From contig JAHFMV010000011.1 of the NCBI GenBank assembly GCA_023267655.1, positions 1 through 38,057 of the forward strand: 38,057 nucleotides of DNA, given 5' to 3'. This DNA comes from Candidatus Kaiserbacteria bacterium (GTDB taxonomy: Bacteria; Patescibacteriota; Minisyncoccia; Phycocordibacterales; UBA2100). Positions 1-38,057 of this stretch are shown here, in pieces. A program made the position numbers and the translations under genes. The notes under the pieces were generated by a model, which was given only the letters and a program-made list of their open reading frames with translations, had not been told where the DNA came from and did no database searches. Position 1 is the stretch's first letter. The number at the start of each line of letters is the position of its first letter.

Positions 1-321
1 GGCAAGTATTCGACCCCTCCGTGCAAGAATGCCTGCAATTTGCTCCGGTGACTTGTGGAGCTTCAGTTCTTTCGTCATGAATCGCAGGAGTGCTCCACGG
101 ATCACACGGATGCTCTGCATCGCGTCGACACGCTTCATGCGCCTCCTTCGTCGTACTTCACGCACGTCGTATCCTTCCCGTCCTCCGTACTCGTTCACGT
201 GCCTGCCGAGTGAACTTTTGTCTTTGCCGATGGTCCGTGCAATCTCGCTGAGCGAATGACCTCTCCGCAACATCCGTGCAATGCATGACCAGTCGTCCTT
301 TCCAATGTGTGTATGTGCCAT
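1..321 (-). CDS. IS30-family transposase, N-terminal part (runs off the window edge)
   Basis: Minus-strand translation from ATG at 321: MAHTHIGKDDWSCIARMLRRGHSLSEIARTIGKDKSSLGRHVNEYGG...KELKLHKSPEQIAGILARRGRILA, with an HTH and the SPEQIAG motif typical of IS30 transposases; no stop within the window. Confidence 0.75.
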   Translation of the reverse strand, partial: MAHTHIGKDDWSCIARMLRRGHSLSEIARTIGKDKSSLGRHVNEYGGREGYDVREVRRRRRMKRVDAMQSIRVIRGALLRFMTKELKLHKSPEQIAGILARRGRILA

Positions 322-435
322 TCCGGCACTGTGAATGCCTCTCTGGGGGTTGCAATTAGCCTGCAAACCGAGTTGCAGTTAGCGTGCGAATTCACCGCTT
401 GCAAATTGACGGGAGGAGAGTAGTGTGGTGCGAAT

Positions 436-1128
436 ATGAAAAACAAAGACGGGCTCTGGAAACTCAGCCCGAGCGGACTCCATCAGTACAACGAGTGCAA
501 GGCGTGTTTTTGGCTGCAAAATCATCATCGGAAAGCACCGATGTTTCCGCTTCTTTTAAACTCTGCAATGGACAGCATTCTGAAGCACCGCTACGACACA
601 TATCGTGCCACAGGCGAATTTCCGCCCGAAGCCACCGAACTCGCAAAAGAGGGAATTCGGCCTTTTGAAGATCTTGAGACACTGGAAGCGTGGCGTTCAA
701 AATCTTCCGCATTGCAGGTGGTAGATGAGACGGTAGGGTATGTTTTAAGCGGTAAGATTGACGATGTACTTGTCGAAGCCGACGGACGATTGATCCCTGC
801 GGACTATAAGTCGTCGGGCAATCCTCCGGGTGAAGACAAGCAAAAATACTATCGCGACCAACTAGCAGCCTACGGCCTTATGTTCACGAAACATGGCTAT
901 GAAGTGTCAGACCGTGCGTACCTTTTGCATTACTTTGTGAGCGACAAGACGAACCCTTCAATCGCTGTCGAATTCAAGGGACATGTCGATCGAGTCGACA
1001 TTGGCGCAATTGATATCGAAACAAAGCTTGCGGATATGGTGAAGCTTTTGAATGGACCGTATCCGGGCGCGATGATGGAGTGCGAAACGTGCGAATATCA
1101 AGAAGGGAGAGCTAATGCGCTAAAATAA
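436..1128 (+). CDS. PD-(D/E)XK nuclease superfamily protein (RecB/Cas4-like nuclease domain)
   Basis: Motifs LSPSGLHQYNECKACFWL, GKIDDVLVEADGRLIPADYKSSG and YYRDQLAAYGLMF match the PD-(D/E)XK layout (GxxD...DYK...QLxxY). Confidence 0.75.
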   Translation: MKNKDGLWKLSPSGLHQYNECKACFWLQNHHRKAPMFPLLLNSAMDSILKHRYDTYRATGEFPPEATELAKEGIRPFEDLETLEAWRSKSSALQVVDETVGYVLSGKIDDVLVEADGRLIPADYKSSGNPPGEDKQKYYRDQLAAYGLMFTKHGYEVSDRAYLLHYFVSDKTNPSIAVEFKGHVDRVDIGAIDIETKLADMVKLLNGPYPGAMMECETCEYQEGRANALK

Positions 1129-1130
1129 GC

Positions 1131-1259
1131 ATGGACCCCGAAATCGCACGATTGATGACTGATCACGAAATCGAAGAGGAGACGGCCGAAAAGGCGCAGG
1201 AGTTGATTGACGAAGGGATTGACGAAGACGAAGCAATTGAGCTTGCCGAGGATTTATGA
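1131..1259 (+). CDS. small acidic hypothetical protein (42 aa)
   Basis: ATG MDPEIARLMTDHEIEEETAEKAQELIDEGIDEDEAIELAEDL stop, immediately downstream of the nuclease gene. Confidence 0.5.
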   Translation: MDPEIARLMTDHEIEEETAEKAQELIDEGIDEDEAIELAEDL

Positions 1260-1328
1260 AAACAATCCATCCTCCACGAAGCATTTTCTGGTTAGCATAG
1301 AATTCGACGGGGGCGCTATACTGTACCC

Positions 1329-1577
1329 ATGTTCGACAATCCGGAAATCAAGCGACTGCGGCAAGATATTGATGGGCTCTCCGAACAGATCGACAAATTG
1401 ATTGAGAAAGTGGAAGAGCAGCATGCCGATCTCATGAACAAACTCGACCTTATGGAAGAGAAGGTTGAACAGGAAACTGAAGAGCTGAGCGAAAAAATTC
1501 AGGAAGCCGCGGGAGCTATTGAATCAGAGCTTGAAGATGTGGTCGTGAAGTCGTTCGATGATGCGAAAACCGATTAG
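1329..1577 (+). CDS. small coiled-coil hypothetical protein
   Basis: 82-aa ORF, heptad-like E/K/L composition. Confidence 0.55.
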   Translation: MFDNPEIKRLRQDIDGLSEQIDKLIEKVEEQHADLMNKLDLMEEKVEQETEELSEKIQEAAGAIESELEDVVVKSFDDAKTD

Positions 1578-1593
1578 TTGCACTAGCCAAATG

Positions 1594-1679
1594 GCAAGGC
1601 GTCGCCTTGCTAGGTGCGAGAAAGGTTTAACCTTTTCCATGGCTCAACCGAGCGCCCTACAAGGTTCGACCTTGTAGGG
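1594..1679. repeat. cluster of three short hairpins
   Basis: GCAAGGC-gtc-GCCTTGC (1594-1610), AAAGGT-tta-ACCTTT (1621-1635), CCCTACAAGGT-tcg-ACCTTGTAGGG (1655-1679). Confidence 0.7.
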
Positions 1680-1799
1680 GCAAAAGAAGGGGCACGCCAA
1701 ACTCGAAATGCAAGAAGTAATTTCTTAGGGGGGTGAGCATATCCACATTGGTTTGCCTCCCTGTAGCCTTCATGGCAATACTGGGATACTATGCGGGGT

Positions 1800-2159
1800 A
1801 TGGAACTAGACAAACTCACACGAGGGTACCGCGCTCGGCTTCCTGAGCGTGTGGCGGTGCATATTGAGAGCACAGACGACGGGCTTTGGGCCAAAATTTC
1901 TACTCCTGATGGGAAGATTTCGGATTGTTATACTCAAGCGAACAGTTCTGCTGAATTATTGCTGATGATAAATGATGCCGTTCTTACGTACTTCGAAATT
2001 CCTGAAAATGGCAGGAAGGATGTTGGCTTTTACGTCCCACTTTCAGAACAGCATGTTCGTATTGAAGAAATGTTCAATCAATTTGTGTCAATGGAGAAAG
2101 AGATTGATCAGCGCGGTAGCAGCGAGGCGACTCTCACATTACAGGATTCGGTTTGCTAA
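1800..2159 (+). CDS. HicB-like antitoxin domain protein
   Basis: LPERVAVHIESTDDGLWAKISTPDGKISDCYTQANSSAELLLMINDAVLTYFEIP, HicB-like partial RNase H fold pattern; upstream of a HicA-like ORF. Confidence 0.5.
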   Translation: MELDKLTRGYRARLPERVAVHIESTDDGLWAKISTPDGKISDCYTQANSSAELLLMINDAVLTYFEIPENGRKDVGFYVPLSEQHVRIEEMFNQFVSMEKEIDQRGSSEATLTLQDSVC

Positions 2160-2168
2160 ATTCAAGAT

Positions 2169-2435
2169 GTGGCTAAACCAAAAGGGGGAAAACCTAAACT
2201 CGCCGCGTGCACCCCAGACGATGTATTCGGTGCGATAAAGAAACTTGGCGGATTTCAAATCATCTTTGAGAGTGCCAAGCACAGCAAAATACGGCATCTT
2301 GCTTCGGGGTACGCGTTTATGATCCCCAGAACGTCTCCTGTAAATAAACACATGCTTCGTGATTTTGTTGAGAAATTTCTAGTCGAGAAATGTGGTCTTA
2401 CCGAGAAAGAAATATATAAGCATCTTTGGTGTTAG
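2169..2435 (+). CDS. HicA-like toxin candidate
   Basis: DVFGAIKKLGGFQIIFESAKHSKIRHLASGYAFMIPRTSPVNKHMLRDFVEKFL resembles the HicA/YcfA dsRBD-like fold; paired with the preceding HicB-like ORF. Confidence 0.5.
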   Translation: MAKPKGGKPKLAACTPDDVFGAIKKLGGFQIIFESAKHSKIRHLASGYAFMIPRTSPVNKHMLRDFVEKFLVEKCGLTEKEIYKHLWC

Positions 2436-2446
2436 AGTAAACAAAT

Positions 2447-2638
2447 ATGAAAAGTTTTTTCAAAATGATTTTTGGTGCTGCAGACTTGGATATGAAAGGT
2501 TCGAGTGCGTTTTCACGTTTCTTCCATGAAGCTTCTTCACGCGAAAAAAAGCAGGTATACATGGAAGTTGCTCGAAAAGCGAGTGCGGATCAGCGGAAAG
2601 TAATAGAAAGCGTTCGTCCCTTGCGAACGAGCAACTAA
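2447..2638 (+). CDS. small hypothetical protein
   Basis: 63-aa ORF following the HicA-like ORF. Confidence 0.4.
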   Translation: MKSFFKMIFGAADLDMKGSSAFSRFFHEASSREKKQVYMEVARKASADQRKVIESVRPLRTSN

Positions 2639-2771
2639 ATAATTAGGGGCAGGTACCGTTTGCTACCGTTTCCCCCTATTCCTAACAAACCGCGCAAAGA
2701 TGGCCGAATAGTGGCCTAAAAGCTAGGGGTCATCGGCGCAGCGGGGGCTAAAAGAGCGCTATACTTCTCTC

Positions 2772-3335
2772 ATGGCAGATCTTGAACGCTTGTATCAAAA
2801 TCGCGGGACAGAAAAGGCGATGGAGATACTCGCGAAGGCTACAAAGCTTGCAAAAGACTCGCCCGATATCCATAAACTCGATTTGCAACGCGAGCTCGAC
2901 ATCGGCTACTCGGAATCCGTTATCGTCTTGGATTGGCTCGCGGATACCCATGAGATTGAAATGGGTATTTCCGAACATTTGATACGGCAAGGAAGGAAGT
3001 ACGCGCACAATCATCCGTTCCCGAGTCTGTCTGACATGACAGAAAAACTCGGCGTCGGTGAGACTCGGGCGCAGCTTGTCATGCAAGCACTCCAAAAGAG
3101 AGGCATCATTCGAATCAAACCTGATTTTGCATTCGAGAGGACAGGGAGGATGACATCGTTTGCTGGCTTTATCCGCCAACTGAAAGTAATCGGCAAGAAA
3201 TACGATGGTCGCTGCGAACCGTGGCTTTTGAAGCGCCTGATGTTTGTCGACCCGTTGACTGCTATGCGTCTCGCACAGTACGGCGAAGAGTTTTTGGGAT
3301 TCACGTGGAAAGAACGGTCACGGGAGTTGATGTAG
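2772..3335 (+). CDS. winged-helix (FtsK-gamma-like) domain hypothetical protein
   Basis: 187-aa ORF with two wHTH-like segments (LQRELDIGYSESVIVLDWL; MTEKLGVGETRAQLVMQALQKRGII). Confidence 0.55.
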   Translation: MADLERLYQNRGTEKAMEILAKATKLAKDSPDIHKLDLQRELDIGYSESVIVLDWLADTHEIEMGISEHLIRQGRKYAHNHPFPSLSDMTEKLGVGETRAQLVMQALQKRGIIRIKPDFAFERTGRMTSFAGFIRQLKVIGKKYDGRCEPWLLKRLMFVDPLTAMRLAQYGEEFLGFTWKERSRELM

Positions 3336-3418
3336 TGGCTTTAGGGAAGGCATTCGAGATAGGAGCTGTGCCGTTCATGTGCTTGTTCTTCATCCATATT
3401 TAGGCTAGATTTCAATGC

Positions 3419-3712
3419 ATGTTAAAGAATCTATCCATTTCGCTTCCCGTGGTTCTGTCTCAACACGGCAAGAAAGTCGTTGTGTATAGCCCTGCGTTAG
3501 ACATTTCTACTGCCGGTAAGAATCTGGCGGAAGCACGGAAAAGATTTGCGGAAATGGTGCCGCTCTTCATTGAAGAAATTGTCGAGGCAGGCACCGCTCA
3601 TGATGTGTTAACAGAGTTGGGTTGGAAAAAAGAAGCAAAGCAGAAATCGTGGTTGCCGCCAAAAGTGTTGAACACTGAGGCTATCGGCGTGAGGGTACCA
3701 GCTTTTGCGTAA
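3419..3712 (+). CDS. HicB family antitoxin-like protein
   Basis: SISLPVVLSQHGKKVVVYSPALDISTAGKNLAEARKRFAEMVPLFIEEI. Confidence 0.65.
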   Translation: MLKNLSISLPVVLSQHGKKVVVYSPALDISTAGKNLAEARKRFAEMVPLFIEEIVEAGTAHDVLTELGWKKEAKQKSWLPPKVLNTEAIGVRVPAFA

Positions 3713-3717
3713 GGAAT

Positions 3718-3951
3718 ATGGGCCGCATTGGCTCAGTTCACTGGAAAGAATTTGAGCGGTTCTTATTTTCCGTCGGTTGTACGTTCAAGCGTGAAAAAGG
3801 AGATCATCGAGTCTATTGGAAAGAGGGTATCAAGCGACCCGTCATTGTCCCGCGTGATACAGAGCTTCCTCCGTTCATAATTTTGAACAATCTACGAGTG
3901 CTCGGTATTTCACGTGAACAGTATCTTGCGTTTATTAACAAAGGGAAATAA
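3718..3951 (+). CDS. HicA/YcfA family toxin
   Basis: HWKEFERFLFSVGCTFKREKGDHRVYWKEGIKRPVIVPRDTELPPFIILNNLRVLGISREQYL, classic HicA pattern. Confidence 0.75.
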   Translation: MGRIGSVHWKEFERFLFSVGCTFKREKGDHRVYWKEGIKRPVIVPRDTELPPFIILNNLRVLGISREQYLAFINKGK

Positions 3952-3978
3952 CGGGAAAAGGTGTCAGGAACCCCTTAG

Positions 3979-4182
3979 TTACTTCCTAAATTCTAAAATA
4001 TCGCCGGGCTGACAGTCCAGCGCTTTGCAAATTGCTTCGAGGGTAGAGAATCGAATTGCTTTCGCCTTCTCGTTTTTTAGGACGGAAATGTTGGCCATGG
4101 TGATGCCGACTTTTTCGGCGAGTTCGGTTACGCTCATTTTGCGCTTCGCCAACATAACGTCGATGTTAATGATGATAGCCAT
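3979..4182 (-). CDS. XRE/Cro-family HTH transcriptional regulator
   Basis: MSVTELAEKVGITMANISVLKNEKAKAIRFSTLEAICKALDCQPGDILEFRK. Confidence 0.85.
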   Translation of the reverse strand: MAIIINIDVMLAKRKMSVTELAEKVGITMANISVLKNEKAKAIRFSTLEAICKALDCQPGDILEFRK

Positions 4183-4190
4183 ACTAATTT

Positions 4191-4670
4191 TTATACAGTC
4201 AGGTCGTTTTCGGACTTTATATCAATTCCGTTCTGCCAGATTCTTTCATGCACTGTCGCATTGGCAGCAATGACTGCTGAGACAAAAATTACAAAAAGAC
4301 TCATTGCGACACCCCCCGCGATGTCATCGCCGGGCCTCGCTATAAATAGGTACGCCAGTGGCATTGCCGTCGCAACGACAATGACCATTGCGCAGTATTT
4401 TAAAGCCCGCAGAGATTTTACGGCACGCTCGGAAAATACCTCATTTCGCCGGATATAGCCCATGAGTACGAACGCTTGATAGGCACCCAAGAAAAAGAAA
4501 ATAGATGCTGAGTACGCATACAGCAAGAATGGGTCGTCGAAGTAAATCTGCGAGAAAGTGGCGTTTGCATTTACGCCCTCAACGGTTGGTTCCCAAAGCA
4601 GGAAGGCGAGAGCGCCGATACCGAGAGCCACGATGACTACCTGAAGAAATATGGTTGAGCCTCTTTTCAT
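4191..4670 (-). CDS. DUF2975-type membrane protein
   Basis: Four hydrophobic segments; adjacent to the XRE regulator in the usual DUF2975-XRE arrangement. Confidence 0.65.
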   Translation of the reverse strand: MKRGSTIFLQVVIVALGIGALAFLLWEPTVEGVNANATFSQIYFDDPFLLYAYSASIFFFLGAYQAFVLMGYIRRNEVFSERAVKSLRALKYCAMVIVVATAMPLAYLFIARPGDDIAGGVAMSLFVIFVSAVIAANATVHERIWQNGIDIKSENDLTV

Positions 4671-4779
4671 ACTGATGCTTATAAATTAAGTAATACGTGC
4701 ATCCTAATCTAGTGTATATCGTTTGTCAATATGTATTTATCGTTATTTGTGAGTAGAGAAAATCCGCTATACTACCCCT

Positions 4780-5376
4780 ATGCGGAAAATCATTACCACG
4801 ACATTTGTAACCATGGACGGCGTTATGCAAGCGCCGGGAGGTCCGGAGGAAGATACTTCAGGAGGTTTTGCATACGGCGGCTGGCAGATGCGGTGGCACG
4901 ACGACATAACGGGGAAGATTATTCAGGATTTCATGGCCATGCCGTTCGAGCTTCTTTTAGGAAGACGCACGTACGATATTTGGGCTGGCTTTTGGCCGAC
5001 GGCGACTGATCCGGAGTTTATCGCCAAGCCGTTCAACGCCACGCGCAAATATGTCGTCTCGCATACGCCGAAGGAACTTTCGTGGAATAATTCTGCGCTC
5101 ATTACCGGAGACGTAGTGGCGGAAATTAAAAAACTCAAAGAAATGGATGGTCCGGATTTGTGGGTGTGGGGGAGCGGCAATCTTATTCAAACACTGCTCA
5201 AAAATAATCTGATAGATCGGATGCATGTATGGACGCATCCGGTGACGCTCGGGAGCGGGAGGAAGTTATTTGCCGACGGCACGCAGCCGGCGACCTATAA
5301 ACTCGTTGACTCAAAAATCTCTACGACCGGAGTAATCTTTGCAACGTACGAGCCGGCGGGGCCGCTGAAGAACTAA
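4780..5376 (+). CDS. dihydrofolate reductase family protein (RibD C-terminal-like)
   Basis: TTFVTMDGVMQAPGGPEEDTSGGFAYGGW...LLGRRTYDIWAGFWP...DLWVWGSGNLIQTLLKNNLIDRMHVWTHPVTLGSGRKLF. Confidence 0.85.
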   Translation: MRKIITTTFVTMDGVMQAPGGPEEDTSGGFAYGGWQMRWHDDITGKIIQDFMAMPFELLLGRRTYDIWAGFWPTATDPEFIAKPFNATRKYVVSHTPKELSWNNSALITGDVVAEIKKLKEMDGPDLWVWGSGNLIQTLLKNNLIDRMHVWTHPVTLGSGRKLFADGTQPATYKLVDSKISTTGVIFATYEPAGPLKN

Positions 5377-5388
5377 AGATTGTCGCGA

Positions 5389-6030
5389 TCAGGCGTGCGC
5401 AAGGGCGAGGAGAGTCGATTCGCGTGCGAGAGGTTTCGCGGCTGCAGCGAGGGTTGCTCCCGTCGTTGTGACGTCGTCGATGAGGATGATGTGCGCATTT
5501 TCGGGCGCCTTCGCGAGAGCGAAGGCGCCGGCGACATTTTGCAAACGCTCGCTGCGCGAAAGGCGGGTTTGTTGCGGCGTCGCACGCGTGCGGGTGAGAG
5601 ATTTTGAATCAATGCTCGACACCGTGCCATCTTTAAATTCTTTCGGCAGATTTTGTAGTACTTTTTCCACTTGATTGAATCCGCGCTCGCGCAAGCGCGA
5701 CGAATGGAGGGGGACAGGCACGAGCACGACGCGTTTTGTCGAGAACGCTTTCAGGTTCGCGATTTCTTCGCGGAGATATTCTTCGAGAGCGCCCGCAAGC
5801 AGTCTCGCCGCATGACCCGATTTGTCATATTTGAGTGCTTTGATGAGATCTTCGACTGCTTGCGTCCGATACTGCATGAGCGTCGTGATTTGTACGCCGC
5901 ACATCTCGTGCTCGTGCGGCGAGACGGGGATGTCCTCGAGGGAATACTGATCGATGCGGACAATGCGCTCTTTGCGCGGCAGAATCGTATCGAGGACGCT
6001 TTGTATGAAAGAGGCAAAAGCGCGTAGCAT
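5389..6030 (-). CDS. comF: ComF family phosphoribosyltransferase
   Basis: LIKALKYDKSGHAARLLA, VVLVPVPLHSSRLRERGFNQVEKV, TRATPQQTRLSRSERLQNVAGAF, HIILIDDVTTTGATL (PRPP loop). Confidence 0.88.
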   Translation of the reverse strand: MLRAFASFIQSVLDTILPRKERIVRIDQYSLEDIPVSPHEHEMCGVQITTLMQYRTQAVEDLIKALKYDKSGHAARLLAGALEEYLREEIANLKAFSTKRVVLVPVPLHSSRLRERGFNQVEKVLQNLPKEFKDGTVSSIDSKSLTRTRATPQQTRLSRSERLQNVAGAFALAKAPENAHIILIDDVTTTGATLAAAAKPLARESTLLALAHA

Positions 6031-6044
6031 GCTAGTATTTTGGC

Positions 6045-6371
6045 ATGTCCCTGCTCGCAAAAAAGTGCGTGCCGTGCGAGGGCGGCACCATGCCGCTTAC
6101 CATCCAACAAGCGGAGGCGCTTATGAAAGAAATACGCGACTGGACACTCTCACGGGACGCGAAGAAAATCAGCAAAGAAATGAAATTCAAGGATTTTGCC
6201 GAGGCGCTTGCCTTCACCAACGCTGTGGGGAAGATCGCCGAAGCAGAAGGCCATCATCCTGACATTGCCCTCGCATGGGGGAAAGTCGGCATTACGCTCT
6301 CGACGCACTCAATTGGCGGACTTTCGGAAAACGATTTCATTGTGGCGACGAAAATCGATGAAATTTCCTAA
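6045..6371 (+). CDS. 4a-hydroxytetrahydrobiopterin dehydratase (PCD/DCoH)
   Basis: CVPCEGGTMPLT...FKDFAEALAFTNAVGKIAEAEGHHPDIALAWGKVGITLSTHSIGGLSENDFIVATKID. Confidence 0.9.
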   Translation: MSLLAKKCVPCEGGTMPLTIQQAEALMKEIRDWTLSRDAKKISKEMKFKDFAEALAFTNAVGKIAEAEGHHPDIALAWGKVGITLSTHSIGGLSENDFIVATKIDEIS

Positions 6372-6391
6372 TTTTATGATACAATGTCGCC

Positions 6392-6580
6392 ATGACCAAC
6401 GCGCAACTCGACAAAAAGCTGGAATATATAATCGAACAGAAAATAGTTGAACTCTACGGCGATCCCGATGCCGGGCTTGATCTGAAAGAAAGTTTTGTCA
6501 AAGAGTTGCGCCGCCGCACGCGAAAGAAACAGAAAACAGTCCCGCTTTCAATGGTCTTAAAAAAGTATGGTCTCCGTTAG
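6392..6580 (+). CDS. putative antitoxin of a RelE-type pair
   Basis: 62-aa ORF overlapping a RelE-like toxin ORF by 14 nt. Confidence 0.55.
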   Translation: MTNAQLDKKLEYIIEQKIVELYGDPDAGLDLKESFVKELRRRTRKKQKTVPLSMVLKKYGLR

Positions 6581-6818
6581 ATGGAGTGTGGATGCCGTAC
6601 GTGACCTTGAAGATATAGAGGAAATGACTTCGCGTCGCATTGTCGAGAAGACGCAGTGGCTCGAGGAAAATTTTAGCACAATCAGTCCGGAGCGACTGCG
6701 GCGGGATTTCAAGAACTCTTACAAACTCCGCATTGGTGATTATCGTGTTATATATTCCGTTCGCAGTGACGTCATAGTGATCGAAAAAGTTGGTCACCGA
6801 CGGGACGTGTACAAATAG
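6567..6818 (+). CDS. RelE/ParE family toxin
   Basis: VSVRWSVDAVRDLEDIEEMTSRRIVEKTQWLEENF...LRRDFKNSYKLRIGDYRVIYSVRSDVIVIEKVGHRRDVYK. Confidence 0.85.
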   Translation: MVSVRWSVDAVRDLEDIEEMTSRRIVEKTQWLEENFSTISPERLRRDFKNSYKLRIGDYRVIYSVRSDVIVIEKVGHRRDVYK

Positions 6819-6824
6819 CTATCT

Positions 6825-7259
6825 ATGGCTGACGAGTCCGATACAGCGGAAGTTCCCGCACAAGAACCGGAAGAAGTGTCGCCTACCGCTCCGCAGCAGG
6901 CCATCGATCCCGTCCAACCGGAGTCTTCTGAATCGACACCTGAACCCGCAGCATCCGAACCGGCTCCGGAATCTCCGAGAGTTTCGAATGATATGTTTCC
7001 ATCGACGTCCGTACCCGCACAACAAAACATAAAAAACTTCCAAAGCGCAGCGAGCGCAAAAATACAATCTAACAGACATGCAAAACTTGAGAAAATAATC
7101 GAGTTCGCGAAACACAAAAAGTCCATCACCAACAACGACGCCCAACTTCTTCTCGGCGTCTCAGACGCAACCGCAACGCGGTATCTTTCTGAACTGGTAA
7201 AAACAGGAAAATTAAAGCGAGTCGGCAAGCAAAAACGGCCAACATACGAACCCGCCTGA
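6825..7259 (+). CDS. winged-helix domain protein with Pro/Glu/Ser-rich N-terminus
   Basis: 144-aa ORF; C-terminus KLEKIIEFAKHKKSITNNDAQLLLGVSDATATRYLSELVKTGKLKRVGKQKRPTYEPA is a wHTH. Confidence 0.65.
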   Translation: MADESDTAEVPAQEPEEVSPTAPQQAIDPVQPESSESTPEPAASEPAPESPRVSNDMFPSTSVPAQQNIKNFQSAASAKIQSNRHAKLEKIIEFAKHKKSITNNDAQLLLGVSDATATRYLSELVKTGKLKRVGKQKRPTYEPA

Positions 7260-7265
7260 GGCAGC

Positions 7266-7297
7266 AACTGGCTCAAACGGCGCCATTTGAGCCAGTT
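7266..7297. repeat. DGR-flanking hairpin, left copy
   Basis: AACTGGCTCAAA-cggcgcca-TTTGAGCCAGTT: perfect 12-bp stem; 29/32 nt identical to 9852-9883 in direct orientation. Confidence 0.9.
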
Positions 7298-7414
7298 TGC
7301 ATGAATAGACATCCTGTGGCATACTGCGCTCAGCTCTGGCAATCATGCCAAGCTCTTTGAGACCGCGCTACCGGCAGTAGCAGAATCCAATGGCTAAAAG
7401 CCACGGAGGATACA

Positions 7415-7975
7415 ATGAAGTATAACGATCTTACCCTCGGCCAGATCGAGGCGATCGTCAATAAGCTCGGCGGCATGGAAGGCGTTCAGTCTTTCTTGCG
7501 CGGCGAGAGGACGTTGCACGAGCAACACGCTACCAGCGGTTTGTTTCCGGTTTCGATCGATTATGGCCAGTCGCTCGCCGACATGATCAAGGCGGGCAAG
7601 TACGATTGGAAGAACGATGACATCACCGAGAAGCGATTTCCACTGAAGGGCGAAGGTGTCGTTGAGCGCACGCTCTCGCTTGTGCATTTTAATCGCATCA
7701 TCTCGAGCGATGATGCCATGCATGACATGATGAGCGAAAATCTGAAAGAACCTGCAACGATCGAGGATTTGCTCGCTTTCGGAGCAAAGTATCCCAAAGA
7801 ACAGCGGAAATATCCGATCATCGCACTCGGTTCTTCCGCGGGGGTGCACGGCCACCTCGACGTCCCGTCTCTCGGCGGGCTCGGTTCCAAGCGCGACCTC
7901 CGCCTGATCTGGTTTGACTACGAGTGGGCTGAGGACTGCCGTTTCCTCGCTCGCAACAAGGTCTCTGCAACTTAG
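7415..7975 (+). CDS. DGR target (variable) protein with a C-terminal C-type-lectin-like variable region
   Basis: MKYNDLTLGQIEAIVNKLGGMEGVQSFLRGE N-terminus, C-terminal VR with IWFDYEWAEDCRFLAR (C-lectin-like DGR target ending); VR lies at 7834-7954. Confidence 0.93.
   Translation: MKYNDLTLGQIEAIVNKLGGMEGVQSFLRGERTLHEQHATSGLFPVSIDYGQSLADMIKAGKYDWKNDDITEKRFPLKGEGVVERTLSLVHFNRIISSDDAMHDMMSENLKEPATIEDLLAFGAKYPKEQRKYPIIALGSSAGVHGHLDVPSLGGLGSKRDLRLIWFDYEWAEDCRFLARNKVSAT
7834..7954 (+). repeat. DGR variable repeat (VR)
   Basis: 121-bp gapless alignment to TR 8279-8399 with 18 mismatches, every one at a TR adenine. Confidence 0.97.
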
Positions 7976-8011
7976 TATTTGGGCTTTTGAACTTGGGCCT
8001 TAGGCACTTGG

Positions 8012-8039
8012 AACCTCGCGCTTCGAGAAGTGTGAGGTT
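8012..8039 (+). terminator. hairpin downstream of VR / target gene (terminator-like or DGR cruciform element)
   Basis: AACCTCGCGCTT-cgag-AAGTGTGAGGTT (12-bp stem with two G.U wobbles) followed by cTTTCTTTT. Confidence 0.6.
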
Positions 8040-8278
8040 CTTTCTTTTGGTACAATTGATCCGACAAATGAAAAATCTGCGGTTACGGCTTCAGGTAATT
8101 TGTCCGCAAACTTTGCGTGCCAGAGTCCGGACGGTCACGGCTTTCCGGAGTGTGCCGCACGGTGTGTCTCAAAAAAACAGAGACCGTTGGTATGAAGCCT
8201 TAGGGCATTCCAGATGCCGAATACGATACAGCCTTAAGAGTATTCGAGAGGTGGTGGTACGGAAGATGCTTCATACGA

Positions 8279-8399
8279 TTCCGCGAAGGTGCACGGCAAC
8301 CTCAACGTCCCGTATCTCAACAGGAACGGTTCCAAGCGCAACCTCAACCTGAACTGGTTTGACAACAAGTGGAATGAGGACTGCCGTTTCCTCGCTCGC
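8279..8399 (+). repeat. DGR template repeat (TR)
   Basis: Asn-codon (AAC) rich copy of VR: ...GGCAACCTCAACGTCCCGTATCTCAACAGGAACGGTTCCAAGCGCAACCTCAACCTGAACTGGTTTGACAACAAGTGGAAT...; 30 adenines, 18 substituted in VR, 0 of 91 non-A positions substituted. Confidence 0.97.
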
Positions 8400-8794
8400 T
8401 ACGCTCGCGATTTCCCGGTGCTTTCTTTTACGGAAAGTGCCGGGTTTTTCTGCAAAGTTTGTCGTCGCCATCCACCGAGCATTCGTCCCGCTTCCGCAAT
8501 CGGTTCGGAAATATGCGCATACTGTCCCGTACTTAAAGCCCGAGTCTCGGCACATAAGAGGAGGAGTAATTTCAAGAGATCGATACGCGCGACGCAGCGA
8601 TCGATGAATGCGAGTTTCTCCACTTCACGGCTGTAGCTTGCGAGGAAACAATATTCGATCGCATTGAGAAAGACTTCATCAATTTTTGAGCCGAGGGTGA
8701 AGCGACTTGCTTTTGGCATGAGAGGCATCAATGTTTGCCAGATACCGTATGCATCTTTAACTTTTAATACGACCGGCACGAGTTTCGTTTGCAA
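8399..8794 (-). CDS. DGR accessory variability determinant (Avd-like four-helix-bundle protein)
   Basis: VVLKVKDAYGIWQTLMPLMPKASRFTLGSKIDEVFLNAIEYCFLAS...LSTGQYAHISEPIAEAGRMLGGWRRQTLQ: bAvd / 23S rRNA IVP-like pattern (PK..RFTLG.KID ... GRMLGGW); TTG start. Confidence 0.88.
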   Translation of the reverse strand: MQTKLVPVVLKVKDAYGIWQTLMPLMPKASRFTLGSKIDEVFLNAIEYCFLASYSREVEKLAFIDRCVARIDLLKLLLLLCAETRALSTGQYAHISEPIAEAGRMLGGWRRQTLQKNPALSVKESTGKSRA

Positions 8795-8802
8795 AAATGT
8801 GC

Positions 8803-8813
8803 GGGGGGGGGGG
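8803..8813 (+). repeat. homopolymeric G11 tract between divergent avd and RT genes
   Basis: gcGGGGGGGGGGGcagg read directly. Confidence 0.9.
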
Positions 8814-8826
8814 CAGGATTCGAGGG

Positions 8827-9876
8827 ATGGGACGAATTCAACTCACTCATACCTACGAGGATATCATTTCCGTCGAAAACCTGCTCGAAGCATGGAAGGA
8901 ATTTGTCCGCGGGAAGCGAAAGAAGACAGACGTGCAGGAATTTCAGTACTCGCTGATGGACAACGTGCTTGCGCTGCATCAGGATTTGGCGGCGCGGCGA
9001 TATGTGCATGGCCCATATCACGCGTTCAACATTTCCGATCCCAAGCCGCGTAATATTCACAAGGCGATGGTGCGTGACCGGCTGCTGCATCACGCGATCT
9101 ATCGCAAGCTCTATCCGTTCTTCGACCGCACGTTTATTGCCGATTCGTATTCCTGCCGACGCGGGAAGGGGACGCACGCGGCGATGCATCGGTTCCGCAC
9201 TTTCGCCTCCAAAGTCTCACGCAACCACATGCGCACCTGTTGGGTTCTCAAATGCGATGTGCGAAAGTTCTTCGCTTCGATTGATCACGGAGTTCTTACG
9301 CGTATTCTCGAGAAATATATTCCTGATGAAAACATTCTCAAACTACTCTCGCACATCATCGGCAGCTTCGACTCAGCATATATCCCTCTATTCGCGGCCG
9401 CGCAAGAAGGGATATATACGCGGACAGGCTTGCCGCTCGGCAATCTCACCTCGCAACTGCTCGTAAATATTTACATGAATGAATTTGATCAGTATGTAAA
9501 GCATGTGCTGAAAGCGAACCATTACATCCGGTATGCGGACGATTTTGTGATTCTTTCGCATGATCGAGAATGGCTTGCAGGAATTCTACCGCACGTATAC
9601 GAATTCCTCTGCGCAAGGCTGAGCCTTGCGCTCCATCCCGACAAAGTCTCGATCCGAACCATCGCCTCCGGCATCGATTTCCTCGGCTGGATTCATTTTC
9701 CCGATCATCGCGTGCTGCGCACGGCGACGAAACGGCGGATGTTTGCGCGGCTACGTGAAGATGCGTTTGAGGAGCGTATCGCTTCATATCACGGGCTTTT
9801 ATCGCATGGAAATGCTAAAAAACTTACGGAAATGATCGTTGCTCTAAAACGAACTGGCTCAAACGGCGTAGTTTGA
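8827..9876 (+). CDS. DGR reverse transcriptase
   Basis: TCWVLKCDVRKFFASIDHGVL, GLPLGNLTSQLLVNIYMNEFDQYVKH (DGR-type motif 4 GNLTSQ), YIRYADDFVILS (YADD), LHPDKVSIRTIASGIDFLGWIHFPDHRVLR; likely start is ATG 8827 rather than 8797. Confidence 0.96.
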   Translation: MGRIQLTHTYEDIISVENLLEAWKEFVRGKRKKTDVQEFQYSLMDNVLALHQDLAARRYVHGPYHAFNISDPKPRNIHKAMVRDRLLHHAIYRKLYPFFDRTFIADSYSCRRGKGTHAAMHRFRTFASKVSRNHMRTCWVLKCDVRKFFASIDHGVLTRILEKYIPDENILKLLSHIIGSFDSAYIPLFAAAQEGIYTRTGLPLGNLTSQLLVNIYMNEFDQYVKHVLKANHYIRYADDFVILSHDREWLAGILPHVYEFLCARLSLALHPDKVSIRTIASGIDFLGWIHFPDHRVLRTATKRRMFARLREDAFEERIASYHGLLSHGNAKKLTEMIVALKRTGSNGVV

Positions 9877-9883
9877 GCCAGTT
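9852..9883. repeat. DGR-flanking hairpin, right copy
   Basis: AACTGGCTCAAAC-ggcgta-GTTTGAGCCAGTT: perfect 13-bp stem; overlaps the RT stop codon. Confidence 0.9.
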
Positions 9884-9914
9884 GTCGCTCTTTTGCGTGA
9901 TATAATCCCACGCA

Positions 9915-11063
9915 ATGGCGTTTTCGCTTTCAGGACTGGCACAAAAGCTGACCGGCGCATTGAGTAAAGGGGATAGCTCTGTCATCGGCATTGATATCGG
10001 CGCGTCATCGGCAAAAGTCGTGCAGCTGCGTTCTGCGCACGGTGCGGCCGTACTCGAAACCTATGGAGAAATCGCGCTGGGGCCGTACGGAAACGAGCCG
10101 ATCGGGAAAGCCGTGAAGCTCTCGCCGGAAAAAGCAGCAGAAGCGCTCTTGGATTTGATGCGCGAAGCAAACGTGACCGCAAAAACAGGCGGCATCTCGA
10201 TTCCATTTTCCTCGAGCCTCATCTCGATACTCGATCTTCCGAAAGTAGAACCGGAACAACTGAAGCGCATGATCCCAATTGAGGCACGCAAATACATCCC
10301 GATGCAGGTTTCCGAAGTCATGCTCGATTGGTACGTTATTCCGGAAGACGATACCGCCGGCGCCGCGTTCGATCGTATCGAAGCGAAATCGCCGATCCGT
10401 GCAAAAGGGCAGGAAGTTCTTCTCGTCGCAATTCACAACGACACGATTTCCTCGTACCAGACGATTGCCTCGAGCGCGGGGCTCTCGGTGAAATTTTATG
10501 AACTCGAAATTTTCGGCGCGATTCGCTCCTCGCTCGGGCACGGCGTCGCACCGGTACTTGTCATTGATCTGGGCGCCGCGACGACGAAAATGTACATTGT
10601 GGAGCGCGGCATTATCCGCACGACGCATCTGATCAACATCGGCGGGCAGCAAATGACCGAGCACTTGGGGCGCTCGCTCTCGTGGGATTTTGAAAAAGCA
10701 GAGCGCATCAAGCGTGAACGCGGCCTCGTCGAGAGCAATGCGTATTCGACCGATGAGAATGACCGCATCAAACAATCACTCCTATCCACACTCGAACGTA
10801 TTTTTAATGAGGCGGATCGGGTACTATTGAGCTACGGGAAGCGGTATAACAAAGACATATCGCATGTCGTCCTCTGCGGCGGCGGCGCATCGCTCCCCGG
10901 ATTGTCTGCGTTTGCAAATACTGCTCTGCACGCGCAACTCGAGATCGCAAATCCATTCAGCCGCACCGAAGCGCCCGCCTTTTTGGATACGGTGCTTCGT
11001 GACATTGGCCCCGGATTCGCCGTGAGCGTCGGAACCGCCTTGCGGGAGCTGCGCACCGGATAA
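9915..11063 (+). CDS. pilM: type IV pilus assembly protein PilM
   Basis: SVIGIDIGASSAKVVQLRS, IPFSSSLISILDLPKVEPEQLKRMIPIEARKYIPMQVSEVMLDWYVI, VIDLGAATTKMYIVERGIIRTTHLINIGGQQMTEHL. Confidence 0.93.
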   Translation: MAFSLSGLAQKLTGALSKGDSSVIGIDIGASSAKVVQLRSAHGAAVLETYGEIALGPYGNEPIGKAVKLSPEKAAEALLDLMREANVTAKTGGISIPFSSSLISILDLPKVEPEQLKRMIPIEARKYIPMQVSEVMLDWYVIPEDDTAGAAFDRIEAKSPIRAKGQEVLLVAIHNDTISSYQTIASSAGLSVKFYELEIFGAIRSSLGHGVAPVLVIDLGAATTKMYIVERGIIRTTHLINIGGQQMTEHLGRSLSWDFEKAERIKRERGLVESNAYSTDENDRIKQSLLSTLERIFNEADRVLLSYGKRYNKDISHVVLCGGGASLPGLSAFANTALHAQLEIANPFSRTEAPAFLDTVLRDIGPGFAVSVGTALRELRTG

Positions 11064-11087
11064 CACACCTCATCTTTTTTCTTTGCT

Positions 11088-11819
11088 ATGGAAACCGGCA
11101 TCAAATCATCATTCATCCCGCAATCACCGGTCGCTCCGATGCGTGCCGGTAGGACTCATTCGTCGCAAGGCGGTTTGAATTTCTTTGTCCTTGCCGCGCT
11201 CGTCATCTTCGTCGCCTCTGCCACGCTCGCGGTCGGTGTCTTTCTATATGCGCAATACCTCTCGACGAGTGCGAAAAGCAAACTCGGACAACTGGAACGT
11301 GCGAAGCAAGCATTCGAGCCGTCGCTCATCCAAGATCTGACGCGACTCGACGACCGTATGCGCGCCGCCGACGTAATCCTCGGCAAGCACGTGGCGCCGA
11401 CCGCGCTCTTTCATCTTTTGGAGCAGCTAACCTTGCAGACAGTGTCATTTTCGACGTTTGATTTTGCATCCGCCGACGATGGAACTCAATTGACCATGCA
11501 GGGTGTTGCACAGAGCGTGAACTCGATTGCTCTGCAGGCGGATCTCTTGAGCAAAAGCGGTGTTCTTTCGAATCCGATATTCTCCAACATCAACCGCCAA
11601 GTCGGGGGAGTGCGGTTTGATTTTTCTGCCGACGTGAACGACCAAGCGCTCCGCTATAGCGCGGTCGCGAATCCGCTCCAAGGCGGTGCGCAAACTGATA
11701 TGCCGGCACAACAACCAACATCGCCGTTTGGAACGCCAGGCACGACACAGATGCCGCCGGGAGGAGCGCCGCAGGCGCCGAAAAATATCCCAGCCACGGG
11801 ACCAAATCCGGCACAATAA
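11088..11819 (+). CDS. PilN-like type IV pilus assembly protein
   Basis: Single N-terminal TM segment plus PilN-like periplasmic region; position between pilM and a pilO-like gene. Confidence 0.7.
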   Translation: METGIKSSFIPQSPVAPMRAGRTHSSQGGLNFFVLAALVIFVASATLAVGVFLYAQYLSTSAKSKLGQLERAKQAFEPSLIQDLTRLDDRMRAADVILGKHVAPTALFHLLEQLTLQTVSFSTFDFASADDGTQLTMQGVAQSVNSIALQADLLSKSGVLSNPIFSNINRQVGGVRFDFSADVNDQALRYSAVANPLQGGAQTDMPAQQPTSPFGTPGTTQMPPGGAPQAPKNIPATGPNPAQ

Positions 11820-11820
11820 T

Positions 11821-12384
11821 ATGACACGAACCATCATTTCACTTATCTGCCTTTTCGGTGCCGGCGCGCTCTTTTTCTTCTACACAAAGCCCGCCTATGA
11901 CGGCACCCGCACGACACAAAACCAGATCGCGCAGTATGATTTGGCACTGAATAAAGCTGCCGAATTGCAGAAACTGAAACAATCGCTCCTCTCGCGCTAC
12001 AACGCATTCAATCCCGACGACATCGATCGGTTGCACAAGCTCTTGCCGGATCATGTCGACAACGTCCGCCTCGTTCTCGACCTTGATACGCTCGCATCCA
12101 AACACGGTCTCGCGCTCCAAAATGTCGTGATCGCATCGCCGAGCCAAGCGAAGACCACGGCCGCGCCGGCCGCTATCGGCCCGTCGCTCCAAAAGTACGA
12201 TTCTTTGACGCTGCGATTCGCGACGACCGGCACGTATTCACGATTCGTCGAATTTCTCTCCGAACTCGAACAAAGTTTGCGCATCGTCGATGTGACCGCG
12301 CTCCAGATCAACCTTGCCGATGGTGCGAGCCAAGACCCGAATTACCGCTTCGACATCACACTGCGTACCTATTGGCTCAAATAG
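11821..12384 (+). CDS. PilO-like type IV pilus assembly protein
   Basis: N-terminal TM, coiled coil, LLPDHVDNVRLVLDLDTLASKHGL ... FVEFLSELEQSLRIVDVTALQIN. Confidence 0.8.
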   Translation: MTRTIISLICLFGAGALFFFYTKPAYDGTRTTQNQIAQYDLALNKAAELQKLKQSLLSRYNAFNPDDIDRLHKLLPDHVDNVRLVLDLDTLASKHGLALQNVVIASPSQAKTTAAPAAIGPSLQKYDSLTLRFATTGTYSRFVEFLSELEQSLRIVDVTALQINLADGASQDPNYRFDITLRTYWLK

Positions 12385-12385
12385 T

Positions 12386-12733
12386 ATGATGAACCTTTTC
12401 AAAAATAAAATCGTTCTCTTGGTTCTTGCGGGAATTTTGCTTGCGGGCTTTATTTGGTACTCGTTCTTGCGTGACAAGGGGACGACGCTGCTTAAAACCG
12501 AAGACATCACGGCACCGACCGCGGTCGACAGCGACATTGTTTCTGTCCTCTTGCAGCTGCGCGCGGTGTCGCTCTCGGGCACGATTTTCACCGATCCGTC
12601 GTTTTTGACGCTGAAAGATTTTGGCAGCCAGATCATTCCCGAGCCGGTCGGAAGGGTGAATCCGTTTGCGCCGCTCTCCGGCATGAGTGCGACGACTACC
12701 GTAAATCAGCCGAAGAAGCCGGGAGGACGCTAG
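12386..12733 (+). CDS. PilP-like / small membrane-anchored pilus-operon protein
   Basis: N-terminal TM; short ORF after pilO; C-terminal GRVNPFAPL typical of this operon position. Confidence 0.55.
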   Translation: MMNLFKNKIVLLVLAGILLAGFIWYSFLRDKGTTLLKTEDITAPTAVDSDIVSVLLQLRAVSLSGTIFTDPSFLTLKDFGSQIIPEPVGRVNPFAPLSGMSATTTVNQPKKPGGR

Positions 12734-12737
12734 TATG

Positions 12738-12850
12738 CCCCGTTAGAGGCCGCGGTCGCGCGGGGTATACTTAAATGGTGATATGCATGTACGTTACAAA
12801 CTAAATAGGCAGCGCGGAAAAAAGACGACCGCGACCTGCCTCTAACGGGG
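12738..12850. repeat. long inverted repeat flanking the pilB upstream region
   Basis: CCCCGTTAGAGGC (12738-12750) and GCCTCTAACGGGG (12838-12850) are perfect complements; inner CGCGGTCG/CGACCGCG also complementary. Confidence 0.8.
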
Positions 12851-12851
12851 T

Positions 12852-14585
12852 ATGCCTCCTGTTACCTCGCGCCCGCAGACAGCAACTTTGACGGGCACCG
12901 CGTCTTCGACCGCTCCGATGCGGTCGCTCAAGGACGTCAAAATCCCGTACGAAGTTCTCAAGTTGATTCCGCAGGAAAGTGCGGAGCACTACATGCTCGC
13001 ACCGATTGGCGTCATCGATGGTGTCCTCGAAGTCGGGATGGTGGATCCGGATAGTATGGCGGCCGTCGATGCACTGAATTTTATCGCGCGCAAAAGCGGC
13101 GTCCCGTTCAAGATTTTCCAGATCACACAGGAAGATTTTGCCCGCGTCGAGCAAATGTACAAAGGCCTCGGCGGCGACGTCGATCAGGCGCTCACCGATT
13201 TGGCGAGTGAAAAAGCAGGGGAGAAAAAACAAAAAACCGATGACGATGATGGGATGGAATATCTCCTCGATCTCGGGACGATCGCGGAGAACCAAAAAGA
13301 CACCGGCGCGCTTCAAGAAGATGCGCCGGCAATTAAAATAGTTTCCACGATTTTGCGCTATGCGATCGACGGCAGGGCATCGGACATCCATGTCGAGCCG
13401 ACGCCGCAAGGCGTGCGTGTACGCTACCGTGTCGATGGCGATCTGCACACGAGCGTTGTCTTGCCGGCGAATACTCACCGCGCGATTGTCGCGCGCATCA
13501 AAGTGCTCTCATCAATCCGGCTCGACGAAAAGCGCCGTCCGCAAGACGGACGATTTTCTGCAAAATTCGATGAGCGCCAAATCGACTTCCGTGTGTCGAC
13601 GTTCCCATCGTACAGCGGCGAGAAGATCGTGATGCGTATCCTCGATCGTGAACAAGGATTTATTCCGGTCGACAAGATCGGGCTTTCCGAGCGCGACCTG
13701 GGCGTCGTGCACAGGGCTATCCAGGCACCCCACGGTCTCATTCTTATCTCGGGCCCGACCGGATCGGGTAAATCCACCACGCTCTATTCGATGCTCGCGG
13801 AATTGGATCGTGAACACAAAAATGTGCTCTCCTTGGAAGATCCGATCGAATACTACATCGATGGTGTCATTCAGTCGCAGGTGCGGCCGGAAATCGGCTA
13901 CACCTTTGCGACGGGACTGCGCACCACGCTGCGCCAGGACCCTGATATCATTATGGTCGGCGAGATTCGTGACGGGGAAACGGCGAAACTCGCCATACAA
14001 GCGGCGCTCACCGGCCACTTGGTGCTCTCGACCATTCACACCAATGACGCTGTTGGCGTCGTGCCGCGTCTCATTGATATGGGCGTCGAGCCGTATTTGA
14101 TTCCGCCGGTTCTCATCCTTTCGATGGCACAGCGCCTCGTGCGCACGCTCTGCCCAGGGACGGGAAAAGAATACGCACTTTCGCCGAGCGAAATAAAAAA
14201 CATCGAGAGCGAAATGGCATCGCTTCCCAAAGAGCACCATTTCAAGGTGGAGAAGAAAGCGTATGAGCCGGAACGCACACAAACCTGTCCGACGGGGCTG
14301 CGTGGCCGTATGGCAGTCTTTGAGACGATGGAGATGACGCAGGAGATCGAGCGCATCATCCTCACGTCGCCGATCGAATCGAAATTGCGCGATGCGGCAC
14401 GCAGGCAAGGTATGACGAACATGCGCGAAGACGCGATACGGAAAGCGTTTGCAAAACAGATTCCGTTTTCGGAAGTCAGTACGCTCTCATCGGTCTTGCT
14501 TGAAGACGAAACGGCGGCTCCTCCACCCGTTGCACCGAAAGAAGAGATCAAAGACGACGCGCCTGATGAAGCCACTACCACCTAA
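12852..14585 (+). CDS. pilB: type IV pilus assembly ATPase PilB (GspE family)
   Basis: GLILISGPTGSGKSTTLYSMLAELDREHKNVLSLEDPIEYYIDGVIQSQVRPEIGYTFATGLRTTLRQDPDIIMVGEIRDGETAKLAIQAALTGHLVLSTIHTNDA. Confidence 0.96.
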   Translation: MPPVTSRPQTATLTGTASSTAPMRSLKDVKIPYEVLKLIPQESAEHYMLAPIGVIDGVLEVGMVDPDSMAAVDALNFIARKSGVPFKIFQITQEDFARVEQMYKGLGGDVDQALTDLASEKAGEKKQKTDDDDGMEYLLDLGTIAENQKDTGALQEDAPAIKIVSTILRYAIDGRASDIHVEPTPQGVRVRYRVDGDLHTSVVLPANTHRAIVARIKVLSSIRLDEKRRPQDGRFSAKFDERQIDFRVSTFPSYSGEKIVMRILDREQGFIPVDKIGLSERDLGVVHRAIQAPHGLILISGPTGSGKSTTLYSMLAELDREHKNVLSLEDPIEYYIDGVIQSQVRPEIGYTFATGLRTTLRQDPDIIMVGEIRDGETAKLAIQAALTGHLVLSTIHTNDAVGVVPRLIDMGVEPYLIPPVLILSMAQRLVRTLCPGTGKEYALSPSEIKNIESEMASLPKEHHFKVEKKAYEPERTQTCPTGLRGRMAVFETMEMTQEIERIILTSPIESKLRDAARRQGMTNMREDAIRKAFAKQIPFSEVSTLSSVLLEDETAAPPPVAPKEEIKDDAPDEATTT

Positions 14586-14594
14586 TTTTTTCCT

Positions 14595-14981
14595 ATGACT
14601 GATACACCAAGTACCGTACTCCTTGTCGATGACGATAAATTCCTCCTCGACATGTATAGTCTCAAATTTTCGCAGGCGGGCTTTACCGTGCAGCCGTGCT
14701 TTTCGACACATGAAGCGATCGAGGCCTTGCGCGGCGGTCTTAAGCCGGCGGTGGTGCTCTTTGATGTGACCATGCCGGGCGAAGACGGCTTTTCGCTCTT
14801 ACAGACCATCAAAGATGAAAAGTTGGCTGCGGGCGCGCGCCTCATCGCGCTCACCAATCAAGGCAACGATGCCGACAAGAAACATGCGGAAGATTTGGGG
14901 GTTCATAAATACTGCATCAAGGCGAGCATGATTCCCTCGGAGGTTGTCAACATGGTGAAAGAGGAGATGAATAAAAAGTAA
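14595..14981 (+). CDS. response regulator receiver (CheY-like) protein
   Basis: TVLLVDDDKFLLDMYSLKFSQAGF...VVLFDVTMPGEDGFSLL...LIALTNQG...VHKYCIKA. Confidence 0.92.
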   Translation: MTDTPSTVLLVDDDKFLLDMYSLKFSQAGFTVQPCFSTHEAIEALRGGLKPAVVLFDVTMPGEDGFSLLQTIKDEKLAAGARLIALTNQGNDADKKHAEDLGVHKYCIKASMIPSEVVNMVKEEMNKK

Positions 14982-15083
14982 TTTTCAATTTACAATTCTC
15001 AATTTCCAATGAATTTTCAATGTACCAATGTGTGAAAATTAATGCATTGAATCATTGATCGAAAATTGCACAATTGATAATTA
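14982..15083. repeat. 7-bp-period inverted tandem repeat locus A
   Basis: TTTTCAA TTTACAA TTCTCAA TTTCCAA ... then ATTGAAT CATTGAT CGAAAATTG CACAATTGATAATT (imperfect reverse-complement arm). Confidence 0.75.
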
Positions 15084-15131
15084 TCCCGTGTCATCATCAT
15101 TGATTGTTCAAAAATACGTTACAATACCCTT

Positions 15132-16199
15132 ATGGTCATGGATTACGACTCACAACTAAAGAAGTACATTAATGTTTTGATACATGAAGGTGCGTCCGAC
15201 TTGCACCTCTCGACAGGGACGCACCCCACGATTCGCGTGGCCGGAGCTCTCACCGGCATGCTCAAGGAACCGGTTTTGACCAAAGACGACACGATGGGGT
15301 ATGTGAAAGCACTACTCACGCCGGAGCAGCTCGAGCGCTTCATAGCGACCTTTGAAATTGACTTTGCGTACGAGACGCCGGACGGCAATCGCTTCCGCGG
15401 CAATGCATTTTTCCAACGTGGTGCGGTCGGGATCGCGCTCCGATTCATCCCGAAACAAATCCGTACGATTGCGGAATTGAATTTGCCTGACATCCTCGAG
15501 ACCTTTGCGCGCAAATCGCAGGGATTCTTCCTCGTGGTTGGTCCGGTGGGGCAGGGCAAGACAACAACGCTCGCATCGCTCGTTGAGATGATCAACACCG
15601 AGCGCATGGAACACATCGTGACCATCGAAGATCCGATCGAATATATTTTTGAGCCGAAGCGCTCGCTTGTTGACCAGCGTGAAGTCCTGCTCGACACGAA
15701 AAATTTCGAAGCCGCGCTTATCAGTGCGTTCCGTCAGGACATCGACGTGCTTCTCATCGGCGAAATGCGCGGACCGGAGACGGTTTCGGCGGCGGTTACG
15801 GCCGCAGAAACGGGGCATCTCGTCTTTTCGACGCTTCATACCAATAATGCTGCGCAGACGATTGATCGTATTATCGATACGTTTCCGGCGAATCAGCAAG
15901 ATCAGATCCGCATCCAACTTGGCTCGTCGCTTGCGGGTATTTTCTCGCAGCGCCTCGTGCCGCGTATTTCCGGAGGGCTCGTTCCCGCGTACGAACTTCT
16001 CATCAACAACCGCGCGATCGCGAATTTAATCCGTGAGAAGCGCACGCACGAGATCAATACGGTCATCGAGACATCTTCCGGCGAAGGGATGATCGACATG
16101 AACCGTTCGCTCGCGGAATTGGTCGCGCGCGGTGAGATTACGGTGGAGAGCGCGTACCAATTTTCGCTGAACCCCAATGTGTTGCAAAAGTTGCTTTAG
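15132..16199 (+). CDS. pilT: type IV pilus twitching motility ATPase PilT
   Basis: GASDLHLSTGTHPTIRVAG, GPVGQGKTTTLASLVEMINTERMEHIVTIEDPIEYIFEPKRSLVDQREV, AFRQDIDVLLIGEMRGPETVSAAVTAAETGHLVFSTLHTNNA. Confidence 0.96.
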   Translation: MVMDYDSQLKKYINVLIHEGASDLHLSTGTHPTIRVAGALTGMLKEPVLTKDDTMGYVKALLTPEQLERFIATFEIDFAYETPDGNRFRGNAFFQRGAVGIALRFIPKQIRTIAELNLPDILETFARKSQGFFLVVGPVGQGKTTTLASLVEMINTERMEHIVTIEDPIEYIFEPKRSLVDQREVLLDTKNFEAALISAFRQDIDVLLIGEMRGPETVSAAVTAAETGHLVFSTLHTNNAAQTIDRIIDTFPANQQDQIRIQLGSSLAGIFSQRLVPRISGGLVPAYELLINNRAIANLIREKRTHEINTVIETSSGEGMIDMNRSLAELVARGEITVESAYQFSLNPNVLQKLL

Positions 16200-16239
16200 T
16201 CTTTATGTATCGTTTGTCTTTTATGAGATCGAATAGCAG

Positions 16240-16317
16240 CAGCGTCGAGCGTCGAGCGTCGAGCTTAGAGAAAATCGCTTCTCGCGTAATGTCGCAGCTC
16301 GCAGCTCGCAGCTCGAA
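16240..16317. repeat. 7-bp-period inverted tandem repeat locus B
   Basis: (AGCGTCG)x3 AGCTTAG ... (CGCAGCT)x3 CG, ending next to the pilC ATG. Confidence 0.85.
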
Positions 16318-16320
16318 CCT

Positions 16321-17535
16321 ATGAGCCTCTTCACGTACACCGCGCTTGATGAACAGGGGGCGCAGCGGCAGGGAACTATCGATGCCGTGAATGTTGACGT
16401 CGCGATTTCAGCCTTACAGCGACGCGGTCTCATCATATCTTCGATCGATTCGGCGGAAGCAAAGCCAAAGTGGTCGCTGCAGACATCGATCCCGATTTTC
16501 AGCGGCATCAAGGGGTCCGATATCGTCATGCTCTCGCGGCAGATGACGACGCTCTTCGAGAGTCAGGTTTCGGCGCTTCGCGCGTTCCAGTTGCTCGCCG
16601 CAGAAGCGCGTACGCCGCGGCTTGCCGACGTCCTCTCATCAATTGCAACTGATATACAAAGCGGCAGCCAGATCTCAAGCGCGCTTTCCAAGCATCCTGA
16701 CGTGTTCTCCGCGTTTTACGTCAACATGGTTCGCGCCGGCGAAGAAGCGGGTAAATTGGACGAAACGTTTTCATTCCTCGCGGATTATCTCGATCGTAAC
16801 TACGAGATCACGTCGAAGGCGAAAAATGCGCTCATTTACCCGGCATTTATCGTCGGCACGTTCTTTGTCGTCATCATCCTCATGATGACACTCGTCATTC
16901 CGCGCCTCGCGGTCATGCTCACCGAGACCAACCAACCGATCCCGATATATACGCGTATCGTCATCGGCATGAGTACGATTTTTGCCGATTACGCACTCTT
17001 GTGGATTGCATTCCTCGTCATCGCCGGCGTCTTTCTCTTCCGCTTCATCCGCACCAAAGCGGGAGCCGTCATGTTTTCGAAGGCGCGCCTGCAGGTTCCT
17101 ATTATCGGTGGCATTTACAAGAAATTGTATCTCTCACGTGTCGCGGACAACCTCTCGACAATGCTCAAGTCAGGTATTCAGATGCTGCGTGGACTCGAAG
17201 TTACCGGCTCCGTCGTCGAGGATCCGACGTACGAGCGTGTCCTCACGGAAGCAGCCACCGATGTGAAAGGGGGATTGCCTGTATCTGAAGCATTCCGCAA
17301 ACACCCTGAAATTCCCGGGATCGTGGTTGCCATGATCAGGATCGGCGAAGAAACCGGCAACATGGGGACGATTCTGGATTCAATCGCGAAATTCTATCGC
17401 CGCGAGGTGAATAACGCGGTCGACACGCTCGTTTCTCTGATTGAGCCGTTCATGATCGTCTCACTCGCCGTGTGTGTCGCGGTGCTTCTCGCATCAGTTC
17501 TCGTGCCAATTTATAACATCGCCGCAAGCATCTAG
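16321..17535 (+). CDS. pilC: type IV pilus inner-membrane platform protein PilC (GspF family)
   Basis: FTYTALDEQGAQRQGTIDA, MLSRQMTTLFESQVSALRAFQLLA, MVRAGEEAGKLDETFSFLADYLDRNYEI, MIRIGEETGNMGTILDSIAKFYRREVNNAV. Confidence 0.95.
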   Translation: MSLFTYTALDEQGAQRQGTIDAVNVDVAISALQRRGLIISSIDSAEAKPKWSLQTSIPIFSGIKGSDIVMLSRQMTTLFESQVSALRAFQLLAAEARTPRLADVLSSIATDIQSGSQISSALSKHPDVFSAFYVNMVRAGEEAGKLDETFSFLADYLDRNYEITSKAKNALIYPAFIVGTFFVVIILMMTLVIPRLAVMLTETNQPIPIYTRIVIGMSTIFADYALLWIAFLVIAGVFLFRFIRTKAGAVMFSKARLQVPIIGGIYKKLYLSRVADNLSTMLKSGIQMLRGLEVTGSVVEDPTYERVLTEAATDVKGGLPVSEAFRKHPEIPGIVVAMIRIGEETGNMGTILDSIAKFYRREVNNAVDTLVSLIEPFMIVSLAVCVAVLLASVLVPIYNIAASI

Positions 17536-17536
17536 G

Positions 17537-17632
17537 TAGCCACTAGTCATTAGCGACTAGCCACTAGGGCATGCGGAATGCAAAATGCATTTGAATTTTT
17601 CTTAATGGCTACGTACTAGTGGCTAGTGGCTG
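17537..17632. repeat. 7-bp-period inverted tandem repeat locus C
   Basis: TAGCCAC TAGTCAT TAGCGAC TAGCCAC TAGGG ... GGCTACG TACTAGT GGCTAGT GGCTGA. Confidence 0.88.
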
Positions 17633-17741
17633 ATTTTGTTATCCCCACCCCCTTCCCACAAACAGGGGAAGCCATCGTATGATTGTCTTCATTGGAGGCT
17701 CGCACTAATCGGCCTTACTTTTAATAATTTACTATAGATGT

Positions 17742-18188
17742 ATGTTAAAAAAATCACGCGGTTTCACTCTCATTGAATTGTTGGTGGTGATCGCCATTAT
17801 CGGTATCCTCTCATCGGTTGTGCTCGCCTCGCTTAACGGTGCGCGCAAGAAAGGTCGCGACGCTCGTCGTATCTCTGACCTTAAGCAGATCCAGCTCGCG
17901 CTCGAAATGTACTACGACGCAAACGGGAGCGAATATCCTGATGCAACCTCGTCACTCGCACCGACATACATCTCGGTGTTGCCGGCTGATCCGCAGACTG
18001 CAGCCGCATATTCCTACGACAACCTCACGAGTGCCGCCGCTGCCTGTGTCGTCGCATCCGGTGTCTGTTCAAACTACGTACTCGGCGCAACACTCGAAGA
18101 TAGCAATAACGCCGCTCTCAACCAAGATATCGATGGCACGGTGGGTTCGGTCACATGCACCGATCCGACCTTCTGTGTCCAGCCGTAA
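17742..18188 (+). CDS. type IV pilin (GspG-like major pilin candidate)
   Basis: RGFTLIELLVVIAIIGILSSVVLASLNGARKKGRDARRISDLKQIQLALEMYYDANG. Confidence 0.93.
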   Translation: MLKKSRGFTLIELLVVIAIIGILSSVVLASLNGARKKGRDARRISDLKQIQLALEMYYDANGSEYPDATSSLAPTYISVLPADPQTAAAYSYDNLTSAAAACVVASGVCSNYVLGATLEDSNNAALNQDIDGTVGSVTCTDPTFCVQP

Positions 18189-18225
18189 TTTATTAGCAAT
18201 TATTATTTAGCCTAATTACGCATAT

Positions 18226-18690
18226 ATGAATCGACTTAATCGCGGCTTCACCCTGATTGAATTGTTGGTGGTGATTGCCATCATCGGAATCCTCGCATCC
18301 GTCGTCCTCGCGTCGCTCAACAGCGCACGCGTCAAAGGTCGCGACGCCCGACGCATCTCGGATGTGAAGCAAATCCAGCTCGCACTCGAGTTGTACTACG
18401 ACAAAAATCAGACCTATCCGACAGCGGCACAGGCCATGAGCACCTCGACATCAGTCTTGGTAACGAACGGATTTATCTCGTCACTCCCGGTTGATCCGTC
18501 GACGCAAGGATTGTATTCGTATGCTGCATTGCAGTCTGACGGTGTGACCGCATGTACGACGACTCCATGCCCAAGTTATGTTGTCGGGGCGACCATCGAA
18601 GGCGGCGCATCAGCAACTCCGGCTGACGTCGACACCAATCCTATCGGCGGCCTCGATTGTTCGGATCCGGTGTTCTGCAAGACACCCTAG
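18226..18690 (+). CDS. type IV pilin (GspG-like, paralog of preceding)
   Basis: RGFTLIELLVVIAIIGILASVVLASLNSARVKGRDARRISDVKQIQLALELYYDKN. Confidence 0.93.
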   Translation: MNRLNRGFTLIELLVVIAIIGILASVVLASLNSARVKGRDARRISDVKQIQLALELYYDKNQTYPTAAQAMSTSTSVLVTNGFISSLPVDPSTQGLYSYAALQSDGVTACTTTPCPSYVVGATIEGGASATPADVDTNPIGGLDCSDPVFCKTP

Positions 18691-18722
18691 TCCAAAATTC
18701 GTTGAAGGATTTTGGACGGGCG

Positions 18723-18751
18723 ACCCCGCTCAGACTACGTCTGAGCGGGGT
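18723..18751 (+). terminator. rho-independent-like terminator after pilin genes
   Basis: ACCCCGCTCAGA-ctacg-TCTGAGCGGGGT, 12-bp stem; a second hairpin TCCAAAAT/ATTTTGGA precedes it. Confidence 0.75.
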
Positions 18752-18773
18752 TTAGCCGTGGTAAACTCACCGC

Positions 18774-19613
18774 ATGTTTTTTCTCGAGGTTGTTTTTTGG
18801 GCGACACTCGGCCTCATTCTCGGCAGTTTTGCAAATGTCCTTATCTTGCGATACGGCATGCAAACGCTCGGCGGGCGCAGCGCATGTCCCGCATGCACGC
18901 GGCAGCTGCGCTGGTTTGAACTAATTCCCGTGATCTCGTACCTCGCACTGCGCGGGAAGTGTATGACATGCCACGTACGCATCTCGCTGCAATATCCGCT
19001 CGTTGAACTTTTGATGGCACTCTTTACCCTCGCGATCGGACTTTCACCCGCGCCTCTTGCCGTGAAAGGAATCGGCGTACTGATCGCGCTTCTCCTCATC
19101 GCAATTGCGGTATACGACCTGTATACGACGTACATGCCTGACGCGTGGGTGCTCGGCTTTATCGGTGCTGCAATTATCACGAGCATCTTCACGCTCGGAT
19201 GGGGCGTGTTCAGCGTGTGGTTTATTCTCGCCGGACCCCTTGTTGCGCTTCCCTTGTATGCGCTGTGGTTTTTTTCCGATGGACGTTGGATGGGATTTGG
19301 CGACGTGAAATTTGCGCTCGGCATTGGATGGCTGCTGGGGATTCCGCTTGGCTACGTCGCACTCTGCTTTGCATTTGTGATCGGTGCCATCGTCGGCGTG
19401 TGTATCCTACTACCGCTCCAGCGCCTCAAAGCCCTGTTCTCGAGTGGGATAACTCGCTATGCGGCGGTCGGCGAAGGATTTACAATGAAGAGCGAAGTGC
19501 CGTTTGGGCCATTTCTCATCATTGGCGTATGCATATGTTGGATCAGTCTCTTATATTCGATACCGCTCATCGCGATTCTCGCGGATTTTCTCTCATTGAA
19601 CTTCTCGTCGTGA
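18774..19613 (+). CDS. pilD: prepilin peptidase PilD (A24 family)
   Basis: LGLILGSFANVLILR, CPACTRQLRWFELIPVISYLALRGKCMTCHVRISLQYPLVELL, VYDLYTTYMPD, WMGFGDVKFALGIGWLLG. Confidence 0.94.
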   Translation: MFFLEVVFWATLGLILGSFANVLILRYGMQTLGGRSACPACTRQLRWFELIPVISYLALRGKCMTCHVRISLQYPLVELLMALFTLAIGLSPAPLAVKGIGVLIALLLIAIAVYDLYTTYMPDAWVLGFIGAAIITSIFTLGWGVFSVWFILAGPLVALPLYALWFFSDGRWMGFGDVKFALGIGWLLGIPLGYVALCFAFVIGAIVGVCILLPLQRLKALFSSGITRYAAVGEGFTMKSEVPFGPFLIIGVCICWISLLYSIPLIAILADFLSLNFSS

Positions 19614-20125
19614 CGGCGGTCTTTGTTATTCTGACAGGCGTCGTCCTCGCTAATAATTCGCGTTTCGGCAATCGCATTGTCCTGCAAAACCTTGCGCACG
19701 ATATCGCACTCTCGATTCGTGAAGCGCAGATTTATGGCATCGCGGTGAAGCGCTACGGAACTAACCAGTTTGACACGGGCTACGGCATGCATTTTGCGCC
19801 CGGGAACAGCTACGAACTGTTCGCGGATGTGAATCAGAACGGCATTTGGGATTCGGGGGAGACGGTGAAATCGACAACGATTGCCGCCGGATATCAGATT
19901 TCCACGATCTGTTCCCCGGACTCGAATTGCGGCGCGGACCGACTCGACATTCTGTTCCGCAGACCGGAGCCAGACGCGTGTATTAGCACGAGTGGTACGG
20001 TGACGCTGAATAGCCAGCAGCTCTGCACGTCGGCATTGACCCGCGCGACGATCACCGTCACCTCAAACCGCGACGATCATGCGACGATCGTCGTTGAATC
20101 GTCGGGGCAAATATCGGTACAATAA
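19535..20125 (+). CDS. prepilin-type protein (GspH/FimT-like), overlapping pilD
   Basis: MLDQSLIFDTAHRDSRGFSLIELLVVTAVFVILTGVVLANNSRFG; starts inside the pilD 3' end. Confidence 0.82.
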   Translation: MLDQSLIFDTAHRDSRGFSLIELLVVTAVFVILTGVVLANNSRFGNRIVLQNLAHDIALSIREAQIYGIAVKRYGTNQFDTGYGMHFAPGNSYELFADVNQNGIWDSGETVKSTTIAAGYQISTICSPDSNCGADRLDILFRRPEPDACISTSGTVTLNSQQLCTSALTRATITVTSNRDDHATIVVESSGQISVQ

Positions 20126-20126
20126 T

Positions 20127-20792
20127 ATGGCCACAAATTTTCAATTTTCAATTCTCAATTTTTCAAAAAAGCAGGCCGTCTCTTTGGATTCCTTTGAAAA
20201 TTGCAAATTGCAAATTGCAAATTGCCGCGCCGCGGCCGCGCCGCGCCGCGGCTTCACCCTCATCGAGCTCATGGTCTCGGTTACGCTCTTTATAGTGATC
20301 ATGCTCGTTGCCGTCGGGGCACTTCTTGCGCTCGTGGATGCGAACAAGAAAGCGCGTGCGCTTGAGAGCGTGATCAACAACCTCAACATATCGCTCGACG
20401 GCATGGTGCGCGCCATGCGCATGGGGACGCTCTATAATTGCGGGTCTAATTCGATCCCGGATTCGGGAGGCGGTGACTGTGTGAACGGATCGACAACATT
20501 TTCATTTGCGCCGTACGGATCGGACACCTCGGAGCAATCTGAACGGTGGGTGTACACTTTTTCGGACAGCCAAATTTTCCGCTCGAAACAGGGTGGCTCA
20601 AATGCGGTCGCTATCACGGCGCCGGAGGTTTCGATAAGTGATATGCATTTTTACGTCATCGGGACGGTGCCGCGGGACATCGTGCAGCCGAAAGTCGTTC
20701 TTGTCGTGAAGGGCGTTGCGGGACCAAGTGTTAAAACACAATCAACCTTTTATATCCAAGCAACCGCCGTGCAGCGAGCACTTGATCTATGA
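20127..20792 (+). CDS. prepilin-type protein (GspJ/PilW-like) with extended leader
   Basis: MATNFQFSILNFSKKQAVSLDSFENCKLQIANCRAAAAPRRGFTLIELMVSVTLFIVIMLVAVGALLALV. Confidence 0.82.
   Translation: MATNFQFSILNFSKKQAVSLDSFENCKLQIANCRAAAAPRRGFTLIELMVSVTLFIVIMLVAVGALLALVDANKKARALESVINNLNISLDGMVRAMRMGTLYNCGSNSIPDSGGGDCVNGSTTFSFAPYGSDTSEQSERWVYTFSDSQIFRSKQGGSNAVAITAPEVSISDMHFYVIGTVPRDIVQPKVVLVVKGVAGPSVKTQSTFYIQATAVQRALDL
20136..20225. repeat. 7-bp-period inverted tandem repeat locus D (inside prepilin leader coding sequence)
   Basis: TTTTCAA TTTTCAA TTCTCAA TTTTTCAA ... TTGAAAA (TTGCAAA)x3 TTGCCG. Confidence 0.88.
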
Positions 20793-21439
20793 AGAACAGG
20801 GAACAGGTGTCAGGTGTCAGGTACCAGGGAATTCATAGAAGTATTTTTGCATTTCCCCTAAAACCTAAAACCTGGAACCTGGCACCTGCGTCTCGTGGCA
20901 TGACCCTGATCGAGACCTTGGTCGCGATATCAATCCTCGCGGTCGCCATCGTCGCACCGATGACGCTCACGATGCAGAGTCTCTCCTCGGCATATTATGC
21001 GCGTGACCAAGTCGTCGCGTCGAATCTCGCGCAGGAAGCGATCGAATCGGTGCGTGCCGTGCGCGACGGCAACATTTTGCGAATTGCACTGAATGGCCCT
21101 GATGTGGCCTGCACGCCGACCTCGCTCTTGTGCAATATTCCGATCGACACCGATTTTACGATCGATACACGGGTCACCGATCCTCACACTGCGATTACGG
21201 TGTGCGACGGGACGTGTCCGTTTCTGCAGACCGATCCGAGCCAGACGCTCTACGGGTATCAAAGCGGCTGGACCGATACACAATTCCGCCGCACCGTGCA
21301 CGCGTCGTATCTGACAGGAACCACTGACGAAATTCGCGTCACAGTCACGGTCGTGCGCGTGACGGGACAACACCCGCTCCCGCCGGTTGTCTTGCATGCA
21401 AACCTCTATAAATGGGTTGATGATGGGAGTGGAGCATGA
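20789..21439 (+). CDS. prepilin-type protein (PilV/GspI-like) with extended leader
   Basis: MKNREQVSGVRYQGIHRSIFAFPLKPKTWNLAPASRGMTLIETLVAISILAVAIVAPMTLTMQSL. Confidence 0.8.
   Translation: MKNREQVSGVRYQGIHRSIFAFPLKPKTWNLAPASRGMTLIETLVAISILAVAIVAPMTLTMQSLSSAYYARDQVVASNLAQEAIESVRAVRDGNILRIALNGPDVACTPTSLLCNIPIDTDFTIDTRVTDPHTAITVCDGTCPFLQTDPSQTLYGYQSGWTDTQFRRTVHASYLTGTTDEIRVTVTVVRVTGQHPLPPVVLHANLYKWVDDGSGA
20796..20888. repeat. 7-bp-period inverted tandem repeat locus E (inside prepilin leader coding sequence)
   Basis: GGGAACA GGTGTCA GGTGTCA GGTACCA GGG ... CCCCTAA AACCTAA AACCTGG AACCTGG CACCTG. Confidence 0.88.
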
Positions 21440-21440
21440 T

Positions 21441-21935
21441 ATGAAATACAATTTTCAATTTTCAATTTTCAATTTTCAAAAAACCAGCTCACAGCGTGGC
21501 TTCACTATCCTGCTTGCCGCGCTTATTGCGTCCTTGGTGCTCGCCCTCGGTATCGCCGTTTTTTCCATTGCGCAGAAAGAGCTTATTCTCTCGTCAACGG
21601 GTCGCAATTCGGAACTCGCATTCTATGCGGCTGATACCGGTGCGGAATGCGCCCTCTATTGGGATATGCGGCACTCGGCGTTTGATCCCTTGTTGCCGGT
21701 TACGCCACTTACGTGTGATGGCAACGCGGCGATCAATGTCGCAGCGAGCGGCGTCTCGTATCCGGTTTCCTACACATTCAGTTTCGATCCGAACGGATAC
21801 TGCGTGCAGCTGACGGTCACGAAAGACACCGTGCATCCGCGAACTCGTATCCATGCCGACGGTTTTAGTGTTGCATGCAGCGATATCGAGGCCTCGGGGC
21901 GCGCGCTCCAGCGATCGGTTGAATTGACGTACTAG
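21441..21935 (+). CDS. PilX/pilus-associated prepilin-like protein
   Basis: MKYNFQFSIFNFQKTSSQRGFTILLAALIASLVLALGIAVFSIAQKELILSSTGRNSELAFYAADTGAECALYWD. Confidence 0.75.
   Translation: MKYNFQFSIFNFQKTSSQRGFTILLAALIASLVLALGIAVFSIAQKELILSSTGRNSELAFYAADTGAECALYWDMRHSAFDPLLPVTPLTCDGNAAINVAASGVSYPVSYTFSFDPNGYCVQLTVTKDTVHPRTRIHADGFSVACSDIEASGRALQRSVELTY
21450..21479. repeat. 7-bp-period tandem repeat locus F (single arm, inside prepilin leader coding sequence)
   Basis: (ATTTTCA)x4 AA. Confidence 0.85.
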
Positions 21936-21946
21936 GGGTAGGGCGG

Positions 21947-22031
21947 TTAGCCACTAGCGACTTGCCACTAGGGAAACGCGAAACAAATTCCGGATTTTCT
22001 CTATTGGCTAGACCCTAGTGGCTAGTGGCTG
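21947..22031. repeat. 7-bp-period inverted tandem repeat locus G
   Basis: TTAGCCA CTAGCGA CTTGCCA CTAGGG ... TTGGCTA GACCCTA GTGGCTA GTGGCTG; related in sequence to locus C. Confidence 0.88.
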
Positions 22032-22041
22032 AATGCGATAA

Positions 22042-24054
<2,013 letters not shown>

Positions 24055-24125
24055 TACGTATATAATGGTATAAATTTAATACCCAACGGCAGGGCTGTGC
24101 CGTGTATCTCAAAGGAGAAGTTCCA

Positions 24126-25025
24126 ATGGGTTATCTGCTCATTATGGCCGCAATCCTGATCGGATTGTCTACAATAGGCTACTTCGTACCTCCGTACTAT
24201 CGAAGGCTTGCGCTCGTAGGTGGAATCGTGGCTCTACCGGCGTGGACTGTGTTGAATATGGTATACCAGGTTCCGGCGGGCTATTCCGGTCTGGTCTACG
24301 AGTTCGGCGGGATCGTCGGACAGAAAGGCGAAGGTTTGCAATGGGTCCTTCCCTGGAAGAGCGTCTATGCGGCAAGCGTGAAGGTCGAGCGTCACAAGTT
24401 CGACAAGCTCGATTCGTTCAGTCAGGAAACGCAAGATGTCTATGTGGCGGCGACCATCAACACTCAGGTCTCGCCCAGCGACATCCAGAACCTGTACCGC
24501 GACGTCGGCTCGAATTATTTCGAGGTGTTAATACTGCCGCGCGTTCTCCAGGCGTTCAAGGACGAGACGGTGAAGTATAAGAGCGTGGAGATCGCGCCAA
24601 ATCGCGAGAAGATCCGCGTCACTGTCAGAGAGAGGTTGACCAGAGAGCTGTCCAGCCATTCGATCACGGTTCAGGATTTGCTGCTGGACAACATCGCGTT
24701 CAGCAAGAAGTTCCAAGATGCGATCGAGGAGAAGCAGGCGCAGACCCAGATTGCGCTTGCAGAGAAGGAGAAGGTTGCTGCCGAGACGCAACGCGCCAAC
24801 CAAGCGATCGAGAAGGCAAAAGGCGAAGGCCAAGCCACACTCGAGCGAGCGAATAAGGAAGCCGAGGCAAATACTAAACTTGCGGCCTCGATCACTCCCG
24901 AGCTCGTGAACTACATCTGGGCGCAAAAGCTTGCACCGAATGTCAACGTGATGATGGTGCAACCGGGGCAAAATTTCATCATGAGTCCCGAGTTCCTTGG
25001 AAAGGGCAAGCAAGCGACTCGCTAG
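24126..25025 (+). CDS. SPFH/prohibitin (band 7) domain membrane protein
   Basis: N-terminal TMs; VPAGYSGLVYEFGGIVGQKGEGLQWVLPWKSVYAASVKVERHKFDKLDSFSQETQDVYVAATINTQV; long Q/E/K/A coiled coil; SD aaaggagaag. Confidence 0.9.
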   Translation: MGYLLIMAAILIGLSTIGYFVPPYYRRLALVGGIVALPAWTVLNMVYQVPAGYSGLVYEFGGIVGQKGEGLQWVLPWKSVYAASVKVERHKFDKLDSFSQETQDVYVAATINTQVSPSDIQNLYRDVGSNYFEVLILPRVLQAFKDETVKYKSVEIAPNREKIRVTVRERLTRELSSHSITVQDLLLDNIAFSKKFQDAIEEKQAQTQIALAEKEKVAAETQRANQAIEKAKGEGQATLERANKEAEANTKLAASITPELVNYIWAQKLAPNVNVMMVQPGQNFIMSPEFLGKGKQATR

Positions 25026-25053
25026 CAAGCCACAAGACGGCGTAAGTTAAAAA

Positions 25054-25079
25054 CCCCCGAGCTGGAAACGGCTCGGGGG
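25054..25079 (+). terminator. rho-independent terminator
   Basis: CCCCCGAGC-tggaaacg-GCTCGGGGG then atcTTTTattt. Confidence 0.9.
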
Positions 25080-25122
25080 ATCTTTTATTTGCGATACGCT
25101 CATTTCAAAGTATAGTATCGAG

Positions 25123-25410
25123 ATGATACAGGTTGACGTCAAAGCGCTTGCGAAGCTTGCGCGGCTGGAGGTTTCTGATGAGGAACTAGCGCGGCTGGAG
25201 AAAGAAATCCCGGCAATTTTAGGATTTGTGGAAACCATTCAAAAAGTTGCAACTGATGTGGTGGGACATGAAGAGGGGCTGCATAACGTCATGCGCGAGG
25301 ATGCGAATCCGCATGAAAGCGGGCTGTATACGGATGACCTATTGAAAGCCGCGCCGGCCGTTCGGGATAACCAAGTCGTGGTTAAACAGGTGATTTCACG
25401 AAAAAAATAG
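25123..25410 (+). CDS. gatC: aspartyl/glutamyl-tRNA amidotransferase subunit C
   Basis: VDVKALAKLARLEVSDEELARLEKEIPAILGFVETIQKV...MREDANPHESGLYTDDLLKAAPAVRDNQVVVKQVI. Confidence 0.93.
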   Translation: MIQVDVKALAKLARLEVSDEELARLEKEIPAILGFVETIQKVATDVVGHEEGLHNVMREDANPHESGLYTDDLLKAAPAVRDNQVVVKQVISRKK

Positions 25411-25416
25411 AAAACG

Positions 25417-25839
25417 CTAAGTTAATACTTCACATCGCAATTCGTTGTCCGCACCGCTTAAGATTTGCGGAGTTGTATACCGGTCCGAGAAGCCGATACG
25501 GAGAGCATAGAAAATATGCGCTGCGATTTCATGCGAATCGATATAGCCTTTGAATAATCCTTCTACATACGCGTCATAAAAATCAAAACGAGGCGGAGCA
25601 ACTGATGTTAATCGAGACTCCGCAAAAATAGGTTCAAGCAGTCCGGACCATATCGTGACGTAATCATGGTCCTTACTCAAATAGAGATTCAATCGCAAAA
25701 AGTCTGGCTCTCCACTCACTGCTGCATGATTTTTATATTCAAACACCGAGACACCGCCGGGAAATTCAAAGTTGTGCAATCGGATGAAGTTGAATGAGAG
25801 TGGATCAAATACCGGCATACATTTTCCAGTATACCGCAC
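25417..25839 (-). CDS. hypothetical protein
   Basis: 140-aa ORF in the gatC-DUF5678 gap; no family recognised. Confidence 0.45.
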   Translation of the reverse strand: MRYTGKCMPVFDPLSFNFIRLHNFEFPGGVSVFEYKNHAAVSGEPDFLRLNLYLSKDHDYVTIWSGLLEPIFAESRLTSVAPPRFDFYDAYVEGLFKGYIDSHEIAAHIFYALRIGFSDRYTTPQILSGADNELRCEVLT

Positions 25840-25893
25840 AAGAACTTATGCCCCTTACGTGCATATCACCTCGTCTGATGGTATCCTGAAGCC

Positions 25894-26094
25894 ATGGCAA
25901 AACCGAAAGACTGGTCTCATCTCTTCAAGAAGTATCGTGGCAAATGGGTTGCGCTTGCCGAGGACGATACGACGGTGGTCGCATCGGGTATCTCGGCGCG
26001 AGAAGCTCGAAATGCCGCCTTGAAAAAGACGCCGCGGCACTTCCTTTTACGCGTCCCGGAGCGCGATGAAATCTTTCTTGGATATGCGCTTTGA
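25894..26094 (+). CDS. DUF5678-like small protein
   Basis: DWSHLFKKYRGKWVALAEDDTTVVASGISAREARNAALKK. Confidence 0.65.
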   Translation: MAKPKDWSHLFKKYRGKWVALAEDDTTVVASGISAREARNAALKKTPRHFLLRVPERDEIFLGYAL

Positions 26095-26527
26095 GTACAA
26101 GCGCTACCATGGCATCACGGATTCGGACATCGGCCGCCCCGTAATTCCAATTACGCTCTACAACCCACATGCGGCGTCTGCACCTTCAGTCGGCTATCAT
26201 GGCCTGGTCGATAGTGGTGCTGATTTTTGCGTATTCTCACGTGAAATCGCCGAACTTCTCGAGATTGATCTCACTGCGGGTGAACGGTACTCCGGAACAG
26301 GTCCTGTGGCTAGCGAGAGCCGACCTGTCTATTTCCACGAGATCGAGATTGGTATCGGCCCCTATGGCAGTCGTCTTCGCGTGCCTGTCTGGGCAGGTTT
26401 TATGCCCGATCTCACTGACTCTGGGTATGGCCTCCTTGGGCGGCACGGCTTCTTCAGCAGCCTTACATTCGTAAAATTTAAGGAAACTGATAGTATCCTC
26501 GAAATCGGCAAACAACGCCGCGTATGA
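26066..26527 (+). CDS. retropepsin-like aspartyl protease candidate
   Basis: PVIPITLYNP...YHGLVDSGADFCVFSREIAELLEIDL (D-S-G-A motif) ... YGLLGRHGFFSSLTFVKF. Confidence 0.6.
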   Translation: MKSFLDMRFEYKRYHGITDSDIGRPVIPITLYNPHAASAPSVGYHGLVDSGADFCVFSREIAELLEIDLTAGERYSGTGPVASESRPVYFHEIEIGIGPYGSRLRVPVWAGFMPDLTDSGYGLLGRHGFFSSLTFVKFKETDSILEIGKQRRV

Positions 26528-27939
26528 TCGAACTCTCAACACTCACCATCGCACAAGCCCGCACAGCGCTCGATGAGAAAGAATATTCTGCACTCGATCT
26601 CACGAATGCGTATTTGGAAAATATCGCGAAGAAGGACGGCGATATACACGCGTATCTCGAAGTGTGGGCTGATTCAGCGCGTGCGGAAGCGAAAAAGGCG
26701 GACGAAATGATTGCGGCGGGGAAATCACTTCCTCTCACGGGTATTCCACTTGCGATTAAGGATAATATTCTGATCAAAGGTCGCATCGCAAGTGCTGCGT
26801 CAAAAATCCTTGAGAACTATCGCGCATCGTACGATGCGACGGTCATTGAAAAATTGAAAGCGCATGGTGCGGTGTTTCTCGGCCGCACTAACATGGACGA
26901 ATTTGCGCATGGGTCATCGACGGAAAATTCGGCATATGGCCCGACGAAAAATCCGCGCGATACGTCGCGTGTTCCTGGAGGCTCTTCGGGTGGCTCTGCC
27001 GCAGCTGTGGCAGGGGATTTGGCGCTTGGGGCACTTGGATCAGATACTGGCGGCTCTATTAGGCAGCCGGCCGCGCATTGCGGCCTCGTCGGCCTCAAAC
27101 CGACCTACGGCGCCGTCTCGCGCTTTGGCCTCATCGCGATGGGATCGTCTCTCGATCAGATTGGGCCGCTTACGAAAACCACCGCAGACGCCGAGATCAT
27201 ATTTAATGCAATCCATGGGCACGACGCAAACGACTCAACATCGCTGCCTGACACGACGAGAGAAATAAAAAAGCCAAAAACACTCGGTGTTCCGCGCGCG
27301 TTCCTTGCGAGCGGCGTTGATCCGGATGTTTTGGAGACATTTAATGCCACGCTCGAAAAATTGAAAAGCGCCGGTTACGAAATCAGAGATGTCGATATGC
27401 CGACACTTCCGTACGGCCTCGCGGTCTACTACGTAATCATGCCCGCAGAAGTTTCCACTAACCTTGCACGATTCGACGGTATTCGCTACGGACTTTCGGT
27501 ACCTGCAGATTCGATCGGGGTAGTGTATACGAAGACGCGTGGCGCGGGCTTTGGCCCTGAAGCGCGTCGCAGAATCCTCCTCGGTACGTTTGTGCTCTCC
27601 TCCGGCTATGCTGACGCGTACTATCGCAAAGCGCGTGCCGTTCGTTCGCTCATTCGTAAAGAATTTGAAAAAGCGTTTATGAGCGTCGATGCGATTGTCC
27701 TTCCCACGACGCCCGCGCCCGCATTCAAGCTTGGGGAGAAAACCGCGGATCCGCTCGCGATGTACGCCGAAGATATTTTCTCCGTGCCGGTCAATCTTGC
27801 AGGAGTGCCTGCGGTTTCCGTCCCATCGGGGACAGTCGTGCGCGACGGCGTCAACCTTCCTCTTGGGTTCCAAATCATCGCCCCACAGAGCGCTGAAGCG
27901 ACACTGTTTGCGGTCGCTCTTGACGTTGAATCCCGTTAG
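26524..27939 (+). CDS. gatA: Asp-tRNA(Asn)/Glu-tRNA(Gln) amidotransferase subunit A
   Basis: GIPLAIKDNILIKG, GRTNMDEFAHGSSTENSAYGPTKNPRDTSRVPGGSSGGSAAAVAGDLALGALGSDTGGSIRQPAAHCGLVGLKPTYGAVSRFGLIAMGSSLDQIGP. Confidence 0.97.
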   Translation: MIELSTLTIAQARTALDEKEYSALDLTNAYLENIAKKDGDIHAYLEVWADSARAEAKKADEMIAAGKSLPLTGIPLAIKDNILIKGRIASAASKILENYRASYDATVIEKLKAHGAVFLGRTNMDEFAHGSSTENSAYGPTKNPRDTSRVPGGSSGGSAAAVAGDLALGALGSDTGGSIRQPAAHCGLVGLKPTYGAVSRFGLIAMGSSLDQIGPLTKTTADAEIIFNAIHGHDANDSTSLPDTTREIKKPKTLGVPRAFLASGVDPDVLETFNATLEKLKSAGYEIRDVDMPTLPYGLAVYYVIMPAEVSTNLARFDGIRYGLSVPADSIGVVYTKTRGAGFGPEARRRILLGTFVLSSGYADAYYRKARAVRSLIRKEFEKAFMSVDAIVLPTTPAPAFKLGEKTADPLAMYAEDIFSVPVNLAGVPAVSVPSGTVVRDGVNLPLGFQIIAPQSAEATLFAVALDVESR

Positions 27940-27963
27940 AAGTCGGGGACTTCTAACGGGATT
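27929..27963 (+). terminator. perfect 16-bp hairpin spanning the gatA stop codon
   Basis: AATCCCGTTAGAAGTC-ggg-GACTTCTAACGGGATT. Confidence 0.75.
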
Positions 27964-28006
27964 GAAATGCGGAATATCGATTACGGTAATCGGTTATACT
28001 TGTGGC

Positions 28007-28693
28007 ATGGGAGAAGTTCAAGGGGTCACCGACTCCACTGAAATGGACGCTGCAGCGCAGCAGGCGGCGACGCAAGATACGCAACCATCACAATTCCGGC
28101 AGGACGTGAGCGGAGGATTTCAGAACACCAAAGATCTTCTCCAGAAAACGGAGCAGCCACAGTGGGTTCCGATCATCACGCAAGAAATGCGCACCGGTTG
28201 GACACAAGAGACGGTGTTCGCGCTCTGGGGCGGGATATTTCCGTTTTCGCTCCTGCTTTCCTTGTTGTTTGCCGTGGGAATAATCTACTGCGCGATGCGC
28301 ATCTTGCATATCCGCCGCGCAGAATGGGCAGGGTATCGGAAGGTGGCACACACGGTCACCGCCGAAGACATCCCACAGACACAGCTGCGTTGGAATCGGG
28401 TGCTCGAACACGCGAATTCCGCCGACGAGCACAAGTGGCGTCTCGCGATCCTCGAAGCCGATATCATGTTGAACGAGCTCTTGGATTTACAAGGATACAA
28501 AGGTGAGACGATCGCCGAGAAAATGAAGCAGGTGAGCCGCACGAATTTTAATTTCGTTGACGACGCGTGGGAAGCGCACAAAGTCCGCAACAAAGTCGCC
28601 CACGAAGGCATCGAATACCACATCGACGAACGCGAAAAAAACCACGTGATTAATTTGTATCAGCGCGTGTTTAGGGAGTTTGGGTTTATTTGA
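28007..28693 (+). CDS. hypothetical membrane protein
   Basis: 229 codons; central TM segment (FPFSLLLSLLFAVGIIYCAM) and cytosolic helical region. Confidence 0.75.
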   Translation: MGEVQGVTDSTEMDAAAQQAATQDTQPSQFRQDVSGGFQNTKDLLQKTEQPQWVPIITQEMRTGWTQETVFALWGGIFPFSLLLSLLFAVGIIYCAMRILHIRRAEWAGYRKVAHTVTAEDIPQTQLRWNRVLEHANSADEHKWRLAILEADIMLNELLDLQGYKGETIAEKMKQVSRTNFNFVDDAWEAHKVRNKVAHEGIEYHIDEREKNHVINLYQRVFREFGFI

Positions 28694-28717
28694 GTTAATG
28701 AAAATATTTGATATAAT
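28690..28717 (+). promoter_or_regulatory. sigma-70-like promoter for the tRNA
   Basis: TTGAGT - 16 nt - TATAAT. Confidence 0.65.
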
Positions 28718-28751
28718 GCAAAGACTGTTGAGCTAAGGCTCGCAGTGAGAT

Positions 28752-29048
28752 AGCGGGGTGGAGCAGTAGTAGCTCGCCAGGCTCACATGGGCTCATATGT
28801 CAGTAACGATATATGGAATCTCTGTCAAATTCGGTGAAGTCTTCCTCGAAATGGGAGTGATAATACCGAGCCAAGCATACAGAAATGTATGAAGGTGTAG
28901 AGACTAGATGGCAGATTCCCGAATCCCGAAAGGGAAGGGAAAAGGTATAGTCCAGACCACAAAGGCGGCACGAAAGTGTTTAGCCGCGGTGAAAACCGTA
29001 GCGGTAGGCATAACCTGGAGGTCGGGGGTGCAAGTCCCTCCCCCGCAA
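28752..29048 (+). tRNA. initiator-type tRNA-Met (CAU), interrupted by a group I intron
   Basis: Exon 1 28752-28783 (AGCGGGGTGGAGCAGTAGTAGCTCGCCAGGCT), exon 2 29009-29048 (CATAACCTGGAGGTCGGGGGTGCAAGTCCCTCCCCCGCAA). Joined: D stem GAGC/GCTC, anticodon stem CCAGG/CCTGG with loop CTCATAA, T stem GGGGG/CCCTC, acceptor with A1xA72 mismatch and A11:U24 (initiator hallmarks); CCA not encoded. Confidence 0.9.
28784..29008 (+). ncRNA. group I self-splicing intron (225 nt, no ORF) in tRNA-Met
   Basis: Core GGTGTAGAGACTAGATGGCAG and AAAAGGTATAGTCCAGACC with P7 GACTA/TAGTC pairing; exon 1 ends in U, intron ends in G; IGS GGCU can pair with exon AGGCU. Confidence 0.9.
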
Positions 29049-29233
29049 CAAAATACGCACGAGTTCCCACGAGGGAACTTTTGCTTTTTCAGCAACAGAA
29101 TCATAGGTTTTTTACGGCCATCCTTTTTTGCGCAATTTCTTCGCAGGCATGGCGATCTCCTGTGTAGTGACCCTTTGCAGGCTTCCGCCTCTGAAGTCAC
29201 CCTACAACGGGCAGGTTGATAAATCAATAAAAT

Positions 29234-29261
29234 GACCACGGGCGAATTCTCACCCGTGGTC
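29234..29261. terminator. terminator hairpin
   Basis: GACCACGGG-cgaattctca-CCCGTGGTC followed by TTTTT. Confidence 0.85.
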
Positions 29262-29321
29262 TTTTTGAACAGCTTTCGCTGTGATGTCGTTCTACGCAGC
29301 GTTTGCGTGTTCGCTGTAGTT

Positions 29322-29516
29322 TTATGCACGTTGCCGAGCATCTTTCGCCCAGTCAGTCCTACCGGCCGAGTCGCAAAGACCGGCGAAGTACAGGGATGCC
29401 GCTGCGAGATTGCGAAGTGCTTTTTCACTGAGTTGCTCGCAACGTTCAGGACTATCGGCGTCCATAATGCTTACGCGCAAAAAACCGATAGATGTACCCT
29501 TGTCGTTCATGGTCAT
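29322..29516 (-). CDS. small hypothetical protein
   Basis: 64-aa ORF overlapping the stop of the upstream minus-strand ORF. Confidence 0.45.
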   Translation of the reverse strand: MTMNDKGTSIGFLRVSIMDADSPERCEQLSEKALRNLAAASLYFAGLCDSAGRTDWAKDARQRA

Positions 29517-30073
29517 GCTCCTTGCTCTTCGGTTGCAGTCGAGTTGACTTCGCGCAGTTTCGGTCTTGCCTTCGATATAGTGAGGCCGAAAGCGGCCGCG
29601 AGCGGGTCATCGAGATCCATCGGATCAGTTGGATGTTCCAATTCGTTATCGAAGTGCATGGTGATGCAATGCACGTCCCATTGCACCAAGGCAACCTTCG
29701 AAATACTCCAGCGCTTCTGAACGAGCCATTCGAGAGCTGCCTGCGCGCCCGTACAGTCGATATCAACTGGACCAGCGTCAGGGGAAATGCGTTCAAACGT
29801 AAATCGCACCCGTTTGAATAATTTCCACTTCTTTTTCGATACCTCGTCGACAAAGCGTGCGTCAGTGAGCCGAAGCCCGTGACGCTCGAGGACGTGTGGC
29901 AGTTCCGAAGGTACGGCGCAGTGCCGCTCCAACAAGGGTCGGCCTTTCTGCAATGCGAACCTCTTTTCACGCGCCGTTTCCGTATTCGGATCATGGCGAC
30001 GGATAGCCTTTGGCAACGCGTCGTTGTTGCTGAACCGAAATTCGATCAGTACTCGTCCTGCTTGAGCGAGCAT
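29513..30073 (-). CDS. hypothetical protein
   Basis: 186-aa ORF; no family recognised. Confidence 0.55.
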   Translation of the reverse strand: MLAQAGRVLIEFRFSNNDALPKAIRRHDPNTETAREKRFALQKGRPLLERHCAVPSELPHVLERHGLRLTDARFVDEVSKKKWKLFKRVRFTFERISPDAGPVDIDCTGAQAALEWLVQKRWSISKVALVQWDVHCITMHFDNELEHPTDPMDLDDPLAAAFGLTISKARPKLREVNSTATEEQGA

Positions 30074-30193
30074 ATCTCTGACTCCTGTATTCTCTATTGC
30101 TACCGTTTTTGATACTATCGCGCGCAGTAGACAATGTCAAAAAATATTGAAAATATACGCCAGATCGGGCGACTACAACGCCGACAAAGAGAG

Positions 30194-30219
30194 AGGCCTA
30201 AACCATTTGGTCTAGGCCT
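30194..30219. terminator. hairpin at the 3' end of the M50 protease gene
   Basis: AGGCCTAAACCA/TGGTCTAGGCCT (one mismatch). Confidence 0.6.
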
Positions 30220-30247
30220 TGTATTTCAAACGGGTAACAGATGTGCA

Positions 30248-30868
30248 TTACGAAATGTATCGTCGAGCGGTATTCCAGATTTTCTTGACGAGATGCGGTG
30301 GCGGCATCAGAGCAATGAGCCCTAGAATTGCAAACGAAACGAACGTATATGTATTTTTCCAACCGTCGGGCAGGAACTCCATAGTAATCTGACCGCCATC
30401 TAGCGGCATTAACGGAAGCAGGTTCATAGCGCAGAATGCACCAGAAATAACCGCTCCTACCCCCAGCGCCGTGAACAATACCTCAAACATTGCATGCGGC
30501 AATATCTTCCGGAATATCACGGTTCCGATCGCACAACCCGCGAGCACGAACGCGAAAATGAGATTCGCCAACGGCCCGGCCACTAAAATAAATATCCGGT
30601 CTCTCACCGAAGTCTTGCTTATGTCGTCTTCGTTTGGTTTGACGTAAGCACCTATTAGTAACGGATGAACAACCAATTCAGTTTCTGGGAAGCTCTTTAA
30701 TCGCAGCGGGAGCACATATGTGCCGAAATACGGAGCACCCATCAGGCTGATTCGTTCAATTCTTACAGCGCTTTCGCGCATCGCAAACGCATGACCAAAT
30801 TCATGCGCAACGGTCGACAGTAATCCCAATACAACGATGGAACACCAGAACATTATCCGTGTATGCAT
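30248..30868 (-). CDS. M50 (site-2 protease) family metallopeptidase
   Basis: TVAHEFGHAFAM (HExxH) and AMNLLPLMPLDGGQI motifs in multiple TMs. Confidence 0.88.
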   Translation of the reverse strand: MHTRIMFWCSIVVLGLLSTVAHEFGHAFAMRESAVRIERISLMGAPYFGTYVLPLRLKSFPETELVVHPLLIGAYVKPNEDDISKTSVRDRIFILVAGPLANLIFAFVLAGCAIGTVIFRKILPHAMFEVLFTALGVGAVISGAFCAMNLLPLMPLDGGQITMEFLPDGWKNTYTFVSFAILGLIALMPPPHLVKKIWNTARRYIS

Positions 30869-30982
30869 CGGAGTTCTCCTTGCTACCTCTTGCCACTCCG
30901 GCGATAGTACGCGAAAGGATTGCTGTTGTCAAAATCTCGTGGTATAAGTGAGTTAGGTCATAAGCAGATTGGAGGATCAACA

Positions 30983-31681
30983 ATGTTCCCCGTGCAAGAA
31001 GTCGAAAAGGCGCTTGGAGTCTCTTTCCGAGATCCCAAGTTACTTATTTGCGCATTCACGCATCGTTCGATCATCAACGAGCGCCGCGATTGGCCGACGC
31101 CTCATAATGAACGGCTAGAATTTCTGGGCGATGCAGTGTTGGAACTAATCGTACGAGATACTCTCTTTAAACAAATGCCGAAAGCAAATGAAGGCGTGTT
31201 GACATCAATGCGCGGTAGAATTGCGTCTACGATTTCACTTTCGCATTGCGCGAAGAAAATTGGGATAAAGCCGTACATTCAGATGAGTCGCGGACAACAC
31301 CGAGACAACGAGCTTCATCCAGGGGCGCTTGATCTGATCCTTGCCGACACGCTTGAGGCGGTAATTGCTGCGATCTATCTCGATCAAGGATTGGTTGCGG
31401 CACGCGGGTATATTATGCGATCGATATTTCCCCACCTCGACGATTCCATCACGGATAACAGAAAGTTTGATCCGAAATCCATCCTTCAGGACAAAGCTCA
31501 ACAGATTCTGAACGTTACACCGACGTACGAACACACTGGACGCAGCGGCCCCGATCACAGTCCATCATTCGAGGTTGCCGTGTATTTGAAAGGAAAAGTA
31601 GTTGCGGAAGGCATCGGCGGTAGCAAGCAAGCGGCCGAAAAGAAAGCGGCCGCCGCGGCCATAGAAGCAATGGGTTGGTAA
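30983..31681 (+). CDS. rnc: ribonuclease III
   Basis: HNERLEFLGDAVLELIV signature, LILADTLEAVIAAIYLDQG, C-terminal dsRBD FEVAVYLKGKVVAEGIGGSKQAAEKKAAAAAIEAM. Confidence 0.95.
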   Translation: MFPVQEVEKALGVSFRDPKLLICAFTHRSIINERRDWPTPHNERLEFLGDAVLELIVRDTLFKQMPKANEGVLTSMRGRIASTISLSHCAKKIGIKPYIQMSRGQHRDNELHPGALDLILADTLEAVIAAIYLDQGLVAARGYIMRSIFPHLDDSITDNRKFDPKSILQDKAQQILNVTPTYEHTGRSGPDHSPSFEVAVYLKGKVVAEGIGGSKQAAEKKAAAAAIEAMGW

Positions 31682-31686
31682 TTTCG

Positions 31687-31710
31687 AAGGCGGAGCACGT
31701 GTTCCGCCTT
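31687..31710 (+). terminator. rho-independent terminator of rnc
   Basis: AAGGCGGA-gcacgtgt-TCCGCCTT then TTTcTTTT. Confidence 0.88.
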
Positions 31711-31730
31711 TTTCTTTTGTAGGGGCGAGA

Positions 31731-31759
31731 TTGCTAAACTAATTCTGACGTTGTATAGT
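31731..31759 (+). promoter_or_regulatory. sigma-70-like promoter
   Basis: TTGCTA - 17 nt - TATAGT. Confidence 0.6.
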
Positions 31760-31790
31760 AGCAACACGTTCTTTCACAAGGAGGTGCGTC

Positions 31791-32282
31791 GTGAATCCAC
31801 TTGTCACCATCGACCGATGGCTGATTGAGAAAGTGTTTGAACCATTTGCGTTTCGGTTTGAAGCGCTGACAGGCATCAATAACTATACACTTGCGCGGTA
31901 TATTTTGGTCATATGGCCTGCGGCATTAGGCGCATACGCCCTCGGCGAGCCAACGCACAAAATTGCAAACTTTGCGGGTGCTGCGATAATGCTTGGGACG
32001 AGCACCGTCGAATATTTTGCTCTTCAACAGCAAGAGCGGATGTCACGATCTGGTCTTGCGAACTTCGAACGATACGGTTTGATCTGGGTAGGCTTTCGCT
32101 GGCTATGGAACACACTTCTCGTGGTCGCTTGGTTGCAACCAAGTACAATATATGCAATCGGACTGACTGCTTACTGGCTGCAGGCATATTTACGCGCGTG
32201 CAATCGAATGCCTCCATCGTTCAAAGAAGAATGGGACGCGAGCAAAAGGAGCCGGCCAGTCACCTCATCAGCACGACATTGA
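31791..32282 (+). CDS. hypothetical membrane protein
   Basis: 163-aa ORF, several hydrophobic segments, SD aaggaggtg; GTG start. Confidence 0.7.
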   Translation: MNPLVTIDRWLIEKVFEPFAFRFEALTGINNYTLARYILVIWPAALGAYALGEPTHKIANFAGAAIMLGTSTVEYFALQQQERMSRSGLANFERYGLIWVGFRWLWNTLLVVAWLQPSTIYAIGLTAYWLQAYLRACNRMPPSFKEEWDASKRSRPVTSSARH

Positions 32283-32327
32283 TACAAGCGTTCTGCCGGT
32301 GATGCTGGCAGAGCGCAATTTTTTGCT

Positions 32328-32356
32328 TTGATAAATTCAGATTCGTGATGTATAGT
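32328..32356 (+). promoter_or_regulatory. sigma-70-like promoter
   Basis: TTGATA - 17 nt - TATAGT. Confidence 0.6.
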
Positions 32357-32389
32357 GCCGGCACGTTCTTTCACAAAGGAGAGAATCCG

Positions 32390-32854
32390 ATGCTTGCGCG
32401 TTCAGAGGAGAAGACTATCATTATCGGCGGCATTTTCCAGCTGACGATGATTACCGCGTTTTTGGCAGCACTTGGGCTTTATCCACCAGATACATCACCG
32501 CTGTCCCCATGGCTGTGGCCGTCCCATATGGGACTCGTGCTGTTCGGCTATTGCCTCATAACACTGTACACCAAAAACAGGCGTACGGTGAGATTAGTCA
32601 CGACTGGTGTATTCAAATATACCCGACATCCGATGTACACCGGATTCGTGCTCATGGACATGATATTTTGGTTACCGTCGCCCGTATCAGTAAGCCCTCT
32701 TTTTCTAGGCTTGCAAACCACGTTCTTTTTAAGTCTCATCACAGCGGCTCGGTGGCAAGAGCAAGAGACACTTGCTCGCTTCGGTAAAGATGCAGAAGAA
32801 TATTACGAAAAAACGCCACGCCTATTCATTCTGTACCCCTGGGTTTCGCGATGA
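32390..32854 (+). CDS. isoprenylcysteine carboxyl methyltransferase (ICMT)/PEMT-like membrane methyltransferase
   Basis: LVTTGVFKYTRHPMYTGFVLMDMIFW...ARWQEQETLARFGKDAEEYYEKTPRLF: ICMT-like RHPxY and E...F...Y..Y.. Confidence 0.82.
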   Translation: MLARSEEKTIIIGGIFQLTMITAFLAALGLYPPDTSPLSPWLWPSHMGLVLFGYCLITLYTKNRRTVRLVTTGVFKYTRHPMYTGFVLMDMIFWLPSPVSVSPLFLGLQTTFFLSLITAARWQEQETLARFGKDAEEYYEKTPRLFILYPWVSR

Positions 32855-32866
32855 GAAGCAACGCAC

Positions 32867-32891
32867 ATGGCCGCCCAGCAAAGGCGGCCAT
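32867..32891 (+). terminator. rho-independent terminator
   Basis: ATGGCCGCC-cagcaaa-GGCGGCCAT then TTTcTTTTT. Confidence 0.88.
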
Positions 32892-32951
32892 TTTCTTTTT
32901 GACATATTAGCCAGTACAACGTATACATACAACGGACAATAGGAGGTACAG

Positions 32952-33848
32952 ATGGAACAGGCAGAGCATGTCGGCATTATCGACGAAGAAAATGGCTGGG
33001 TTGTGGAAATGCTTCACCCCGGCGTCACTGTTGTGAGGTTCAAAACGTTTCCGTATCCTTGGTCGCTTCGGGAAATGTTCAAGCGTGCTCCACTCGTGCA
33101 TACATTACTGATGCCAAGAGCGACGCGACTGCAGATAGAAGAGAGTGCTGCACACAAAAACATCTTCGCAGAGCATCCGGTCAGGCTCGCCTCAAGCGAA
33201 CTCACTGGCAAGAAGCGTGTTGGCTTCAAGATGGGATCGTATAAGGAACGTCAGAAATTCATGTTGTCCCTTGATACGGATCGCCAAGAACTTTTTGACG
33301 AACTGCTTGCATTCAACTTCATCGAAGCGGAAATTACACATCGTTATTTCTGTCTCGGAGGAGAAGAGTATCTTCCGCCCAAAGATGTAGCAAAGATTTT
33401 CGGTTGCAGCCAAGGTGGCCTACAAGTGTGGGTCGGAATGGTTCTTTACTATCTTGATTCGCCGCTTGAGGTTCCGAAACAATCGATCGACTTTGTACCG
33501 GGACTCGAAAAGCAGGTGAGATGTGAGCGCGAGCGTCTGCAGGACATTGAGGTGCAGAAACAAGAACTTGCAAAGCATGGGCTTAAAAAAGTCCCGATGG
33601 GAATGTCATTACGCTGTATCGAAGACTATGCGCTCGTATATCGTGCATGGCAAATAGATGAGCTAAGCGAGATGACTGTTGCGGAATCAGAAAGAGCAGT
33701 GCTGGTTGCGCGGTACGGCCTCGAAGATAATGTCTTCAAAACTCTCGAAGAAATCGGCGCGAAGCGCGGTATAACTCGAGAGCGAGTACGTCAGGTTGAA
33801 GGAGTAGCATTGCGCAAGCTCCGCAGGCTCGAACGAAAGCAAGAGTGA
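32952..33848 (+). CDS. protein with C-terminal sigma-70 region 4-like HTH
   Basis: 298 aa; C-term EEIGAKRGITRERVRQVEGVALRKLRRLERKQE. Confidence 0.7.
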   Translation: MEQAEHVGIIDEENGWVVEMLHPGVTVVRFKTFPYPWSLREMFKRAPLVHTLLMPRATRLQIEESAAHKNIFAEHPVRLASSELTGKKRVGFKMGSYKERQKFMLSLDTDRQELFDELLAFNFIEAEITHRYFCLGGEEYLPPKDVAKIFGCSQGGLQVWVGMVLYYLDSPLEVPKQSIDFVPGLEKQVRCERERLQDIEVQKQELAKHGLKKVPMGMSLRCIEDYALVYRAWQIDELSEMTVAESERAVLVARYGLEDNVFKTLEEIGAKRGITRERVRQVEGVALRKLRRLERKQE

Positions 33849-33849
33849 G

Positions 33850-33874
33850 GGCGTCAGCAGCAAATGCTGGCGCC
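33850..33874 (+). terminator. rho-independent terminator
   Basis: GGCGTCAGCA-gcaaa-TGCTGGCGCC then TTTTaattt. Confidence 0.85.
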
Positions 33875-33976
33875 TTTTAATTTGGACCATCATTTCTTGA
33901 CGAATATCGAGGGGCGTTATATTGTGCAATTAGGTTGTACTTTGGCAACCGTAACCCCAATAGGGAGACTACGACC

Positions 33977-34894
33977 ATGACTGGCATGACCGTACAGGCC
34001 ATCAAGATCGCAGACATCTCGCCGAATCGGTTCCAGCCGCGCAAGCGGTTTGGAGAAGCCGAGTTGGCCGAACTCGCGGCATCCATCAAGGACAAAGGGC
34101 TCTTGCAGCCGGTGACCATTCGTCCCGTCACTGACGGCTCGACACCGTACGAGTTGGTCATGGGCGAGCGCCGCCTGCGGGCGACGTCTCGCAACGGCGA
34201 CGAGACCATCAACTGCATCGTGCGCGAAATGTCCGACGAGGACTCGCGCGAGATCGCTATCATCGAAAACCTGCAGCGGGCAGACCTCGCCCCGATCGAA
34301 GAGGCGCAGTCGGTTCGTGACCTCGTTGACGCCTATGGCGGCAATAAGGATATCGCCGCAGAGAAGCTGAAGAAGTCTACCGACTGGGTCAAGGAGCGTC
34401 TCACGTGGCTCACGCTGCCACCGGAAGTCCAGACGATGATCGACGAGAAGAAACTGAACGGCGAGCAGACCAAGTTCCTCCTGAAGATGGTGGAGAAGAG
34501 CGCCACTGCCGAGCGGCTGATCGAAGTCGCAAAGACGATGCATCGCTTGCAGCTTTCCGCCAACAGTGCACGCGGCATGTTCCAGCAGGACGTCGACAAG
34601 CCGAAAGGCCAGCGCATGTCGTCCGGTGAAGCAAAGCCGGTCAACCATGCCAAGCTGGTCACGCTCTTCGTGTCAATGCATGACGGCATGGAGATGTTCG
34701 ACTTCGAGACCCTCGGTGAGGGCGAGAAGCGGACGAAAAAGCTGGAGACCCTGAAGACGCAGGCTGCGCTCGTTCGCGAGCGGGTCACGAAGTTCGAGGA
34801 AGAGCTCCGGCAGCTCCCGGCCTTCATCCCGAGCGCGCCGAAGTCGAAGGATCCGAGCAAGCGCCCGGTTCTCACGATCAAGAAGTCGGCTTGA
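33977..34894 (+). CDS. ParB/RepB/Spo0J family protein
   Basis: IKIADISPNRFQPRKRFGEAELAELAASIKDKGLLQPVTIRP...YELVMGERRLRATSRNG...REIAIIENLQRADLAPIEEAQSVRDLVDAYGGNKDIAAEKLKKSTDWVKERLTWLTLP. Confidence 0.92.
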   Translation: MTGMTVQAIKIADISPNRFQPRKRFGEAELAELAASIKDKGLLQPVTIRPVTDGSTPYELVMGERRLRATSRNGDETINCIVREMSDEDSREIAIIENLQRADLAPIEEAQSVRDLVDAYGGNKDIAAEKLKKSTDWVKERLTWLTLPPEVQTMIDEKKLNGEQTKFLLKMVEKSATAERLIEVAKTMHRLQLSANSARGMFQQDVDKPKGQRMSSGEAKPVNHAKLVTLFVSMHDGMEMFDFETLGEGEKRTKKLETLKTQAALVRERVTKFEEELRQLPAFIPSAPKSKDPSKRPVLTIKKSA

Positions 34895-34918
34895 ACGAAG
34901 TCAGCAGATAATAAAAGA

Positions 34919-34942
34919 GGGCCGTCCCAGCTGGGGCGGCCC
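34919..34942 (+). terminator. rho-independent terminator of the parB-like gene
   Basis: GGGCCGTCCC-agct-GGGGCGGCCC then TTatcTTT. Confidence 0.85.
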
Positions 34943-34964
34943 TTATCTTTGTTATTTGTCTCGA

Positions 34965-36101
34965 TCACTCGCCAAGCACTTCGCGGATTGCCGTGTCGAG
35001 ACGATCGAGAAGAACAAGCTCTGCCTTGATCTCAAGGAACAATTTTCCGTGTTCGCTCTTTTCGCCCACAACGCTGGCGAATTTGTCGAGGGCTTGGATA
35101 TACTGCCTGCGCTTTTCTGATACTGACAATTCGCTTACCGGCTGGACTACTGATTCCAGCGCGGCTTGTGCAGGTTGACGCAAGATATATATGTACCGCC
35201 TCCGTTTTCCAGTGTCGTCACATTCAATGAATCCCTCGGACACGAGGAAGTCGAGAAATGATTTAGCAAGGTATACGCTGACGCCAAGATTTCTGGTGAG
35301 CAAGGCAACGGATGCTTGTCTGTGCTCTTCGATGATTGCACGCGCTTTTTCAAGACGTGCTTTGCGACTTTTCGGATTTTCATCCTCTGCCGCGACCCTA
35401 ATCGGCTGCTCCGGCAACTTGACCACGATGCCCGTTGCTCTCACGTAGAGACCGCCCTTATCCTCGCGTAGACTCCCGTCTGCAATGAGGGGATTCAGTC
35501 TGCCGACGGCGACACTCGTGGAAACACGCAGCTTGCTGGCGAGTAGATCCACCGATACGTAGCCATACTTCTTTACCAGCTGTTCGATGTCAACGGGCAA
35601 CTTCTTAGGCGTTGGAGCGACGTGTGGTACTGATTCCGCTGTATCTGCAGGATCAGTCTTTTCCGCATCGATCTCTGGCGCAAACTCGGCGACTATGCAT
35701 TCTATGCATAGTCCGTACTTTGCCGAATGTGGCTGACGTTCACTGCATACGCTGCACTTTCGCGTTGGCGCTGGGCATCCGTGACATCCATCTTGGCCTT
35801 GCATCGATCCGCACATTGCGGCGCTGATCGGACGCTTCATAATTTGGCATTGGACGCGTGCGGGAATCACTCGCTCTGCATCAAGCGCTTCTGCACGTTC
35901 GATTGCGAGGCATGTTAGACATAATCCTGCGATTGGTACGGCGACCATTTTCAGGTCACATTTCTCGCACCTGCGGGTAGGTGCACCGCAACCCGCGCAT
36001 CCGTCTGCACCTTGGGTACTTTCGCAAAGAGCGGTGCTGATGTCGCGACCCGTCATCTGGCAGTAGACGTGACTCTGAACGGCTTCGTTTGAGCTCGCCA
36101 T
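34965..36101 (-). CDS. protein with duplicated Cys-rich (zinc-binding candidate) modules and two winged-helix domains
   Basis: Module 1 CQMTGRDISTALCESTQGADGCAGCGAPTRRCEKCDLKMVAVPIAGLCLTC; module 2 CQIMKRPISAAMCGSMQGQDGCHGCPAPTRKCSVCSERQPHSAKYGLCIEC; then wHTH-like segments. Confidence 0.75.
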   Translation of the reverse strand: MASSNEAVQSHVYCQMTGRDISTALCESTQGADGCAGCGAPTRRCEKCDLKMVAVPIAGLCLTCLAIERAEALDAERVIPARVQCQIMKRPISAAMCGSMQGQDGCHGCPAPTRKCSVCSERQPHSAKYGLCIECIVAEFAPEIDAEKTDPADTAESVPHVAPTPKKLPVDIEQLVKKYGYVSVDLLASKLRVSTSVAVGRLNPLIADGSLREDKGGLYVRATGIVVKLPEQPIRVAAEDENPKSRKARLEKARAIIEEHRQASVALLTRNLGVSVYLAKSFLDFLVSEGFIECDDTGKRRRYIYILRQPAQAALESVVQPVSELSVSEKRRQYIQALDKFASVVGEKSEHGKLFLEIKAELVLLDRLDTAIREVLGE

Positions 36102-36225
36102 GGCTTAGGTCCTTCTGTTGAACTATGTTCTGAAAAAACGATACCGTATTTTTCTTCCATTGTCAAAATCTATCGATATGATAGGGTGAAAAAAGAATTG
36201 ACCTTTAACAGGAGTGGAGAGGTTC

Positions 36226-37275
36226 ATGTCCATGAGACAGAAAGACCAAGCACCACTACGCATGATCAGCGACATAGTGACGGATGCAGATCTGCAACGG
36301 GAAGAAGAGGTTGGTAAGGCCGACCCGCGTTTCCGCGATCCGATCGGTCTTCTGCGTCCAACCGGCCGCAAGTATCGCTTACTCTCAAAGGAAGCCGCAC
36401 TCGAATTGGGCCGGAAAGTCCAGGAAGAAGGTTGCAACGAATCGCGCAATCTGCTTGTTCTGCACAATATACGACTTGCGATTTCGGTAGCGAGCAAATA
36501 TCGAGGGTACGAGCTTGAAATACCATTCGAGGATCGCGTGCAGGAGGCCATGATCGGCCTTATGAATGCAGCCGACAAGTTTGATTATAAACTCGGCTAC
36601 AGCTTCACGACGTATGCGTACTGGTGGATTCGTCAATCGATAGGTAGGGCGCTGCAAGACAGCCGCTCGATGATTCGCGAACCGGTGCATATCCAAGAAC
36701 TGCGAACGCGGGTATGGCGTGCAAGCGAAGAGCTCGCGAAAGAGCTTAAGCGACCGGCTCTGCCGTCAGAGATTGCGACAAGGCTGAACATCGGCGAGGA
36801 CAGAGTCGTGTCTTCGATGAAGAGGCTGAAGATCCCGATCGTATCATTGGACGCAGTTGTAGAAGCTAGGAATCATAGCGGAACAGAAGGAAACAGCACT
36901 CTTGAGGACTTCATCGCCGATGACAGCAAACTCAATCCGCTCCAGATGCTTGAGGCGAAAGAAGAAATGCAAGCCGCGTGCAACGTGATCGAGTCTCTGA
37001 TCGACATGTTGTACAAGAACGAGGACATCGGCGATCGCAACAAGGAGATGTTCGTACACTACTACGGTCTCGATGGCCCGCTGCAAGGGCGGACACTCGA
37101 AGTAACCGGAGAGAAGTTTGATGTCTCGAGAGAGCGCATCCGTCAAGTTGTTGCCAATATCTGGGACAAATTCGACAGGTTTGGGCTTGATCTCGATCAT
37201 GATCGGCTCGTGAGCACTCTGCAGCGCATCAAGCTCCTTGAGACGCTCACCAACGAGACCGTTTCGATGGAGTGA
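36226..37275 (+). CDS. sigma-70 family RNA polymerase sigma factor
   Basis: NLLVLHNIRLAISVASKYRGYELEIPFEDRVQEAMIGLMNAADKFDYKLGYSFTTYAYWWIRQSIGRALQDSRSMIREPVHIQE (regions 2.1-2.4); DVSRERIRQVVANIWDKF (region 4). Confidence 0.94.
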   Translation: MSMRQKDQAPLRMISDIVTDADLQREEEVGKADPRFRDPIGLLRPTGRKYRLLSKEAALELGRKVQEEGCNESRNLLVLHNIRLAISVASKYRGYELEIPFEDRVQEAMIGLMNAADKFDYKLGYSFTTYAYWWIRQSIGRALQDSRSMIREPVHIQELRTRVWRASEELAKELKRPALPSEIATRLNIGEDRVVSSMKRLKIPIVSLDAVVEARNHSGTEGNSTLEDFIADDSKLNPLQMLEAKEEMQAACNVIESLIDMLYKNEDIGDRNKEMFVHYYGLDGPLQGRTLEVTGEKFDVSRERIRQVVANIWDKFDRFGLDLDHDRLVSTLQRIKLLETLTNETVSME

Positions 37276-37289
37276 CAACGTGATGATCG

Positions 37290-37314
37290 GACCGTGGCGG
37301 GCAGATGCCACGGT
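37290..37314 (+). terminator. rho-independent terminator of the sigma factor gene
   Basis: GACCGTGGC-...-GCCACGGTC then TTcTTTTTTT. Confidence 0.85.
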
Positions 37315-37369
37315 CTTCTTTTTTTGCTATGGTATACGAAGAAGTTCTTATGGACGAAAGGATGGAGCC

Positions 37370-37921
37370 ATGGAACCGGAGATCCCGTATCCAACTCTTG
37401 GACCGCGTCTGAAATGCAGAATTTGCGGAATGCGTGTTGCGAGCTACAACTCGACCGGCGAGTGCTTTCACCACGTGCCGCCTGAGAAAAATACGACCAA
37501 CTGGCTTATCGGTGTGATGCAAGAAGTGCTTGCCGAACTTGGGAAGAAAGAGAAAACGAAGCTTTCAGAGCCGCAAGAAACAACGCCAGTTTCTGGGGAA
37601 ATCGTGCTTTCGAAAGAGTTATTGGAAAACATTGTAGGCATCGTCGCAAAAGAATTTGGCGTTTCTACGGACGACATTTTTGCAAGGACTCGAGTGCCTC
37701 AAATTGCGCTCGCTCGTCAAGTTGCGATGTACCTTTTGCGGGAAATGGGTCTATCTTCTCTTGACGTAGGCTATCTTTTCGAGAGAGACCACACGACTGT
37801 CCTGCATGCATGTACACAAATCGGTGAACAAGAAAAATCCGATACCAAGCTTATTCGCGCCCTCGAAAACATCCGTGCAGAATTATCTATATTGCTCGGA
37901 AGCGGTACCGACTTGAAATGA
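37370..37921 (+). CDS. stand-alone DnaA domain IV (DNA-binding) protein with N-terminal Cys/His region
   Basis: LSKELLENIVGIVAKEFGVSTDDIFARTRVPQIALARQVAMYLLREMGLSSLDVGYLFERDHTTVLHACTQIGEQ: DnaA C-terminal signature incl. DHTTVLHA; N-term CRICGMRVASYNSTGECFHH; no AAA+ domain. Confidence 0.85.
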   Translation: MEPEIPYPTLGPRLKCRICGMRVASYNSTGECFHHVPPEKNTTNWLIGVMQEVLAELGKKEKTKLSEPQETTPVSGEIVLSKELLENIVGIVAKEFGVSTDDIFARTRVPQIALARQVAMYLLREMGLSSLDVGYLFERDHTTVLHACTQIGEQEKSDTKLIRALENIRAELSILLGSGTDLK

Positions 37922-37961
37922 CCCATGGCCACACATGTGAAGAAGATGAGACACATCGGTG

Positions 37962-37989
37962 ACACCTCAGAAGGCGACTTCTGAGGTGT
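37962..37989 (+). terminator. rho-independent terminator
   Basis: ACACCTCAGAAG-gcga-CTTCTGAGGTGT followed by TTTTT. Confidence 0.88.
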
Positions 37990-38057
37990 TTTTTCACACA
38001 ATGGCGGCATGTCATTAGCCGCTAGCCTCATATGTATGATGCGATACCCCGTGAAGA

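Follow-up and report, generated by a model that had tools for sequence, protein, structure and literature searches.

The 38,057-nucleotide stretch of a Candidatus Kaiserbacteria genome analysed here (the window) carries a genuine DGR, consisting of Avd, RT, one target gene, and a TR/VR pair that differs only at adenines. The best explanation of the locus as a whole, to which we assign a probability of about 0.72 from sequence comparisons, is that of a patescibacterial DGR in which the template RNA would be a gene of its own with a 5′ scaffold, Avd is encoded antisense to it, and a simple repeat at the avd/RT junction would serve as a frameshift switch. One more DGR in Patescibacteria is by itself ordinary for the phylum; Patescibacteria are among the most DGR-rich bacterial groups. 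The order in the window is target gene with VR, structured RNA, TR, avd (minus strand), and RT, with the following features.

7415..7975, plus strand: target gene, an ORF of 186 aa with the VR as its C-terminal part
7834..7954, plus strand: variable repeat (VR), with 18 A-only differences from the TR
8010..8041, plus strand: stem-loop 3′ of the target gene (14 bp, 4-nt loop, T-rich tail)
8047..8056, plus strand: extended -10 promoter-like motif TTGGTACAAT, directly before the template RNA
8057..8280, plus strand: template RNA, structured 5′ domain of 223 nt (covariance model R1, 167.7 bits)
8279..8399, plus strand: template repeat (TR), with A-only differences, starting 2 nt past the closing helix
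8399..8794, minus strand: avd (accessory variability determinant), on the strand opposite to the template RNA, its stop codon abutting the TR
8414..8449, plus strand: intrinsic terminator-like hairpin with T5, 15 nt past the TR
8803..8813, plus strand: G11 tract, a candidate phase-variation repeat, where the 5′ ends of avd and RT overlap
8827..9876, plus strand: DGR reverse transcriptase (RT), with ATG 8827 lying 13 nt past G11 and an alternative in-frame ATG 8797 before the tract

The TR/VR pair, the genes, and their surroundings

The window was compared with about 110 related loci in total. The RT was found in 53 of 147 related genomes, and 80 named loci were taken, all or nearly all of them from Patescibacteria. 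A-only TR/VR pairs were present in 85 of the 110 loci, with a usable TR in 83. A second set, found via the RNA alone, comprised, after removal of duplicates, 16 loci that carry both avd and RT.

Pairwise realignment of TR (8279–8399) and VR (7834–7954) gave 121 columns with no gap and 18 mismatches (10 A>G, 5 A>C, and 3 A>T). All 18 fell on the 30 adenines of the TR and none on its 91 non-A sites (p = 6.8e-14 for random placement), bearing out the exclusive adenine mutagenesis with 18 substitutions that an earlier note had read from the sequence. Translation in the target frame reproduced each of the 13 residue changes proposed there (TR, SAKVHGNLNVPYLNRNGSKRNLNLNWFDNKWNEDCRFLAR; VR, SAGVHGHLDVPSLGGLGSKRDLRLIWFDYEWAEDCRFLAR), and the assignment as a TR/VR pair agrees with the DGR-type RT, the Avd, and the VR-bearing target gene that surround it. 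The base just past the 3′ end is a non-A difference (T at 8400, A at 7955), and therefore the true repeat end is 8399/7954. Among the 83 related loci, 1389 of 2552 TR adenines (54%) differ from the VR, compared with 30 of 7197 other sites (0.4%); these pairs were chosen for A bias, and the figures are thus a description and not a test. A search of the whole 1.09-Mb, 98.9% complete genome found no further TR or VR copies, and the DGR is single copy in this genome.

The earlier note had also concluded that the system was recently active. Past activity and a scarcity of non-A mutations since the last homing are upheld by the alignment, while the timing and present activity are not. Homing copies the TR over the VR, thereby resetting non-A differences. 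Because of this resetting, 0 of 91 non-A differences implies only that few mutations have occurred since the last homing event (95% upper limit of about 3% non-A divergence), and that event is thereby placed on the mutation clock but not in absolute time. The assembled Avd frame looks switched off at G11, and the DGR of this locus may or may not be active at present.

The VR spans residues 141–180 of the 186-aa target protein, and relatives of the target family adjoin the same RNA, TR, avd, and RT in many loci. An AlphaFold model of the target has a pLDDT of 87.9; its top PDB matches are mostly C-type lectin domains, all of them weak (E of at least 0.23). Runs of N lie in or near the target-gene VR in several assemblies (L080:3086–3095, L095:3140–3151, L109:1970–2002, and L115:3054–3126), as expected if the VR is perhaps too variable for assembly.

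The RT scored 90.8 bits against RVT_1, its translation contains the LGNLTSQ and YADD motifs, and its relatives carry TR/VR pairs. Avd scored 46.0 bits against Pfam PF22296 (bAvd; cut-off, 40) and 62 bits against NCBIfam NF033474, below the cut-off of 80; it is a divergent Avd. In 103 of the 104 loci of the clade, avd lies on the strand opposite to TR and RT. The exception is L118, where the RT is the inverted gene and avd still opposes the TR. The antisense arrangement recurs in all 16 loci of the second set, whereas avd shares the strand of TR and RT in 65 of 65 BPP-1-type loci.

A perfect palindrome with 12-bp arms, AACTGGCTCAAA-N8-TTTGAGCCAGTT, occurs at 7266–7297 and at 9852–9883, flanking the entire DGR, and the latter copy includes the RT stop codon. 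Elsewhere in the genome there is one more copy with one mismatch (G000:C26:11178–11209), and the reversed control gave none. The palindromes may act as terminators or may be what a mobile cassette left behind. Type IV pilus genes (9915–19613) follow directly past the RT; PilM (9915) was assigned by Pfam, and the ORFs after it look like PilN/O, PilB, PilT, PilC, prepilins, and a prepilin peptidase.

The structured RNA and the boundaries of the putative template-RNA gene

The TR begins about 300 nt past the stop codon of the target gene, and the ~220 nt before it are conserved in all of these loci. In the RNA fold, a UUACGG-type loop recurs in two hairpins; an A-rich linker and a junction complete the structure, and a 12-bp helix, in which 8190–8201 pairs with 8265–8276, closes the junction. 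Compensatory changes were seen in 47 of 53 pairs among 30 sequences. With 95 distinct sequences, in an alignment fitted to the model, 94.3% of the cells were paired (65.1% when shuffled), the covariation score was 0.744 (0.235 when shuffled, and at most 0.155 for slid versions), and two-sided changes were present in nine of nine helices.

Model R1 gives roughly one match in each of about 95 loci, on the same strand as the TR. Across the 147 genomes, RNA and RT were both present in 47, RT only in 6, RNA only in 7, and neither in 87 (p = 4e-24); the seven RNA-only genomes are at least in part explained by contig ends or divergent relatives. The R1 RNA was found in 57 of 294 genomes across the phylum, and no Rfam 15 family reached its gathering score for the RNA in the window and 20 relatives. 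Among BPP-1-type and other viral loci, R1 matched only the two with antisense avd, the IMG/VR contigs L124 and L125 (158 and 23 bits, respectively; L125 also carries a LOOT RNA), and phages of Patescibacteria may therefore carry such a DGR type. Two further loci, L234 and L237 (G333:C22 and G221:C4), have the R1 RNA with neither avd nor RT within 2 kb downstream, and these RNAs may be independent template RNAs that act in trans, or they may be relics.

The RNA is bounded on both sides by elements resembling transcription signals. A TA[TC]ANT motif occurs within 24 nt upstream of the RNA in 61 of 95 loci, compared with 0 of 93 at a control position; a sigma-70 scan of the window did not detect the box at 8047..8056. 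The stem-loop at 8010..8041 would be a terminator and possibly also a homing hairpin. The TR starts 0–2 nt past the closing helix in 48 of 82 loci (median, 2), and a hairpin followed by a T-run lies 3′ of the TR, within tens of nucleotides, in 74 of 83 loci. Taken together, the -10-like box, the RNA, the TR, and the terminator-like hairpin read as a putative free-standing template-RNA gene at about 8062–8449.

Complementarity between the RNA linker and the TR 3′ flank was more frequent within loci than across loci (z = 7.7); five other regions used as controls gave z values from -0.7 to 1.7, and the reversed flank gave 3.6. Many different compensated versions of this pairing exist among the loci. 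Such a helix could serve initiation by placing the TR 3′ end beside the 5′ domain. We do not claim the long-range helix for the window, where just an 8-nt match with one mismatch was found (8180–8187 and 8407–8414). The linker segment that pairs with the TR 3′ flank in many loci can alternatively form a local hairpin (CUUC..GAAG, for example in L029), and the window linker can form a local hairpin of its own (GUCUC..GAGAC, about 8165–8184). The two mutually exclusive pairings of the linker are possibly a switch.

We propose that the template RNA would be transcribed from its own small gene with promoter, folded 5′ domain, TR, and terminator (about 8062–8449). The RT, together with Avd expressed from the opposite strand, would bind the folded 5′ domain and copy the TR, making errors opposite adenines; cDNA synthesis would probably halt at the closing helix that marks the TR 5′ end, and the cDNA would then replace the VR within the target gene. 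With the scaffold on the 5′ side, cDNA priming would have to differ from the priming by the 3′ spacer of BPP-1.

The locus might instead be a DGR of the ordinary type. The upstream RNA would then be a regulator in its own right, controlling for example the expression of target or template, and the part bound by the RT would lie 3′ of the TR, reached by read-through of the terminator into the avd antisense region. The RNA core does lie 3′ of the TR in BPP-1 and other phage DGRs, both in the loci compared here and in PMC12875486. We nevertheless consider this unlikely, given the position of the terminator tens of nucleotides past the TR, a 5′ domain that ends exactly at the TR, and a linker that covaries with the TR 3′ flank; moreover, Rfam identified no DGR RNA 3′ of the TR in the window. 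It is barely conceivable that some other A-directed process, such as editing, alkylation, or recombination, made the A-only pattern: a DGR RT, Avd, and a structured template RNA adjoin the pair, the same pattern recurs in 83 loci, and nothing was found in favour of such a process. A 5′-scaffolded template RNA stays our preferred reading of this part of the locus.

The simple repeat at the avd/RT junction

The G11 tract is the only homopolymer of such length in the window. A run of 7–14 G occurs at the avd/RT junction in 90 of 110 loci, lengths that metagenome assemblies can miscount. Junctions totalling 43 kb hold 86 runs of at least eight G, compared with a single G-or-C run in the 558 kb that these loci comprise outside them. 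The loci with no G tract mostly have (GA)9–18, (GT)11, (CTGA)8, or (TGGC)6 at the same site. The second set replicates this in 14 of 16 loci (13 with G8–11 and one with (ATTG)7), the other two having no repeat. The exchange of G for GA, GT, CTGA, TGGC, or ATTG at one site indicates that repetitiveness is conserved and not G itself, and the repeat units of 1, 2, or 4 nt, never 3, suit the need of a frameshift switch.

The Avd frame is open through the tract in 89 of 89 loci. As assembled, 22 of the 89 loci have a candidate Avd start ATG in frame past the tract and 67 do not; one added nucleotide would bring such an ATG into frame in 37 loci and one removed in 43, categories that overlap. A TTG or GTG (ATG in three loci) near the conserved Avd start is a possible start after the tract in 60 of 89 loci, and in the other 29 none of these three codons follows the tract. 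In the window, the Avd ATG across the repeat is not in frame at the assembled length of 11 and would be at 12 or 9. Avd would therefore be switched off here, and a tract of 12 or 9 would switch it on, unless translation starts at TTG 8794. The antisense Avd ATGs overlie conserved RT codons and may be by-products. A start codon for the RT lies after the tract in 56 of 84 loci, raising the possibility that the RT is not switched.

The junction thus has a non-triplet simple repeat near a coding 5′ end, conserved in place and variable in length, and the reading frame through it differs between relatives. The simplest reading of the repeat would be a phase-variable Avd, and consequently phase-variable mutagenesis. 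Slippage in the repeat at the overlapping 5′ ends would toggle Avd, and perhaps the RT in some loci, with the result that only part of the population would mutate at one time. Among the results listed by a literature search, none described a DGR switched by a simple repeat, which is not proof of absence.

Two other accounts of the junction were weighed against a frameshift switch. The repeat could be an element of transcriptional slippage, ribosome binding, or promoter spacing at the divergent junction, as might be suggested by the RT ATG that often lies 13 nt past the G tract, by the frequency of RT start codons after the tract, and by the possible TTG or GTG starts of Avd. The substitution of G by five other repeats, none with a triplet unit, and the invariably open avd frame argue against this account, which we regard as rather improbable, though it deserves to be taken seriously. 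The other account is that the element is decaying, with a frameshifted Avd and a VR that is a relic of past activity; the only ATG within reach in the window indeed needs 12 or 9 nt, not 11. However, the RT is intact, the RNA retains a score of 167.7 bits, and TR and VR show no non-A change. Out-of-frame states are also common among the loci while Avd coding is kept. Decay is accordingly very unlikely in our judgement, and a phase-variable Avd is retained as the favoured interpretation of the repeat.

Relation to known systems and implications

The BPP-1 DGR (AY029185: mtd, avd = bbp7, TR, and brt) has in common with the window the A-only TR/VR differences, Avd, a DGR RT, and a VR in the C-terminal part of the target. 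In BPP-1, a single strand carries mtd, avd, TR, and brt. There avd is 5′ of the TR, and the interval from the TR to brt, on the 3′ side of the TR, is a spacer RNA of 144 nt, which recruits bRT-Avd and primes cDNA (PMC12875486). In contrast, the window has an RNA domain 5′ of the TR, a terminator-like hairpin past the TR, an antisense avd, and a simple repeat at the avd/RT junction; neither a same-strand avd nor a structured spacer RNA 3′ of the TR was found there. The Rfam families Phage_DGR, RT-17, and RT-18 are structured DGR RNAs, as is the window RNA, but lie 3′ of the TR and directly before the RT in nine of nine loci with a placed TR. The Patescibacteria DGRs of "DGR clade 2" (Roux et al. 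2021) resemble that of the window in being cell-encoded and having targets with no recognised domains, according to PMC8144416, whose main text contains no mention of avd, the avd strand, a 5′ RNA, or a repeat. The clade-wide architecture differs from that of the studied phage DGRs, and earlier descriptions of the antisense avd or the RNA may exist.

The Rfam family RT-7 (RF03028) shares a hairpin module and the overall layout with the window RNA. The window RNA scored 25.3 bits against RT-7, below the gathering score of 116.8, and L215 scored 60.6 bits; no RT-7 RNA reached the gathering score in the 294 genomes of the phylum. In the patescibacterial locus L215 (3749–3410, minus strand), an RT-7 RNA is followed immediately by a TR-like sequence, which encodes GNRNNSSGSLNNVGSNGYYWSSV..., and a DGR RT is also present, so that RT-7 may likewise be a 5′ template-RNA domain. 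The avd of L215 is co-directional, unlike the antisense avd of the window. A direct search found no TR/VR pair for L215, the target being off the contig or absent, and no relatives of the RT-7-bearing RT were found in viral contigs. The L215 arrangement suggests a role for the orphan family RT-7 as a template-RNA domain of DGRs.

Phase-variable contingency loci with simple repeats are described in Neisseria, Campylobacter, and Helicobacter (PMC5084427, PMC8224891, and PMC2715451). Like these, the clade of the window has a non-triplet repeat at a coding 5′ end whose frame differs between relatives. Unlike them, the window repeat would control a mutator, with one repeat serving two divergent overlapping genes. 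Whether the lineage as a whole has a distinct kind of DGR, in which a free-standing 5′-scaffolded template RNA is combined with a mutator that is itself a contingency locus, with Avd (and RT in some loci) switched by frameshift, is in our estimation an even chance.

The trigger of DGR mutagenesis is, to our knowledge, largely unexplained, and most work on the template RNA concerns a single phage element. A 5′-scaffolded, self-terminating template RNA of less than 400 nt would offer a new way to approach cDNA priming in vitro and to build compact tools for targeted diversification, and the orphan RNA RT-7 would gain a testable function. The conserved repeat switch, if real, would give a simple, testable answer to how mutagenesis turns on: a stochastic on/off switch for targeted hypermutation, making hypermutation a bet-hedging state.
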